Assembly: GCF_002161555.1 (NCBI RefSeq)
Contig: NZ_NFHZ01000007.1
Coordinates: 62,001-126,000, forward strand
Length of the DNA: 64,000 bases
From: Barnesiella sp. An55
GTDB lineage: Bacteria; Bacteroidota; Bacteroidia; Bacteroidales; Barnesiellaceae
Reading direction: 5' to 3'
Both the position numbers and the translations under genes were made by a program. The notes under the pieces were generated by a model that made no database searches, was not told the origin of the DNA, and saw nothing but the letters and a program-made list of their open reading frames with translations. Below, piece after piece: positions 1 to 64,000 of this stretch. How positions within the stretch are numbered: position 1 is the first letter of the stretch; the number at the start of each line of letters is the position of its first letter.

Positions 1-855
1 ATAGTCGGCATAGTCGCTCAAGTTCAACATGTCATACAGACGGGTAGCATTGGCCACCGTAAAGTTGGCATTAACCGTTACCCGAGGTTTGCCGGTCTTA
101 CCTTTCTTGGTCGTGATAAGGATTACACCGTTGGCACCACGCGAACCGTAAATGGCCGTGGCCGAAGCATCCTTGAGAATCTCGATACTCTCGATATCCG
201 AGGGGTTCAAGCTGCTCAACGGGTCGGCGGCTGTCTGATAATCATCGTCGCCAAATGCCGAAGCGGCAAATTCGCCGGTCGAGGCCTGAGGTATATTATC
301 GATTACATACAACGGCTGGTTATCGCCACGCAACGAACTGGCACCACGTATCGTAATTGACGAGGCGGCACCCGGCGTTGCACTGGTAGTTCCTACCACC
401 AAACCAGCCACCTTGCCTTGCAACAGATTGTCGAGCGAGAGACTTGTCGAGGCATCACGCTCGTCGGGGCGAATCGAGGCAATGGCACCCGTCACGTCGC
501 TCTTCTTCACGCTACCGTAACCCACAACCACTACCTCGTCGAGCAGCTGAGCGTTATCGCTCATCTTCACGTTTACCACTGTGCGGTTGCCCACGGCAAC
601 CTCTTGTTTCTCATATCCGATGTACGAGAACACCAACACCGCCTTCTTGTCGGGCACGGAGATCGTGTAGTTCCCATCCAAATCGGTGGCCGTCGCCTTG
701 GACGTACCCTTCACCTGTACGGTTACTCCCATGAGGGATTCTTTCCCGTCGCTTACATTACCCTTTATCGTGATATTCTGTGCATACAAAAGGTGCACGC
801 CCAGCAGCAATACCGTCAAAAGAGTGAATGTTCTTTTGAAAATATTTTTTTTCAT
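1..855 (-). CDS. SusC/RagA-family TonB-dependent outer membrane receptor, N-terminal part (runs off left edge)
   Basis: The first 285 codons of a SusC-type transporter are present; the gene continues beyond the left edge. The protein starts with a signal peptide (MKKNIFKRTF, hydrophobic core, cut near YAQ-N), followed by a carboxypeptidase-regulatory-like beta-sandwich (about 27-100) with the family wording VTVQVKGTSKAT, a TonB-box-like stretch LLDEVVVVGYG (about 108-118), and a plug domain containing ITIRGASSLRG and AIYGSRGANGVILITTKKGK. SusC proteins import oligosaccharides across the outer membrane with a SusD lipoprotein lid and TonB energy. Only 14 bases separate it from the GH18 gene upstream, so it is very likely co-transcribed with it. 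A susD gene would be expected outside the window to the left. Family assignment is certain; the substrate cannot be read from this part. Confidence 0.95.
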   Translation of the reverse strand, partial: MKKNIFKRTFTLLTVLLLGVHLLYAQNITIKGNVSDGKESLMGVTVQVKGTSKATATDLDGNYTISVPDKKAVLVFSYIGYEKQEVAVGNRTVVNVKMSDNAQLLDEVVVVGYGSVKKSDVTGAIASIRPDERDASTSLSLDNLLQGKVAGLVVGTTSATPGAASSITIRGASSLRGDNQPLYVIDNIPQASTGEFAASAFGDDDYQTAADPLSSLNPSDIESIEILKDASATAIYGSRGANGVILITTKKGKTGKPRVTVNANFTVANATRLYDMLNLSDYADY

Positions 856-869
856 AGAATCTATGTAAT

Positions 870-3428
870 TTACTGTTTAACCCGAAATTTAAAAACATCT
901 ATCCCCTCGGTCGATTGTACCCGGGCGATATACACCCCCGAGAGAAGGCCATCGGTCGTCATCACCTGTTGAGCCCCCGATGAGATGGTATCGCGTACCA
1001 TCATGCCCGAGGTCGAGAAGAGCGACACCCGACGCAGTTCGGCATCGCCGGTCGAGGCTACCACAATGTGGCGAGCCTGCTCGTCGTAGATGAGACTGGT
1101 ATTCTTCTGAGGCTCCTTCGAGAGTTCATGCAAAGCCGATTCGCCCGAAGTCGTAGTAATAATCGTATCGACATTGGCCGAGATGACCAGATTGGCTGCC
1201 CGTATCAAACTCAACGGATCGGATACCGACACGTCGTTACCCATATCGAAATACATCACCGTACCGCTGTTCTGCTCGAGAATGAAATTCATCTTGTCCT
1301 TTACACAATCGACCCCGTTGAACGTATAGGTCGAACCCGACATCGTGGCCGTATTCATATCGGGGGTAAGGTCGGGATTGGCGGCCACGATATTTTTGTA
1401 GCCCGATACCGTGCTACCCGTACTGGCCGTCGTGGGGAACGACATGCCTATCTTCTCCTTGGGGAATCCCCAAGCGATGAAATCGTTGTAGGCCGATACG
1501 TAATTGTCATAAGCAAACCAGGTAACTGCCGGCCCGTAAATCTGGAAGGTATAGTAATCGGGCATATTGATGTACTCGGTAGGCAGATAGTAGGCTACCG
1601 GGTGCAGCGACACACTGAACACCTTGTCGGAGGGAATGGCTTCGCGTAACTGCTCCACCATGGGACCATAACCGGTATTCCAGCGGGAGTCGCCGCTGTA
1701 AAGCCACTCAAAGTCGATATCTATGCCATCGCAATAGGGCAACAACTCTTTCACATCGGCAACCAACTGTTCACGCCAGGCAGCTTCCGATATGTGCGAC
1801 AGCCATACTTTATTTCCACTATCGTCCTTGTCCGACGAGATGAGCCCGATGCGTATCTTGTATCCGCGATAGCCCGCGTAAAGCTTGCGAATCTCGCCCA
1901 GCATCTCTTTCCAGCTGCGGGTATCCTTGCCGGGATTCTCGGCATCGTCGAACTTCCAATAAGACAACAGATAGATGGCTCCGTCACTCCCGCCCGGGAA
2001 AGTCAGGTCGCCCGACGTACCGGCAGCATCCTGAGCCACCTTGTCGGCGCTACGAGAGTTACCCCATACCATCACCTCGTCGAGATATCCTTTGAAGTTC
2101 TCGCCAATCACGGCATCGGCCGTCGTGCTCAAGAAGGTAAAGTCGTCCTCGGCAGGAATCGTCGATAGTTGGGTTGCATATAACTGATTGGCCCCGCTGT
2201 TGGTATAGAGCACGATACGGGCCTGGGCACGACTCGTACTCGAGACGATAGCCACAGCCACATGTTCCCAACCGTCGGCCTTCAACGCATTCTCAAAATT
2301 ATAGGTATATCCGTTAATCTCTACGATAAGCTCCTTCTTCGACTCGTCGCCCAGCTTCACGGCCAGTTGATGGTTGTCGTCGCTCTTGTTGAAGATAGCG
2401 GCTCCCGTGCGCCACTCCTCGATATTCATCCAAGCCTCGATAGTGGCATAGTTAAGCGTAGGCAACCCCAAGTTGTTGTTCAATACCTTGTCGCCCACAT
2501 TCATGCCGGCACCTTCGCCCTCGAGATGAAGCACGCCACTGCGGCCGTCATACTCGCTCACATAAGAGGCATTGGCAAAAGTACCCTGGTTGTCGGGGTA
2601 GGTCATGGTCACCTCGCCCGTGTAGCCCGACACCTGACCGTCGAGGAAGATGACATCGTTGGTGAGCAGGTGCATGTCGCGATCGATCTGCAAGCGGTCG
2701 CTATGGCGTACAAACGATGAATAGCCCGACACAACCCGGTATTTGAAATAGGCGTTGTCGGTCACGGCCTCGCGAGTCACATTCACCGTTTTGCCATGAT
2801 GAGCCAGTTTGTAATCGACAATATCTTCACATTGGTCTTGATCGAACTTGTAATAAAACAGCAGGTTGTCATATTTGGGGTGGAACTTGTTGACCGTGTT
2901 GCGGAACATCAGGTTCTCGGGTTCGGCTCCCGGCATCTCGGTGTTCCAAAAACGAAACTCATCGAGGCGCCCCTTGAAATTCTCACCGATGACAAAGGGC
3001 TCGGCCGACTCGGGAATCACAGCTCCTGCAGCATTGGCCTTCCAGGCCTTCTCGCCATTGGTCCACACGTCGATACCATTGCCAAAAGCCGAGATTGTAA
3101 TTTGGGTCCACTCTCCTACCGGCAATTCGGTCGATGCAGTTATCTCTTGACTGCCGGTCTTATAGACAAGTTGCCCGGTCGTACCCAGCCGCAACGAAAA
3201 CTCCTCGTCGCCACTACCCCGTTTAAATACATAGGAATTCTCCACCCACTCCGATGGATTTACCAAAAACTGTACAGAATACAAACTCAAGTTATTCAGG
3301 TCTTGTATGGTCCCGCAATCGACCCGTCCATCGCCATTGAAGCGCAAGGCATAGTTGGTGGTTTGCGAAAACGCCGACCCGGCATATAATATGCCCAGAA
3401 AAATAAGCCAAAAAAACTTTGTTTTCAT
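870..3428 (-). CDS. Secreted LamG-LamG-GH18 glycoside hydrolase with T9SS sorting domain
   Basis: An 852-residue protein with a signal peptide (about 1-21, ending SAFSQ), two LamG/concanavalin-A-like modules (about 25-200 and 295-495, each with an ENFKG-LDE strand and a closing YYKFD or YWKFD strand), a GH18 catalytic region (about 510-750) and a C-terminal T9SS-type sorting domain (about 775-852, ending GVYIARVQS...FKFRVKQ). The GH18 signature DxxDxDxE is visible as D567, D570, D572 and E574 in CDGIDIDFEW; E574 is the expected acid/base. GH18 enzymes are chitinases or endo-beta-N-acetylglucosaminidases using substrate-assisted catalysis, so GlcNAc-containing glycans are the likely target (inference). 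The catalytic barrel looks short at its N-terminus. It lies between the T9SS cargo gene and susC in the HTCS-linked locus. Confidence 0.88.
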   Translation of the reverse strand: MKTKFFWLIFLGILYAGSAFSQTTNYALRFNGDGRVDCGTIQDLNNLSLYSVQFLVNPSEWVENSYVFKRGSGDEEFSLRLGTTGQLVYKTGSQEITASTELPVGEWTQITISAFGNGIDVWTNGEKAWKANAAGAVIPESAEPFVIGENFKGRLDEFRFWNTEMPGAEPENLMFRNTVNKFHPKYDNLLFYYKFDQDQCEDIVDYKLAHHGKTVNVTREAVTDNAYFKYRVVSGYSSFVRHSDRLQIDRDMHLLTNDVIFLDGQVSGYTGEVTMTYPDNQGTFANASYVSEYDGRSGVLHLEGEGAGMNVGDKVLNNNLGLPTLNYATIEAWMNIEEWRTGAAIFNKSDDNHQLAVKLGDESKKELIVEINGYTYNFENALKADGWEHVAVAIVSSTSRAQARIVLYTNSGANQLYATQLSTIPAEDDFTFLSTTADAVIGENFKGYLDEVMVWGNSRSADKVAQDAAGTSGDLTFPGGSDGAIYLLSYWKFDDAENPGKDTRSWKEMLGEIRKLYAGYRGYKIRIGLISSDKDDSGNKVWLSHISEAAWREQLVADVKELLPYCDGIDIDFEWLYSGDSRWNTGYGPMVEQLREAIPSDKVFSVSLHPVAYYLPTEYINMPDYYTFQIYGPAVTWFAYDNYVSAYNDFIAWGFPKEKIGMSFPTTASTGSTVSGYKNIVAANPDLTPDMNTATMSGSTYTFNGVDCVKDKMNFILEQNSGTVMYFDMGNDVSVSDPLSLIRAANLVISANVDTIITTTSGESALHELSKEPQKNTSLIYDEQARHIVVASTGDAELRRVSLFSTSGMMVRDTISSGAQQVMTTDGLLSGVYIARVQSTEGIDVFKFRVKQ

Positions 3429-3454
3429 GTATATTCTATTTAAGTGCTCGTTTC

Positions 3455-3489
3455 AAAAAAAGGGAAAAGCCGGGGACTTGAGTCCCCGG
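3455..3489 (-). terminator. Hairpin with T tract between the 328-codon cargo gene and the GH18 gene
   Basis: On the minus strand CCGGGGACT (3489-3481) pairs with AGTCCCCGG (3478-3470) around a two-base centre, followed by a stretch ending in a run of seven T. It lies between two genes of the same operon, so it may be a partial terminator that lowers expression of the GH18 and susC genes relative to the first gene. Confidence 0.6.
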
Positions 3490-3513
3490 GCTATTGATCA
3501 ACAGGATGTGTTG

Positions 3514-4494
3514 TTAAAGAACAACTTTTGAGGTCTTATTACCGTATTTTACAATATAAGCTCCTTGGTTCATAGGCACTTCCATGAAAGAGTCGGTTAC
3601 TTCGACCGTCTTTACCAAAGCACCGGTGAGCGAATAGATATAGACCGGGGTACCCATCTCCATCTCGTTGAGGTAGATATTCTGGCTATCCCAGGCTACA
3701 AAACCATGAGTGGCCTCTACACTCTCTATGGCCGTAGCCGGACTTCCGTCGGGCGTGTCCCAGCCGTCAAAAACAGGGCTAAATTCGGGGCATTCATCCG
3801 AGGGATTTGCCGTGAATTTGATCGTGGCAATGTAAAGAGCACGACCGTTGGCATGAGCTGCGGGAATCGAATACTTAATACGCAAAGGTATCTGATCGTC
3901 ACCTACCACTGTACTGATGTTCAAGTCTTTGATAACCGGCCACCACTTCGTATCGATGGAACTGTAGGTCGTTGTCTCGGGCAGAGGAATGTTTGAATTC
4001 GAACCACCAAAATTATAAATAGCCACCTTATAGTCGCTGGTAATGCCACCTACTACCTTAGAAACGAACTGGAAACGCACCGGGGTGTTTACAGGGAAAT
4101 CGGTTGTCGTGAACATGTTCAGATTCACATATCCTCCCAGAGCATCGCCTGCGGTTAAATCGGGCTCTTCGGTACTGCCGTTACCTTTAATCAGCAACAT
4201 GTTGCCATAGTCCGAAGAAACAATGTGGCAGCCCTTGTTGAAACCGGCCACACTGGCATTGTCGTTTTTCACCTGGCCTCCGGTGAGAACTACCGTACCT
4301 CCCTCTTTCAAATTCTCGGTAGGATACGGGGTTGCCGGATTGGAACCCGTCGAAGAGTAATGTACAAACTCATAGTTCCCGACTTCTTGAGCCGCAAAAT
4401 TCAAATGAGCAGGAGTCACATCTTCGTCGGCTGCCCACACGCAATTCATCGACACTAACAATGAAAATGATAAAAATAATACTTTTGTTTTCAT
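3514..4494 (-). CDS. Secreted protein of unknown function with T9SS-type C-terminal sorting domain
   Basis: About 326 residues. I chose the ATG at 4494, which gives MKTKVLFLSFSLLVSMNCVWA, a clear signal peptide; an in-frame TTG six bases upstream would only add two residues. The middle (about 25-255) is a beta-rich region I do not recognise, with segments such as YNFGGSNSNIPLP and LRIKYSIPAAHANGRALYI that could belong to a carbohydrate-binding beta-sandwich. The last 70 residues (VYIYSLTGALVKT ... NQGAYIVKYGNKTSKVVL) match the T9SS type A sorting pattern, so the protein is probably exported through PorSS and anchored or released at the cell surface. It is the first gene after the putative HTCS operator, hence likely the most strongly induced gene of the locus. 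Binding of glycan is inference only. Confidence 0.75.
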   Translation of the reverse strand: MKTKVLFLSFSLLVSMNCVWAADEDVTPAHLNFAAQEVGNYEFVHYSSTGSNPATPYPTENLKEGGTVVLTGGQVKNDNASVAGFNKGCHIVSSDYGNMLLIKGNGSTEEPDLTAGDALGGYVNLNMFTTTDFPVNTPVRFQFVSKVVGGITSDYKVAIYNFGGSNSNIPLPETTTYSSIDTKWWPVIKDLNISTVVGDDQIPLRIKYSIPAAHANGRALYIATIKFTANPSDECPEFSPVFDGWDTPDGSPATAIESVEATHGFVAWDSQNIYLNEMEMGTPVYIYSLTGALVKTVEVTDSFMEVPMNQGAYIVKYGNKTSKVVL

Positions 4495-4511
4495 ACGCAA
4501 GAATTAAGAAT

Positions 4512-4521
4512 TTAGATGATT
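4512..4521 (+). promoter_or_regulatory. Inverted extra half-site matching the putative HTCS operator
   Basis: The ten bases TTAGATGATT occur here on the plus strand and recur exactly at the start of the distal operator repeat when that is read on the minus strand (4610-4601). It lies between the predicted transcription start and the start codon at 4494, in opposite orientation to the two main repeats. It could be a third regulator contact, or chance in AT-rich DNA. Confidence 0.3.
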
Positions 4522-4543
4522 AAAGTTTGTGTTTTTACGATTG

Positions 4544-4551
4544 CAAATATA
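4544..4551 (-). promoter_or_regulatory. Bacteroidetes -7 promoter box (TATATTTG)
   Basis: TATATTTG on the minus strand fits the TAnnTTTG -7 consensus of the Bacteroidetes primary sigma factor. It would start transcription near 4538, about 44 bases before the ATG at 4494. No good -33 TTTG is present at the usual distance; instead the proximal operator repeat covers that position, as expected for an activator-dependent promoter. Confidence 0.6.
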
Positions 4552-4573
4552 AAGGAGGCCCCCTCAAAAGGGG

Positions 4574-4610
4574 GTTCAAAATCGTCTAAACAAAGTTCGA
4601 AATCATCTAA
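4574..4610 (-). promoter_or_regulatory. Putative HTCS operator: two 16-bp direct repeats with a 21-bp period
   Basis: Repeats at 4574-4589 and 4595-4610 agree at 14 of 16 positions; on the minus strand they read TTAGATGATTTCGAAC and TTAGACGATTTTGAAC. The 21-bp period places both on the same face of the helix, the classic arrangement for AraC-family dimers. They lie immediately upstream of the -7 box and directly downstream of the gene for an AraC-type HTCS. What is seen is the repeat and its position; binding by the neighbouring regulator is inferred. Confidence 0.6.
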
Positions 4611-4655
4611 TTAAAACCTTACAACCTATTGATTCAGAATGTGCGTATAAACTTC

Positions 4656-7600
4656 TCACGCCTCTTCCTTGTTCTTGTTCTTTTCCCGATACTCTCGGGG
4701 CGTAAAGGAGGTAAACTGCTTGAAGCTGGTGCTGAAATAACGCGAGTTGGAGAAGCCTGTTTTTTCGGCAACCTCGCCTATGGGCAAATCGGTCCCAACC
4801 AGCAACTGCATGGCCTGCTCGATTCGCATGCGATTAATCAAATCGTTTACCCCCAAGCCGGTCAAAGCCTTCACCTTGTTATATAATGAAGCGCGGCTCA
4901 TACCCAACTCGACGGTCAGATACTTCACATCCAAGTCGGGATTACCTATGTTGTCGAGGATCAGTTTGTTCAACTTCAACAAGAACTGCTCGTCGGCATT
5001 GCTGAAGGACTGATCCTTCGGTACGATGGTAACCGCCCCGGCCTCTCGATAGTAGTTCTTGATTTGCTCCCGGTTCCACAACAAATTGCGAATAATCGAG
5101 AGCAGCACGTCGTCGTCAAAGGGCTTCGACAGATAAAAGTCGGCTCCCAGCTTATAGCCGGCCGATTGGCTTTCGGGATTGTCACGAGCCGTGAGCAGGA
5201 TAACCGGTATATGGCTTATCTGGATATCGCTCTTCAACTGCCGGCAGAACTCAAAACCATCCATGCGGGGCATCATAATGTCGCAAATGACCAAATCGGG
5301 CTGATACTGGTGCACGACCATGAGCCCGTCTTTGCCGTCGTCGGCCGTATATATCTGCTTGAACACATCGGCAAACGAACTCTTGACAAACGACTGTATC
5401 TCTTTTTCATCATCGATAATCAAAATCGAATACTCCGTCAGCGGGAAATCCTTCTCCGAAACGTCGGGCTCGGTCACATTTTCCGAGAACTTGATGTCGT
5501 TCAAGTACATACCCGGGGCACACACCACCTCCTTATCCTTATAGGAGAGCGGCAGTTCAAACCAGAAAGTGGCTCCCTTCGTCTCGTTGTTATAGGCCCC
5601 TATCTCACCACCATGCAACTCGAGCAAGGTCTTGGAATAAGAGAGCCCTATACCGCTGCCGCTCAGGCGATGCTCGCCCTGGTAAAACCGGGTGAATAGA
5701 TGTTCAAAATCGCTATCCTTCAAGCCAATGCCTTCGTCGGTAACCGATACACGCACCCGCTCTTCCCGCAACTGGGTAGAGACTTTTACCGTCGTACCTT
5801 CGTCGCTGAATTTCAGCGCATTCATCAACAGGTTCGAAAGCACAATCTCACACTTCGCCTTATCGAACGAAATTTCATCGATACGCTCGTCGGGAACAAA
5901 TTGCAGATTTATCTGCTTCGCCTTGAACTCTTCGGTAAAATCATCGACTACCGACTCGACCCAAGGGTTCAACGGATGAGGCAACAGGTGCAGCGCCTCA
6001 TACCCCACCTCCATGCGACGCATATCCAGCACCATATTGATGATGTTGCGCATCCGCCTGGCCTGCTTGAAAATCGACGTCAGCTGTGTTTTCAACGACT
6101 CATCGCCCAGGTCGTTGCGCAACAACCGTTTCAGCGGGGCATAGATAAGAGTAAGTGGTGTGCGCAGTTCGTGGCTCACGTTGATTAGGAAACGCACCTT
6201 ATCCTCATACATCTTGCGCTCCCGCTCCTTCATCTCGAGTTGCATGCGGGAATTCTTCTTCCGGATAGTATAGGCCATCATCAGCACACATACAGCCACC
6301 ACGGCCAAAACAACCAGCGCAATAAACCACGATCGTTTCCACCAGGGAGGCACTACCTCGATTTGCAGAATACATTGTGCGGGACTCCATCCTCCATCGG
6401 CCGTACTACACGAGACCATCACCCTATAAGTACCCACGGGCAGCGAATAGAGGGTGAGCGTGTGGTCATACGACTCGATTGCCGTACGTCCCAGACCTTG
6501 TATATCAAACCGGAACATCTTTTTGCGGAAGATATCTTTCTCGCGCACCATTGTCTTGAGAGTGAGCGAAGTATAATTCCAGGGAATACGTATAGACTGA
6601 TCTTCGGGATCCACCCGATTCAATACCGTTTTCCCGTCGAGATTGACATCTGACAGCAGGACGACCGGTGCCATCACGGACTTGAACTCTTTGTACATCT
6701 CACGATCGATGCGCAGCAACCCCGTGATACCCCCCATGTAAATATCTTTTCCACTACGGGAGAGAAGCGTGGACTTGTGCAGATACTCATTGGGAACAGC
6801 CCCATCGGAATCGCCATAGATAAAGATACGGTTCTCGGGTATCGAATAGCGGAAGAGCATACCATCGGCCCCCAGCCACAAACAGTTGTCGGCATAGATT
6901 ACCGAAGTCACCTCGCGGAACATATTGGTTTTTACCTCTTGCAAAGCACGAGTCTGAATATCGTAATGGAGTAAACCCTTGTCGGTCCCTATCCAAAAGT
7001 TACCCCGGTCGTCGCAACAGGCGGCATTGATAATATTGCGATAGCCCAGCGAGAGCAGGCAGACCGCTTCGTTACGGGCATGGTCGAGCCGCAGAATATA
7101 ATTGCGCCCAAAAAGATAGGTAAACACCTTGCTGGAGTAGAACCGCTGTACCGCCCCATAGTAGCGGGTCGAATCGACTACGTGTGCCATCGAAAAGATT
7201 CGGTTCGACTTGTCATAGGTATAGATATTATCGGCAAAGAAATGTATCTTGCCGGTATCGAAATAATCGACATTGACCGATATGCCCGAGTGAATAATCT
7301 CTTCGTTGCGCCGCTCGTCGAGAAAAACAAAGGGACGCAGGCTACCCGTGCGCTTATCGAAAATATAGAGCCCGCGAGAAAAGAAATACATGAGCAGTTC
7401 ATGATCGCTGTAACGGGTAATCGATGCCACTTTGGCTCCAAACGTACCCGGGTAGTGGGTAAACTTGTGAGTAGCCGGGTCGAGCCGGTTCAAACCACCG
7501 CCATCGGTACCAATCCATACTGCACCCCCGTCGTCTTCATAGAGACACAACACCGTCTTGTCGCTCATTCCATAGGGGTTGCCCGGCGATACATCGCGAT

Positions 7601-8609
7601 AGGTGCGCATAAACACCTCTTTGATACCAAACAGACCTCCCCGTATCGTACCCGCCCACATATTGTTGTCGCGGTCGCGATAGAGACAGAAGACCGAACT
7701 GAGAGGAAACGAATAGACATCGCCCGGGACATAGCGTATGTTGGAAAACGTATGCTCTTCGACATTCAGGATACTGATGCCACCCCCATCGGTAGCCAGC
7801 CACAACTCGTTGTCATTCTCCTCGATATCGAGAATTACATCGTTGGTTAAAGCCGAGTTAGTAACATCATAGTGCTTCCGTCCACTCCCATCAAGCGAGT
7901 AACAATCCAGCCCCTTTCCATAAGGCGAAATCCATAACCGCCCATGACGGTCCACCTCCATGGCCATAATCTCTTTCTCCCGACAAAAATCCGACCGCTC
8001 TATCTGTCCTGTTTTACTGTCAAACAACCACAAACCGTTCCATCGCGACGATAGCACCCAGTAACGGTCGCCCCACCGGGCCATGTGGTTGAAAAACGAC
8101 CGCGAAGGCTCTGTCCAGTGCATGGGCACCGTATCGAGCGCAGCCTGCTTGTAGTCCCACCGATAGACAATGCCCCGACCGCCCAGATAGAGGGCATCAT
8201 CGGTGAGCATATAGGAGTGAGCCTGAAGAATTTTGTTTCCCCAGTAAACGGGTTCAAAATCGTCGTTCTCCTGCCGATAGACGCATACGCCACGATCGGT
8301 CGAAATCCAGATGCGATTCTGCGCATCCTCGACGATAAACTGAATGAGGTTTCCCGGCAAAGTATTCGACGAGTCGGGCACCGCCGTATAGTTCTTGAAT
8401 TCGTAGTAGTCATATCGACTCACCCCCGACCGTGTACCTATCCACAAGAACCCCTTGTGGTCAAGCATAATCGTGCGCACGAAATTCTGTAAGAGGCCGT
8501 CTCGTTGGGAGAGTTGTTTAAAATAGAAATCGGGAGCCGCCTCGGCAACCAGTTGCCCCAGCACGACACACAACAAAAAGACACAACTATATAGTCTGCT
8601 CCTTTTCAT
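4656..8609 (-). CDS. Hybrid two-component system regulator (HTCS) of a glycan-utilization locus
   Basis: A one-protein sensor/regulator of 1317 residues if started at the ATG at 8609, which gives a good signal sequence (MKRSRLYSCVFLLCVVLGQL). An upstream in-frame start at 8687 would put 26 residues before that signal and is less likely. Order: periplasmic two-component-regulator propeller repeats (WIGTRSG, WISTDRG, WLATDGGG, WIGTDGGG, WIGTDKG), a Y_Y_Y-type domain (about 690-755), a transmembrane helix (about 765-785, SWFIALVVLAVVAVCVLMMA), HisKA with phospho-accepting His near 813 in NVSHELRTPL, HATPase with GSGIGLSYS, a receiver domain with Asp near 1110 in ICDIMMPRMDG, and a C-terminal AraC-type helix-turn-helix (about 1210-1310). 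It probably senses an oligosaccharide in the periplasm and activates the downstream genes through the repeats at 4574-4610. Confidence 0.93.
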   Translation of the reverse strand: MKRSRLYSCVFLLCVVLGQLVAEAAPDFYFKQLSQRDGLLQNFVRTIMLDHKGFLWIGTRSGVSRYDYYEFKNYTAVPDSSNTLPGNLIQFIVEDAQNRIWISTDRGVCVYRQENDDFEPVYWGNKILQAHSYMLTDDALYLGGRGIVYRWDYKQAALDTVPMHWTEPSRSFFNHMARWGDRYWVLSSRWNGLWLFDSKTGQIERSDFCREKEIMAMEVDRHGRLWISPYGKGLDCYSLDGSGRKHYDVTNSALTNDVILDIEENDNELWLATDGGGISILNVEEHTFSNIRYVPGDVYSFPLSSVFCLYRDRDNNMWAGTIRGGLFGIKEVFMRTYRDVSPGNPYGMSDKTVLCLYEDDGGAVWIGTDGGGLNRLDPATHKFTHYPGTFGAKVASITRYSDHELLMYFFSRGLYIFDKRTGSLRPFVFLDERRNEEIIHSGISVNVDYFDTGKIHFFADNIYTYDKSNRIFSMAHVVDSTRYYGAVQRFYSSKVFTYLFGRNYILRLDHARNEAVCLLSLGYRNIINAACCDDRGNFWIGTDKGLLHYDIQTRALQEVKTNMFREVTSVIYADNCLWLGADGMLFRYSIPENRIFIYGDSDGAVPNEYLHKSTLLSRSGKDIYMGGITGLLRIDREMYKEFKSVMAPVVLLSDVNLDGKTVLNRVDPEDQSIRIPWNYTSLTLKTMVREKDIFRKKMFRFDIQGLGRTAIESYDHTLTLYSLPVGTYRVMVSCSTADGGWSPAQCILQIEVVPPWWKRSWFIALVVLAVVAVCVLMMAYTIRKKNSRMQLEMKERERKMYEDKVRFLINVSHELRTPLTLIYAPLKRLLRNDLGDESLKTQLTSIFKQARRMRNIINMVLDMRRMEVGYEALHLLPHPLNPWVESVVDDFTEEFKAKQINLQFVPDERIDEISFDKAKCEIVLSNLLMNALKFSDEGTTVKVSTQLREERVRVSVTDEGIGLKDSDFEHLFTRFYQGEHRLSGSGIGLSYSKTLLELHGGEIGAYNNETKGATFWFELPLSYKDKEVVCAPGMYLNDIKFSENVTEPDVSEKDFPLTEYSILIIDDEKEIQSFVKSSFADVFKQIYTADDGKDGLMVVHQYQPDLVICDIMMPRMDGFEFCRQLKSDIQISHIPVILLTARDNPESQSAGYKLGADFYLSKPFDDDVLLSIIRNLLWNREQIKNYYREAGAVTIVPKDQSFSNADEQFLLKLNKLILDNIGNPDLDVKYLTVELGMSRASLYNKVKALTGLGVNDLINRMRIEQAMQLLVGTDLPIGEVAEKTGFSNSRYFSTSFKQFTSFTPREYREKNKNKEEA

Positions 8610-8822
8610 CCGATTGACAAAATAATACAAAAACCAAGATAAGCCCTTTACATTAATCAAAAGATAAGGCCAAAAGATATTACGCATAAACCATACATAT
8701 CCTTGCTTCTCCCAATCCTCTCTCTACAAAAAGCCTCTCTCCTACATTTACATCATGGTATTAGCGTTTTGTATCTAATATTCAAAAGATTAATAGATCC
8801 GTTCATCGCAATTATCAAAAAA

Positions 8823-8830
8823 CAAAGATA
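8823..8830 (-). promoter_or_regulatory. -7 promoter box (TATCTTTG) for the HTCS gene
   Basis: A perfect TAnnTTTG match on the minus strand. The -33 position holds only TGTG. Predicted start near 8816. Confidence 0.45.
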
Positions 8831-8959
8831 AACATATTTCTTTTCGATCCCACATATTTGGCATTTTTTCATTTTTATTACATCCCGATTCTATTGGCAA
8901 ACCCTTCCAGTTCGGCTTTTATCCATCCCGACTACGATGTTACTTTCGCAAAATCTTCT

Positions 8960-8967
8960 TACCTTTG
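8960..8967 (+). promoter_or_regulatory. -7 promoter box (TACCTTTG) for the DUF4286-ruvC pair
   Basis: TAnnTTTG match 29 bases before the ATG at 8997. The -33 element is poor. Confidence 0.45.
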
Positions 8968-8996
8968 TCTTATATAAACGTTCAACCCTATTCGAG

Positions 8997-9305
8997 ATGA
9001 TTATCTTCAACACCACCTACCACGCCGACAATGCCCGCAAAGACGAGTTTATCGGCTGGCTCAAAGAGTCGTACATACCGGCCGTTCTGGAACACGGGCT
9101 CCTGCAAGACCCTCAGTTGACCCGCATCTTTGCCGACAATGAGGAGGAGGGCACCAGCCTCTCGCTCCAGTTCAAATCGCCCGATACCGACGCGCTCGAA
9201 CGCTGGCACGAAGAGTGCGGCGAGGCTTTGCTCAATGAGATGCGCCAGCGGTTCGGCGACCAGGTTTTGGGATTCAGCACCTTGCTCGAAGTAATCGACT
9301 TGTAA
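8997..9305 (+). CDS. DUF4286 family protein
   Basis: A 102-residue soluble protein starting MIIFNTTYHADN. I chose the ATG at 8997 because the longer reading (from 8937) would include the predicted promoter and the protein family begins with this short beta strand. The sequence (a strand, a WLKESYIPAVLEHGLL helix, a QLTRIFADNEEEG strand, then SLQFKSPDTDALERWHEE) looks like a small alpha/beta ferredoxin-like fold of the DUF4286 type. It ends three bases before ruvC, so the two genes are almost certainly co-transcribed. The molecular role is unknown; no catalytic motif is visible. Confidence 0.8.
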   Translation: MIIFNTTYHADNARKDEFIGWLKESYIPAVLEHGLLQDPQLTRIFADNEEEGTSLSLQFKSPDTDALERWHEECGEALLNEMRQRFGDQVLGFSTLLEVIDL

Positions 9306-9308
9306 TCC

Positions 9309-9896
9309 ATGACACCCGTCAACGACAGAGTAATCATAGGTATCGACCCCGGCACCAACGTGATGGGATACGGTATCTTGCGCATCGTGGGCAACAAACC
9401 CGAGGTGGTGGCGCTGGGGGTTATCCAACTCAACAAATTCGAGAGTCACTACCTGCGATTGCGACGTATCTTCGAACGGGTGCTCGGCCTCATCGAGCAG
9501 TACCTGCCCGACGAAATGGCCATCGAGGCTCCCTTCTTCGGCAAAAACGTGCAGTCGATGCTCAAGCTCGGCCGAGCCCAGGGAGTGGCCATGGCGGCGG
9601 CTCTCTCGCGCGACATACCCATCACCGAATACGCTCCCCTCAAAATAAAGATGTCGATTACCGGCAACGGTGCCGCCTCGAAAGAGCAGGTGGCCGCCAT
9701 GTTGCAACGCATACTCCACATCCCCGACGAGAATATGCTGCCCCAACTCGATGCCACCGATGGATTGGCGGCTGCCCTCTGCCACTTCTACCAGACCAAC
9801 CGCCCCCAGGTGGCCAAGAGCTACAACAGCTGGAAAGACTTCATCAGCAAAAATCCCGACAAGGTTTCGACGGGAAAATCTTCGCCCAAGAAATAG
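9309..9896 (+). CDS. ruvC: Crossover junction endodeoxyribonuclease RuvC
   Basis: A 195-residue Holliday junction resolvase that cuts four-way junctions as a dimer after RuvAB branch migration. The four acidic residues of the RNase H-like active site are in place: D13 in [13 protein letters not shown]73 in [10 protein letters not shown], and D148/D151 in [14 protein letters not shown]. The length is typical apart from a basic C-terminal tail ([21 protein letters not shown]). The start at 9309 is three bases after the DUF4286 stop, giving a tight two-gene operon. Confidence 0.96.
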
Positions 9897-10083
9897 GGCC
9901 GGCCTGTTCCGCCCACACCAACCTCCCGATTGCATCGGGGCATACATTGTCCATACAGTATATCCAATCCTGGCAGAAAATTCATTTGTTTTATCTATCA
10001 TTTCATCCTCGAAACAGAATATTTCTCCACCATATCCCCACGAAAGAAGAAATAAATTCGAGCCCTCATACAACAAATAGCGT

Positions 10084-10091
10084 TATCTTTG
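10084..10091 (+). promoter_or_regulatory. -7 promoter box (TATCTTTG) for metH
   Basis: TAnnTTTG match about 50 bases before the metH ATG. The -33 element is not convincing. I looked through 9897-10141 for a cobalamin or SAM riboswitch and saw no B12-box or k-turn pattern. Confidence 0.5.
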
Positions 10092-10141
10092 TAAAGATGG
10101 AATTCTATTTTCCATATTCATCCCATACATTATTATAGGAT

Positions 10142-13100
10142 ATGACTACACTGAAACAGCTACTCGACCAACGCATCCTCATACTCGACGGAGCCATGGG
10201 GACCATGATACAGCGCTACGGCTTGAGCGAACAGGAGTTCAGGGGCAAACGCTTTGCCCACACCGACGTGGAACTGAAAGGCAACAACGACCTGCTTTGC
10301 CTCACTGCCCCGCAGATTATCGACGAGATACACCGGGCCTATCTCGAGGCCGGTGCCGATATCATCGAGACCAACAGTTTCAATGCCAACGCCATATCGA
10401 TGGCCGATTACCGGCTCGAAGGGCTCGTGCGCGAGATGAATCTTGCCGCGGCCCGCATCGCCCGTCGGACTGCCGACGCCTACTCCACCCCCGAGAAGCC
10501 TCGCTTCGTTGCGGGATCGGTAGGCCCCACGAACAAAAGTTGCTCCATGTCGCCCGACGTGGAGAACCCCGCCCTGCGCAGTCTCCATTTCGATACCCTT
10601 GCCGCAGCCTACCGCGAGCAGATGGAGGCCCTCATCGAGGGAGGGGTCGATTTGCTGCTTGTCGAGACCATCTTCGACACGCTCAATGCCAAAGCGGCCC
10701 TTTGGGGAGCCCGACAGGCCATGGAATCAACAGATCGGGAAGTCCCCATCGCACTTTCGGTTACCGTGACCGAGAGCGGTCGCACCCTCTCGGGACAGAC
10801 TCTCGAAGCCTTTCTCACCGCGGTATCTCATGCCCCCATCCTCTCCGTAGGGCTCAACTGCTCGTTTGGAGCCCGCGACATGAAAACCTGGCTGCAACGC
10901 CTGGCGGCCATAGCCCCCTGTTACGTGAGTGCCTATCCCAACGCCGGGCTGCCCAACCAGCTGGGCGAATATGACGAGACGCCCCAGTCGATGGCGGTAC
11001 AAATCAAAGAGTTCATCGACGAGGGGCTGGTCAACATCGTAGGCGGTTGCTGCGGTACCACTCCCGAACATATCGCAGCCTACCAGACTCTCGTGGCGGG
11101 CACTGCTCCCCGACGACCGGCAGCTAAGGACAACCGCCTGCACCTGTGCGGACTCGACGACCTCATCGTCTCGCGCGAGAACAACTTTGTGAACATAGGC
11201 GAACGCTGCAACGTGGCAGGTTCGCGCAAATTCCTGCGACTCATCCACGAGAAGAGTTATGCCGAAGCTCTCGAAATAGCCCGTCAGCAAGTCGAGGCTG
11301 GAGCTCAAATCATCGATATCAACATGGACGATGCCATGCTCGACGCCCGCGACGAGATGGTCAACTTCCTGAACCTCATCGTTTCCGAGCCCGACATTTA
11401 CCGGGTACCCGTCATGATCGACTCGTCGAAATGGGAGGTTATCTCGGCCGGACTCAAATGTCTGCAAGGCAAAGCCATTGTCAACTCCATCAGCCTCAAA
11501 GAGGGCGAAGAGCTGTTTCTGCAACACGCCCGCGAAATAAAACAGATGGGGGCCGCCATGGTGGTGATGGCCTTCGACGAACAGGGTCAGGCCGATACCT
11601 TCGAACGTAAAATCGAAGTCTGCGCCCGGGCCTACCGCCTGCTCACCGAGGTAGCCGATGTGGCCCCCTGCGACATCATCTTCGACCCCAACGTGCTGGC
11701 CATTGCCACCGGCATCGAAAGCCACGACAACTATGCCGTCGATTTCATCCGGGCCACCGCCTGGATTCACCACAATCTGCCTGGAGCCAAAGTGAGCGGC
11801 GGGGTAAGCAACCTCTCCTTCTCCTTCCGGGGCAACAACTACATACGCGAGGCCATGCATGCCGTCTTTCTCTACCACGCCATTGCCAACGGTCTCGACA
11901 TGGCCATCGTCAACCCGGCCACCTCGGTGACCTACGACGACCTGCCCGCCGAGACGCTCGAGCTCATCGAGGATGTGGTGCTGAACCGCCGGCCCGACGC
12001 AACCGAACGTCTCATCGAGTTTGCCGCCCGATATCGCAACGAGGCCGGCAACCACGACACAGCCGCCGAAACCGACCGCCACAGCCAACCCGTGGCCGAC
12101 CGCCTGCGACAGGCTCTTGTCAAAGGGCTATCGACCCACCTCGAGAGCGACCTGTCCGAAGCCGTAGCTCAATACGGGTCGGCCATTGCCGTCATCGAAC
12201 AACCGCTCATGGAGGGGATGAACCGGGTGGGTCAACTCTTTGGCGAAGGGAAAATGTTCCTCCCCCAGGTGGTCAAGAGCGCCCGCACCATGAAACAGGC
12301 CGTGGCTATCCTGCAACCCCTCATCGAGCAGGAGAACGCCCGCACCGGCGAGACAACCAAACGGGGCAAATTCATCGTGGCCACAGTCAAGGGCGACGTG
12401 CACGACATCGGCAAGAACATTGTTGCCGTCATCCTCGCCTGCAACAATTTCGAAGTGATAGACCTGGGCGTAATGGTTCCCGCCGAACGCATCGTCGAAC
12501 GGGCCATCGCCGAAAAGGCCGATTTCGTAGGCTTGAGCGGACTCATCACCCCCTCGCTCGAAGAGATGGGACACGTAGTCGCCGAGATGGAAAAGGCCGG
12601 TCTGCGCATCCCCGTCATCATCGGGGGAGCCACCACCTCACGCCTGCACACCGCCGTGAAGATAGCCCCCCGATACAGCGGTCCCGTCATCCACGCCGGC
12701 GACGCTTCGCAAAATCCGCTCATTGCCGCACAACTGCTCAACCCCAACACCCGCCAGAGTTTCATCGACTCGCTGCATGCCGAACAGGAGGCGCTGCGCC
12801 TGTCGCTGAAACCGGCCGATACCTTGCCTCTGGCCGAGGCTACAGCTCGGGCCCCCCGCATCGACTGGGAGGGCTACACATCACCTCGTCCCCGACAGTT
12901 GGGCCGCCACACAATCGCCCCCACCATCACGGATATTCGCCCCTACATCAACTGGCGGGCCTTCTTTGCCGTATGGAAGATAGGTGCACAATATGCCGCC
13001 ATAGCCGACATGCGGGGCTGCGACCACTGCCGGGCCGCCTGGCTGGCCGCCTTCCCCACGGCCGACCGGGCCAAAGCCGCCGAAGCCCTGCAACTCTACA

Positions 13101-13828
13101 AGGAGGCCAACCGATTGCTCGACACGCTCGAACACGAAAACAACGATTCGCCTCAAGGAGTCTATCTGCTCACCCGGGCCTCGAGTCGCGACAACCTCAT
13201 ACGTCTGCAACTGCCCGAGGGCGACGTGCTCGAAATACCCACCCTGCGGCAACAGGTGCGCAATCCCGAGGCCGATGCCTGCTACTATGCCTTGAGCGAC
13301 TTTGTGCGTCCCGAACAGACAGACCTTCCCGACTATGCGGGACTCTTTGCCGTCACTGCCGGCGGCGACATACAACGGCGCATCGAACGGCTGCGACTCA
13401 CGGGCGACGACTACGGGAGCCTGCTGTTGCAATCGCTGGCCGACCGACTGGCCGAAGCAGCCTCGGAATGGCTGCACCTGAAAATACGGCGCGAACTGTG
13501 GGGGTATGCCCCCGACGAGCCCACACTCGGCCTGCCAGCTCTCCTGGCCGGTGACTACCGTGGCATACGTCCGGCCGTGGGCTACCCCTCTCTGCCCGAC
13601 CACTCGCTGTTCTTCGACTGGAACCGAGCCCTCAACCTCGAACAGATAGAGATTTTCCTCACCGAAAACGGGGCCATGTATCCCAACGCCTCGACCGCCG
13701 GGCTCTATCTGGCCCACCCCGACGCCCGTTATTTCCACATCGGCCACATCGGCACCGACCAACGCGAACTGTATGCCCGCCAACGGGGACTCTCGCCCGA
13801 CGAGACTTCCAAATGGCTCTCGGTATAA
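10142..13828 (+). CDS. metH: Cobalamin-dependent methionine synthase (full-length, all modules)
   Basis: A 1228-residue enzyme transferring a methyl group from 5-methyltetrahydrofolate to homocysteine through cob(I)alamin. Order: homocysteine module (about 1-325) with zinc ligands C240 ([10 protein letters not shown]) and C303/C304 ([10 protein letters not shown]); pterin-binding module (about 350-620, [28 protein letters not shown]); B12 cap and cobalamin module (about 650-890) with axial-ligand motif DVHDIGKN (H754) and GGATTSRLH; and the AdoMet reactivation module to the end ([13 protein letters not shown]). The length is close to E. coli MetH, so nothing is missing. It stands alone between ruvC and a strong terminator. 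Growth-relevant methionine synthesis here would need B12 uptake. Confidence 0.97.
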
Positions 13829-13845
13829 CTTGATACATAATCATC

Positions 13846-13895
13846 AAGGAGAGAAGCACCGCATAATCATGCGGTGCTTCTCTCCTTAATCTTTT
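13846..13895 (+). terminator. Strong intrinsic terminator after metH
   Basis: A perfect 19-bp stem (13846-13864 with 13869-13887) and a four-base loop, followed by TTAATCTTTT. It separates metH from the BspA-like gene. Confidence 0.85.
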
Positions 13896-13987
13896 CATAA
13901 ACAGACAGGCACCTCACCACCACCCAATAATATTAAGAAATTCAAAGATTTATCATACCTCTCATACTGAATTTTCTAAAACTTTAA

Positions 13988-13995
13988 TATCTTTG
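13988..13995 (+). promoter_or_regulatory. -7 promoter box (TATCTTTG) for the BspA-like gene
   Basis: A TAnnTTTG match 48 bases before the ATG at 14044. No clear -33 TTTG. Confidence 0.5.
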
Positions 13996-14043
13996 TTACA
14001 AGATAAACCAAAATTTCATTATCCCCCCAAAAACTCTTATACT

Positions 14044-15723
14044 ATGAAACAAGCACGACGCAGATTGAAGACGCTGATTATCGGCCTATTATCTATTTCA
14101 TTCATACAAGCAGCCGAGTTTAAGGATGGCAATATCTTCTACCGTACACTCTCCGACAACGAGGTGGCCGTCATCTACCCTACCGACAACAGCTCCACAT
14201 ACAGTGGCTCGATAGTCCTGCCCGAGAGCGTTACCTACGAAAGCGCCGAATACCGGGTCACCACCATCGCCCAGCAGGCCTTTTTCATGTCTGAAATAAC
14301 CTCTATCACGATACCCAACAGTGTCACCGAGATTCAGCAATATGCCTTTGCTGCATGCCGGGAGCTCTCATCGATCACCCTGCCCGAAGGAATCTCGAAG
14401 ATAGCCTACCGTTCTTTCTCCCAGTGTATCAAACTCACCGAAATAGCCCTGCCCGAGAGTATAACCGAAATCGAGGACTTCGCCTTTCGCGACTGCACCG
14501 GACTCACCGCTATCGCCTTGGGCAAGCAGGTAACCCAGATAGGGAACAATGCCTTTTACTACTGCCCGGCTCTGCAACAATTCACCGTGGCCGAAGATAA
14601 CCCCGCCTATGCCTCGATTGACGGCGTTCTGTTCGACAAGGCAAAAACCACCCTGTTCGCCTATCCCAACGCCAAAGGTTCAACCTATACCATCCCCGGC
14701 GAAGTAACCGTCATCGGCCCCGGAGCATTTCAGGGGTGCAACGCTCTCGCCTCGATTACCCTCGGGAAAGGAGTCGCCTCGCTGGGTAGCAATCCCTTCA
14801 TGAGTTGCACTCGTCTGCAAGAGATTCTCGTCGATGCAGAGAATGTACACTTTACCTCGGTCGATGGAGTGCTGTTCGACAAATCGCAAGAGACCATTAT
14901 CCAATATCCCCTAAGCCGCAGCGGATTCTACGAAATACCCCTCGGGGTAACTGCAATAGGCGATTATGCCTTTTGCAACTGTGCCCAATTAAGCGGCATC
15001 GACATACCCACGAGCGTAACCCGTGTGGGCGAATCGGCCTTTGCAACCTGTACCAAACTCTCTACGGCAACCCTCCCCGACGCGGTAACCACCATCGGCA
15101 ACTCGGCCTTCAACCAATGCAGCAACCTCTATCGGGTAACCTTCGGGACCAACCTTCAAACCATAGGCAGCAACGCATTTGCCTATACCCTGATATCTTC
15201 ACTGACTATCCCCGACCGAGTCACCTCGATAGGCGAAAATGCCTTCTCTCAATGCCCTCATTTAGAGTATATCACTCTCGGGAGCAGCCTGCAGGAGATA
15301 GGCCAGTCGGCTTTTGCCTGGAGTCAATTGATACGCCAAATCGAGTGCCGCTCACTCTATCCACCTGTTTGCGGGAACGACTGCTTCAACGGGGTATCGG
15401 TGAGCCAATGTACCTTGACCGTACCCAGCAACGCCTACGACTACTATGTGGCCAATTCGCCCTGGAACCAGTTCGACATCCAAGGCACCGGTAGTCCGGC
15501 CGCAACCGACGAACTGCGCACTCACCAGGTATCGATACACACGACCGGCAACTCGATAGTAATCCGCAACCTTCCTGCCGATACCGAGGTCATCATCTAC
15601 AACCTGTCCGGGCAGACTGTCCAATCGCTCCACGCCACCACCCAAGAGGTAGAGATAGAGCTCCCCAAGGGTGCCATCTACATCGTGCACACAGGTGACC
15701 AGACACAGAAAGTGAAGCTATAA
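14044..15723 (+). CDS. BspA-like leucine-rich repeat surface protein (LRR_5) with sorting-type C-terminus
   Basis: A 559-residue secreted protein. The ATG at 14044 gives a signal peptide (MKQARRRLKTLIIGLLSISFIQA-AEF); the longer frame from 13993 would start inside the promoter. Nearly the whole body is built of about 23-residue BspA/TpLRR units with the cores SITIPNSVTEIQQYAFAAC, IALPESITEIEDFAFRDC and SLTIPDRVTSIGENAFSQC. The last 75 residues (VIIYNLSGQTVQS ... LPKGAIYIVHTGDQTQKVKL) look like a T9SS type A sorting domain. BspA-like proteins commonly mediate adhesion to host or partner bacteria; that role is inferred from the family. Confidence 0.88.
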   Translation: MKQARRRLKTLIIGLLSISFIQAAEFKDGNIFYRTLSDNEVAVIYPTDNSSTYSGSIVLPESVTYESAEYRVTTIAQQAFFMSEITSITIPNSVTEIQQYAFAACRELSSITLPEGISKIAYRSFSQCIKLTEIALPESITEIEDFAFRDCTGLTAIALGKQVTQIGNNAFYYCPALQQFTVAEDNPAYASIDGVLFDKAKTTLFAYPNAKGSTYTIPGEVTVIGPGAFQGCNALASITLGKGVASLGSNPFMSCTRLQEILVDAENVHFTSVDGVLFDKSQETIIQYPLSRSGFYEIPLGVTAIGDYAFCNCAQLSGIDIPTSVTRVGESAFATCTKLSTATLPDAVTTIGNSAFNQCSNLYRVTFGTNLQTIGSNAFAYTLISSLTIPDRVTSIGENAFSQCPHLEYITLGSSLQEIGQSAFAWSQLIRQIECRSLYPPVCGNDCFNGVSVSQCTLTVPSNAYDYYVANSPWNQFDIQGTGSPAATDELRTHQVSIHTTGNSIVIRNLPADTEVIIYNLSGQTVQSLHATTQEVEIELPKGAIYIVHTGDQTQKVKL

Positions 15724-15815
15724 CGAAGAGCCTTTACCCCCGAGGCTGACGAGGGGAATGAACCAAAATCCGTTACGATTGTTATATTCGGGACAGACCA
15801 ATCATCACCACGACT

Positions 15816-17012
15816 ATGACACATCATCGCCTTTGGGTTCTCCTCCTCGCACTATCGGTGGGTATTGCGGCAACACAGGCTCAAGCACCGATGGACATCC
15901 TCATCGCCCGACTCGACTCGTTACACACCTATCGGGCCTCGCTGACCTACCGGGTGACACTGCCCATCAACGACTCCGAAATCGAATACCGGGCCCGGCT
16001 CGACTACCGTAGAGAACCGACCGATACCTTGTGCGGATACAGCTACACCATCGACTACAAGGCCGAGAATGACACCTGTCCCTACCCCAACTTCACCGCC
16101 TACGATCGGGGCCACTGCTTCCGTTTCGACCGCAACCGGCTGCGAGAGTATCACTACGATGCCAACCCCGAGCCTTTTGCCCGACAGGGAAATTACCCCG
16201 GTATTCACCGCTCGGGCCTCTTTGCCGAACTTCTCCCCGCCGAGATAGCCCGACAACTGAACGGCTATCGCACTAAAGCCGACTGCCGGGTACAGCTCTT
16301 CCCCGACACACTGGTGCAGGGGAGCCACTGCCTCGCCATCGTGGTAACCGACTCGACGCGGGGCGAAGTGGCACGCACCGTACTATACACGTTCGACCCG
16401 GCTACCGGCCTGCCCCTCTACCGCGAGACCGAGAACAATCCCGGTCACCTGGGTTCGCAGACGGTTACCGTAAAATACATCGATAGCGAAACGGGGATAC
16501 CGTTCCCGCCCGGACACTTCGGCGAAGAGCAGCTCCTGCGCGACTACGGCGAGGTGTTCCTCCTCTATCGCGAGGGTACCTATGCCGCTGGCGACCGCGT
16601 AGGACAGAAAGCACCCCGATTCGACCAGCCCTGGGGGAAGCTACGCTTCACCTCCGACCAGCTGAAGGGGCAGAACAGCCTGCTTCTGTTTCTCGACGAC
16701 CGGGGCGAATTCTGTGTACCGGTGCGGCAAACAGCCGAAGCACTGTCGCTGCAAGAGGGGCTCACCCCGGTATTTCTCTATGCCGGGCAAGAGCCTGTCG
16801 CCACCCCCAATTCCTCCGGAGCCATCGTACTGGAACATACCGGCAAGACGGCCGGCGCGTATGGTGTGACCGGCTACCCCACCCTCTTCCTGCTCGACCC
16901 CACAGGCACAATCCGTTGGGTCAAGATAGGCTACACCCCCTCGCTCGCCGAGGAGTTGAGGCAAGCCATCGCGAAGATGCAGGGCACCGCCTTACAACAG
17001 CCTCCACAGTAA
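15816..17012 (+). CDS. Secreted two-part protein: DUF2092-like N-domain and monothiol thioredoxin-fold C-domain
   Basis: A 398-residue protein with a signal peptide (MTHHRLWVLLLALSVGIAATQAQA). Residues about 26-250 are a beta-rich region (YRASLTYRVTLP, YTFDPATGLPLYRE) resembling the lipoprotein-carrier-like N-domains often fused to TlpA-type thioredoxins in Bacteroidales. Residues about 258-385 have a thioredoxin-like layout with VGQKAPRFD, a cis-proline loop at GYPTLFLLDPTG (P355) and the usual C-terminal helix. The redox motif is C300-V-P-V303 instead of CxxC, so the second cysteine is lost and ordinary disulfide exchange is unlikely. It ends 22 bases before tpx and probably shares its transcript. 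The exact role is unknown. Confidence 0.7.
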   Translation: MTHHRLWVLLLALSVGIAATQAQAPMDILIARLDSLHTYRASLTYRVTLPINDSEIEYRARLDYRREPTDTLCGYSYTIDYKAENDTCPYPNFTAYDRGHCFRFDRNRLREYHYDANPEPFARQGNYPGIHRSGLFAELLPAEIARQLNGYRTKADCRVQLFPDTLVQGSHCLAIVVTDSTRGEVARTVLYTFDPATGLPLYRETENNPGHLGSQTVTVKYIDSETGIPFPPGHFGEEQLLRDYGEVFLLYREGTYAAGDRVGQKAPRFDQPWGKLRFTSDQLKGQNSLLLFLDDRGEFCVPVRQTAEALSLQEGLTPVFLYAGQEPVATPNSSGAIVLEHTGKTAGAYGVTGYPTLFLLDPTGTIRWVKIGYTPSLAEELRQAIAKMQGTALQQPPQ

Positions 17013-17034
17013 AAACATCTATAAATTCACTACA

Positions 17035-17541
17035 ATGGAAACAACAGCTTTCAAGGGCACACCCGTACACATCTGCGGCCAGATGCCCCACGTCGGGAGC
17101 ATCGCTCCCCGGTTCACCCTCACCCGCGGCAACCTGACCGAACTGCGCAGCGAAGAGCTGAAGGGCCGACGCATCGTCCTGAACATCTTCCCCAGCCTCG
17201 ACACCGCCGTCTGCGCCACCTCGGTACGGCGATTCAACCAACTGGCAGCATCGCTCGACAACACCTCCGTCGTGGCCGTATCGAAAGACCTGCCTTTCGC
17301 CCAATCGCGATTCTGCACCACCGAGGGCATCGAGAACCTCATCGCCGCCTCGGCCTTCCGTTCGCCCGAATTCTCCAAAGCGTATGGCGTGGAGATGGTC
17401 GATGGCCCCCTGGCCAGTCTGCTGGCCCGCGCCGTAGTGGTAATCGATGAGACCGGGCGAGTAGTCTATACCGAGCTCGTGCCCGAGATTACCCACGAAC
17501 CCAATTACGAAGCGGCTCTCAGAAGCCTGAAAACAGAATAA
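17035..17541 (+). CDS. tpx: Thiol peroxidase (Tpx-type peroxiredoxin)
   Basis: A 168-residue cytoplasmic atypical 2-Cys peroxiredoxin that reduces peroxides with electrons from thioredoxin. The peroxidatic cysteine is C60 in SLDTAVCATSVRRFN and the resolving cysteine is C94 in QSRFCTTEGIEN, both at the canonical Tpx positions. The N-terminal FKGTPVHICGQMPHVGSIAPRF is the usual Tpx opening. No signal peptide. It follows the secreted thioredoxin-fold gene by 22 bases and is followed by a terminator. Confidence 0.95.
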   Translation: METTAFKGTPVHICGQMPHVGSIAPRFTLTRGNLTELRSEELKGRRIVLNIFPSLDTAVCATSVRRFNQLAASLDNTSVVAVSKDLPFAQSRFCTTEGIENLIAASAFRSPEFSKAYGVEMVDGPLASLLARAVVVIDETGRVVYTELVPEITHEPNYEAALRSLKTE

Positions 17542-17640
17542 CTCGAGGCCATTGGTAAATCTCCTGGAGGATAGTTCTGAAACCACTCTGTTTCACGGCC
17601 AACCTCGAGAACCAGACCTCGACACCTCCCCTATTTACCA

Positions 17641-17676
17641 ACAGAGGCGCACCGCATGGTGCGCCTCTGTTCTTTT
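17641..17676 (+). terminator. Intrinsic terminator after tpx
   Basis: A perfect 13-bp stem, 17641-17653 with 17658-17670, loop GCAT, then TCTTTT. It lies between the convergent tpx and aminotransferase genes and may serve both directions. Confidence 0.75.
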
Positions 17677-17702
17677 CCTATTATTCATATAGCCGATTCT
17701 AC

Positions 17703-18824
17703 TCACGCAAACCGGTTGACAATCGAGGCTATCTCGCGTACCTCGTCGTCGCTCAGGTAGGACGACATGGGCAGACTCAACACCTCGCGGGCCAACTGCT
17801 CGGTGAGCGGCAGATGCAGGTGATTATACTCCCGGTAACACTGCTGCTTGTGCGGGGGTATGGGGTAATGAATGAGGCTACCCACCCCTTGAGACTCAAG
17901 ATAGTGCATCAGGCGGTCGCGATGAGCACAGCGCACCACATACTGGTGCCAGATGTGCTCGCCGGGCTCCCCGGCCTGCGGGGTAATAATCTGCTCGTTG
18001 TCAATCGACCGGGTATAAAGATGTGCAATCTCGGCCCGACGACGATTCTCGGCATCGAGGTATTTCATCTTGACCAGGAGAAAGGCCGCCTGCAAATCAT
18101 CCATGCGACTGTTCACCCCCTTGTACACGTTGACATAACGCACGGCCGACCCGTAATTTCCCAACGCCCGCACCACCTCGGCCAACTTCGGGTCATCGGT
18201 CGTCACGGCACCGGCATCGCCCAATGCGCCCAAGTTTTTCGTGGGATAGAAGCTCTGTCCCGACGCATGGCCCAATGCCCCGGTGTGGAACGACCCGTGC
18301 ATCCCAGCCACCGTCGAGACAGCTCCGAAGGCCTGGGCATTATCCTCGACCACCTTCAAGCCATGGCGGGCGGCCACGGCTTTCAACGTCTCGTCCCAAC
18401 AGGCCCACCCATACAGGTGCACCACCATAATGGCTCGCGTGCGCGGCGTAATGGCCTGCTCGACCAGCGAGGTATCGAGGTTATAGGTTTGAGCCGAAGG
18501 CTCTACAAATACCGGCACCAATCCGTTGTCGGTAATGGCAAGAACCGAGGCTACATAGGTATTGGCCGGCACGATTACCTCGTCGCCCGGCTGCATGACA
18601 CCCATCTCGACATAGGCCCGCAACATGAGCCGCAGGGCGTCCAGTCCGTTGCCGGTAGCCACGGCATGGGCACAACCCAGGTAGCGGCACAACTGCTCTT
18701 CAAGTTGCGACACATATTTTCCCCGGATGTACCAACCGCCTTCGATGACCTCGGCGGCAACGGCCTTCATCTCGGCCATATAGGGCTCATTGGCCCGCTG
18801 CAAAGAGAGATGGGGATATTTCAT
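17703..18824 (-). CDS. fdtB: DegT/DnrJ/EryC1/StrS aminotransferase, probable dTDP-3-amino-3,6-dideoxyhexose transaminase
   Basis: A 373-residue PLP enzyme. The start at 18824 (MKYPHLSLQRANEPYMAEM) overlaps the upstream stop as ATGA, which favours it over the longer frame beginning MYRS. The internal aldimine lysine is K196 in SFYPTKNLGALGDAGA; the VHLYGW and VVEDNAQAFGA segments are typical for the sugar aminotransferase family. Context decides the substrate: directly downstream of RmlB, RmlA and an FdtA-like 3,4-ketoisomerase, it should aminate a dTDP-3-keto-6-deoxyhexose at C3 to give dTDP-Fuc3N or dTDP-Qui3N. No N-acetyltransferase (FdtC/QdtC) is found in the window. The family is certain, the exact sugar is inferred. 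Confidence 0.85.
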   Translation of the reverse strand: MKYPHLSLQRANEPYMAEMKAVAAEVIEGGWYIRGKYVSQLEEQLCRYLGCAHAVATGNGLDALRLMLRAYVEMGVMQPGDEVIVPANTYVASVLAITDNGLVPVFVEPSAQTYNLDTSLVEQAITPRTRAIMVVHLYGWACWDETLKAVAARHGLKVVEDNAQAFGAVSTVAGMHGSFHTGALGHASGQSFYPTKNLGALGDAGAVTTDDPKLAEVVRALGNYGSAVRYVNVYKGVNSRMDDLQAAFLLVKMKYLDAENRRRAEIAHLYTRSIDNEQIITPQAGEPGEHIWHQYVVRCAHRDRLMHYLESQGVGSLIHYPIPPHKQQCYREYNHLHLPLTEQLAREVLSLPMSSYLSDDEVREIASIVNRFA

Positions 18825-19243
18825 TGATCGGTACAATTGTTCTTAAAATCGTCATACTCGCGCACATAATCAGACTCGTCGTAGTAGTCGGAAGTAAGGA
18901 CCAGACACACCGATCCCGACGAGAAGTTGTTCAGCACCCGCCAGATACCCGGGACTATGAGCAACCCGTAATAGGGACGGTTCAGTGTCACCGTGCGCGT
19001 GTGTTCGCCGTCGTCGAGCAACACATCGAACGAACCGCCGGCAGCCACCAGAAACTCGTACAACTGCTTGTGCGAATGGCCACCACGCTCCTCGCCACCC
19101 GGTACATCGTAGAGGTAATAGACCCGCTTTACGGCAAAAGGCAACTCGCGGTTGTTCTCAACCACCGTAATGTTGCCGCTATCCTGCTCGTTCTTGGGCA
19201 ATTGAACAAGGCAACAATCGTCCACCGATGCCCGTTTACTCAT
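18821..19243 (-). CDS. fdtA: FdtA/QdtA-type dTDP-6-deoxy-hex-4-ulose 3,4-ketoisomerase (HxH intact)
   Basis: A 140-residue cupin-fold protein of the FdtA/QdtA/WxcM group. It has the conserved VYYLYDVPGGEERGGHSHK segment with H56 and H58 as the paired active-site histidines, and the family ending SDYYDESDYVREYDDF. These enzymes move the keto group of dTDP-4-keto-6-deoxyglucose from C4 to C3, setting C4 stereochemistry. It overlaps both neighbours (8 bases with the preceding cupin gene, 4 with the aminotransferase), so translation is coupled. It is the more likely real ketoisomerase of the two cupins here. Whether the product is galacto or gluco at C4 cannot be told. Confidence 0.85.
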   Translation of the reverse strand: MSKRASVDDCCLVQLPKNEQDSGNITVVENNRELPFAVKRVYYLYDVPGGEERGGHSHKQLYEFLVAAGGSFDVLLDDGEHTRTVTLNRPYYGLLIVPGIWRVLNNFSSGSVCLVLTSDYYDESDYVREYDDFKNNCTDQ

Positions 19244-19655
19244 GACTACCTCCTTTCAACAGAGAGCGATACTCCTCAAAATCTTCTATATAATCGGCAG
19301 CGTCGTAGGGCGTCGATGAGAGAACGAGAGCCAGCGAATTGGTCGAGAAGTTGTCCAACTCGCGCCACATCATACGCGGCACATACAGGCCGTAGTACGA
19401 CCGGGCCATGTGATAGCGACGAGTCTCACCACCATCGTTCAGCACCACATCGAAACTACCCGAGAGCGCCACGATAAACTCCTCTTGCTGACGAAAGGCG
19501 TGCCCGTTGCGACGCTCGTCGCCCGGCACATCGTAGAGCCAGTAGGTGCGCGCTATCTCAAAGGGGATGTGGCGTGCACTCTCGATGAACGACAGGTTGC
19601 CCCGCTTGTCGGCCACCTTGGGCAAATCGATAAGTCGCACCCGATCAAAGCTCAT
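19236..19655 (-). CDS. FdtA-like cupin paralog lacking the second active-site histidine
   Basis: 139 residues, clearly homologous to the next gene ([19 protein letters not shown] against [29 protein letters not shown] against GSFDVLLDDG). The HxH pair of FdtA becomes H52-A-F54, so one of the two histidines thought to be needed for ketoisomerisation is missing. It overlaps rmlA by 11 bases and the following fdtA by 8, so it is retained as part of the operon and is not decaying: no stop or frameshift. It may be a non-catalytic partner subunit, an epimerase-like variant, or use a different base. Confidence 0.8.
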
Positions 19656-20523
19656 TGTTGGCCAACCGTATGAGATATTGTCCGTATTGATTCTTCTTCA
19701 TGGGTTCGGCCAAAGTGAGCAGATGCTCGCGGTCGATCCATCCCATGCGGTAGGCAACCTCCTCGAGCGAAGCGACCTTAAGCCCTTGGCGATGCTCGAT
19801 GGTCTCGATAAAGTTGGAGGCCTCGTAGAGCGATTCGTGTGTGCCGGTATCGAGCCAGGCAAAACCACGGCCCATCAACTGCACGCCCAGCGTGTGCGAC
19901 TCGAGAAAAGCCTGGTTGACCGAGGTGATTTCCAACTCGCCACGAGCCGACGGCTTCACTTGCTTGGCCACCTCGACCACCCGGTTGGGGTAGAAATAGA
20001 GGCCTACCACGGCATAATTCGAACGAGGTTTGGCCGGTTTCTCTTCGATACTTAGCGCATGGCCCTGTTCGTCAAACTCGACCACACCGTAGCGCTCGGG
20101 GTCGCCTACCCGGTAACCAAAGACCGTAGCCATACCCTTGTCGGCCTCGGCTACAGCCTGCCGCAACATGCGGGTAAAGCTCTGCCCGTAGAAAATGTTG
20201 TCGCCCAGCACCAGGCATACGGTATCGTTGCCGATAAACTGCTCGCCGATGATGAAGGCCTGGGCCAACCCGTCGGGCGAGGGTTGCTCGGCATACTCAA
20301 ACTTGACTCCAAACTGGCTGCCGTCGCCCAACAAACGTTTGAAACCCGGCAAATCGGTGGGAGTACTGATGATGAGTATGTCGCGAATCCCCGACAGCAT
20401 CAGGACCGATATGGGATAATAAATCATAGGTTTGTCATACACGGGCAACATCTGTTTCGACACACCTCGCGTAATGGGATACAATCTCGTACCGGAACCT
20501 CCGGCCAATACTATGCCTTTCAT
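19645..20523 (-). CDS. rfbA: Glucose-1-phosphate thymidylyltransferase
   Basis: A 292-residue RmlA enzyme making dTDP-glucose from dTTP and glucose-1-phosphate, the entry step of dTDP-deoxysugar synthesis. The nucleotidyltransferase signature [19 protein letters not shown] is at residues 6-24, with the sugar-binding [12 protein letters not shown] and the metal-binding region [11 protein letters not shown]. Length and motifs are those of a complete enzyme. It is 24 bases downstream of rmlB and overlaps the first cupin gene. Confidence 0.96.
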
Positions 20524-20547
20524 TGTGTTACATTATTTTGAAAGCAA

Positions 20548-21750
20548 TCAACGATTGCCATACATTTGTTCATAATACTTTTGATAATCGCCACTCACCA
20601 CTTCATTAACCCAGTCCTGGTGGTCGAGATACCAGCGCACGGTCTTCTCGATACCTACCTTGAAGGGAGTCTCGGGATACCAGCCCAACTCACGGGCAAT
20701 CTTCGAGGGATCGATGGCATAACGCATGTCGTGTCCCGGGCGGTCGCCTACAAATGTAATGAGCCCCTCGTTGATATTCTCGACATCGGTCTTCAATACC
20801 CGGCGATACTCGGGCTCCTCGCGCATGATGCGGGCAATAATCGCAATCACAAGTTTCACGATATTGATATTCTTCTCTTCGTTAAAGCCACCCACGTTAT
20901 AGACCTCGCCGATGCGCCCATGCTGCAACACGGCATCGATGGCCTTGGCGTGATCCTCGACATAGAGCCAGTCGCGCACGTTCTCGCCCTTGCCATAGAC
21001 CGGCAGTTTCTGACCGGCCAGAATATTCTTTATAATCAGCGGAATAAGTTTCTCGGGGAAGTGATACGGCCCATAGTTGTTGGAGCAGCGGGTAATGTTT
21101 ACCGGCATGCCATAGGTCTCGTGATAAGCCCGCACAAACAGGTCGGCGCTGGTTTTCGAGGCCGAATAGGGCGAACGGGGATCGAGCGGCGTCGTCTCGG
21201 TAAAGAAGCGTTTGCCATAGGTGTGCAGATCGGTACGTCCACTCACCACCTTGCGCACATCGGGATCAGTAATCTCGAGCGGGTGCGGCTCGTCATAATC
21301 TTTGGTGAGCGAACCATACACCTCGTCGGTCGATACCTGTAAAAATTTCTTGCCCTCGGCATAGACCGGCTTGCCCTCGGCATCTTTACCCCGATACCAA
21401 GCCTTGCGGGCGCAGTCGAGCATGTTCTGTGCACCCAATATATTGGTTTCCAAAAAGAGTTGCGGATTGGTGATACTGCGATCGACATGCGACTCGGCGG
21501 CAAAATTGACCACATAATCGATATCGGTCTCGGCAAAAATATTTGCCACCAACTCGGTATTGCGTATATCCCCTTTGATAAAACGAACCCGGGGATCGGC
21601 AATCTCTTCCTTGATTGTCCCCAGATTACCGGCATAAGTGAGCTTGTCCAAGACCACTACATAAATATCGTCTCCATACTTTTTCAACAAGTATTTCAAG
21701 AAGTTAGCCCCAATAAAACCGGCGGCACCGGTAACCAAATATTTTTTCAT
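20548..21750 (-). CDS. rfbB: dTDP-glucose 4,6-dehydratase
   Basis: A 400-residue RmlB short-chain dehydrogenase-family enzyme. The ATG at 21750 gives MKKYLVTGAAGFIGANF with the Rossmann GxxGxxG at the very start, as usual; the ORF extension adds nine residues only. It has FAAESHVDRSITNP, the catalytic Thr-Asp-Glu in STDEVYGS, and YSASKTSADLFVRAYHETYG with the Tyr-x3-Lys pair. It converts dTDP-glucose to dTDP-4-keto-6-deoxyglucose. First gene of the five-gene dTDP-amino-sugar operon. A 30-residue insert near the middle (DAEGKPVYAEGKKF region) is common in Bacteroidales RmlB. Confidence 0.96.
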   Translation of the reverse strand: MKKYLVTGAAGFIGANFLKYLLKKYGDDIYVVVLDKLTYAGNLGTIKEEIADPRVRFIKGDIRNTELVANIFAETDIDYVVNFAAESHVDRSITNPQLFLETNILGAQNMLDCARKAWYRGKDAEGKPVYAEGKKFLQVSTDEVYGSLTKDYDEPHPLEITDPDVRKVVSGRTDLHTYGKRFFTETTPLDPRSPYSASKTSADLFVRAYHETYGMPVNITRCSNNYGPYHFPEKLIPLIIKNILAGQKLPVYGKGENVRDWLYVEDHAKAIDAVLQHGRIGEVYNVGGFNEEKNINIVKLVIAIIARIMREEPEYRRVLKTDVENINEGLITFVGDRPGHDMRYAIDPSKIARELGWYPETPFKVGIEKTVRWYLDHQDWVNEVVSGDYQKYYEQMYGNR

Positions 21751-22085
21751 AACCTGAAATTTTAAAATCTGCCGCAAGTTACAACTTTTTTAAGAAATAA
21801 GCACCTATGTATATCACATTGTTTTAAACACATCACGTAATCACATGCATATTCATCATCGATAAGCGGTAACAATCTATTCCCTTTCCACATTTGTGAA
21901 AATATAATAACAAAGCAAACTTTACATTAAATTATTGATAAAATTCTTACTCCTCACTAGGGAACTCCCTATACACACAGTTTATCCTATGTGAAGTTTT
22001 ACATTCCATGAAGCACATTTTTACCATTTTTATAAACCAAATAAAACAATTATCAAAACCAATTGCCCATAAAAACACTTTTCTT
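21751..22085. other. Divergent intergenic region, AT-rich
   Basis: 335 bases between rmlB (minus) and the first GEVED protein gene (plus). I see no gene or RNA. No full TAnnTTTG box in either direction; TAACTTG at about 21773-21779 (minus) is one base short of the pattern. A small palindrome TAGGGA-AC-TCCCTA sits at about 21958-21971. Confidence 0.5.
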
Positions 22086-23792
22086 ATGAAAAAAAATCTA
22101 TTTCTTTCATTACTTTTTGTAACCGGTTTATTCGTTGCCAACGAGGCAAAAGCCGCAGTAACCCCCATTGCTGGTGCCGTTGATCCCGAAGTCAGCACTG
22201 CCGACTCACCCAAATGGTACACCATGATGTCATCGCACCTCACAGACAACACTCGTCAAAACCGCTTCCTCAAGTTGGACGGCACCACATTGAAAACCGA
22301 GCAGTTTGCTACGGGAATTCCTGCCGACCAAGTAACCGAAGCCTTCTTGTGGCGCTTGGAGTCGGCAAACGACGGGACCGACTCACACGTCTATCTGGTC
22401 AACTGCAACGGACAACGCGTATTTGTACCCAGCACGGCCACGGCCGAAGATGGATCGACCTATATCAACACTCCTCTCGAAATGAACGAAACCGGTAGTG
22501 TGTGGGACCTTACGACCAGTCTCGCTACCGGAATTACCACCGACTGTGCCGACAAACAATATGCCCTTCGATTTGTCAATTACAGCGGTGCCCGCGCTTT
22601 CATGAATGCCATGGACGGCGGTACGAACTTCGGTATCACCATCTATGCCGCCGGTGTTCACCAAGCCTCTGGCTGGTTCTTCTATCCGGCAGAATATACC
22701 GCTCCTGCCGCTACCAAGACCGTTGCAGTAGCATCGAGCGACAATGAAAAGGGCTCGGTAGCCATCGAAGGTAGCGAAGAGAGCAGCATAGAGGTTACAG
22801 CCACCGACTCTGTAGTCGTAAAAGCCACTGCCGCAGAAGGTTTTATGTTCTCGCGCTGGCTTGAACAAACTACCGACAGCGTGGTAAGTTATCGCCACAC
22901 CTACACCTACAAAGGGAGCGAAAGCATCAACCTCGTGGCCGAATTCGTAGAAAAAGGCTATCCCATCATGACCCGCTTCTATGTAGTGGATTTGGATCAA
23001 CAAAACCGCTACTTGGGCTCGGCCTCGTATATAGCAGGCGGTGAAACTCACGAGTTGTTTACTTGCCAAACCGAGAGTGACCTCCCCTTTACCGCCTATA
23101 AGACTCTGCACATTCCTCAAGTCGAAGGAGCCGTCATTGACAAAACCAAGACCCCCATCGAGCTGACCGAAGACATGACTTCGTTTATTCTGAAATTTAC
23201 CCAATACAACAGTAACATTACCTACAACAACGGTAAAACCGACTTCGTTTGCCAGCCCGAACTGGTATGGACTCGCCAAGCACTGTATATCGACTGGAAC
23301 AACGACATGAACTTCGAAGGTGCCAACGAGATTTACGAATCGGTAGGCGACAACAGCGCCAGCAACAACTTTGGCGATCCCAACGGCAGTATTCCCGAAG
23401 GTTGGCAAAGGACCATAAACATTCCGCAGGGAACAAAGGCCGGAACCTACCGCATGCGCCTGGTTCACATGGCCCCCAATCCCTATACCGAGAATTGGCC
23501 TTCGAAACTGTTTACCGAATTCTACAACGAGTTGAGAAACGGTATTGCCTATGACTTCGACATCCACATCTCCGAAGTATCGGGCATCAATGCCGTGGCT
23601 GCCGAAGCTATCTACTACGATGCACAGGCACAGACCCTCGTAGCACCTCACATGGAGCGAGTTGTCGTTTACAACCTGGCAGGCCAAGCCGTACTGCAAG
23701 CCGGTGATGCTTCTGAGGTTTCGGTAGCGTCGCTTGCTCGGGGCGTATATATCGCCCACATCGACGGAAAGGTGATTAAATTCATGAAATAA
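22086..23792 (+). CDS. Secreted multi-domain protein: WY-type module, InlB B-repeat, GEVED domain, T9SS tail
   Basis: A 568-residue protein. The ATG at 22086 gives MKKNLFLSLLFVTGLFVANEAKA, a clear signal peptide. Order: a module of about 170 residues beginning PEVSTADSPKWYTMMSSH (35-204), a divergent InlB B-repeat with EKGSVAIEG and FSRWLEQTT (about 210-290), a GEVED-type domain with ALYIDWNNDMNFEGANEIY and AGTYRMRLV (about 385-497), and a sorting-like tail (VVVYNLAGQAVLQ ... GVYIAHIDGKVIKFMK). No catalytic residues are obvious. Its downstream neighbour carries the same modules in the reverse order. Likely a surface binding or adhesion protein, by family resemblance only. Confidence 0.78.
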   Translation: MKKNLFLSLLFVTGLFVANEAKAAVTPIAGAVDPEVSTADSPKWYTMMSSHLTDNTRQNRFLKLDGTTLKTEQFATGIPADQVTEAFLWRLESANDGTDSHVYLVNCNGQRVFVPSTATAEDGSTYINTPLEMNETGSVWDLTTSLATGITTDCADKQYALRFVNYSGARAFMNAMDGGTNFGITIYAAGVHQASGWFFYPAEYTAPAATKTVAVASSDNEKGSVAIEGSEESSIEVTATDSVVVKATAAEGFMFSRWLEQTTDSVVSYRHTYTYKGSESINLVAEFVEKGYPIMTRFYVVDLDQQNRYLGSASYIAGGETHELFTCQTESDLPFTAYKTLHIPQVEGAVIDKTKTPIELTEDMTSFILKFTQYNSNITYNNGKTDFVCQPELVWTRQALYIDWNNDMNFEGANEIYESVGDNSASNNFGDPNGSIPEGWQRTINIPQGTKAGTYRMRLVHMAPNPYTENWPSKLFTEFYNELRNGIAYDFDIHISEVSGINAVAAEAIYYDAQAQTLVAPHMERVVVYNLAGQAVLQAGDASEVSVASLARGVYIAHIDGKVIKFMK

Positions 23793-23798
23793 GACAAC

Positions 23799-23830
23799 GG
23801 GGGGAGGAGATATCTCCTTCCCCTCCTTTA
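23799..23830 (+). terminator. Intercistronic hairpin between the two GEVED genes
   Basis: GGGGAGGAGAT and ATCTCCTTCCCC form an imperfect stem followed by TCCTTTATTC. It may be a weak terminator or an mRNA end-protecting hairpin. Confidence 0.4.
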
Positions 23831-23859
23831 TTCTATTCCAAACCATAAAGAAAACACCC

Positions 23860-25437
23860 ATGAACAAGTTTTTCAAATTCCTATTCATCGTACCGCTTGT
23901 AGTTTTGGCTTTACCTCTGACAGCAGCCGATACCACAGATAGCTACATCACGAGCGACCCGTTCGAGACGATGGTACGCCTGGGACGCATCAGCGAAAAG
24001 AGCCCCATCTACCAGATGCCGGCAGGCTCGGCCAATGGTGGTTATATCTCGTCGGCCACGACCTCGGGCAACGCCATCATCTATCCGCTGGGCTATGTCA
24101 AATCGAGTGCCCCGAACAACTACTTCACCGTAGTATCGAGAGAGACCTCTCTGCTAATTGCCGGCGAAAGTTTCGAGTTCAACGCAACAATGACCGTTGA
24201 CCCTTCGAATTATGTAATCACAGCCTATACCGATTGGGATCGCAATGGCGTGTATGAGAAAGAAGCACAAGAAGCTCAGGTAACAGCATCGAGCAAGAGT
24301 TTCGTGCAGCCCATCAGTATCCCCGAAACAGCAGCGTTGGGTAAGACCCGAGTGCGCATACGCATAGATTCATCGACACCCTCATCGGCCGACGCATCGG
24401 TTTCGGGCCGGGTATATGATTTCGTAGTCTATGTCATGGAGGCATCAAGCCGCACCGACTGTTTCATCAGCGTAACCTCAAACAACAACGACCTGGGTAC
24501 GGCACTCATCGAGACCACCCCCAACGAAGCCGGCCGCTACGAGATTGGCAGCCAAGTCACCGTTAAAGCCGTTGTCAACGAAGAGTCTGACGCCGTAATC
24601 GAATTCAAGGGCTGGCAAGAAGGCGGAGAGATTGTGAGCAAAGAACCGGTCTATACATTTACGGTTACCAAAAGCACAAGCCTCATAGCCATATTTGAAG
24701 CAGCCGTTCCCGAACTGGCAACACCCGAAGTAAGTACCGCCGATGACCCCATCTGGTACCAAATCATGAATGCCCATACGTCAGAAACCCGTAAAGAGCG
24801 TTACATCGCCTACGATACCAACATCGGTGGCGACTACACGACCAAATTACGCGTTGAGAAACCGGCCAACCAAACCGACAAGTTCTTGTGGCGGCTCGAA
24901 GATGCCGGCAACGGACAAGTGTATATCGTAAACCGCGGGACCGACCTGCGCATATCGGGCTCGAAAGTACTCGAGACTGTAAACTTTGACGCAACGGAAA
25001 CGGGTAGCCGATTTGAAATCGCTCCCAGCGGTAATACCAACGGCAGTTACTCGATCAAATACGAGGGCGACAACTCCTACCTGCTCAATGCCAAAGACGG
25101 TGTATGGAGCATAGTACTTTACAACGCTGGTATAGGCACAGGATCGGGATGGTATTTCTACGAGGTACCCATCAAAGTGCCCACTGCTATCGAAGACGAA
25201 GCTCAGAGCGTAACTCCCCGAGGACGACTTTATGACGGTCACCTCACTATTACCGGGCTCGAAGGCCGCAACCAGGTGAGAGTCGTAAGTCTGTCGGGAC
25301 AATTGCTGGGCAATTTCCTGGCCACCGACACCACATTCGAAGGCGACCTGCGATATGCCGAAAGATTCATTATCGCAGTCATCGAATCGGAAACCGGACA
25401 AATCACTTCACTCAAACTTCTCGACAGCAAATTCTAA
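23860..25437 (+). CDS. Secreted multi-domain protein: GEVED domain, InlB B-repeat, WY-type module, sorting-like tail
   Basis: 525 residues with signal peptide MNKFFKFLFIVPLVVLALPLTAA. Order: GEVED-like beta domain (about 105-193, TAYTDWDRNGVYEKEAQEA and GKTRVRIRID), InlB-like repeat (about 200-280, LGTALIETT and FKGWQEGG), a WY-type module opening PEVSTADDPIWYQIMNAH (about 289-437), then a tail (QVRVVSLSGQLLGNF ...) resembling a T9SS sorting domain but ending unusually in TSLKLLDSKF. The WY module matches the N-terminal one of the upstream protein (FLWRLEDAGNGQVYIVNRG against FLWRLESANDGTDSHVYLVN). It is followed after 18 bases by a sulfatase, suggesting one transcript. Function unknown. Confidence 0.75.
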   Translation: MNKFFKFLFIVPLVVLALPLTAADTTDSYITSDPFETMVRLGRISEKSPIYQMPAGSANGGYISSATTSGNAIIYPLGYVKSSAPNNYFTVVSRETSLLIAGESFEFNATMTVDPSNYVITAYTDWDRNGVYEKEAQEAQVTASSKSFVQPISIPETAALGKTRVRIRIDSSTPSSADASVSGRVYDFVVYVMEASSRTDCFISVTSNNNDLGTALIETTPNEAGRYEIGSQVTVKAVVNEESDAVIEFKGWQEGGEIVSKEPVYTFTVTKSTSLIAIFEAAVPELATPEVSTADDPIWYQIMNAHTSETRKERYIAYDTNIGGDYTTKLRVEKPANQTDKFLWRLEDAGNGQVYIVNRGTDLRISGSKVLETVNFDATETGSRFEIAPSGNTNGSYSIKYEGDNSYLLNAKDGVWSIVLYNAGIGTGSGWYFYEVPIKVPTAIEDEAQSVTPRGRLYDGHLTITGLEGRNQVRVVSLSGQLLGNFLATDTTFEGDLRYAERFIIAVIESETGQITSLKLLDSKF

Positions 25438-25455
25438 ATATCAAATAACACCAAC

Positions 25456-26865
25456 ATGAATACCAGTAAATTTATATATCCGGCCAGCGGCTTGCTCCTC
25501 ACCTCGGGCATGTGCTTTGCTCAAGGTCAAGAGAGAGATGCCGTGGCCACCACCGAACGCCCCAACGTCATCTACCTGCTTTGCGACGACATGGGATACA
25601 GCGATATCGAGGCTTATGGGCAACAGATGATATCGACCCCCAACCTCAACCGACTCGTAAACCAGGGCATGACCTTCACGCAATTCTATGCCAGTACCGC
25701 CGTGAGCGCTCCCTCGAGAGCCTCGCTGATGACCGGGCAACACACCGGCCACACCAAGATCCGTGGCAACAAAGAGATTCAGCCCGAGGGCCAGGAACCC
25801 CTCGACCCCAATGTAGAGACCTTGGGACAGCTCTTCCAGAAAAACGGCTACGTGACCGGCTGCTTCGGCAAATGGGGCATGGGCTATCCCGGCTCGGGAG
25901 GCGAAGCCAACGACATGGGATTCGACGTGTTCTATGGCTACAACTGCCAACGCAAAGCCCACTCCTACTACCCCGAATACCTGTGGGACAACAAGACCAA
26001 AGAGTATCAGAACGGACGCTACTCGCAGGATGCCATCCACGAACATGCCATGCAGTTCATCGAGGACAACAAAGACAAAGCCTTCTTTGGCTACTTTACC
26101 TATACCATTCCACACGCCGAGCTACGTCAACCCCAAGACAGCATCGTGGACATGTATAAAGGCAAGTTCCAGGAACCCAAGCCTTGGTATAACGACGGAG
26201 ACTACGGAACGGCAACCGACCCGCGCACTCAATTTGCAGCCATGATCACCCGTCTCGACACCTATGTAGGACAAATTATCGACAAACTCGAAGAGCTGGG
26301 TATCGCCGACAAGACCCTCTTTATCTTCACCAGCGACAACGGCCCTCACAACGAAGGTGGTGCCGACCCCACATTCTTCAATACCGAAGAACGGCTCAGA
26401 GGTCTGAAACGTGCCTTGTACGAAGGCGGCATGCGTGTGCCCTACATCGCCTACTGGCCCGGGACCATCGAAGCGGGTTCGATTACCGACTTGATGGCTG
26501 CCGGCTGGGACATGATGCCCACATTTGTCGAACTGCTGGGCGAGGATACCAACTGGCGCGACGAAGCCATGGACGGTCTGTCGATTCTCCCCACCCTCAC
26601 GGGTAAAGGCGAGCAACAACAGCACGAGTTCCTCTACTGGGAATTCCACGAAGAGAACGGACGCCAGGCCGTGAGAGCCGGCGACTGGAAACTGATACGC
26701 CAGAATATCAAGAGTGGCAATCCCACACACGAACTCTACAACATCGCCGAGGATCCGCACGAAGATAACAACCTGGCCAATACCTACCCCGACAAAGTAG
26801 AGGAGTTGAAAGTTATCATGGATCGGGAACACACCCCCTCAACGATCTTCAACTTCGGTCGATAA
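25456..26865 (+). CDS. Secreted sulfatase, serine-type formylglycine enzyme
   Basis: A 469-residue alkaline-phosphatase-superfamily sulfatase with a signal sequence (about 1-22). Metal ligands appear at D44/D45 (LLCDDMGYSD) and in TSDNGPHNEGG; the formylglycine motif is S84-A-P-S-R88 in SAPSRASLMTG, so the residue to be oxidised is serine, requiring an anaerobic radical SAM maturase (anSME) not found in this window. WKLIRQ, ELYNIAEDPHEDNNLA and the C-terminal region are typical of arylsulfatase A-like family members. It would remove sulfate esters from host or dietary glycans in the periplasm. Last gene of a three-gene secreted-protein cluster; substrate unknown. Confidence 0.93.
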   Translation: MNTSKFIYPASGLLLTSGMCFAQGQERDAVATTERPNVIYLLCDDMGYSDIEAYGQQMISTPNLNRLVNQGMTFTQFYASTAVSAPSRASLMTGQHTGHTKIRGNKEIQPEGQEPLDPNVETLGQLFQKNGYVTGCFGKWGMGYPGSGGEANDMGFDVFYGYNCQRKAHSYYPEYLWDNKTKEYQNGRYSQDAIHEHAMQFIEDNKDKAFFGYFTYTIPHAELRQPQDSIVDMYKGKFQEPKPWYNDGDYGTATDPRTQFAAMITRLDTYVGQIIDKLEELGIADKTLFIFTSDNGPHNEGGADPTFFNTEERLRGLKRALYEGGMRVPYIAYWPGTIEAGSITDLMAAGWDMMPTFVELLGEDTNWRDEAMDGLSILPTLTGKGEQQQHEFLYWEFHEENGRQAVRAGDWKLIRQNIKSGNPTHELYNIAEDPHEDNNLANTYPDKVEELKVIMDREHTPSTIFNFGR

Positions 26866-26904
26866 GAAGAGACCTTCTTCAACTTGATAAAACCAAAACA
26901 AAAC

Positions 26905-26940
26905 AAATAGCGGTCCCGAAAAATCGGGGCCGCTATTTTA
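26905..26940. terminator. Bidirectional intrinsic terminator between sulfatase and mdh
   Basis: AAATAGCGG-TCCCGA pairs with TCGGGG-CCGCTATTT, flanked by T runs on the plus side and A runs on the other, as expected between convergent genes. Confidence 0.8.
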
Positions 26941-26977
26941 TTTATACCCATCGGGGGTATTCCTACCCAACCGGAAA

Positions 26978-27979
26978 TCAGTCGATATTGGCATTGAGCT
27001 TGTGCCACTCGGCGATGGGCGGGATGATGCCCATGGCGATAACCTCGTCGCGCAATTCGCACAAGTGCTTGTAGCTGTTCTCCAGCTCCTTCTCCTCCTC
27101 GGAAGTACCGTAAACCGGGTTGTAGTGCACGCCGTTGCGGTCGATAATCGTCTCCATAGCCATGAGAATGTGGTTGAACTTCCCTTCCGAGAGATAAACA
27201 CCGGCCGGCCAGGTAAAGGGATTTCCACCCATGGCAGCGGCAATCATCTCGATCGAGAGATAGGCCGGGCTCTGGAACGAAGAGCGACCACGCAGGTCGA
27301 TAATGTGTTTACCCCCTTGAACTACCTGATGACGAATCTTCTCCCAATCTTCGGCAGGCAACTTGTCGGTACCGATCAGGTCGGTAAGCGGCGTACCTTT
27401 TACCTTGGTTGTCGAGGCAAATACGGCCATCTGCTCGCCATGGCCACCATAGGTGCGGCAATTTTCAATCTCGTCGGCTACGGCGTGGAAATACTTGGCC
27501 AGTTCACTCTGCAAGCGAGTGCTGTCGAGAGCGGCCAGCGTCGATACCTGCGAAGGTTTCAAACCCGAGTAAAGCAACACGATGAGACCGGTGATATCGG
27601 CCGGGTTGAAGATAACGACTACGTGTTTTACATCGGGGCAATAGCTGCGCAGGTTCTTACCGAACTCGGCAGCAATCTCGGCGTTACCCTTGAGCAAGTC
27701 CTCGCGAGTCATGCCGGCCTTGCGGGCAGCACCACCCGACGATACCACATAAGCAGCACCCGTAAGAGCCTCTTTCACATCGCTCGTATAGGTGAGATTC
27801 ACCCCTTTGAAAGCGCAGTGGCGCAACTCCTCGGCTACCCCTTCGAGTGCCGGAGCATAGGGGTCATACAAACATACGTTGGGGGTCAGATGCATCATCA
27901 ACGCCGTTTGAGCCATGTTCGAACCAATCATTCCGGCAGCGCCGACGATTGTCAATTTCTCGTTTGTCAAAAATTCCAT
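26978..27979 (-). CDS. mdh: Malate dehydrogenase (NAD-dependent)
   Basis: A 333-residue lactate/malate dehydrogenase family enzyme interconverting malate and oxaloacetate; in Bacteroidales it serves the reductive branch towards fumarate and succinate. It has the NAD-binding GAAGMIGSNMAQ at 14-25, the GGAARKAGMTREDLL substrate loop, IFNPADITG, and a catalytic histidine in RTYGGHGEQM. The size is typical. It stands alone, with a -7 box upstream and a shared terminator downstream. Confidence 0.93.
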   Translation of the reverse strand: MEFLTNEKLTIVGAAGMIGSNMAQTALMMHLTPNVCLYDPYAPALEGVAEELRHCAFKGVNLTYTSDVKEALTGAAYVVSSGGAARKAGMTREDLLKGNAEIAAEFGKNLRSYCPDVKHVVVIFNPADITGLIVLLYSGLKPSQVSTLAALDSTRLQSELAKYFHAVADEIENCRTYGGHGEQMAVFASTTKVKGTPLTDLIGTDKLPAEDWEKIRHQVVQGGKHIIDLRGRSSFQSPAYLSIEMIAAAMGGNPFTWPAGVYLSEGKFNHILMAMETIIDRNGVHYNPVYGTSEEEKELENSYKHLCELRDEVIAMGIIPPIAEWHKLNANID

Positions 27980-28022
27980 AATCGTTTTATTTTAAGTATG
28001 TATTTTGTCTTGAATGGCATTA

Positions 28023-28030
28023 CAAATATA
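28023..28030 (-). promoter_or_regulatory. -7 promoter box (TATATTTG) for mdh
   Basis: TAnnTTTG match on the minus strand, 43 bases before the ATG at 27979. No clear -33 element. Confidence 0.5.
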
Positions 28031-28305
28031 ACAAGTAAAATGAGATTTTGATTATCATTCTTTTTTACTTCCTATAACATTTTGTTATCATGGCCAGAAG
28101 CTAATCTCTCCCGAGATTACTAACCCATTCATTCAAAAACAATTATGTCTCCACATCCTTTCAAGATCCCTATAAACAGGATTTCTCAAAAAATTTCTAT
28201 CCCCCTTGTTGCCCCGATACATTCCCTCTGAAACAGGATTTTCAAATCTTTTACATACCCCTGTAAATTCATCGCCTTTTTTTATTCGATTTTCCAAATT
28301 ATCTG

Positions 28306-28313
28306 TACTTTTG
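28306..28313 (+). promoter_or_regulatory. -7 promoter box (TACTTTTG) for the CDP-alcohol transferase-gtrA pair
   Basis: TAnnTTTG match 15 bases before the ATG, implying a very short leader. -33 element weak. Confidence 0.45.
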
Positions 28314-28328
28314 TACAAAATTTAGGAT

Positions 28329-29018
28329 ATGGGGAAAGAAACATCAGAAAGAATTCAGACCTCTTTGCTCAATGCAGCAGAGAAAAAAGCATTAGTATGG
28401 TTGGCTCAACGTCAACCCGCGTGGGTGACGTCGGACTTTCTCACCTATACCGGTCTGGTAGGTGCAGTAATATGTGCAGTAGGTTTTGTACTGGCACACA
28501 TCGACACGAACTATTTGTGGCTCTCATCGTTTGGTCTGTTTGTCAACTGGTATGGCGACAGCCTCGACGGTACACTGGCCCGTGTGCGTAATACCCAAAG
28601 ACCCGTTTACGGATTCTTTATCGACCACTCGCTCGATGCCATCACCATCTGCATCATGTGTATCGGAGCCGGTTTGTCACCCATGTTCCGTCTCGATGTA
28701 GCCATGCTGGTACTGGCCGGTTATCTGGTTCTTTCGATCTACACCTATATCTCGACAATCGTCAAAGGGAAGTTCCTGCTCACCTATGGCAAACTGGGCC
28801 CCACCGAGTTGCGGTTGGTTATTATCATCATTAACACCATCTTTATCTACACATCGCTGGGAAGTATCAACTGGACAATCTACGGACAGACGTTGGGATT
28901 GTGCGACATAGCCGGCCTGTTTATTGCCTGCTTCCTCTTCATCGCCTGGCTGGTACAGTTTGTAACCGATCGCCGCGCCTTGGCTCAGCAAGACCCGTTG
29001 AAGCCCTTCAAAAAATAA
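28329..29018 (+). CDS. CDP-alcohol phosphatidyltransferase family membrane protein
   Basis: 229 residues with about six hydrophobic segments. The family motif is visible at D80-D106: DSLDGTLAR ... G-FFID-HSLD, with the four aspartates that bind two metals and the CDP group. The spacing between AR and the following G is nine residues, one longer than the pattern I remember for this family. Such enzymes move a phosphatidyl or phospho-alcohol group from a CDP-linked donor to an alcohol acceptor in the inner membrane (phosphatidylglycerol-phosphate, inositol-phosphate or related lipids). The acceptor cannot be assigned. It is followed by a GtrA-like gene 18 bases later. Confidence 0.85.
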   Translation: MGKETSERIQTSLLNAAEKKALVWLAQRQPAWVTSDFLTYTGLVGAVICAVGFVLAHIDTNYLWLSSFGLFVNWYGDSLDGTLARVRNTQRPVYGFFIDHSLDAITICIMCIGAGLSPMFRLDVAMLVLAGYLVLSIYTYISTIVKGKFLLTYGKLGPTELRLVIIIINTIFIYTSLGSINWTIYGQTLGLCDIAGLFIACFLFIAWLVQFVTDRRALAQQDPLKPFKK

Positions 29019-29036
29019 ATAAACAACGCGAAGGCC

Positions 29037-29522
29037 GTGAAAGCTGGGGTATTAAAACTGCGCATCTATCTGCAATTCGTAGTCAGCCGCCTGTTTGGTA
29101 CGGGGGTCGATACATTTGTATTGTGGATATGCTCCGACTATATCTTCAGCAGCTACTTCGGCAGAGTCATACTCTCGCCCACCATCAGCTTCGAATTTGC
29201 CGTACTGAGCAACTTCATGTGCTCCTACTTCTGGATATGGAAAAGCCGGTTGGAGCATCGCTCTGCCCGCGACTTCGTCCACAGGTTCATCGTATTCAAC
29301 ATCTCATCGGGAGCCGGATTCCTGATCAAGATGGTATTCCTGCTCATCTTTGAGCGCATCTTCATGTGGGATGTAATCTATTGCAACCTGGCCGCACTGC
29401 TTATCTCGGGGCTCTTTAATTATCTGGTGGCCGATATGCTGGTATTCAAATCGCGCAAGCAAGTAAAAGTCAGCAATATTGGCGAGAGCGGCAACGAAGA
29501 GTGCGACTCCATGGGCGCATGA
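29037..29522 (+). CDS. GtrA-family membrane protein
   Basis: 161 residues with four hydrophobic segments (LQFVVSRLFGTGVDTFVLW, SFEFAVLSNFMCSYFW, FIVFNISSGAGFLIKMVFLL, LAALLISGLFNYLVADMLVF). GtrA proteins are small four-helix membrane proteins thought to flip or assist transfer of polyprenyl-phosphate-linked sugars. The frame has no early ATG; translation apparently starts at the GTG at 29037, 18 bases after the CDP-alcohol transferase gene, so the two form an operon. The charged C-terminus (FKSRKQVKVSNIGESGNEE) is cytoplasmic. The link to lipid or polysaccharide modification is inference from family and neighbour. Confidence 0.82.
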   Translation: MKAGVLKLRIYLQFVVSRLFGTGVDTFVLWICSDYIFSSYFGRVILSPTISFEFAVLSNFMCSYFWIWKSRLEHRSARDFVHRFIVFNISSGAGFLIKMVFLLIFERIFMWDVIYCNLAALLISGLFNYLVADMLVFKSRKQVKVSNIGESGNEECDSMGA

Positions 29523-29557
29523 CCCGCTGCAAAACAGTAAATACAAAGACATATTCA

Positions 29558-29594
29558 GGGGCTGTACAAAACAACGCTTTGTTTTGTACAGCCC
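29558..29594. terminator. Strong hairpin after gtrA
   Basis: GGGCTGTACAAAAC (29558-29571) is perfectly repaired by GTTTTGTACAGCCC (29581-29594). There is no good T run behind it, so it is a terminator-like hairpin or the remnant of a small inverted-repeat element. Confidence 0.45.
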
Positions 29595-29694
29595 TTGAAG
29601 TTTCTCGGCACAACATTTCTCTGGATCAACAAGAGCAATTCGCCCTACTCTATTGCACGAATCGCACCTAAAACAGTATATAGAATATAGAAAT

Positions 29695-29725
29695 AAAAAA
29701 GGGAGTAAACTTGCGTTCACTCCCT
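29695..29725 (-). terminator. Terminator of the tRNA-Arg transcript
   Basis: On the minus strand AGGGAGTGAAC and GTTTACTCCCT pair with one G-U, loop GCAA, followed by TTTTTTATT. It begins seven bases after the tRNA 3' end. Confidence 0.75.
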
Positions 29726-29731
29726 CGAGGG

Positions 29732-29805
29732 TGATTGAGTTGGGATTCGAACCCAAGACCCACAGCTTAGAAGGCTGTTGCTCTATCCAGCTGAGCTACT
29801 CAACC
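29732..29805 (-). tRNA. tRNA-Arg (anticodon UCU)
   Basis: 74 bases with a complete cloverleaf: acceptor stem GGTTGAG/CTCAATC with one G-T, D arm starting AGCTCAGCTGGATAGAGC, anticodon arm ACAGC-CTTCTAA-GCTGT with anticodon TCT, T arm with GGTTCGAATCC. The discriminator is A and CCA is not encoded (CCC follows). It decodes AGA, with AGG by wobble. It has its own promoter and terminator, so it is a single-gene transcript. Confidence 0.97.
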
Positions 29806-29827
29806 GACCTTTCATAAAAAGGTGCTG

Positions 29828-29858
29828 CAAAGTTAGGGATATTTCGCGATATTCCAAA
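29828..29858 (-). promoter_or_regulatory. Consensus promoter of the tRNA-Arg gene
   Basis: On the minus strand TTTG (29858-29855), a 19-base spacer and TAACTTTG (29835-29828) match the Bacteroidetes -33/-7 consensus. Predicted start near 29821, 16 bases before the mature tRNA. Confidence 0.8.
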
Positions 29859-29902
29859 TATATAATTCCACTTTTTTTAGTGAAAAGAGCAGCTTTGAAA
29901 GT

Positions 29903-32206
29903 TTAGAAAGGATAGCCTACGGTAAAATGGAAGGCCGAGTCGCGCTTGAAATTCTGCGACGCAATGGCCCAGTGCTCCTGACCCGATGCCGGGTTGTAGG
30001 CCTTCATACCCAAGTCGAAGCGGAGCAGGAAATAGTTGAAGTCGAGACGGATACCCAGTCCATAGGCCAGAGCTATCTCCTTGTAGAACGAGTCGAGGCG
30101 GAACTGCCCACCGGGCTGTGCTTCGTAGTTGCGTATGGTCCAGATGTTACCTGCATCGATAAAGGCACCCAGCTCCACTTTCCAGAAGAGTTTGGCCCGA
30201 TACTCGAGGTTCATGTCGAAGCGGATATCGCCACACTGGTTGATAAACTCCGACACCGAGTTGTTGCCGTTGTAGCTACCGGGACCCAGGGTCCGCACCG
30301 ACCATCCCCGCACACTGTTGGCACCACCCGAGTAGTACCGTTTCTCAAACGGCAAGATATCGGAGTTTCCATACGGTATGCCTATCCCCCCGCCCACATG
30401 AAAAGCCACCGAATTGCGCTCGTCGATAAGGTGGGTAAAGCTGTAATCGAAGTCAAACTTGGCATACTGCGAATAGCGTATCCCGAAAATCTTATACCCG
30501 TCGGCCGGCTGCGACTTCGAGGTGAGTCTCGAAAAGGCATTGAGCACATTGCCCGCCACCTCGCCGGCAGCCCGCAGAGTATAGACGTTGGTGCGCCGCT
30601 GCACGGGATTGGAGGGGTTGAGGTTGGAGCAATAGAAGGTATATCCCATGCGCATGATGAAGTGGTCTTCGTAGCTGTATCGCAGCAGCGGGTTGTCGGG
30701 TGCGATGGTCTCGAGGAAGTCGTCGGTCTTGTGAGGCAGATATACGTAATTGATATCGATCAAATCGTAATTGTGACGGAAGAACCCCCTATTGGTTGTC
30801 CACTTGTATTTCCAGGCCGTTCCCCAAATGACACGGGTATATTCGGGTCGCTGCTGGAAGTTGAAGTTCACGCTATACTCGGTGCTGGCCTTCATGCGGC
30901 GACGGAAATCGGTGCGCAGGAAGGGGAAGAGGAACTTGGGATAGGTGATGCCGACCTCGCCACCCAACTCGGTATAACGGTCGTTGATGAGTCCGCTCAA
31001 ATCGCCCGAAAGGCTCTCGTAGGCACCACGCACTTTGGTCGAGAAGGTCTCGGAGCCCTTGAAGATATTGCGATGCTCATAGGTAGCCCCCACGGCAAAC
31101 CCCAGGTCGCCCTCGGAGTTCGTACCCTCGACCTCGAGCGATACCGACTGGGCTTTGTCTTCGCTGAGCAGAATGTAGCAGTCGAGTGCATTTCTGCCCT
31201 CAGCATCCTGGCCGGCCGGCTCAAACCGGATATTTACATACTTGACAATGCGCAACCGGCCAAAAGCGGTATAGGTATTATCGACATCGCGGCTGCTGAA
31301 GAGGAGCCCCGGCCTGATAAAGCAGTTCTCCACGAGCGTCTCGCGACGGATGTAGGGTCGCTCGCCCTCGATAAAATAGTAGTTCTTATACTCCCCGGCA
31401 TTGGACACATCGATGGCGTCGGTCGCCGTAGGGTCATAGGAAAGCACAAAGTAGATATTGCGCATGTAGTAGCGTTCGTAGGGACGGTAGCCCGAAGCGT
31501 TGACCGCCGAATCGGGACGGATATTCATGGTCAGATCGACCGCCTTGGAGTGGTCGGCTGTATCGGCCGTATAGGTAATAAGCTCCTTGTTAAAGGCATA
31601 AAAACCGTCGCGGCGCAAGATATCGGAGATGCGCTGCCGCTCCTCGTCGAGCACGTTCCGGTCGAAATTGTCGCCCTTTTTCAGGAGCGAATGGCGCGAG
31701 AAACGCCGTTCGATCAGTCGCGAAAGGGTGTCGTTGTCAATCTGGTAGTTGATATCATCGATGTAGTGCGGCATATTGGCCGAGACCCGATAGACCACAT
31801 CCATGCGTTTGCCGTGCGAGGTGGTATCGGCCTCTACCCGGGCCGCCATGTATCCCTTGTTGTACATGGCCTTCTCCATCTGCAACCGAGAATTCTCCAT
31901 CAGCAACGGGTCATAGATAACCGGCGGCGTACCCACATTCCTCACCCACCGGTTGAACCACTTGGTCGAGTCGTTGCCCGAGAGATTATACATGCCCAGC
32001 GAAAAACGGAAGAGACCAAACATGCGATGGTTGGGTTCCTGCCGCAGATACGACTTCAGGTCCGAAGGTTTCACCCCTTTATCGTCGGTCTCTATCTTCA
32101 CATGGTCGAGCAGATAGCTACCGTCTGGGACATGACGGGTAGGGCTACACGCCACCATCGCCACACAGGCAACAGCGACCCCACAAGCAGTTATGAAACG
32201 ACGCAT
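29903..32206 (-). CDS. tamL: Omp85-family lipoprotein TamL (BamA/TamA-like)
   Basis: 767 residues starting at the ATG at 32206 (MRRFITACGVAVACVAMVAC); an in-frame TTG two codons upstream is less likely. C20 is the lipobox cysteine. POTRA-like repeats occupy about 25-330 (YLLDHVKIETDDKG, YIDDINYQIDNDTLS, DFVRNTY-like RNIYFV), followed by a surface-antigen beta-barrel (about 380-767) with the substrate-loop motif YYSGGANSVRGWSVRTLGPG and closing strand FHFTVGYPF. In Bacteroidetes TamL works with the inner-membrane TamB in outer-membrane assembly or lipid transport; tamB usually follows tamL but here the next gene is tRNA-Arg, so the partner must be elsewhere. Confidence 0.92.
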   Translation of the reverse strand: MRRFITACGVAVACVAMVACSPTRHVPDGSYLLDHVKIETDDKGVKPSDLKSYLRQEPNHRMFGLFRFSLGMYNLSGNDSTKWFNRWVRNVGTPPVIYDPLLMENSRLQMEKAMYNKGYMAARVEADTTSHGKRMDVVYRVSANMPHYIDDINYQIDNDTLSRLIERRFSRHSLLKKGDNFDRNVLDEERQRISDILRRDGFYAFNKELITYTADTADHSKAVDLTMNIRPDSAVNASGYRPYERYYMRNIYFVLSYDPTATDAIDVSNAGEYKNYYFIEGERPYIRRETLVENCFIRPGLLFSSRDVDNTYTAFGRLRIVKYVNIRFEPAGQDAEGRNALDCYILLSEDKAQSVSLEVEGTNSEGDLGFAVGATYEHRNIFKGSETFSTKVRGAYESLSGDLSGLINDRYTELGGEVGITYPKFLFPFLRTDFRRRMKASTEYSVNFNFQQRPEYTRVIWGTAWKYKWTTNRGFFRHNYDLIDINYVYLPHKTDDFLETIAPDNPLLRYSYEDHFIMRMGYTFYCSNLNPSNPVQRRTNVYTLRAAGEVAGNVLNAFSRLTSKSQPADGYKIFGIRYSQYAKFDFDYSFTHLIDERNSVAFHVGGGIGIPYGNSDILPFEKRYYSGGANSVRGWSVRTLGPGSYNGNNSVSEFINQCGDIRFDMNLEYRAKLFWKVELGAFIDAGNIWTIRNYEAQPGGQFRLDSFYKEIALAYGLGIRLDFNYFLLRFDLGMKAYNPASGQEHWAIASQNFKRDSAFHFTVGYPF

Positions 32207-32265
32207 GTTCAAGGTTCCCCGAATAAATTGATTAAACCTATTTCTTTCTTGTCAATAAAACCTTG

Positions 32266-32273
32266 CAAATATA
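32266..32273 (-). promoter_or_regulatory. -7 promoter box (TATATTTG) for tamL
   Basis: TAnnTTTG match on the minus strand, 60 bases before the tamL ATG. -33 element not clear. Confidence 0.45.
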
Positions 32274-32440
32274 CACTTTATTTTTTCAAATTCCGCCTTT
32301 TCACCGAGAGATGCTTAGCCGAAAGGAGCCATCCGATCGACCCCCCAAACACGACAAACTACACAATATATATACGTGATTGAAAAACCGGCAAAACAAA
32401 AGCAAAATTTAACCTCTATCGCAATTTTTCTTTCAAAAAA

Positions 32441-32472
32441 CTTGTTTATCTCACAAATTAGTTATACGTTTG
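32441..32472 (+). promoter_or_regulatory. Promoter of the ilv operon leader
   Basis: CTTG (TTG at 32442-32444), a 20-base spacer and TACGTTTG (32465-32472) fit the Bacteroidetes consensus. Predicted start near 32479, about 23 bases before the leader-peptide ATG. Confidence 0.75.
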
Positions 32473-32501
32473 CAATACCATTAATCACATAGCTTGATTT
32501 T

Positions 32502-32564
32502 ATGATACTACATGTCATTTCACTATCGGTCATTATTAGCGAACTTATTGTCGTGAGTCGGTAA
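32502..32564 (+). CDS. Branched-chain amino acid leader peptide of the ilv attenuator
   Basis: A 20-codon frame (ATG at 32502, TAA at 32562-32564) encoding MILHVISLSV followed by ten residues ending VVSR. Twelve of 20 codons are Ile (5), Leu (3) or Val (4), with the pairs II at codons 11-12 and VV at 17-18, just where a stalled ribosome would leave the antiterminator arm free. The stop codon overlaps the first base pairs of that arm (32563-32574), so a ribosome finishing the peptide would cover it. Too short for normal gene finding. No Shine-Dalgarno is visible, which is normal for this phylum. Confidence 0.85.
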   Translation: MILHVISLSVIISELIVVSR

Positions 32565-32637
32565 GGTGGAAAGGCGTATGTAGTTACTTATTCGTAGATA
32601 TAATTAATTAAGAGTAATTGTAAAACCTTTCCACCTT
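32563..32637 (+). promoter_or_regulatory. Antiterminator structure of the ilv leader
   Basis: AAGGTGGAAAGG (32563-32574) is perfectly complementary over 12 bp to CCTTTCCACCTT (32626-32637). The second arm is also the 5' arm of the terminator, so the two structures exclude each other. Confidence 0.8.
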
Positions 32638-32659
32638 GGCGGAAAGGTTTTTCTTTTTT
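32622..32659 (+). terminator. Attenuator terminator upstream of ilvD
   Basis: AAAACCTTTCC (32622-32632) pairs with GGAAAGGTTTT (32641-32651) in a perfect 11-bp stem with an eight-base loop, then TCTTTTTT. It ends only about 13 bases before the ilvD start codon, so it can only act as a leader attenuator. Confidence 0.85.
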
Positions 32660-32672
32660 GAAAACAAAACGT

Positions 32673-34502
32673 ATGATGAAACATCAGTTACGAAGCGCAA
32701 CCAGTACAACCGGGCGACGGATGGCCGGAGCCCGGGCCCTATGGCGAGCCAACGGCATGAAAGCCGAGCAGATGGGACGTCCCGTCATTGCCATTGTCAA
32801 CTCGTTTACCCAGTTTGTTCCCGGTCATGTACATCTGCACGAGATAGGGCAACGTGTGAAACAGGAGATTGAGAAACTGGGGTGCTTCGCCGCCGAGTTC
32901 AACACCATTGCCATCGACGACGGCATAGCCATGGGGCACGACGGCATGCTCTACTCGCTGCCCTCGCGCGACCTCATCGCCGACAGCGTGGAATATATGG
33001 TCAATGCCCACAAAGCCGACGCCATGGTGTGCATAAGCAACTGCGACAAAATTACACCGGGCATGCTCATGGCAGCCATGCGGCTGAATATCCCCACCCT
33101 CTTCGTGTCGGGAGGTCCCATGGAGGCAGGGCAACTCGACGGTCGGGGACTCGACCTGATCGATGCCATGGTCGAATCGGCCGACGAGAGTATTGACGAC
33201 GAGCAGGTGCGCCGGGTTGAACATGCCGCCTGCCCCACTTGCGGCTCCTGCTCGGGCATGTTCACTGCCAACTCGATGAACTGCCTCAACGAGGCCATCG
33301 GCCTCGCCCTGCCGGGCAACGGTACCATCGTGGCTACCCACCGCAACCGAGAACGTCTCTTTGTCGAAGCGGCCCGACAGATTGTCGAGAACAGCTATGC
33401 CTACTATCGCGACGGCGACGAGAGCGTGTTGCCTCGATCGATAGCAACCCGGGCCGCCTTCCTCAACGCCATGACCCTCGACATCGCCATGGGAGGCTCG
33501 ACCAACACGGTGCTGCACCTGCTGGCCATCGCCCACGAGGCCGGTGTCGATTTCACGATAAGCGATATCGACCGCCTTTCGCGTCGGTCGCCGGTGCTCT
33601 GCAAGGTAGCCCCCAACTCGCACTACCACATACAGGATGTAAATCGGGCCGGCGGTATCCTCTCGATACTGGCCATCCTGGCCGACCAGGGCCTCATCGA
33701 CACCACCGTGCATCGGGTCGATCGCAAAAGCCTGGCCCAGACCATCGAAGCCTACGCCATACGCAACGGTAACTGCCCGCCCGAAGCCCGGCAGCTGTGG
33801 AGCAGCGCCCCGGGCAACCGCTTCAACCTGGTGCTGGGATCACAGGAGAATTACTACGACACACTCGATACCGACCGCCAGAACGGTTGCATACGAGACT
33901 TTGAGCACGCCTATGTGAAAGACGGAGGCTTGGCCGTACTCTTCGGCAACATCGCCCAAGACGGCTGCATTGTCAAGACCGCCGGAGTCGATGAAAAGAT
34001 ATTCCATTTCAAAGGCCGGGCCAAAGTGTTCGAATCGCAGGAAGAGGCTTGCCAGGGGATACTCGGCGGCCAGGTCGAGAGCGGCGACGTGGTTGTGATT
34101 ACCCACGAGGGACCCAAGGGTGGCCCCGGCATGCAGGAGATGCTCTATCCTACCTCCTACATCAAGTCGAAACACCTGGGGAAGGCTTGTGCCCTCATCA
34201 CCGACGGACGTTTCTCGGGAGGCACCTCGGGACTGTCGATTGGTCACATCTCGCCCGAAGCCGCGGCGGGTGGCAACATCGGGCTCGTGCGCGACGGCGA
34301 CCTCATCGAGATAGACATTCCCCGTCGCAGCATCACGCTACTGGTCGATGACACCGAACTCGACCGCCGACGAGCCGACGAACTGGCCCGAGGCAAAGAG
34401 GCATTTACCCCCCGGCGCCGGGAACGCACCATATCGAAAGCCCTTCAGGCCTATGCGGCTCTGGTAAGCTCGGCCGACAAAGGAGCCGTTCGCATCATCT
34501 AA
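32673..34502 (+). CDS. ilvD: Dihydroxy-acid dehydratase
   Basis: 609 residues when started at the ATG at 32673 ([20 protein letters not shown]; a second ATG follows immediately). The longer frame begins with a TTG inside the terminator tail and is rejected. It converts 2,3-dihydroxy-isovalerate and -methylvalerate to the 2-keto acids of valine and isoleucine. Fe-S and metal ligands are visible in [12 protein letters not shown] and [19 protein letters not shown], and the catalytic serine region in [14 protein letters not shown]. Full length compared with E. coli IlvD. First structural gene of the ilvD-B-N-thioesterase-C operon and directly under attenuator control. Confidence 0.97.
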
Positions 34503-34523
34503 ACTCTATCACTACACGAAACT

Positions 34524-36236
34524 ATGGCAAAAGAAAAAATAAGCGGAGCCGAGGCTCTCATCAGAGCCTTGATTGCAGAACATACAGAATATATCTTCGG
34601 ATATCCGGGCGGAGCCATCATGCCGGTATTCGACGTGCTTTACGACTATCGCGACCGGGTGAACCACATCCTCGTGCGCCACGAACAGGGAGCGACCCAT
34701 GCCGCCCAAGGGTATGCCCGGGTATCGGGCAAAACAGGCGTAGTGCTGGTCACCTCGGGACCGGCGGCGACCAACATCATCACCGGCCTGTCGGATGCCA
34801 TGATGGACAGCACACCGCTCATCGTCATCACCGGGCAGGTGGGCTCGTCGTTGCTGGGGTCCGACGCTTTCCAGGAGACCGACGTGGTGGGTATCACCCA
34901 ACCGGTCACGAAATGGAGCTACCAGATACGTCACAGCGAAGAGATTGCCTGGGCCGTGGCTCGAGCCTTCTACATCGCCGGTAACGGACGTCCCGGGCCC
35001 GTTGTACTCGACATCGCCAAGGATGCCCAGACGGGATTGACCGAGTTTGACTACCAACCCTGCCAGTTCATCCGCAGCTACAACCCCAACCCGGCCATCA
35101 ACATGAACGAAATCGACGAGGCGGCCCGTCTCATCAACCAGGCCCGCAAGCCCTTTATCCTGGCCGGCCAAGGGGTAATCATAGCACAAGCCGAAGCCGA
35201 ACTGGCCGAACTGGCCGAGAAGGCCGACATCCCGGTGGGATGCACCCTGCTGGGGCTCTCGGCCATGCCTACCGACCACCCGCTCTACAAGGGTATGCTG
35301 GGCATGCACGGCAGCGTGGCCGCCAACATCAAGACCAACGAGTGTGACCTGCTCATCGCCATAGGCATGCGGTTTGACGACCGGGTGACGGGCGACGTGA
35401 ACCAATATGCCCGCCAGGCCCGCATCATCCACATCGACATAGACCCCTCGGAGATCAACAAGAACATAAGATGCGACGTGTCGGTACTGGGCGATGCCCG
35501 TGCCGTGCTGCAGGCCCTGAATCCACGGGTCGAGCCGGCTCGCCACACCGAGTGGCTCGAGTCGTTTGCCCCATGCGAAGAGGTGGAACAGGCCAAGGTA
35601 ATCGAACCCGAAATACACCCGCAAAAGCCGCTGATGAACATGGGCGAGGTGGCCCGCAAGGTATCGGAGGCCACCGGCAACGACAGTATTCTGGTAACCG
35701 ACGTGGGTCAGAACCAGATGCTATCGGCCCGCTACTACCGATTCAAACGTCCGCGCAGCCTCGTCACTTCGGGCGGACTGGGCACGATGGGATTCGGTCT
35801 CCCAGCGGCCATCGGCGCCAAGATAGGTGCCCCCGACCGCACCGTCTGCTTCTTCACCGGCGACGGTGGCATACAGATGACCATCCAGGAGCTGGGTACC
35901 ATCATGCAGTATGGCGTGGATGTGAAGATTATCATTCTCAACAACAATTTCCTGGGTATGGTGCGACAGTGGCAGGCACTCTTCTTCGACCACCGCTACT
36001 CCGAGACTCCCATGCTCAACCCCGATTTCACCGAGATTGCCGCCGCCTATGGCATCGATGGCGAACGGGTAGCCACCCGCGAAGAGCTCGACGGCGCCAT
36101 CGACCGCATGCTCTCCCACAAGGGCTCCTACCTGCTCGACGTGCAAATCGACCCCGACGGTATGGTATTCCCCATGACTCCCGCCGGAGCCTGTGTGACC
36201 CACATCATGCTCAACGCTACCGAAAAATATGAATAG
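34524..36236 (+). CDS. ilvB: Acetolactate synthase, large (catalytic) subunit
   Basis: A 570-residue thiamine-diphosphate enzyme condensing two pyruvates, or pyruvate and 2-ketobutyrate, as the committed step of branched-chain amino acid synthesis. Visible: the activating glutamate region RHEQGATHAAQGYAR, the FAD/central domain (about 190-345), and the ThDP motif GDGGIQMTIQELG ... NNNFLGMVRQWQ. All three domains and the usual length are present. It starts 21 bases after ilvD and overlaps the regulatory subunit gene, giving coupled subunit synthesis. Confidence 0.97.
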   Translation: MAKEKISGAEALIRALIAEHTEYIFGYPGGAIMPVFDVLYDYRDRVNHILVRHEQGATHAAQGYARVSGKTGVVLVTSGPAATNIITGLSDAMMDSTPLIVITGQVGSSLLGSDAFQETDVVGITQPVTKWSYQIRHSEEIAWAVARAFYIAGNGRPGPVVLDIAKDAQTGLTEFDYQPCQFIRSYNPNPAINMNEIDEAARLINQARKPFILAGQGVIIAQAEAELAELAEKADIPVGCTLLGLSAMPTDHPLYKGMLGMHGSVAANIKTNECDLLIAIGMRFDDRVTGDVNQYARQARIIHIDIDPSEINKNIRCDVSVLGDARAVLQALNPRVEPARHTEWLESFAPCEEVEQAKVIEPEIHPQKPLMNMGEVARKVSEATGNDSILVTDVGQNQMLSARYYRFKRPRSLVTSGGLGTMGFGLPAAIGAKIGAPDRTVCFFTGDGGIQMTIQELGTIMQYGVDVKIIILNNNFLGMVRQWQALFFDHRYSETPMLNPDFTEIAAAYGIDGERVATREELDGAIDRMLSHKGSYLLDVQIDPDGMVFPMTPAGACVTHIMLNATEKYE

Positions 36237-36786
36237 ACCTATGACAGACAAGACATTATATACCGTAACCGTTTACTCCGAGAATCAGGTGGGCCTGCTC
36301 AACCAGATCTCGACTATCTTCACACGACGACAGCTCAACATCGAGAGCCTGTCGGTATCGGCCTCGGCCATCGAGGGAATACACAAATTCACCATCACCA
36401 CCTACAGCAATCGCGACATGATGGAGAAGCTGGTCAAGCAAATCGAAAAACGCATCGACGTGCTGCGAGCCTTCTTCTACACCGACGACGAAATCGTGTT
36501 CCAGGAGGTAGCGCTCTACAAAGTCCCTACCGACAAGCTGCTCGACGACAGTCACATCGAAGAGCTGGTGCGCAAACACAATGCCCGCATACTCGAGGTA
36601 AACCGCACCTACACGGTTATCGAGAAGTCGGGGCACACCGACGAAACCCAAGCCCTTTTCGAGGAGTTGAGCCGGTATGAACTGATGCAGTTCGTACGGT
36701 CGGGCCGCGTGGCCATCACCAAATCGACCGTCGAGCACGTGAGTCTGTTTCTACAAGAACAACAATATCGACAAAACCAACTATGA
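36229..36786 (+). CDS. ilvN: Acetolactate synthase, small regulatory subunit
   Basis: 185 residues from the ATG at 36229, which overlaps the ilvB stop; an ATG at 36241 (MTDKTLYTVTVYSENQVGLL) is an equally plausible start. An N-terminal ACT domain (about 9-80, with NQVGLLNQISTIFTRRQLNIESLSV) binds valine for feedback inhibition, and a C-terminal ALS_ss_C domain follows (ILEVNRTYTVIEKSGH, QFVRSGRVAITKS). The last four bases overlap the thioesterase start (ATGA). Confidence 0.94.
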   Translation: MNRPMTDKTLYTVTVYSENQVGLLNQISTIFTRRQLNIESLSVSASAIEGIHKFTITTYSNRDMMEKLVKQIEKRIDVLRAFFYTDDEIVFQEVALYKVPTDKLLDDSHIEELVRKHNARILEVNRTYTVIEKSGHTDETQALFEELSRYELMQFVRSGRVAITKSTVEHVSLFLQEQQYRQNQL

Positions 36787-37547
36787 AAGAGAATCAAGAA
36801 CTATCGGAATCGCCCGTTCAACCGGTTTATACCCACAGCTATACCGTAGAGCCGGCCGAGGGAAACGCCCAGCAGGAACTGCCTTTGCCCCTGCTGGTAA
36901 AACGAATTCTCGAGGTGGCCACCCTGCACGCCGAGTCGTGGGGCATCGGCTACAGCGACCTCATCAAGAAACAACAGGTGTGGGTACTCTCGCGCCTGAG
37001 CATCGAGATGTCCCGCTACCCGCGCATCCACGAGTGCTATACGCTCGAGACCTGGATCGAGGGATACAACAAGCACTTCTCGTCGCGTAACTTTGCCATC
37101 TACGACGCCAACGGCAATCCCTGCGGCTATGCCCGCACGATATGGGTAGTTATCGACCTGGCTACCCGGGCTTCGGTCGATCTCAGCCAGCTCGAATACA
37201 TCACCCGCAACATCACCGACCGCCCCTGCCCCATCGACAAGCAATCGCGGGTGCGCGACGTGCACGACGACTCTCCCGCTACCCATCGGGTGGGCTACAT
37301 CGACATCGACCTCAACCGGCACGTCAACAGCGTGAAGTATATCGAGCATCTGCTCGACCTCTTCGACCTCGAGCGGTATGACCGCCAACGGGTACACCGG
37401 TTCGAGATAAGCTACGCCAACGAGGCCCGCTACGGTACCCCGCTGCAACTGCTCAAAGCCGAGGAGGCTCCCGACAACTTTGCTCTGGAGATACGCGACG
37501 ACAAAACGGTTTACTGCAAAGGACGCATTATTTTTGAAAACAGATAA
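36783..37547 (+). CDS. Acyl-ACP thioesterase (FatA/FatB-like double hotdog) inside the ilv operon
   Basis: A 254-residue soluble protein with two hotdog halves. The first has VATLHAESWGIGYSDLIKKQQVWVLSRLSIEM, the second DIDLNRHVNSVKYIEHLLDL; the D-x-N-x-H-V-N segment is the catalytic Asn/His region of plant-type acyl-ACP thioesterases. It would release free fatty acids from acyl carrier protein. It is translationally coupled to ilvN (4-base overlap) and followed by ilvC after 33 bases, so it is expressed with branched-chain amino acid synthesis. A role in clearing or tailoring branched-chain acyl groups made from these keto acids is possible but only inferred. Confidence 0.88.
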   Translation: MKENQELSESPVQPVYTHSYTVEPAEGNAQQELPLPLLVKRILEVATLHAESWGIGYSDLIKKQQVWVLSRLSIEMSRYPRIHECYTLETWIEGYNKHFSSRNFAIYDANGNPCGYARTIWVVIDLATRASVDLSQLEYITRNITDRPCPIDKQSRVRDVHDDSPATHRVGYIDIDLNRHVNSVKYIEHLLDLFDLERYDRQRVHRFEISYANEARYGTPLQLLKAEEAPDNFALEIRDDKTVYCKGRIIFENR

Positions 37548-37580
37548 ATACAATTCAATAACCTCAAAACAAAAAAGAAC

Positions 37581-38627
37581 ATGGCTATCATGAATTTTGG
37601 CGGTGTTGACGAGAACGTAGTCACCCGCGAAGAGTTTCCCTTGGAGAAAGCAAGAGAAGTACTTAAGAACGAAACAATCGCTGTCATCGGCTATGGCGTA
37701 CAGGGCCCGGGACAGAGTATGAACCTGCGCGACAACGGCTTCAACGTGATTGTGGGCCAACGTAAAAATTCCAAGACCTGGGACAAGGCTGTGGCCGACG
37801 GCTGGGTACCCGGCGAAACCCTCTTCGAAATCGAGGAGGCCTGCAAGCGGGGCACGATTATCGAATACCTGCTCTCCGACGCCGCTCAAATCGAGCTGTG
37901 GCCTGTGGTGAAGAAGCACCTCACAGCAGGCAAAACACTCTACTTCTCGCACGGCTTTGCCATCACCTACAAGGAGCGCACGGGCATCATACCGCCGGCC
38001 GACATCGATGTAGTGCTGGTTGCTCCCAAGGGTTCGGGTACAAGTCTGCGCCGCATGTTCCTGCAAGGTCGTGGCCTCAACTCGAGCTATGCCGTATTCC
38101 AGGATGCTACCGGACACGCCAAGGAGAAAGTGCTGGCACTGGGTATCGGGGTAGGCAGCGGCTATCTGTTCGAGACCACCTTCAAACGCGAGGTTTACTC
38201 TGACCTTACCGGCGAACGCGGTACCCTCATGGGAGCCATCCAAGGTATCTTTGCCGCCCAATACGACACGCTGCGGGCCCACGGGCACAGCCCCTCGGAG
38301 GCCTTCAACGAAACCGTCGAAGAACTCACCCAATCGCTCATGCCGCTTATTGCCGAGAACGGTATGGACTGGATGTATGCCAATTGCTCGACTACGGCTC
38401 AGCGGGGTGCCCTCGACTGGTGGAAGCGTTTCCGCGATGCCACCAAACCGGTATTCGAAGAACTGTATGACGAGGTAGCCAAAGGCAACGAGGCTCAACG
38501 CTCAATCGATGCCAACAGCAAAGAGGGATACCGCGATGGATTGAACCAGGAGCTGAAGGAGTTGCGCGAAAGCGAAATGTGGCAAGCCGGTGTCACCGTG
38601 CGCAAGCTGCGTCCCGAGAACAACTAA
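37581..38627 (+). CDS. ilvC: Ketol-acid reductoisomerase (short, class I)
   Basis: 348 residues. The N-terminal Rossmann domain carries GYGVQGPGQSMNLRDNG (about 37-53), and the all-helical KARI knot has the metal-binding acidic residues in SDLTGERGTLMGAIQG and the EAFNETVEELTQ helix. It converts acetolactate or acetohydroxybutyrate to the dihydroxy acids with NAD(P)H and magnesium. The length is near 340, so it lacks the duplicated knot of the E. coli class II enzyme. Last gene of the operon, followed by a strong terminator. Confidence 0.97.
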   Translation: MAIMNFGGVDENVVTREEFPLEKAREVLKNETIAVIGYGVQGPGQSMNLRDNGFNVIVGQRKNSKTWDKAVADGWVPGETLFEIEEACKRGTIIEYLLSDAAQIELWPVVKKHLTAGKTLYFSHGFAITYKERTGIIPPADIDVVLVAPKGSGTSLRRMFLQGRGLNSSYAVFQDATGHAKEKVLALGIGVGSGYLFETTFKREVYSDLTGERGTLMGAIQGIFAAQYDTLRAHGHSPSEAFNETVEELTQSLMPLIAENGMDWMYANCSTTAQRGALDWWKRFRDATKPVFEELYDEVAKGNEAQRSIDANSKEGYRDGLNQELKELRESEMWQAGVTVRKLRPENN

Positions 38628-38655
38628 TCAAGGCCATAGGTTAAGTTTATATAGC

Positions 38656-38707
38656 GAGAGGCTCCCGATTCCCCAACCTGGGGGAACGGGAGCCTCTCTC
38701 ATTTTTT
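38656..38707 (+). terminator. Intrinsic terminator of the ilv operon
   Basis: GAGAGGCTCCCG (38656-38667) pairs with CGGGAGCCTCTC (38687-38698), with further inner CCCC/GGGG pairing, followed by six T. Confidence 0.85.
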
Positions 38708-38731
38708 ACAACCCCTTAGAAACAGATTAAA

Positions 38732-39280
38732 CTAAAACAGATACCCCAACCGCACATTGAAAGCCGGACCAACCGATACGCTTTTGAAATCGGTCGAGAT
38801 AAGGTTCAGCCCCCCGCCCAGTTCGAACAGGAGGTGACGATACCACACCCGCCGGAATCCCCAAAAGGGAGTCACTACAAAGCCTCCCTGGCTCTCGACA
38901 TGACGGCGGTAATAGGGCGGGAAATAATACTGCACATTGCAGGAAAGGAATCCGCCGCTGTTCTTGAACGTATTCTTCCCCGCCTCGTAGCGTTTCGAGA
39001 GGTTGTAATAATAGCGCGGCTCTACCGAGAGCGTGGGATAGAGGGCTACACTCCAGCGACGTTCGCTCACCCCCAAAAAGCTATACGACGAATATTGAAT
39101 ACCAGCCTGGGTACCAACCCGGGCCACGAGCGAAAACCGGTTGCCCAGCGGGCACTCATAGGCATACATCAGTCCGGCTATCTCGACCGATACCGAATGG
39201 GTGGAGACTACCTGTTGTGCCGCAAGGGGCGAAAGACTCAAAACAGAGACAACGACATAGACAAGTTTTTTCAATCGCAT
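38732..39280 (-). CDS. Small outer-membrane beta-barrel protein, unknown role
   Basis: 182 residues with a signal peptide (MRLKKLVYVVVSVLSLSPLAAQ) and alternating aromatic/polar strands through to a terminal barrel strand (VGPAFNVRLGYLF, ending in Phe). Motifs such as WSVALYPTLSVEPRYYYNLSKR and GGFVVTPFWGFRRVWYRH suggest an 8-stranded barrel like other small Bacteroidetes Omps. No enzyme residues are recognisable. It is the gene downstream of nothing obvious: convergent with ilvC, and separated from yidC by a terminator. Confidence 0.65.
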   Translation of the reverse strand: MRLKKLVYVVVSVLSLSPLAAQQVVSTHSVSVEIAGLMYAYECPLGNRFSLVARVGTQAGIQYSSYSFLGVSERRWSVALYPTLSVEPRYYYNLSKRYEAGKNTFKNSGGFLSCNVQYYFPPYYRRHVESQGGFVVTPFWGFRRVWYRHLLFELGGGLNLISTDFKSVSVGPAFNVRLGYLF

Positions 39281-39314
39281 GGCTATTCCATATATTCAGT
39301 TCCATAGCTATAAC

Positions 39315-39356
39315 GAAAAAAGAGAGGCGCTCCCCTACTCGGGAGAGCGCCTCTCT
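39315..39356 (-). terminator. Terminator of the pyrG-yidC transcript
   Basis: AGAGAGGCGCT pairs with AGCGCCTCTCT (39321-39331 with 39346-39356), followed on the minus strand by TTTTTTCG. Confidence 0.75.
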
Positions 39357-39378
39357 ACTCAATAAAATATCGATACGC

Positions 39379-41277
39379 TTATCGGCGACGTTGCTGTTTG
39401 GCGCGTTGTTTCTGTTGCTCGCGCAGGGCAGCCTGTTGTTGGCGTTGAGCCTCTTCGAGGCGAGCCATGAAGCCACTCTTTTTGCGCGGTTTCTTCTGGT
39501 TCTCTTTCAACTCGGCCAACACCTTCTCTTCGTTGATACTCTTGCGGAAAATATAGGTTTGGATAATCGTAATCAACAGCGAGAGGAAGTAGTAGTAGCT
39601 CAAGCCGGCCGAATAGTTGTTGAAGAATACGAGGAACATGATGGGCATGAGATACATCATGAATTTCATACCGGGCATCTGCTGCTGGCCGGCCGTATTC
39701 TGCATGTTGATTTTGGTGTAAATCAAGTTGGTGATGGTCATCAACAGACAGAAGAGGCTGATGTGATTGCCAAAGTAGGGAGTGATGAGCGGTATGTAGG
39801 TATCCCAACTAACAATGGCATCGTAGGTCGAGAGGTCTTTAACCCACAAGAACGGTTCACCCCGCAGTTCAATTGATGAGGGGAAGAAGGTGAACATGGC
39901 AATGAGGATAGGCATCTGCAACAGCAGCGGCAGACAGCCACCCATGGGGTTGACCCCGGCCTTGCTGTAAAGGTCCATCGTGAGGCGTTGACGCTCCATG
40001 GCATTCTCCTGTCCCGGATACTTGTCGTTAATCTCCTTGACTTGCGGAGCCAGCACCCGCATGCGGGCCTGCGACTTGTATGACTTGTAGGTGAAGGGGA
40101 ACAGCACGAGTTTGATGAATATCGTCAACAACAGGATGATAATACCGTAGTTGCTGAAGAACTTGCCCAGGAAGGTAAATACGGGGATAACGATGAGGGT
40201 GTTGATCCAGCGGAAGAACTTGTATCCCAGCGGCACGAGCTTGTCGAGATCGAGGGTCTGATCGCCCGAACGCCCGTCGTCATACGACGACAACAGCGGA
40301 TAGGAGTTGGGGCCCAGGAAAATCGTAAACCCGGCTACCTGCGGCTCTTTCGAATCGTAGTCGATGGTACTCTCGGCATGGAACAGTTTCAGATACTTGT
40401 CCTCTTTGAGGGCCTGTGAAGTGAAGGCTCCATCGTTAAACTTGTTGTCGGCAATGAAAGCGGTCGAGAAGAACTGGTTCTTAAACCCGATCCATTTGAG
40501 GCTGGTGGTTGCCTTCTCCTCGTCACTACCCGACTCTTTCAAATGCTCCACATCGTCGCCCACAAATTTGTAGTAGAGGGCACTGTTGCGCTCCTCGAAC
40601 ATGCGGCCCTGCTCCTGACGGCGCATCTTCTGGTCCCACATGAAGTCCCAATAGACCACGCTCGAGGGAATTACCCGGTCCATATCCTTCTGCCAAATAT
40701 CCATCTTGAGCATATAGCTGTCCTCGGGCAAGGTGTAGCGGATACCCAGGCGGCTGCCGTTGGCCAGCGTGAGGGTCATATCGACCGTACTGTCATTGAC
40801 CACAGGCTCGAAGTAGAGATCGCGGGTGTCGATTACCCGGGCATTGGTGCGCACGATAAAGCCGTAGTCGTTCTCATCGCCGGTGAAGAGAGTCACCTGC
40901 GTCGAGTCATAGGCCATATAGTCGTTGAGCACGGCCTCGTAGAGGCGACCGCCCTTATTGGAAAATTTCAACGTAACCTTGTTGTTGGAGAGTGTCGTAA
41001 ACTCTTCGGTACCCTCGGCACAGGGAGCGAACTCGCCAAACTGGGCAACCAGTCCGGCCTGTTTGAGCGAGTCGGCCATCTCGGGCGACAGGGTATCGGT
41101 TTGAGCCGGAGCGGCTGCCTCAGCGGCTTCGGCCATACGTTCTGCCTCGACGGCAGCAATGGAGTCGTTGTACCGGCGTTGAGCTTCCAACTGCTCGGGC
41201 GAGGGTTGCATCCACCACGAGAAGAGCAGTACAACCACCACCATCAGTACAAGACCATAAATCGTGTTCTTATCCAT
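39379..41277 (-). CDS. yidC: Membrane protein insertase YidC
   Basis: 632 residues: an N-terminal membrane anchor (YGLVLMVVVVLLFSWWM), a large periplasmic beta-sandwich (about 60-340) and the conserved five-helix insertase core (from IPVFTFLGKFFSNYGIIILL, including FKLVLFPFTYKSYKSQARM, MGGCLPLLLQMPILIAMF, and LPIMFLVFFNNYSAGLSYYY). A basic tail rich in Gln/Lys/Arg ends the protein, helping ribosome contact. It inserts inner-membrane proteins alone or with SecYEG. Located 27 bases downstream of pyrG on the same strand, a common Bacteroidales pairing. Confidence 0.96.
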   Translation of the reverse strand: MDKNTIYGLVLMVVVVLLFSWWMQPSPEQLEAQRRYNDSIAAVEAERMAEAAEAAAPAQTDTLSPEMADSLKQAGLVAQFGEFAPCAEGTEEFTTLSNNKVTLKFSNKGGRLYEAVLNDYMAYDSTQVTLFTGDENDYGFIVRTNARVIDTRDLYFEPVVNDSTVDMTLTLANGSRLGIRYTLPEDSYMLKMDIWQKDMDRVIPSSVVYWDFMWDQKMRRQEQGRMFEERNSALYYKFVGDDVEHLKESGSDEEKATTSLKWIGFKNQFFSTAFIADNKFNDGAFTSQALKEDKYLKLFHAESTIDYDSKEPQVAGFTIFLGPNSYPLLSSYDDGRSGDQTLDLDKLVPLGYKFFRWINTLIVIPVFTFLGKFFSNYGIIILLLTIFIKLVLFPFTYKSYKSQARMRVLAPQVKEINDKYPGQENAMERQRLTMDLYSKAGVNPMGGCLPLLLQMPILIAMFTFFPSSIELRGEPFLWVKDLSTYDAIVSWDTYIPLITPYFGNHISLFCLLMTITNLIYTKINMQNTAGQQQMPGMKFMMYLMPIMFLVFFNNYSAGLSYYYFLSLLITIIQTYIFRKSINEEKVLAELKENQKKPRKKSGFMARLEEAQRQQQAALREQQKQRAKQQRRR

Positions 41278-41304
41278 TCTTCGGTTTTGAAGTTACTAAA
41301 AAAT

Positions 41305-42933
<1,629 letters not shown>

Positions 42934-42943
42934 CTACGGGGTA

Positions 42944-42951
42944 CAAAATTA
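42944..42951 (-). promoter_or_regulatory. -7 promoter box (TAATTTTG) for pyrG-yidC
   Basis: TAnnTTTG match on the minus strand, 38 bases before the pyrG ATG. Confidence 0.5.
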
Positions 42952-43113
42952 GAAAAAATAATCTACATACCGGCACAATGTACACGATAATTATTTCTTT
43001 TCGAGCCGAACACCCACAGACTGCAGACACCAAGCCCCTACCCAAGACTCCCGAATGGCAAAACCTTGTGACTCCCAGGCCGACTTTTGTCTCTCTTGTT
43101 CAAGATGGATTCT

Positions 43114-43283
43114 CTATCTTTTCAGAAGCAAGGAGACGGTTCGGCATAGCCAAACGTCGAAAACTTCGTTTTCCGTTTGCCTCTACGCTCACCTTTCACT
43201 ATCTTTCCAGAAGAAAGGAGGCGGTTCGGTATAGTCAAACGTCGAAAACTTCGTTTTCCGTTTGCCTCTACGCTCACCTTTCA
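43114..43283 (+). repeat. Two tandem 85-bp units carrying a Bacteroidetes promoter
   Basis: Units 43114-43198 and 43199-43283 have an exact 85-bp period, differing at about six positions; a third start (CTATCTTTG) begins at 43284. The last 48 bases of each unit are identical. Each holds the short inverted repeat GAAAAC-TTC-GTTTTC and the -33 TTTG; the junction with the next unit forms the -7 box. Upstream of the first unit a weaker, older-looking partial copy may exist. Confidence 0.85.
43176..43207 (+). promoter_or_regulatory. Upstream duplicate promoter with a damaged -7 box
   Basis: TTTG (43176-43179), a 20-base spacer and TATCTTTC (43200-43207). The final G of TAnnTTTG is C in this copy, so it should be weaker than the downstream copy. 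Confidence 0.5.
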
Positions 43284-43292
43284 CTATCTTTG
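43261..43292 (+). promoter_or_regulatory. Consensus promoter for the DUF3078 gene
   Basis: TTTG (43261-43264), 20-base spacer, TATCTTTG (43285-43292): a full match to the Bacteroidetes promoter. Predicted start near 43299, about 88 bases before the ATG at 43387. Confidence 0.8.
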
Positions 43293-43386
43293 CATTAAAT
43301 ACATAAGAGGAGACTCCCCAAGAGGCTTCACAACGTGCTTGTGGTCCCGGGAGAATAAATTCACGATACACAAAAATATACGACCT

Positions 43387-44835
43387 ATGGGCTCACGAAT
43401 CGCCACTATTCTCGTCAGTATTCTTTCCATAACCGGTTTATCGGCCATGCCGGTCAGCCCGGCCGATAGTACGGCTCATACCCCCCAACCTCTCGCCCCC
43501 GAGGTAAAAGTGGTAAAGGCCGATTCAACTACTGCCCCTCTCACGGCCATCGATTCGATACAATATCAGCAAGAGGCCAACCAGAAACTGCTCTTGCTGA
43601 TGGAGACCGACTCGACCAACGAAGAGCTGCCGGTTATCCAAATGCTGCACATGCTCGAATATGCCGACAGCCTGAAGGCGGTTCAAGGGGCAAACGAAAT
43701 GCCGGTCAACCCGCTGTTCCTGCCCATCGTATTTAAAGAGCAGATGTCCACCCCCCTGCAACACTTGTCGATTCCCAAGGACGACCCCTTCAAACCCAAG
43801 GAGCTCTCGGTGAATGACCAATGGCTGCAAAAAGAGGCGCAAAGCGAAAAGACTCGCAACATGGCTCAAAACTATGTCATTGTCAATTACCCCAAGATGA
43901 TTCGATACAACCTTGACAATCTGCCCGACGTGCCCAAGCAATATATCATCGAGAACGATCCGGTGAAGCATATTCTCTCTATCAAGGAGAAGCCCTTGAT
44001 TATCAAGAACAATGTAGGAAAAGAGAAGATTAAGTTGAAACGTTGGATCATCAACTTCCAGTCGTCGGTACAGTTCTCGCAGGTCTATGTGTCGGAAAAC
44101 TGGTATCAGGGAGGTACCAGCAACGTGAACCTGCTGAGCGACCAACAGTTCTCGATCAAATACAACGACCCCAAGGAGCAACGCATCTTGTTTGAGAATC
44201 TGGTGCAGTGGAGGCTGAATATAAACAGTGCCCCCGAGGATACCTTACGCTCGGTGAGAATAAGCGAGGATCTGTTCCAGATAAACTCCAAGTTTGGTCT
44301 CAAAGCCTACAACAAATGGTACTACACGGCTACACTGAACTTCAAGACGCAGTTCTTCTCGAACTACACGGCCAATACCAACGACAAGGTTGCGGCATTT
44401 CTTTCTCCGGCCGAGCTGAATATCGGTTTAGGTATGTCGTACCAGTATAAGAACGAGAAGAAACAGTTCGACTCTTCGGTATCGCTGTCGCCGCTCTCCT
44501 ACAACCTGCAATTCATCATCGACAACGACATGGCCCCCACCAGCTTCGGCATCAAGTCGGGCAAAAGCATCAACCAGTACGGTTCGTCGTTCGAGGGGCG
44601 CTTTACATGGGAGTTCTACCACAACATGGTGTGGACCTGCCGGCTGTTCTACTTCACCAGCTACGACCATGTACAGGGCGACTTGGAGAATACGTTCGAC
44701 TTCATTCTCAACCGGTTCTTCTCTACCCGACTGTTTGTGCACCTGCGCTACGACGACGCCCTGGCGCTGAACAAAGACCTGGGGCACTTCCAGTTGAAAG
44801 AGCTGCTCAGTTTTGGATTTAACTATAAGTTCTGA
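43387..44835 (+). CDS. DUF3078 family outer-membrane protein
   Basis: 482 residues from the ATG at 43387, which gives MGSRIATILVSILSITGLSAM, a plausible signal sequence; the longer frame would include the repeat region. The C-terminal two-thirds match the DUF3078 pattern (VYVSENWYQGGTSNVNLLSD, FENLVQWRLNIN, KFGLKAYNKWYYTATLNFKT, FFSTRLFVHLRYDD), which reads as a beta-barrel ending in LLSFGFNYKF. The N-terminal part (about 30-230) is mixed and charged. Role unknown. Its stop overlaps the start of the next gene (TGATG). Confidence 0.78.
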   Translation: MGSRIATILVSILSITGLSAMPVSPADSTAHTPQPLAPEVKVVKADSTTAPLTAIDSIQYQQEANQKLLLLMETDSTNEELPVIQMLHMLEYADSLKAVQGANEMPVNPLFLPIVFKEQMSTPLQHLSIPKDDPFKPKELSVNDQWLQKEAQSEKTRNMAQNYVIVNYPKMIRYNLDNLPDVPKQYIIENDPVKHILSIKEKPLIIKNNVGKEKIKLKRWIINFQSSVQFSQVYVSENWYQGGTSNVNLLSDQQFSIKYNDPKEQRILFENLVQWRLNINSAPEDTLRSVRISEDLFQINSKFGLKAYNKWYYTATLNFKTQFFSNYTANTNDKVAAFLSPAELNIGLGMSYQYKNEKKQFDSSVSLSPLSYNLQFIIDNDMAPTSFGIKSGKSINQYGSSFEGRFTWEFYHNMVWTCRLFYFTSYDHVQGDLENTFDFILNRFFSTRLFVHLRYDDALALNKDLGHFQLKELLSFGFNYKF

Positions 44836-45404
44836 TGAAACCGGCGGCCTGGCTTTTGATTTGTGCGGGATTTATACTCAGTGCCTCGTCGATAACCGAC
44901 GAGGAGTGCCGCTATGAAAGCAAACCGCCCTACCGCAGTTTTATTCTCGAAGGATACAGCGAGCCGAGTGCCCGCCACTATTTCGATACCGCTCCCATCG
45001 ACAATTGGGAAGGGATATGGCTCATGACCGAAAACGGCATGCGGGTGTCGATCGAGCGATTCAAAGATGTGAGATTTTCCGAAATCTTTACCCACCGCAT
45101 TGTCAAACTCGACACGATTGTACAAAGCGAAACTCCCGTGGGCACCGTCGTAGGCTATCTGAGCCGGGGCGTGGCGGCCAACACCTGTTTCGTGTGGCTG
45201 TATAAACACAAACTCACGGGCTCCATTCTCTTCAAGCCCGAGCGGTTTTCGGCTCGACTCACAACCGATTTGAACGGTATTATTTTTTCGGGAAACAGGG
45301 CCAAGAATCTCGAAGATCTCTTCGACCCCCGATCGGGTTTTGTCAAGATATACCCCAAACAGATTTCGGACGAAACCGAGAACCGCGACATCCGATATCT
45401 GTAA
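44835..45404 (+). CDS. Exported protein of unknown function
   Basis: 189 residues with a signal sequence (MKPAAWLLICAGFILSASS). The mature part is rich in beta strands (RSFILEGYSEPSARHYFD, WEGIWLMTENGMRVSIERF, GTVVGYLSRGVAANTCFVWLY). I do not recognise a family. It is coupled to the DUF3078 gene by a one-base overlap (TGATG), so the two probably act together at the envelope. Two cysteines in the mature part (CRY near 26, CFV near 118) could form a disulfide. Gene reality is supported by codon use and the overlap. Confidence 0.6.
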   Translation: MKPAAWLLICAGFILSASSITDEECRYESKPPYRSFILEGYSEPSARHYFDTAPIDNWEGIWLMTENGMRVSIERFKDVRFSEIFTHRIVKLDTIVQSETPVGTVVGYLSRGVAANTCFVWLYKHKLTGSILFKPERFSARLTTDLNGIIFSGNRAKNLEDLFDPRSGFVKIYPKQISDETENRDIRYL

Positions 45405-45419
45405 ATCGTCGTTGCGGAA

Positions 45420-45863
45420 TCAGAATTTACGGAATACAAAACGCTCGTCTTCCCCGCGGGTAAGAATCATCTTCGACGAGTTAAGCGTTTCGATATGAAA
45501 CACATTCATGTGTTCGGCCCCCACCGGCTCCAGCTTCAGGACCGAAGGCAACACGAATTCCACCCACGACGGCTCCATGATGTTGAAGCGCAACTCACCG
45601 TTCTCCTTCACAAAGTTTCCATAGAAGTTGTCTGTCGAGTTGTTTAGGCCCGACCGGTGAACCAGCTGTATCTGGATAATACTGGTCTGGAAATTATAGA
45701 AGATACTGTCGTGTGGGGTCATCGTACCGTTCTCCCACATCTCGGTCAGTTGCCACTTGCCAAAAATAGGGCCTATGTACCCGTCGTTCTGAGTACACGA
45801 AGTGATGGCCACGCCTAAAACCAGGCCCAACAGAATACGATATATGGTCTTTTTCATGTTCAT
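45420..45863 (-). CDS. Lipocalin-like lipoprotein
   Basis: 147 residues with lipobox cysteine C23 (GVAITSC). The ATG at 45863 overlaps the upstream gene's stop as ATGA, which favours it over the ATG two codons later. The sequence IFGKWQLTEMWENGTMTPHDSIFYNFQT and the strands that follow are typical of lipocalin-like DUF domains of Bacteroidales lipoproteins. Ligand unknown. It is coupled to the Wzi-like gene. Confidence 0.7.
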   Translation of the reverse strand: MNMKKTIYRILLGLVLGVAITSCTQNDGYIGPIFGKWQLTEMWENGTMTPHDSIFYNFQTSIIQIQLVHRSGLNNSTDNFYGNFVKENGELRFNIMEPSWVEFVLPSVLKLEPVGAEHMNVFHIETLNSSKMILTRGEDERFVFRKF

Positions 45864-47419
45864 TTCCCGATTGTTAAAATTCCACTTTTCTTAATACCGA
45901 TAGAGACACCCCACTTATCGCCATAAAGTTTGCCATAGTCACCGGTCAACGAGAGGGAGAAGGTCCACCCCGGCAGTTTCACAGGAGTATAGCGACACTC
46001 GATCAATCCCGACAAATCGTGCTGGGTATCGGCCAACGGAAGTTGCATCGAGCCCCACGAGGTGCGATACGAGGCAAGCACCTTGTACATCCATTCGGGG
46101 GCGATATACCCCATGGCTCCCAGGTGAACAGCCCGCATGCGATTATACTTGTATCGCATATAGCCATCGGTATTGTAGAGGGGCGACTTGGCCATGGGGG
46201 TACCGTTGGAGAGGCCATAGTGCATCCAACCGTTGTAGAAATAGTTGTTGTAATAGTCGTCAAACCCGGTTGCCTCGGTAGTCAGTTGGGGGTTGTCATA
46301 GTCGGTCGGACACCAGTTCAAGGGGCCACCCTGATTGGTGAAATCGACATACTCGACCACCAGGTCGGAGAGCCAGTTCTGCCGGCCGCTCTTGTACTCG
46401 ACGCCCCACAGGCCATCCCAGCCGTTGAGCTTACCCATGCCCGAGGCATCGTCGTAGTACCACTCGAAATAGCCTCGCACCGACGATTTGTTCTTGAACG
46501 TATATTCGGCCGACAGGTTCCAATGCCCCACATGGTTGCCATAGTAGTAGGCCTGATCGCCTACATTGGTCGAGCCGTCGCCCGACGAAGGGAAAAGAAT
46601 CTGCAAGAAGTCTTTCAACCGAGTAGGACTTTTGGTCGTGAGTGAATCGATGCGGACTCCCTTGAGATAATAGTGCTTGGTGCCCCCGAACTGGGCTGCC
46701 AACTCGGCCCCGATAGTCACGACAAAAGGCTTGTTGGGATTGGTGCGGAACGAAATCGACTTGTGGTGATACAGCGCACCGGTAGTAATATAGTGGTTGT
46801 AATAGTTGTAATGCTCTTTATAGAAATTGTCGTCCATGAATTTACCGTAGGCCAGGTCGCCCTTGATCTGCACCCACCCCTTGGTAAAGGGAATATCGAC
46901 AAAATCGATAAAGCCGGCTCTCACCTGCGGTATGGGGCGTGAGTTGCCCGACCACACCAGACCTCCCGAACTCAACTCAAAGTTGACTACCGGGTCGGTG
47001 AGTTCGCGACTGCCGGCCGAGATGAAAATCTTGCGATACTTGATGCCGGCATACAGTTGCTGGATGAGAAAGGCCGAGACCTGCGGACGTCGCTGCGACA
47101 CTCCCTGGGTGGCATCGTAGTAGGTAACCGGCGAGGTCGATGAGAGTAGCCCCACCAGATCGACCCCGAATTCATAGGAGAACCGTTTGTCCATCTCGAT
47201 GTCGCGCGAGAGTGCAGCCCGCAGATAGCCGCTCTTGCTGTGGGTTACCAGGCCATGTTTGTTGGCCGAGAAGTAGTAGGGGGCAAAAGTGCCATTCCCG
47301 GCATTGCCTACCATCGACACGGCATAGTCCATCGAATATTGGGCATAAGAGTAGGAAGAGCTGCCCAACCACCACACCAGGACAGGGATGAGCAAGTTCC
47401 AAAAACGACGATATCTCAT
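45860..47419 (-). CDS. Capsule assembly Wzi family outer-membrane protein
   Basis: 519 residues; the ATG at 47419 gives MRYRRFWNLLIPVLVWWLGSSSYSYAQ, a good signal peptide, while the longer frame adds an implausible 64 residues. The mature protein has the Wzi-like strand pattern (SMVGNAGNGTFAPYYFSANKHG, RFSYEFGVDLVGLLSS, SRELTDPVVNFELSSGGLVWSGNSRPIPQVRAGF) and ends in a barrel strand. Wzi is an 18-stranded barrel lectin that holds capsular polysaccharide on the surface. The exopolysaccharide operon is a few kilobases to the right on the same strand, consistent with that role. Confidence 0.82.
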   Translation of the reverse strand: MRYRRFWNLLIPVLVWWLGSSSYSYAQYSMDYAVSMVGNAGNGTFAPYYFSANKHGLVTHSKSGYLRAALSRDIEMDKRFSYEFGVDLVGLLSSTSPVTYYDATQGVSQRRPQVSAFLIQQLYAGIKYRKIFISAGSRELTDPVVNFELSSGGLVWSGNSRPIPQVRAGFIDFVDIPFTKGWVQIKGDLAYGKFMDDNFYKEHYNYYNHYITTGALYHHKSISFRTNPNKPFVVTIGAELAAQFGGTKHYYLKGVRIDSLTTKSPTRLKDFLQILFPSSGDGSTNVGDQAYYYGNHVGHWNLSAEYTFKNKSSVRGYFEWYYDDASGMGKLNGWDGLWGVEYKSGRQNWLSDLVVEYVDFTNQGGPLNWCPTDYDNPQLTTEATGFDDYYNNYFYNGWMHYGLSNGTPMAKSPLYNTDGYMRYKYNRMRAVHLGAMGYIAPEWMYKVLASYRTSWGSMQLPLADTQHDLSGLIECRYTPVKLPGWTFSLSLTGDYGKLYGDKWGVSIGIKKSGILTIGK

Positions 47420-47544
47420 ATATGAATTTCTATAATACTGTTGTTTCGAATCGTCAGGAGGGCAGACAATCTGCAACGGCAGACCTCCCGACGGGAACAA
47501 AAGTAATATATAAATCATTATGCAGCAACCGGCTTCTCCATATT

Positions 47545-47594
47545 TAACAAAACCGGGGGAGAAAATGCCTTTTCCAGGCACCTCCTCCCCCGGT
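47545..47594 (-). terminator. Terminator after the 209-residue barrel gene
   Basis: ACCGGGGGAG (47552-47561) pairs with CTCCCCCGGT (47585-47594); TTTTGTT follows on the minus strand. Confidence 0.7.
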
Positions 47595-47623
47595 CTGTTA
47601 TGACGGGTCACGAATCGAGAGCA

Positions 47624-48253
47624 TCAGAAGGTGACACCCACGCGGAATCCCAAATTGCTGCGGCCATCGATTTCATACGTGAGCACCTTGCTCTTATTGG
47701 TGGCATAGTTGTAATACATGGCCAGGTGCAAGCCATAGCGATAATTGGGACTGGGGAAAATGCTGATACCAATCTCGGGCGAGACGGCAAAGCCCCAGGT
47801 GTCGTGATAGAGTTCCCAAGCCTGCATATAGGAAGACATGCGGCTGTAATTGGCGCCCATCTTCAATGTCATGTAGGGCTCGAACATACCGCTGGTCGTA
47901 ACACGATATTTGGCCAAAATACCAAAAGGCAACTGGAACAAGGAGTGTTGCTGGTCGGTCGTGAGAGCCGAGCTGGAACTCAAGGCCAACGTCTGGCGAT
48001 CGATATACTTGTTGTTGGTATGATAGGCAATATAGGCACCAATGGCCAACCGGGGCATGACATAATATCCGCCCTCGAAGTTCATACCCCACCCGCTCGC
48101 CTTATCGGCATAGCTGTTTCCCATGGGGGCATTGAACTGCCAATCGACATTGAAATAGGTTTTCGAAACGGCTTGCGCGTTTCCACGGGTCGGCACAACC
48201 ACCATACAAGCAGCAGCTACCACCCATAACGATATTTGTTTAATAGTTTTCAT
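47624..48253 (-). CDS. Outer-membrane beta-barrel protein
   Basis: 209 residues with a signal peptide (MKTIKQISLWVVAAACMVVVPTRGNAQ). Alternating strands (YFNVDWQFNAPMG, GWGMNFEGGYYVMPRLAIGAYIAYH, LFQLPFGILAKYRV, MFEPYMTLKMGANYS, GFAVSPEIGISIFP) and the final NLGFRVGVTF ending in Phe fit a small OmpW/OmpX-type barrel. No functional residues are recognisable. The next gene upstream (DUF4136 lipoprotein) is 45 bases away and likely co-transcribed. Confidence 0.72.
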   Translation of the reverse strand: MKTIKQISLWVVAAACMVVVPTRGNAQAVSKTYFNVDWQFNAPMGNSYADKASGWGMNFEGGYYVMPRLAIGAYIAYHTNNKYIDRQTLALSSSSALTTDQQHSLFQLPFGILAKYRVTTSGMFEPYMTLKMGANYSRMSSYMQAWELYHDTWGFAVSPEIGISIFPSPNYRYGLHLAMYYNYATNKSKVLTYEIDGRSNLGFRVGVTF

Positions 48254-48298
48254 AATTCGATTTTCTTTTTATTGGATATACAAAATGGGGTAGTCTCG

Positions 48299-48934
48299 TT
48301 ATTGATTGGTCAAGTAGGGCGACTGGTTGAAGGCCTGGTCGATGGCACGAATGACCAAAGTCTGGTTCACCCGGGGAGAGCTGCTTTGCAAACCGGCCAT
48401 ATAGGTATCCCACAGTACCGGCAACCGTTTGCTCGTACCGGTCTGATCGGTCAGATCGACCAACTCGGCCAGGAATGAGTTCACACTGTAACTATACACG
48501 ACCGGATAGGGATAGTACCAACTGCTCCAGTAGGGACCCCAGTAGCCGGGCCCCCAGTAGCCGGGATAGCCCCACCACCAGTTGGGACTGGGATAGTTGA
48601 CAAAATAGTGCACATCCTCGATGTAGCTAACCTGCAAACCCAGGTCGGCCTCTTCCTTGGAATCGACCAGCATAAAGCCTCGGGCCGCCATGTTCTCGGC
48701 AAAGGTCTCGAGGATATAGTTGGCCTCGTCGTTGGTCCAGTAGGTGGCTTTCTCGCTGTCGGTGATAAGCAGGACGCTATCGGGCATGTAGTAGGTGAGA
48801 TAGTCTCCGAAGCTGGCCGATTTATCATAATCGGTAAACACCACATAATCGTCATCCAGCTTGGAGAGGCTGGGCTCTTTCTGGCACGCAGTGATTGCTG
48901 CTACGACAAAAAGAATCGGGATTAGTTTTTTCAT
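48299..48934 (-). CDS. DUF4136 family lipoprotein
   Basis: 211 residues with lipobox C17 (VVAAITAC). The body matches DUF4136 (SASFGDYLTYYMPDSVLLI, ILETFAENMAARGFMLVDSKEEADLGLQVSYIED), with a Tyr/Trp/Pro/Gly-rich stretch at about 112-145 (WWWGYPGYWGPGYWGPYW) that is common in these proteins. The N-terminal module commonly binds or checks outer-membrane targets in this family, but the role is unknown. Starts just beyond a terminator that isolates it from the exopolysaccharide operon. Confidence 0.75.
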   Translation of the reverse strand: MKKLIPILFVVAAITACQKEPSLSKLDDDYVVFTDYDKSASFGDYLTYYMPDSVLLITDSEKATYWTNDEANYILETFAENMAARGFMLVDSKEEADLGLQVSYIEDVHYFVNYPSPNWWWGYPGYWGPGYWGPYWSSWYYPYPVVYSYSVNSFLAELVDLTDQTGTSKRLPVLWDTYMAGLQSSSPRVNQTLVIRAIDQAFNQSPYLTNQ

Positions 48935-48982
48935 AATCGTTCTGTTTTTGATTGTTTTGTGAAAACATAATTGTTATACCTC

Positions 48983-49020
48983 AAAAACAAAACAGGCCCG
49001 AGATGGTTCGAAATCGGGCC
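48983..49020 (-). terminator. Terminator of the exopolysaccharide operon
   Basis: GGCCCGA (48995-49001) and TCGGGCC (49014-49020) pair; on the minus strand TGTTTTGTTTTTG follows, and on the plus strand GACTTTTT, so it may act both ways. Confidence 0.65.
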
Positions 49021-49061
49021 GACTTTTTAGTATGGCAGAATTTCTTTTTAGGAGAAGAGCA

Positions 49062-50147
49062 TCAGAGCCGATGATACACGGCATCGACCTGGCGGGCAAT
49101 ATAGTCCCAGTTGTAGGGCGAGAGGTCGTACTGGCAACGCACATCGGCCTGTGCCAGTTTGCGTGCGAGAGCCTCTTCGAGTGAACCGATATCGCCCGTG
49201 GTAAAGAAATCGTCGGTGGGGAGACAGGCAAGCCGGTTGGCCGGGATGTCGCTCACCAATACCGGCAGACGGTAGCTCAAGGCCTCAAGCAGAACGATGG
49301 GTAACCCTTCGTGAAACGAGGGTAGCACAAAGAGCCGGGCGTGCGAAAAGAGTTCGTTCAGTTTGGCACCCCGTATGAAACCGGTGAGCACCACGCCTCG
49401 CTCCCGAGCCAGCTGCTTCAGCGAGGTCGAGTAACGGTCTTCATGGTCGGCATCGCCGGCAATCACCAGTTTATAGCCTTCGGGCAAGAGATGGTCAAAA
49501 GCCTTGACAAGCAGATCGAATCCCTTCTCCTCGACAAACCGCCCTACGGCCAGCACATATTTATGAGGCTCCAACCCCAACGAGGCAATGTAATCGGTCG
49601 TCTGAGCCGGAGTGGGTGTATTCACACCGTTGTAAATGAGATGGGCATTGCAGCGATGATACTTCTCGCGCAGGATATTGTCGATGACGGTCGAGATGAC
49701 AATAACCTCGTTGGCATACCGCGCCCCCATGCGCTCGCCCATGCGCAGGACGGTCTTGGCCAACTTGTTCCACTTCTGCCGGTCATAGTCGGGCCCGTGG
49801 TGCGTCATCACCACCTTCAATCCCAAAAGCCGGGCAAAGGGGGTGAGCAGAGCCGGCCCGATGGCATGGATATGCAGCACATCGGCCTTGACCCGACGGG
49901 CATAGAGAATGGCCAGGAAGGTGTGGACAATGGCTTCTATGCTCTTCTTGCGAGGAGCATAGATATCTTTGAGCCGAACGCCTTTATAAGATTGGAGCTT
50001 GTTTTGCGGAGTTACATAGCACGAGCGTCGCACCACCGTGACATCGTGGCCCATAGCAGCCAACCGCGGATAGAGTTCCTCGCAATGAGTCTCTACCCCA
50101 CCCTGTATATTGGGAATTCCACGAGTCCCTGCCACGACTATCTTCAT
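49062..50147 (-). CDS. GT4 glycosyltransferase with DUF1972-type N-domain
   Basis: 361 residues from the ATG at 50147 (MKIVVAGTRGIPNIQGGVET); an upstream GTG would add two residues. The N-terminal domain has GTRGIPNIQGGVETHCEEL, the DUF1972 opening, and the C-terminal GT-B domain has NGVNTPTP, VLAVGRFVEEKGFDLLVKAF and the donor-binding EGLPIVLLEAL. It transfers a hexose or deoxyhexose to a lipid-linked glycan in the cytoplasm. Last gene of the exopolysaccharide operon, 25 bases after the radical SAM gene. Sugar unknown. Confidence 0.88.
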   Translation of the reverse strand: MKIVVAGTRGIPNIQGGVETHCEELYPRLAAMGHDVTVVRRSCYVTPQNKLQSYKGVRLKDIYAPRKKSIEAIVHTFLAILYARRVKADVLHIHAIGPALLTPFARLLGLKVVMTHHGPDYDRQKWNKLAKTVLRMGERMGARYANEVIVISTVIDNILREKYHRCNAHLIYNGVNTPTPAQTTDYIASLGLEPHKYVLAVGRFVEEKGFDLLVKAFDHLLPEGYKLVIAGDADHEDRYSTSLKQLARERGVVLTGFIRGAKLNELFSHARLFVLPSFHEGLPIVLLEALSYRLPVLVSDIPANRLACLPTDDFFTTGDIGSLEEALARKLAQADVRCQYDLSPYNWDYIARQVDAVYHRL

Positions 50148-50172
50148 CGCCACGAGCCTCCTTTCTGCGGGT

Positions 50173-51237
50173 TTATGAACGATTGAGGTTCCCTTGCCGG
50201 GGATCTTGCCCTACATCGTACCACTTCTTGTCGATGCAGACCGGTTTTCCCAGCAGCGAACGCAACTTATTCTTGAGTATCCACCCCATGGGGTGACGCA
50301 CATACGAGAGCTTTTTCATCACCGGCGAAACGGTACCTACCATCCAGCAGTTCTTGGGGCATCGGCGCACCAGTTCGCGCACATGTTGAGCCCGGTCACT
50401 GTTCCATATCTCGTCGAAGGAGCCGGCCTTTCTGATATTGCCCATACTCTCTTTCCAGTACTTCGACTCCAGTCCGTTGCAGGGATATACCTCGCCATAG
50501 GGATCGATGAAACAGTTCATGAGACCAGCCTCACAAGGCAACAAGCGGCGATTCCCCTCGATGTAGTTGATGAGCCCCATGTTGAAGAAAGCCCGAGCCC
50601 ACGACTTGGGATGCTTCTCCCGCATCTGCATATCGATGAGTTTGGCGAAATTGGCGCACACCGTCTCCCGATTGGTGATGACGTTATCATCTTTATGGAA
50701 ATAATACGAATTGTGAAAGGCGGCCGTGGCAAACTCCATGTCGAGCGCTTTGGAAAGGTGGTACAACGAGAGCATATCTTCGGAGTTGTTGTTGGAAACG
50801 GTAATACCGAAACCAATATCCTTCACGCCCATCTCTCTCAATTTCAAGAGAGTGCGCAATCCTTTGTCGAAACCGCCGGGACGACCGCGCAGCTCGTCGT
50901 TCTTTTGTGAAAGGCCTTCGATGCTGATGCGGATGCCTATCTTGGGGAATTTCTTGGCCAGCTCGATAACCCGGTTCTCGAACCACCCCGAGGTCGAAAT
51001 GACCACTCGCGGCGCTTTACGAAACGCTACTTCTATAATCTTATCCAAATCTTCCCGCACAAAAGGCTCTCCCCCCGTGATGTTGATAAACTTAACCCGG
51101 GGCAAAATCTCCAACTCCTCGGGGCGAATTTCCTGCCGGGGATCGGTGGGATTTTTCCAGATATTACACATCTTGCACTGCATGGGGCAGCGATAGGTGG
51201 TAATGATACTTATATCGGTAGGTGCAGAAATCTTCAT
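50173..51237 (-). CDS. Radical SAM/SPASM-type protein inside the exopolysaccharide operon
   Basis: 354 residues with the radical SAM cluster cysteines C17-x3-C21-x2-C24 (YRCPMQCKMC), the GGEPF motif, and GIRISIEGLSQ. Further cysteines in the C-terminal half (LPCEAGLMNCFIDPYGEVYPCNG, RRCPKNCW) suggest a SPASM-like auxiliary cluster. Such enzymes make radical-based C-H changes on peptides, sugars or cofactors. It sits between two GT4 genes (57 and 25 base gaps). The substrate is unknown; a sugar or lipid-linked glycan modification is inferred from location only. Confidence 0.85.
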   Translation of the reverse strand: MKISAPTDISIITTYRCPMQCKMCNIWKNPTDPRQEIRPEELEILPRVKFINITGGEPFVREDLDKIIEVAFRKAPRVVISTSGWFENRVIELAKKFPKIGIRISIEGLSQKNDELRGRPGGFDKGLRTLLKLREMGVKDIGFGITVSNNNSEDMLSLYHLSKALDMEFATAAFHNSYYFHKDDNVITNRETVCANFAKLIDMQMREKHPKSWARAFFNMGLINYIEGNRRLLPCEAGLMNCFIDPYGEVYPCNGLESKYWKESMGNIRKAGSFDEIWNSDRAQHVRELVRRCPKNCWMVGTVSPVMKKLSYVRHPMGWILKNKLRSLLGKPVCIDKKWYDVGQDPRQGNLNRS

Positions 51238-51294
51238 TTTTTATAAATATCGTGCAAAGATATATCTTTTTCCGGGTCTATCAAATTTTATTAT

Positions 51295-52512
51295 TTACTC
51301 TTCGATGCCATATACTTTCTTCAACTCTCGCCAGTAGCGCTCCTCCGAGAAACGCTCCCGGGCCCGCCGCGAAATGGCCTGCCTGTCGGCTTCGTCGGCC
51401 GACATTCGAGCGACGATAGCCTCCTCCAGTTCTCGCTTATCGCCCATACTAAACAAGGTTCCGTCGCCGTCGCGTATCAGTTCGGGGATTCCCCCTACCT
51501 CCGATCCCACGACCGGGGTTCCCATACACAACGACTCGATGATACTCAGCGGGTTGTTCTCGTACCATACCGAGGGGACAACCAGTGTGCGGGCATACTT
51601 GACCAACTGGACCACCTCGCGCGAAGAGAGGTGTCCCAGAAAGTGTATTTTCTCCGAGGCATATTTCTCTCGCAGTTCGTCGGCAAGCGGGCCATCGCCA
51701 GCCACATAGAGCGGATAGGGCAACGACTGGGCCACCTCGAGCAGCAGCCGCACCCCTTTCTCCTCCGAGAGACGCCCCACATAACAGTAGTAGGGAGCGG
51801 TCTCCTGCCGAGCCAACGGTTCGGCCTGATCGAAGAAATCGAGCTTCTCCTTCTCTATGAAATTGCAAACGACTGCCAACTTGGTGTAGTCGTAGTGACA
51901 CGCCCTCATCTTTTGTGCCATAAAGGAACTGGGACAAACGAAGGTATCGACCCACCGCTGCAACTTCGACCGGTTCCACCACAAAGCCTCACCATAGGCC
52001 AAAGCACTGGCCACCCCACTCTCTTTCATGCACTTGCGTCGAAGTACCTGAGAGCGGTCGGTAAAGCAGGCTTCGCATATCTCGCCACGACACAGACAGT
52101 TGTACGACGGGCACAGCAGTTTGTAGTCGTGCATGGTCCACACCGTGCGGCACCCCTGCTCGTGAGCCAATTTGACCACGATGGGCGACAGATAGGAATG
52201 AATGTTGTGGAAGTGAACAATCTGAGGGCGGAAGTCATCGAGCAGTCTTTGGAACGAGCGGATAATATCACCCGCACCAAACAGCCGGTTGGCAGCTTTC
52301 ACTTTATCAACGAAGTCTCCGGAGAAAGAGACTTCCGAGGCAAAATAGCGGGAAGTTTCGCAGGGCAGATTCTGCGGGTATTTCATTGCATAAACGGCCA
52401 CTTCATATCCCAAACGACGCAACAAGGCCTCGAGATTGATCATGCTGATGCAATCTCCGCCTCTTGGATAGTAAAACTTGTTGACCAACAGAATGCGTAG
52501 CGGTTGTTTCAT
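51295..52512 (-). CDS. GT4 glycosyltransferase
   Basis: 405 residues of GT-B fold: N-terminal VNKFYYPRGGDCISMINLEALL, and C-terminal YCYVGRLSEEKGVRLLLEVAQ with the NNPLSIIESLCMGTPVVGSEVGG donor-binding region. A cysteine-rich stretch (LCPSYNCLCRGEICEACF, about 130-150) is common in this subgroup. It likely adds one sugar of the exopolysaccharide repeat unit. Fourteen bases after the acyltransferase gene. Acceptor and sugar unknown. Confidence 0.88.
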   Translation of the reverse strand: MKQPLRILLVNKFYYPRGGDCISMINLEALLRRLGYEVAVYAMKYPQNLPCETSRYFASEVSFSGDFVDKVKAANRLFGAGDIIRSFQRLLDDFRPQIVHFHNIHSYLSPIVVKLAHEQGCRTVWTMHDYKLLCPSYNCLCRGEICEACFTDRSQVLRRKCMKESGVASALAYGEALWWNRSKLQRWVDTFVCPSSFMAQKMRACHYDYTKLAVVCNFIEKEKLDFFDQAEPLARQETAPYYCYVGRLSEEKGVRLLLEVAQSLPYPLYVAGDGPLADELREKYASEKIHFLGHLSSREVVQLVKYARTLVVPSVWYENNPLSIIESLCMGTPVVGSEVGGIPELIRDGDGTLFSMGDKRELEEAIVARMSADEADRQAISRRARERFSEERYWRELKKVYGIEE

Positions 52513-52526
52513 GGGCAGCGTTCAGG

Positions 52527-53501
52527 TTATTTAAATATCCGGGAAGTAAATTTGTTCTTAGCCCACACCCACTGGTACAACCATATGGGGAAGACTATTC
52601 CCGTTCCTATTATAAATAACGCAGAAAATATGAATTCTATTATATTTCCGCCCGATAATATGTGTGTTAAAATTGCTTTTTCTCCTCCCATAATCCAGGT
52701 ATGGAAAAGATAGATGGTCATCGACATGATTCCCAGCCGATTCAGTACTCGGGCAAACACTCGGCCCTGTTGCGAAACGAGCTGCGAAACCGACATCACC
52801 ATGAAACTGCCGGTTACTCCCAGGACAATCGAGAGGGCCGAAGTAATCGCTCCCAATGGAAGCCGGGCATAGGCAACAGCCAGGGCAACGGTAAGGCCGA
52901 GCCAAAGCAACGAACCGCGATACATCACGCGCTCGAGCCACGACGTGCGGGCAATCCACATGCCGGCAACAAAGAAAATGAGATTGCGACTCAACTGAGC
53001 GAGGCAAAGCCAGTTGGGAGCCTCACGCCAGAATGCCAACCCCACGGCGAGTAGAGACAAAACAATCAGCCGCTTGCCGGGTTTGAAAAGGGGTGCAATG
53101 CAGAAGATGAGGAACAGCACATAGACAAACCACAGGAAATAGCCGGCCTCGGGGAGATACAGCACCCGATACAGGGCATCGAATGTAACCGGGTGATCTA
53201 CCTGCAAATAGTTGCTCACCCCTATTTTGGTCCCTATGATTGCCCACGAAAGGATAAAATAGGGGTACATCAGTCGCTGGAATTTTCCCCACACCAAGGC
53301 TCGATATGACTCCTGTCGGGTAGAACGCTCGTAAAAGAATCCGGCAATCAGAAAAAAAAGCGGCATATGAAAGTGATAGAAAAAACGAATGAAGAGTTCA
53401 TACCACTCAGGAGCACCAGCGGGAATGTAATGACCGATGACCACCAGTATAATACCGATTCCCTTAGCTATGTCGAACGTAACGTCTCTCCTCTTTTCCA
53501 T
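52527..53501 (-). CDS. Acyltransferase family 3 membrane protein (sugar O-acyltransferase)
   Basis: 324 residues with about ten hydrophobic segments. It opens with the acyltransferase-3 pattern MEKRRDVTFDIAKGIGIILVVIGHY, where D and H (FDIAKG, VIGHYIP) are the likely catalytic residues, and continues FFYHFHMPLFFLIAGFF. These proteins O-acetylate or otherwise acylate sugars of surface polysaccharides. Nine bases downstream of a GT4 gene. The acyl group and target sugar are unknown. Confidence 0.85.
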   Translation of the reverse strand: MEKRRDVTFDIAKGIGIILVVIGHYIPAGAPEWYELFIRFFYHFHMPLFFLIAGFFYERSTRQESYRALVWGKFQRLMYPYFILSWAIIGTKIGVSNYLQVDHPVTFDALYRVLYLPEAGYFLWFVYVLFLIFCIAPLFKPGKRLIVLSLLAVGLAFWREAPNWLCLAQLSRNLIFFVAGMWIARTSWLERVMYRGSLLWLGLTVALAVAYARLPLGAITSALSIVLGVTGSFMVMSVSQLVSQQGRVFARVLNRLGIMSMTIYLFHTWIMGGEKAILTHILSGGNIIEFIFSALFIIGTGIVFPIWLYQWVWAKNKFTSRIFK

Positions 53502-53510
53502 CAGCTTTCT

Positions 53511-54620
53511 CTATTTCTTTCGCGAAGCCTCCTCAAACGACTCGACAAGACGCCGGGCCACGGCATCGACTGTAATCAAAGGCGCATAGTTTTTACAATT
53601 CTCGACATAAAAATCATTCTGCTCTATCACCCGAGCTATATCATCTTCATTCCAGTTGTCTCGAGCAATGCCCAATTGCTCCTTCTCCACGACTTCGCTA
53701 TCGAACGGTACCCGATTGGTCACAACCGGAGTCGATAAAGCAACCGACTCCATGAGGGCCAACATATTGAGTTCACGCAACGAATCGAAAAGCGAAGCCT
53801 TTGACTCTCGGTAATAGCGGAAAAGCTCTTCATGAGGAAGTTTCCCCAACAGAACAATCTGCTTCTCACGTCCCATATCTGCAATCTGTCGGGCATAATC
53901 GTTTCGCAAAGCCCCATCGCCTGCGACATACAATATATAGTCGCTATACTGTGGATATTTCGACAGGAAAGCGACGAACTTGCGAATGACCGAAATCACA
54001 TTTTTCTCCCAAAAAAGACGTCCTACCGTAAGCAACTGTTTTTTCTTAACCGTCGGGAGATCGGTCTGCCCTACCACGATTCCATGCCCAACAGGCTCAC
54101 TCACTCGTGGCATGTATCGCCCGATAAAACGCTGTGCAACATACGACCGAGGTATCACCCACACCCTGCGCATCAATAAGCGGGCTATCACATTATACCA
54201 CACATGAGAGGGTATCGATTTCATCTTGCGGTTGTGAGCTCCCAGTTCCTGCCATACGACCGTTTTATGAGGTAATACAAGCGAAGCCATCAATGAAGAA
54301 ACGGAGAAAATCTCGCTCGTCAACACCATATCGACCTCGCGCCGACGCTTGCGTAAATAGCTCCATACCCCCGGCATAAAAGGCAACACACTGGGCTGGA
54401 ATATACGTCGCCACACCGATTTCAAAAAAACAACTTTTATCTCATACGATTCTTCCTTTTCAGGTGCATAATCGGCCGCAGCAATCAATGTAACTTCGTG
54501 CTCGGCTCGAAGATAGGCCATACACAAATCGTATATCATCGTCTCTTTTATCGATTTTACACGAGGTATAACCCCATTCTCATGCGTGAAAAGTATAGGA
54601 TTGATTACTATGATTTTCAT
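53511..54620 (-). CDS. GT4 glycosyltransferase
   Basis: 369 residues. The ATG at 54620 (MKIIVINPILFTHENGVIPR) is preferred; the longer frame adds 14 residues of no known type. The GT-B C-domain has LLTVGRLFWEKNVISVIRKF and the LRELNMLALMESVALSTPVVTN donor-binding segment. Visibly AT-richer than the rfb and ilv regions. It probably adds one sugar of the repeat unit. Confidence 0.85.
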   Translation of the reverse strand: MKIIVINPILFTHENGVIPRVKSIKETMIYDLCMAYLRAEHEVTLIAAADYAPEKEESYEIKVVFLKSVWRRIFQPSVLPFMPGVWSYLRKRRREVDMVLTSEIFSVSSLMASLVLPHKTVVWQELGAHNRKMKSIPSHVWYNVIARLLMRRVWVIPRSYVAQRFIGRYMPRVSEPVGHGIVVGQTDLPTVKKKQLLTVGRLFWEKNVISVIRKFVAFLSKYPQYSDYILYVAGDGALRNDYARQIADMGREKQIVLLGKLPHEELFRYYRESKASLFDSLRELNMLALMESVALSTPVVTNRVPFDSEVVEKEQLGIARDNWNEDDIARVIEQNDFYVENCKNYAPLITVDAVARRLVESFEEASRKK

Positions 54621-54680
54621 ATGGCTTCTATTTCGAAATACAAAGATAGTGAAAGAAGACAAATAGGCATAGCCTTAATA

Positions 54681-56102
54681 TCAACTGTCTATTCTTTTTC
54701 TGGCATATCCTCGCAACTTCTCACCAATCTCCTGTTTCACCTTTTTGGGCTGAATCAAGTAGCTGAGGATAATCACGCTCCCCACATACCCTATCTGACC
54801 AACAGCCGAATCAACTTTATAAAAGACCACGGCTCCACCCAACAGGAACAAGATAGGGTACACAATTTCAAGCGATACTCTCACGGGGAAGAACTTCCAG
54901 GTATCGATCATTCTGAATCCCAACATAAACAGGTAGGAAAGTATCGACGAGAGTACAATACCCCAAATACCCCACAGCCCGATAAAGAGATAGTTCATGA
55001 CCAGATTCAGCATGGTGGTAATGATGACTCCTGGCAGGTTGCGAACAGTCTGTTTGGAACACTGATACCCCAAATCGTAGAACGACGCCAAGGCAAAGCA
55101 AATAACCGAGACAAACATCGGGTATAGATATTGCAGGCTATCTTGATAACGAGCATCGACCAGCCATGAATAATTGAGTTTCAGCACAAAGACAAAAACC
55201 AAAGCCAACACGGTAAGTATCACCGTGTATGTATTGAATATACGAGAGAAAAACTTCTCCCTGTCAGGAGCCTTGTACTGTTTGATTGCCGTCTCCTGCC
55301 AAGCTTGATAAACGATAACCGAGAATGTCTCAAGTATGGTCGAGAATTTCATACCCACGGCAAAAATACCATTGGCCTCCAAACCCAAAAAACGCTCGAT
55401 AAACAATCGGCACGAACTACCCAACAGCCACCAACAAATGGCATTGGGAAGCAACGGCAACGAATATTTCAAAAGAGCCCTATTCAGAGCCTTATCTTTG
55501 AAATTGGCCACAAAATAGCGTTTGAATACCCGTGTCTGCAATTCGATAACAATCATTGAAACCAATCGAGCCAATATGTTTGAACAGAAGATTCCACCAA
55601 TACCCATCTTCAGCCAGGCTACGAAAATCAGGCTGTACAACCCTATCTGGAAAGCGGTGAGAATACCCGCAAAAACGAACTGCTTATTGCGACCCAATCC
55701 TCGCACAATCTGTATTTCGACCTCATACAGCGAAAGAGTAATGACAAAGGCAATAATCCATCCCCAATCACGTATCTCGTAAAAAAAGGAGAAGACAATG
55801 CCTGCTACCAAAACTACCAGAGACGACTGACTCAGTAATTTATACGAAAACGACACAACACTCTTGCGAGTATATTCATCCTCGTTATCAAGCAAGAACC
55901 TGAAGGTACCATCGCGCAGCTGGAAGGTAATGAACCCCATAGCCAGAAACGTAAGCGTGAGCACAATATCGTAGTATCCGAAATCGTCGGGCGAAATGAA
56001 ATAGGTATATAGAGGTACCAGCAGGAAGGTAATGAGCTTGGAGCCCAAATTCCCTATGGCATAGATAAATATATCGTTGATAAACTTCGCACCTCTGCTC
56101 AT
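54681..56102 (-). CDS. Polysaccharide flippase (Wzx/MATE-like)
   Basis: 473 residues with about twelve to fourteen membrane helices, a polysaccharide biosynthesis exporter. The opening (GAKFINDIFIYAIGNLGSKLITFLLVPLYTYFI) is the usual flippase start. It would move lipid-linked repeat units to the periplasmic face. The start overlaps the wzy-like stop by four bases (ATGA). AT-rich, as flippase and polymerase genes of variable surface polysaccharide clusters often are. Confidence 0.88.
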   Translation of the reverse strand: MSRGAKFINDIFIYAIGNLGSKLITFLLVPLYTYFISPDDFGYYDIVLTLTFLAMGFITFQLRDGTFRFLLDNEDEYTRKSVVSFSYKLLSQSSLVVLVAGIVFSFFYEIRDWGWIIAFVITLSLYEVEIQIVRGLGRNKQFVFAGILTAFQIGLYSLIFVAWLKMGIGGIFCSNILARLVSMIVIELQTRVFKRYFVANFKDKALNRALLKYSLPLLPNAICWWLLGSSCRLFIERFLGLEANGIFAVGMKFSTILETFSVIVYQAWQETAIKQYKAPDREKFFSRIFNTYTVILTVLALVFVFVLKLNYSWLVDARYQDSLQYLYPMFVSVICFALASFYDLGYQCSKQTVRNLPGVIITTMLNLVMNYLFIGLWGIWGIVLSSILSYLFMLGFRMIDTWKFFPVRVSLEIVYPILFLLGGAVVFYKVDSAVGQIGYVGSVIILSYLIQPKKVKQEIGEKLRGYARKRIDS

Positions 56103-57352
56103 ACTTCTATCTGCCTTTCGGTCTTTGCCTGCTTCTCGGCCAGCGCATGGCGCTCCTTGATTACCGAGATATCCCTAACTATAAATCCCAACAATATCAT
56201 GGCTACAATACCCGAGCCTTGCAAAAAGACACTACCAGCTATCGACTCGATAGCGAGGAACAAGACAATAAGTATCCCACCCTTATAAAGAGAGATAGCA
56301 TAGGAGTCTATTACACTGGGTTTTATTTTTCTATATACCCATATCCAGAAATAGAAAAATAAAATAATTCCCACCAGACCAAACTGAACCAGCTCGGGGA
56401 AATAGGTATCGGAAACAAAAGGACAATCATCCTCCAACAATCCCCAAACCTCGTCGATACCATACTCTTTGTACAACTGCGAATAACTTACTATACCCGA
56501 CGAAAAAGTGGCATAGGAGGCCAAGCCCGATCCCAAAAAGGGATGATCGATAAACACTTGAGGCGAACGCACATAGAGTACGGCCCGAGCAAAGGAATCG
56601 TCCATATCCTCCGCCCCCGAAAAAAATCCCGACGAAATGAAATAGTAATTTATTTTCCCCCAAGCCACATACAACACGGCACAGAAGACAACCACCATCA
56701 TGAGCCACTGTTTAAGTTTGACCCTCGACAGGATTCCTGGTTTATACATAAAAAGTATATAAATCGCCACCACAAAAAATCCGTAAAACTTAGCACGAGT
56801 ACTGAACAATCCAACGGCAAGCATCAGCAGCATAATAATTCGGTCTTTACGGGTCTGGTTTTGACAGGTACAATAGTAATAGATGAGGAATAATATTGTA
56901 CTGATAATACCAAAATAAGCCACATGGAAAAACGCCACCTCGCCAAATCCGGCTGCAATAATAACAAACATAATGACACTGAGCACAATACTCAGCCGCT
57001 TCAGGAACCGTTTCTGTGAAGCATCGAATCGCACCCCCATGGAATAAGCGACATAAAAGGCAATGAAAGGCTTGAGTTGAATAAAAAAGTCGTACATGAT
57101 TGCCTTTGCCGTATTGTAATGGACAAAAACAAGGGAATAGAGTACATAAAAGAGCATCACTCCAACAACAAAGAAGAGACCTTTGTAGCGCTGATGATTA
57201 TGATTGCCTAAAATATCGATCATACACAACAAGGCCAGCAACAATGTAATGAGCTCGTCGGAGCTTTTAAACCACATCAACTGATAGGTATAAACCCCGA
57301 CAATAAGCATCAAAACAAACAGTCCATAGAATATTTTATTCAAGGAAACCAT
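56099..57352 (-). CDS. Wzy-like O-antigen/exopolysaccharide polymerase
   Basis: 417 residues with about eleven hydrophobic segments and a large periplasmic loop (about 270-330, containing FLGSGLASYATFSSG and VWGLLEDDCPFVSDTYFPEL). This layout fits Wzy/O-antigen ligase family proteins, which polymerise repeat units in the periplasm. The sequence itself is too variable for motif proof; context between wzc and wzx supports it. AT-rich. Confidence 0.78.
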   Translation of the reverse strand: MVSLNKIFYGLFVLMLIVGVYTYQLMWFKSSDELITLLLALLCMIDILGNHNHQRYKGLFFVVGVMLFYVLYSLVFVHYNTAKAIMYDFFIQLKPFIAFYVAYSMGVRFDASQKRFLKRLSIVLSVIMFVIIAAGFGEVAFFHVAYFGIISTILFLIYYYCTCQNQTRKDRIIMLLMLAVGLFSTRAKFYGFFVVAIYILFMYKPGILSRVKLKQWLMMVVVFCAVLYVAWGKINYYFISSGFFSGAEDMDDSFARAVLYVRSPQVFIDHPFLGSGLASYATFSSGIVSYSQLYKEYGIDEVWGLLEDDCPFVSDTYFPELVQFGLVGIILFFYFWIWVYRKIKPSVIDSYAISLYKGGILIVLFLAIESIAGSVFLQGSGIVAMILLGFIVRDISVIKERHALAEKQAKTERQIEV

Positions 57353-57378
57353 TGCTATCCTCTTCTCGTATGTTTCTC

Positions 57379-59697
57379 TTAATAACCGTAAGTATGTTTT
57401 ATTTCTGTGTCGTTCAATACAAATATGACATTTTTCAAAGAACCTTCTGCGGCATAATCCATTGCATTGAACACGCTGTTCTTAGGCGTATAGTTGGCTC
57501 GACAAACATAGAGTGTAGCATCGGCAAAACGTGTCAGCGAGAAGGTGTCGGATACCCGCTCTACCGGTGCCGTATCGACAATAATGCAATCATATTTGGC
57601 TCGCAGACCGGCAATCAGATCATCCAAACGGCTCGACAACAGTAACTCCGACGGGTTGGGTGGCACGGGCCCCGAGGTAATGACGTCGAGCGACTCGGTC
57701 TGCGACAAAATCAACGACGACTCGTCCATACCGTTCTTGGAAATCAAATAGTTGGTAAACCCGGTCTGTGACGAAAGTCCCAGATAGTTGGCTATTTGCG
57801 GACTGCGCAAATCCAAGTCAATCAACAGGGTGCGCTTGCCGGTCATGGCAATGGCATAGGCCAGGTTGAGACTGACAAACGATTTGCCTTCGCCCGGCTC
57901 GGACGAGGTCACCAGCAATACCCGGGTATCGCTACCGGGCAGGATAAACTGCAAGTTGGAGCGCAACAGACGGAACATCTCGGCCACCGGCTGGTGACTG
58001 TTGTTTTTCATCACGAGAGAGTCGGGCAATGCATTGTGTCCTATCTCACCGGCAATGGGCAAGTTGGTCAAACGGCGCAAATCGTTGCGCGAGGCAAACT
58101 TAACCGAGAAGATGGTCTTCCCATACAGATAGAAGACAGGCAATATCAATCCTATTCCGAAGGCAATGGCCAGGAGCAACAGCGACTGTGGCGCCACCGG
58201 TTTGTTCTTGCTGTATGCAGCGTTGACAATGCGGCACTTGGGCGAGGTAGAGGCCAAAGTCATGGCGCTCTCCTCACGTCGCTTCATCAAGAAGGTATAG
58301 AGTTCGTTTTTGATCATCTGGTTACGCTTGATATCCATATAGGCGCGCTCCTGCTCGGGGAAGCCACGAAGTCGGTTTCTGAAATCGACCTCCTGTTTTC
58401 TCAAGTCGGCCCGGGCAATCTCCGAACTCTCCTTGGCTTTGGATACCGTATTGAGGATATTGTCGCGCATGGCATCGATCTGTGCCGTGAGGGTACGCAA
58501 CGAAAGGTTGGAATCCTTGGCGGTGCGCAACAGACGCATACGTTCCAACAACAGCTTGTTGTACTCGTTGATTGCCTCGGCAGCACCCCTGTCGGGCAAA
58601 CCGGTGGTAATAGGAACCAGCGAATATTTATTCTCGGGACTGTTCATGAAACTATCTACCATCGAGATTATCGAATATTGAGTCTCGGCCTCGAGCAACA
58701 GTTTGCGATACTCACTGTTCGCCTCGAGAATAATCTTGGCCTCGGTGTCGATATCCGAGAGGTCGTTTTCTCGCTTGTACTGCTCGATGACGCGCTCGGC
58801 CTCATGAAGTTCATTCTCGACCGTAGCCAGACGGTCGTCGATGAACGAAAGCATGTTTTGTGCCTTCAAGTTTTTGTTCAATACGGCATCCTCGTTGTAA
58901 CATTCGATGAGGGTATCGAGGATGTCTTGGCCCCGTTTACGGTTCGAATCTTTGATTTTTAGAGAGATACCATTGGCTTTTTTGTCCGACAAATCGATTT
59001 CGAGACGTTTCTCCAGGAGTTCCGTCTGGGTATCATAGCCATTGATATGAGCTACAAAACGCAATTTCTTATCCGGATTGTAATAGCGAGTCGTGTCGAT
59101 AACGATGCCCTCACCATAATCGACTCTTATGGGGAAAGAGGTTGCTTCGGTCTCGGCCAGTGTCGTAAAGAAGCCCTGTTTCAAGAGTACTTTGATTTTA
59201 TCGCTGCCCTTGTTGGTCTGTACCTTTACCACAAACCCCGAAACCAGGGTATCCAACATCGACTCGGGTACATCGACCGTAATCGGTGAATTGCCATAAT
59301 ACTCGACCTTGTTGAAGAAATTTTTCTTGCTCGTATAGATTTTGTTCAATTCGAGGCGTTGCACCATCTCGCGAATGATGGTATGAGACGAGATAACCAG
59401 AATCTCGTCGTTTACCGAACCACCGCCAATCATGCCATCCAACGAGAATCCTCCTCCCGTCACATCGCCTACCAGCGAAGAGAGAGCTCCGCCCCCACCC
59501 TGCTTATCGTCCTCATTGACAAGAATATCGGCCGAAATTGCATACTGAGGCTTGGCAATCTTCAAATAACAAGCTACCAGAACCACACAAATAAACACCG
59601 ACCCGGCAAAGAGATACCATCTCTTACGGGCAGCACGCCACAAGGCTAATACATCGACACTATCGTTTCTTCTTTCGGAGGTATAATTTTCTTCCAT
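57379..59697 (-). CDS. Polysaccharide co-polymerase with fused tyrosine-kinase domain (Wzc-like)
   Basis: 772 residues: an N-terminal Wzz-type domain with two membrane helices (YLFAGSVFICVVLVACYL near 30-50, and LLLLAIAFGIGLILPVFYLYG near 507-528), a long coiled-coil periplasmic part between them, and a cytoplasmic BY-kinase domain with Walker A SSEPGEGKSFVSL (K605), Walker A' LLIDLDLRSP and Walker B CIIVDTAPV. The C-terminus has only two tyrosines (HTYGY) instead of a large cluster. Wzc controls chain length and export through cyclic phosphorylation with Wza. Thirteen bases after the wza gene. Confidence 0.93.
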   Translation of the reverse strand: MEENYTSERRNDSVDVLALWRAARKRWYLFAGSVFICVVLVACYLKIAKPQYAISADILVNEDDKQGGGGALSSLVGDVTGGGFSLDGMIGGGSVNDEILVISSHTIIREMVQRLELNKIYTSKKNFFNKVEYYGNSPITVDVPESMLDTLVSGFVVKVQTNKGSDKIKVLLKQGFFTTLAETEATSFPIRVDYGEGIVIDTTRYYNPDKKLRFVAHINGYDTQTELLEKRLEIDLSDKKANGISLKIKDSNRKRGQDILDTLIECYNEDAVLNKNLKAQNMLSFIDDRLATVENELHEAERVIEQYKRENDLSDIDTEAKIILEANSEYRKLLLEAETQYSIISMVDSFMNSPENKYSLVPITTGLPDRGAAEAINEYNKLLLERMRLLRTAKDSNLSLRTLTAQIDAMRDNILNTVSKAKESSEIARADLRKQEVDFRNRLRGFPEQERAYMDIKRNQMIKNELYTFLMKRREESAMTLASTSPKCRIVNAAYSKNKPVAPQSLLLLAIAFGIGLILPVFYLYGKTIFSVKFASRNDLRRLTNLPIAGEIGHNALPDSLVMKNNSHQPVAEMFRLLRSNLQFILPGSDTRVLLVTSSEPGEGKSFVSLNLAYAIAMTGKRTLLIDLDLRSPQIANYLGLSSQTGFTNYLISKNGMDESSLILSQTESLDVITSGPVPPNPSELLLSSRLDDLIAGLRAKYDCIIVDTAPVERVSDTFSLTRFADATLYVCRANYTPKNSVFNAMDYAAEGSLKNVIFVLNDTEIKHTYGY

Positions 59698-59710
59698 AAA
59701 CAGCTTTTTC

Positions 59711-60508
59711 TTATTTGATAAACAGAGCTATGGCCAACGACGCCAACACCGAGATAGCACTCACAATAGTTCCTGCCACCGATATACGATACGAAGCCAA
59801 CTGGTTATAATTCGAGTTGTTGCGTTGAGCCTTATTGGGCATCACATAAACTACATCATTTTGTTTCAAGTAGAAATAGGGCGATTCGAACAGGGACTTG
59901 TCAGTCAAGTCGAAACGGTGATAGATGCGCTTACCGTTCTCCTCGCGTATCAGCAATACATTGGTACGCTCGCCATAGATGGTCAAGTCGCCGGCCGCAC
60001 CAATGGCATCGAGTATCGACACCCGCTCGGTCTGTACCTTGATTTGACCCGGATACTTCACCTCGCCCAGCACCACAACCTTGAAATTCATAAACTGGAC
60101 CAACACAAAGGGGTCTTTCAACTCGGGACGTATCTTATCCTCGATATAATTGGCCAACTCGGTACGAGTGAGACCGGCCGCATGAATACGCCCGACAATA
60201 GGGAAATCGATATTGCCTTCGCGGCTCACGGTATATACTTGCAGGTTGGGAACAATGGTGAGTTCCTGCTTCCCGGGCTCGGAGTAGGAAACCGCCGGCA
60301 GATTATAGGGAGATGCCGCATCGGGGACTACCGACGAAACCGTAATGGAGAGCATATCGTCGGGGGCTATGCGCAATTCATAATTGCCCACATCGACCTG
60401 ACCGCTCATCTGTTCGACATCCAAATTTTCGAAATACGTTGCTTTGTTGGTAGCGCATGAAGTCACGAGTAACAACAATGCCAAGATACTTAACTGGTTT
60501 ATTTTCAT
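59711..60508 (-). CDS. Polysaccharide export lipoprotein (Wza-like)
   Basis: 265 residues with lipobox cysteine C18 (LLLLVTSCATNK). A Poly_export domain (about 40-130; YELRIAPDDMLSITVSS, IDFPIVGRIHAAGLTRTEL) is followed by a SLBB domain (KVVVLGEVKYPGQIKV, VSILDAIGAAGDLTIYGERTNVLLIRE) and a C-terminal hydrophobic segment (VAGTIVSAISVLASLAIALFI). It forms the outer-membrane export channel. First gene of the minus-strand exopolysaccharide operon. Smaller than E. coli Wza, as usual in Bacteroidales. Confidence 0.93.
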   Translation of the reverse strand: MKINQLSILALLLLVTSCATNKATYFENLDVEQMSGQVDVGNYELRIAPDDMLSITVSSVVPDAASPYNLPAVSYSEPGKQELTIVPNLQVYTVSREGNIDFPIVGRIHAAGLTRTELANYIEDKIRPELKDPFVLVQFMNFKVVVLGEVKYPGQIKVQTERVSILDAIGAAGDLTIYGERTNVLLIREENGKRIYHRFDLTDKSLFESPYFYLKQNDVVYVMPNKAQRNNSNYNQLASYRISVAGTIVSAISVLASLAIALFIK

Positions 60509-60780
60509 TACACTATTTTTTCCTACCAGATTGGCCCGGTATAATTCTAATTTATAACGATAGGATAGCCCCTTTTATTATATGCTACGCCTCAACTTTT
60601 GATGCTTTTATTGCAGTTTTTTGCATATAATTTTTCACCTGTTTCGAAACCATCTTGCTCACAGTCGTTTAATACAAGCTCCTCGACCGACATCTCATAA
60701 AAAAGATAGATTTAAACGAGCCAGAGGGCGCCTTGTTTGAAAAAGTTTATGTACGTTTGTAACACTTTTTGATATACATT
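60509..60780. other. Divergent intergenic region between wza and GT2 genes
   Basis: 272 bases, AT-rich, with a -7 box for the GT2 gene at 60752. No clear box was found for wza. I see no upxY/upxZ-like regulator gene and no invertible-promoter inverted repeats of the kind that flank capsule promoters in Bacteroides. Confidence 0.5.
60752..60759 (+). promoter_or_regulatory. -7 promoter box (TACGTTTG) for the GT2 gene
   Basis: TAnnTTTG match 21 bases before the ATG at 60781. -33 element weak. Confidence 0.5.
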
Positions 60781-61962
60781 ATGAACTTGAACTTTTCTTG
60801 GGATTTCTCTACCCCCGAAATATATGGAATGGGGATATTTGTTTTGTTCTGGATTATCGAACTGGTATATCAGTTTTACCTGTTTGATCGTCCGTTCCGT
60901 TTCTACAAGAAAAGTGAAAAGGGGAAAACCGACTATTCCTCGGAACGTCCTCCTCTATCGGTCATCGTCTATGCCCAAAACGATGCCGAAAACCTCATCC
61001 AGTTCATGCCCCGCATCTTGAATCAGGACTATCCGCAATTCGAGGTGATTGTGGTCAACGACGACTCGACCGACGACTCGAAAGACATTCTGGCCTCGCT
61101 CGAAACCCAGTACGACAACCTGTATCACACCTATGTGCCCGAGGGGTCGCGCAACCTGAGCCACAAAAAGCTGGCCCTCACCCTGGGTGTGAAGGCTGCC
61201 CAATACGACATCGTGGTATTTACCAACGCCAACTGTTGCCCGTCGGGTAACCAGTGGCTGGCGACCATCGCCCGCAACTTCGTCACCGGCACCGACATCG
61301 TGCTGGGCTACACGGCCATGGCCCGCAAGAAGAGAGAACGGCTGTCGTTTTGGTATTGCTCCTACGACAAACTGCTCTTTACCCTGCGTTATCTCTCGTT
61401 TGCCCTCATTGGTCGGCCCTTCATGGGCGAGAGTTCCAACCTGGCCTACCGCAAAGCTCTCTTCTTCGAGAACAAGGGATTCTCGAAATACCTGCATCTG
61501 CACTATGGCGACGACGACCTGTTTATCAACGAAATAGCCAATCGTGAGAATACTCGGGTCGAACTCTCTGAGGCGGCTCAAATGACTGCCAGCTACGACG
61601 ACAACTACGAAGCCTGGAAGGAGTTGAAACTGCAATACGACTTCACCTCGAAGTATCTGCACACGGCAGCCAAAGCCATATTTGGTCTCGGCAAGGTGTG
61701 TGACTATGCCTTTAACCTCCTGTTTATTTTTCTGTTGGTATGGGGTATCCTGTACAACTGGCTTCTCGTGATTGTAGCTTTGGTACCGGCTCTGTCGATC
61801 TTTACCGTCAAAGCTGTGATTTACCGACGCGCAGCCAAAATACTACACTCGCCCCGACTCTTTTTCGCCCTCCCGCTCTTCTCGTTTCTGCAACCGTGGG
61901 TAAATCTCTATTTCAACATCATAGGGTCGGCCTCACGGAAGAAGAATTTCACGTGGCGATAA
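60781..61962 (+). CDS. Membrane-anchored GT2 glycosyltransferase
   Basis: 393 residues; the ATG at 60781 (MNLNFSWDFSTPEIYGMGIF) is used because the longer frame extends into the promoter. It has an N-terminal helix, a GT-A domain with VIVYAQNDAENL, the metal-binding VVNDDSTDDS and a C-terminal pair of membrane helices (FNLLFIFLLVWGILYNWLLVIVALVP). The acceptor-site DDD appears in HYGDDDLFINEIANRENT. It may extend a membrane-linked glycan; the partner operon is on the opposite strand. Confidence 0.88.
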   Translation: MNLNFSWDFSTPEIYGMGIFVLFWIIELVYQFYLFDRPFRFYKKSEKGKTDYSSERPPLSVIVYAQNDAENLIQFMPRILNQDYPQFEVIVVNDDSTDDSKDILASLETQYDNLYHTYVPEGSRNLSHKKLALTLGVKAAQYDIVVFTNANCCPSGNQWLATIARNFVTGTDIVLGYTAMARKKRERLSFWYCSYDKLLFTLRYLSFALIGRPFMGESSNLAYRKALFFENKGFSKYLHLHYGDDDLFINEIANRENTRVELSEAAQMTASYDDNYEAWKELKLQYDFTSKYLHTAAKAIFGLGKVCDYAFNLLFIFLLVWGILYNWLLVIVALVPALSIFTVKAVIYRRAAKILHSPRLFFALPLFSFLQPWVNLYFNIIGSASRKKNFTWR

Positions 61963-62021
61963 GCGGCCCGATATGGTGCGGACAAAGGCCTACGGCGAAA
62001 GCGCATCTTCTGCTCGATACG

Positions 62022-62053
62022 AAAAAGGTCGCGCCACAACCGTGACACGACCT
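62022..62053 (-). terminator. Terminator after the small heat-shock protein gene
   Basis: GGTCG (62027-62031) pairs with CGACC (62048-62052) with further partial pairing (CAC/GTG); TTTTTCG follows on the minus strand. Confidence 0.6.
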
Positions 62054-62081
62054 CTTCTCTACCGGAGACTTTATAAAGGTT

Positions 62082-62507
62082 TTATTTGACAGCAATTTTC
62101 TTTTTCTCCGAGACGGCAGGCATGGTCTTTTTGGGAATCTTCACCGTCAATACCCCATTGTTCTGACAAGCCTCGATGGCGTCGGTATTGACATTATCGG
62201 GCAAAATGAGCGTTTGCTGGAACTGCGAGTAAGAGAATTCGCGACGCAGATAACGCCCCTTCTTGTCCTTCTCGTCCTCTTCTTGCTTGCGCTCGACGGT
62301 GACTACCAGGTGGTTGTCCTTATCGACCGTAATTTCAAAATCGTCTTTGGTAATGCCGGGTGCGGCAATCTCTACTTCATACTCCTTTTCGGTCTCCACA
62401 ATATTGATGGCCGGAGCGGCACTGTTGGTCTTGGCAATCCATTCGTTCCCGAAAAAGTCGTTGAAAATACTGGGGAGCCAGTTTTGCTGATGCTTTGCAG
62501 GTGTCAT
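62082..62507 (-). CDS. Small heat-shock protein (Hsp20/alpha-crystallin family)
   Basis: 141 residues. The alpha-crystallin domain spans about 35-132, with NIVETEKEYEVEIAAPGITKDDFEI, GRYLRREFSYSQFQQTLILPDNV and the GVLTVKIPK strand; the short N-terminus carries WLPSIFNDFFGNEW. It is an ATP-independent holdase that binds unfolding proteins. It has an unusually strong Shine-Dalgarno for this phylum (AGGAGG, 62516-62521, eight bases before the ATG), see the separate leader entry. Single-gene transcript. Confidence 0.93.
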   Translation of the reverse strand: MTPAKHQQNWLPSIFNDFFGNEWIAKTNSAAPAINIVETEKEYEVEIAAPGITKDDFEITVDKDNHLVVTVERKQEEDEKDKKGRYLRREFSYSQFQQTLILPDNVNTDAIEACQNNGVLTVKIPKKTMPAVSEKKKIAVK

Positions 62508-62590
62508 AATCTTTTCCTCCTAAATAAGTTTTATACGTTAGTCAACGACGAGGATTTCCCGTCGTCCACCCATAACAACAAGGAGGTCTG
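62508..62590 (-). promoter_or_regulatory. Possible Shine-Dalgarno-masking leader of the small heat-shock protein
   Basis: On the minus strand CCTCCT (within 62581-62587) is complementary over six bases to the Shine-Dalgarno AGGAGG (62521-62516). Between them a strong hairpin ACGACG/CGTCGT extended by GG/CC (62545-62565) would stack under that pairing. The geometry resembles simple RNA thermometers of small heat-shock genes, but the masking helix is short and the idea is untested. Confidence 0.35.
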
Positions 62591-62643
62591 CCCTTTGGCT
62601 CAGATGCAGGGCGTTAAAGTTGGCGAGAAAAGTACAAAAAGCG

Positions 62644-63183
62644 TTATGGCTCCACCACCACATCGTAACGCAGCACCTGGTAACTCACCTTGAAGGGACG
62701 CCCCGATACCCGTGCCGGCGGGGAATCGACATGATAGTAGTTGCGCGAACGGTCGAAGCTGTCGATCTCGCATTTGCGCGTAGATCCAGGCAGCAAATCA
62801 CACTCGACCGTACAGGTGCGATAGTCAATCATCTGCCCGTCGGGAGCCCGATAAACGAGTTTGAGCACCACCCGCGAGAGGTGATAAGGCGAATTGTTGC
62901 GCAGGAGGAAACTCTCACGAGTATCGCTCATGCGCTTGTCGAAAGCCAGCATATCGACGGCTGTCGGCGAAAAAGCCGGGCGAACGGCCTCCACCGAATC
63001 GGTCGTGACCACCGGCTCCCGTTCTACGGGAGTAGCGACAGTCTCACCCGACGGCCCGGTCAAGCACTGTACCGGGATTCGCACCGTCGCACTCTTGCGG
63101 GGCATGATGCCCGACGACTGACTCCACAACGGCCCCATCGCCAGCCCTACCCCGAGGAGTGTGAGTATCAAGATCTTTCTCAT
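62644..63183 (-). CDS. Secreted protein of unknown function upstream of the heat-shock gene
   Basis: 179 residues from the ATG at 63183, which overlaps the menA stop as ATGA; the longer frame (from 63207) lacks that support. Signal peptide about MRKILILTLLGVGLAMGPLWSQ. The mature part has two halves: RKSATVRIPVQCLTGPSGETVATPVE and a beta-rich C-terminal region (VLKLVYRAPDGQMIDYRTCTVECDLLPGSTRKCEID) with three cysteines (TCTVEC, KCE). No family recognised. Probably co-transcribed with menA by translational coupling. Confidence 0.6.
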   Translation of the reverse strand: MRKILILTLLGVGLAMGPLWSQSSGIMPRKSATVRIPVQCLTGPSGETVATPVEREPVVTTDSVEAVRPAFSPTAVDMLAFDKRMSDTRESFLLRNNSPYHLSRVVLKLVYRAPDGQMIDYRTCTVECDLLPGSTRKCEIDSFDRSRNYYHVDSPPARVSGRPFKVSYQVLRYDVVVEP

Positions 63184-64000
63184 AACATCAAGGCTTTGCA
63201 TATCCACACCATCGAGACCAGCAACGTAAAGACGAGCAGATTACGTGCCGTCCCGCCCAACAGCGGGTTCAAGGCCACTCCGCTGCGACGCCCCATCTCC
63301 ACCCAGGTTCCCAAGTGCAGAAACAGATACAGTACCACAGGCACAAGCCCCTCGTAATAGGGGCCGAGCGGAAGCAGCGAAGGCAACACCAGCCCCACGG
63401 CCAGGAAACCATTCACCAGATACCACCAGCGGGCAAAGGGCCGGCCGAAGAGAACCACCGTCGTGCGCTTGTTGGCCGCGGCATCCTCCTCCATATCGCG
63501 ATAGTTGTTCACCAACAAGATATTGATCGAGAGCAACCCCATGGCCATGGAGAGGAGCAATACCATCGTATCGAAATGCAACGCCTGCACATAGTAGGTG
63601 AAGTTGACGGCTATCAACCCGAAGAAGAGAAAAACCGTGGCATCGCCCAACCCGTGATAAGCCAGCGGATAAGGACCCGCCGTATAGGCCAGGGCAAACA
63701 GGGCTATGACCACGCCCACCGGTATCAGCTGCCACCCGGCAAAAAAGACAAGTCCCAGCCCCACCACACAGGCCAGCCCCAGTACCACAAAGGTACCCAC
63801 AAGCATGGCCCGGGGCGAGATGTCGCCCGAAGCGACCGCCCTGCGGGGGCCTACCCGCTGAGCCGTATCGCCCCCTTTGACGAAATCGAAATAGTCGTTG
63901 GCCATGTTCGAGGCAATCTGTGCCAACAGGGCAAACAACAGACACAGCAGTGCCGGTGCCCATCGAAAGGAGCCGTCGTAAAATGCGTATGCCGAGGCGG
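63180..64000 (-). CDS. menA: 1,4-dihydroxy-2-naphthoate polyprenyltransferase MenA (C-terminal part; runs off right edge)
   Basis: About 273 codons of a UbiA-family membrane prenyltransferase are visible; the frame is open to the right edge, so the N-terminus is missing. First aspartate-rich motif NMANDYFDFVKGGD, then RVGPRRAVASGDISP typical of MenA, second motif NNYRDMEEDAAANKRTTVVLFG, and several helices (LACVVGLGLVFFAGWQLIPVGVVIALF). It attaches a polyprenyl chain to 1,4-dihydroxy-2-naphthoate in menaquinone synthesis, the electron carrier for fumarate respiration in these anaerobes. Its stop overlaps the next gene's start. Confidence 0.93.
   Translation of the reverse strand, partial: ASAYAFYDGSFRWAPALLCLLFALLAQIASNMANDYFDFVKGGDTAQRVGPRRAVASGDISPRAMLVGTFVVLGLACVVGLGLVFFAGWQLIPVGVVIALFALAYTAGPYPLAYHGLGDATVFLFFGLIAVNFTYYVQALHFDTMVLLLSMAMGLLSINILLVNNYRDMEEDAAANKRTTVVLFGRPFARWWYLVNGFLAVGLVLPSLLPLGPYYEGLVPVVLYLFLHLGTWVEMGRRSGVALNPLLGGTARNLLVFTLLVSMVWICKALML

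Follow-up and report, generated by a model that had tools for sequence, protein, structure and literature searches.

The two predicted promoter copies that precede the DUF3078 gene in the analysed DNA of Barnesiella sp. An55 (a stretch of 64,000 nt, hereafter the window) belong to a family of 82-nt repeat units which, as judged from sequence comparison, are probably small non-coding mobile repeats of Bacteroidales, inserted at the -7 boxes of existing promoters or promoter-like sites. Like MITEs, the members of the family are short, non-coding, multi-copy and dispersed, and they are bounded by a target-site duplication, namely the 8-bp -7 box on both sides.

The tandem pair upstream of the DUF3078 gene

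The pair is flanked by pyrG (CTP synthase, minus strand, start at 42906) and the DUF3078 gene (start at 43387). A repeat search of the window yielded two copies of 85 nt, which occupy 43110-43194 and 43195-43279; their identity is 93% at a spacing of 85 and 31-32% at period 84 or 86, so that the exact 85-bp period of the original prediction is borne out. The last 48 bases of each copy had also been said to be identical; the identity is there, but the length was understated, as the longest run matching at period 85 spans 56 bp (43151-43206 versus 43236-43291). Both copies contain TTTG-N20-TATCTTT, with the final G missing only in the upstream one, exactly as had been proposed: the -33-type TTTG motifs at 43176-43179 and 43261-43264 each stand 20 nt 5' of TATCTTTC and TATCTTTG, respectively. 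The inverted repeat GAAAAC-TTC-GTTTTC of the original prediction is present but forms merely the tip of an 82-nt palindrome. The repeat core has no further match within the 64,000-nt window, and 100 shuffles gave 0 matches. The natural boundaries of the two units, which differ from those of the 85-nt copies, are listed with the other features in Table 1. The box TATCTTTT to the left of the first unit is, by its sequence, best read as an older -7 box, coming either from the original promoter or from the end of a decayed unit.

Table 1. Features of the tandem pair and of the gene that follows it (positions in the window)
Feature	Position	Strand	Remarks
Box TATCTTTT directly left of the first unit	43115..43122	+	Similar arrangement at 29/80 leftmost units
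Distal unit, 82 nt, left end AAGCAAG, quasi-palindrome, TTTG-N20-TATCTTTC	43126..43207	+	Aligned with 44 other units
Inner hairpin AAACG-TC-GAAAAC-TTC-GTTTTC-CGTTTG, proximal unit	43237..43264	+	Second copy at 43152-43179
Predicted -33 box TTTG, distal promoter	43176..43179	+	
Predicted distal -7 box TATCTTTC	43200..43207	+	Last G lost, as in 43/119 internal units
Linker CAG	43208..43210	+	With the preceding C: CCAG, one of few recurrent 4-nt linkers
Gene-proximal unit, 82 nt, TTTG-N20-TATCTTTG intact	43211..43292	+	
Predicted -33 box TTTG, proximal promoter	43261..43264	+	N20 spacing in most units
Predicted -7 box TATCTTTG for the DUF3078 gene	43285..43292	+	Fits the TAnnTTTG consensus of PMC7366714
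Downstream gene, 482 aa, called DUF3078 in the original prediction	43387..44835	+	One orthologue in each of 9/9 Barnesiella genomes

Copies in the An55 genome and distribution among relatives

With the proximal unit as the BLAST query, 61 matches were found at about 40 places in the An55 genome (3.03 Mb, 49 contigs); the genome-wide counts rest on searches and on the retrieved stretches. The core had been expected to recur in the same genome and does so, at about 40 other places, upstream of genes. At the approximately 40 loci, the last unit is followed by a same-direction open reading frame, the start of which usually lies 5-60 nt downstream; from the starts of their sequences, these genes presumably include dnaB, argS, metG, proS, obgE, aroC, ychF, ruvX, purT, rpe and uvrD/pcrA. 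The 61 genomic copies, together with the turnover at orthologous promoters and the duplicated 8-bp box (see below), support the original prediction of a dispersed, mobile promoter element.

The unit family is represented in all nine Barnesiella genomes examined, and the named Barnesiella among the search matches are An22, Ca. B. excrementavium and Ca. B. excrementigallinarum. A survey of Bacteroidales with a covariance model returned hits at E<=1e-6 in 19 of 295 genomes and 11 of 183 sampled genera, several at high copy. Copy number at the DUF3078 locus is not fixed, ranging from 0 to 3 among nine species, as a mobile element would lead one to expect: the orthologous intergenic regions hold 2 (An55), 3, 1, 2 (decayed), 1, 2, 0, 0 and 0 units. 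At 11 other orthologous promoters, the nine Barnesiella species have 0 to 5 units each.

The units of genome G243, which belongs to another family than Barnesiella, score as high as those of Barnesiella, raising the question of horizontal spread. Units are also present in 'Bacteriophage sp.' scaffolds obtained from human faeces (H1-H10; MT835991.1, MT836672.1 and others), which are unverified and unannotated and may be bacterial fragments. A search of plasmids for the units gave no match, and the IMG/VR contigs have no exact match to the 33-base core.

Structure of the units and predicted promoters

The 82-nt consensus obtained by iterated profile search of the retrieved loci is AAGATAGGATGCGGTTCGGCATAGnCAAACnTTGAAAACTnnGTTTTCCGTTTGCCTCTGCGCTCACCTTTCACTATCTTTG. 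The unit is one long imperfect hairpin over its full 82 nt, closing with a sigma-ABfr-type promoter, TTTG-N20-TATCTTTG. Its ends, AAGATAG and CTATCTT, are complementary over 7 bp and both are part of this single continuous hairpin; the left end is hereafter called the antibox. When the structure of one copy was counted over 45 units, 89% of the cells were paired, and the palindrome covaries, with 43 both-side changes, against a shuffled expectation of 15.4 +/- 3.0 (0 of 500), and with far lower values whenever the register is slid. RNAalifold gave no structure for a whole-unit consensus fold of the MAFFT alignment. On the plus strand of the hairpin, A.C outnumbers G.T (169 versus 98; p=2e-5), from which no strand preference is concluded because the excess lies mostly in antibox pairs, where the promoter holds the box. 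An RNA element of a known family was considered and rejected, Rfam having no match at the units. A shorter subfamily of about 62 nt, AAATAGGCTGCATTCGGCAAAGTCAAGCAAGCTTGCTTTTGCCCTCATTGGCACTATCTTTG, occurs at loci of G006 (e.g. L079, 3048-3109), and a 70-nt subfamily, AAAATAGGATGCGTCTCAGTATAAAAATCAAGCAAGCTTGTTTTTCTACTTTCGACTTTCACTATCTTTG, is mixed into the arrays at L054 and L055.

The sigma-ABfr consensus of Bacteroidetes consists of TTTG at -33 and TAnnTTTG at -7 (PMC7366714). The 3' part of the units contains both elements about 20 nt apart, and most units preserve the TTTG-N20-box spacing. Gene-proximal units retain the last G of the box in 144 of 153 cases, compared with 76 of 119 for internal units (p=2.4e-10), a difference that selection on the proximal promoter alone would be expected to produce. 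From these features we infer that the units act as promoters. In G243, a unit box ends about 4-5 nt before the RNase P RNA, the model of which is matched from its first position; this RNase P RNA gene is at L264, 1143-1496 on the minus strand, with the unit directly 5' of it. The units had been envisaged as ready-made promoters that switch on neighbouring genes. In unit-free species, the genes behind most of the examined units already possess their own promoter, which is more in keeping with units that replace an existing promoter or are stacked upon it.

Filled and empty sites at the -7 box

Filled and empty alleles of the same promoters (dnaB, ychF, ruvX, metG and others) have otherwise matching flanks, the difference between them being one unit, located at the -7 box TAnnTTTG. 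Each insertion is flanked by two boxes, the old one to the left and one of the same locus type to the right, and the box-to-box length across insertions is 74-91 bp. At dnaB, the empty site of G001 reads ...gattcgcTATTTTTGtaacctg and the filled site of G008 ...gattcacTATCTTTTcataagacagg ... cctttcgcTATTTTTGtaacctg; at ruvX, the corresponding sequences are ...TATCTTTGcaatcgttt in G005 (empty) and ...TATCTTTGaataagatagg ... TATCTTTGcaatcgttt in G002 (filled). The cleanest case comes from a CRISPR array of G001, in which 19 repeats, caaatttgTATCTTTGacttattaaatacagc, are intact and the outermost one is split at its TATCTTTG by a unit (caaatttgTATCTTTCaagaagatagg ... cctttcacTATCTTTGacttattaaatacagc; 83 bp box to box). 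Alignment of the flanks thus recovered the target-site duplication anticipated for a mobile element, in the form of a locus-specific duplication of the 8-bp -7 box. A longer target-site duplication that includes the linker was seen in G007 segment D and aspC but was rejected as a general feature.

Because the boxes are short and AT-rich, any single duplication could be a coincidence, and the case stands on many loci. Within the 14 nt adjoining the 80 leftmost full units, TAnnTTT was found in 29, mostly 4 nt off, compared with 0-8 in equal upstream windows, these unit counts reflecting partly non-independent events as some of the loci are orthologous; the other 51 have no recognisable box at the left edge.

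The CRISPR array of G001 (L196; G001:C1, ~573353) extends over 1250-3080 and matches Rfam CRISPR-DR49, with a 47-nt repeat that contains GTATCTTTG. A decayed second unit end, CTCTCCTTTCACCCTCTTTGACTTATTAAATGCAGC, lies one repeat beyond the split outermost repeat. Since the repeat holds a -7-like box, each CRISPR repeat may be a promoter.

The box and the antibox are matched at individual loci. The empty promoters of a gene that we take to be sulfatase-like have the box TATATTTG (G008, G003 and G000); in the filled promoters of G001, G004 and G007, the right box is TATATTTG, the left one is TATATTT and the left end is AATATAG, which replaces AAGATAG. The same three genomes use units of the TATCTTTG/AAGATAG type at other loci. 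Overall, position 3 of the antibox is T in 15 of 17 TATATTT units versus 6 of 168 TATCTTT units (p=1.6e-15; the units are not fully independent). The TATATTT units are polyphyletic by core, and the closest cores are often those of TATCTTT units (97% between L194 and L221, for example), which indicates that the switch of box and antibox occurred several times.

Growth of arrays

Arrays hold 1-5 units. The neighbour is the closest relative in 21 of the 55 adjacent pairs, a pattern that suggests local tandem duplication or homogenisation. In the other 34, a unit from a different locus equals or exceeds the neighbour in similarity (up to 97.5%, with 73% for the neighbour), which suggests that a new unit arrived at the box. 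At the window locus, the similarities to the neighbour and to other loci are tied, at 93.9% each way, and the two copies may stem from local tandem duplication. The linkers come from a small set, GTAG (the commonest, 26), GGAT, TCAG, GAAT and CCAG (also frequent), TCAT, GTTACACG and GCATGCTGCG, some of them apparently species-typical.

Possible mechanisms and alternative explanations

In the proposed scheme, a unit would land at the -7 box of a promoter, with the old box then lying to its left and a locus-type box to its right. The gene-proximal box would then drive the gene together with the TTTG of the unit at N20, the insertion would swap the promoter without loss of a promoter, and the old promoter would become a redundant upstream spare and subsequently decay. 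Arrays would grow partly by local tandem duplication and partly by new arrivals at the box. The movement itself could be transposition of a single strand, with the left-end antibox as its guide, or else recombination or template switching at the box.

Two accounts that dispense with mobility fare poorly. Ordinary tandem duplication of the promoter by replication slippage is in line with the exact 85-bp period and with the 94% identity of the copies, which matches that of the closest pairs elsewhere in the genome. It is very improbable as an explanation of the family: the number of genomic copies, the absence of units from orthologous promoters that have a single box and the unit within a CRISPR repeat refute slippage as the full account, although for the second copy in the window it may hold. 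Hardly credible at all is a regulon, that is, an operator-promoter for a dedicated regulator or sigma factor that is alike through function and not through descent. Same-direction genes do lie downstream at many loci, but they are unrelated housekeeping genes, identity is about 90% across 82 bp, both sides of the stem change together, unlike those of a fixed operator, and orthologous genes of close species are without the unit.

If the units are mobile repeats inserted at -7 boxes, as preferred here, the mode of copying can be envisaged in different ways. Transposition in trans, as a single strand, by an IS200/IS605- or TnpA_REP-like enzyme would use the antibox AAGATAG as a guide, pairing it with the left cleavage or target box and with the right-end box. 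IS200/IS605 elements choose their sites through guide sequences that lie 5' of each palindrome and base-pair with the sites (PMC8266576). The single imperfect hairpin, an insertion point 3' of a short fixed sequence with the box repeated at the right end, the antibox-box covariation and the identity of the commonest linker with the REP tag GTAG all agree with such a mechanism. Against it, a Y1 transposase is missing from An55, scores above the cut-off in only one of the nine Barnesiella genomes and is absent from most other carriers; furthermore, the polyphyly of the TATATTTG units by core means that guide and end box must change together repeatedly. This mode is considered rather doubtful. 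The Y1 transposase was rejected as the mobiliser given that most carriers lack one and that the one of G006 has no unit nearby.

Somewhat higher is rated copying without an enzyme, through template switching or recombination at the 8-bp box that is common to many housekeeping promoters, a tentative choice that falls short of an even chance. Here, the box-antibox complementarity would be maintained by intrastrand template-switch correction of the quasi-palindrome. The box is the sole sequence common to donor and target and is of the locus type on both sides, box and antibox have changed repeatedly between otherwise similar cores, and no Y1 transposase common to the carriers was found. Every such event, however, requires two switches at 8 bp, and many inserts are nonetheless precise single units; besides, the patchy high copy number in a few genera resembles more an active element. 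It is also conceivable, if improbable, that the antibox pairs with the single-stranded -7 box of an open promoter complex, whereupon the unit would insert and rebuild the box; transcription would then mark harmless landing sites, and a change in the antibox would retarget the element.

Comparison with known repeats and implications

Correia elements (CREE, NEMIS) of Neisseria are small non-autonomous inverted repeats with more than 100 copies, often located 5' of genes, which form promoters at their ends and occupy different sites in different strains (PMC2649163). CREE are bounded by inverted Correia repeats and have TA as their insertion site, whereas the units, which contain another kind of repeat, are found at TAnnTTTG, an existing 8-bp -7 box that is kept on both sides, with the -33 box at a fixed distance. 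BrickBuilt and other MITEs of Porphyromonas gingivalis, a member of Bacteroidales, are likewise dispersed intergenic promoter-bearing repeats, but BrickBuilt differs from the units in being a 23-nt minisatellite with a leader and tail, IS5-type TIRs, variable TSDs and bidirectional promoters (PMC4596501). No targeting of a promoter -7 box was encountered in the accounts of Correia elements (PMC2649163) and BrickBuilt (PMC4596501). REP/BIME (TnpA_REP, RAYT) and IS200/IS605 resemble the units in their bulged imperfect palindromes, in the GTAG tag of many copies, which here is one of several frequent linkers, and in the short sequence 5' of the hairpin that is complementary to the cut site (PMC8266576). 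Unlike these, the units are longer (82 bp), carry a promoter and reside at promoters, and most carriers, including An55, have no TnpA_REP or Y1 transposase. Ordinary sigma-ABfr promoters, in contrast, are not repeated sequence families. The BLAST matches span the whole unit or its 3' half, and among them no gene was seen between split unit ends, as a parent transposon would have. No description of the repeat family or its sequence was found in the open-access literature searched. Beyond the original prediction, the analysis adds the choice of the -7 box as the target, the duplication of this box, an antibox matched to the locus, and a spread in Bacteroidales that is wide but patchy.

Mobile DNA usually harms the adjoining gene. 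This family would enter the promoters of essential genes (dnaB, argS, metG, proS and obgE) and leave a promoter each time, so that the housekeeping promoters of one genus seem to be undergoing exchange for copies of a single repeat. The system could serve as a natural test bed for promoter turnover and for the movement of non-coding repeats without a visible transposase, and as a source of ready-made promoter parts for gut Bacteroidales. As a caution, motif searches for promoters in these genomes will return repeat families and not regulons.

A separate match was noticed in a Barnesiella locus (L064, 2271-2324, minus strand), where a sequence that resembles a terminator hairpin matches Rfam Ref55, an Enterococcus sRNA family, with 70.8 bits.
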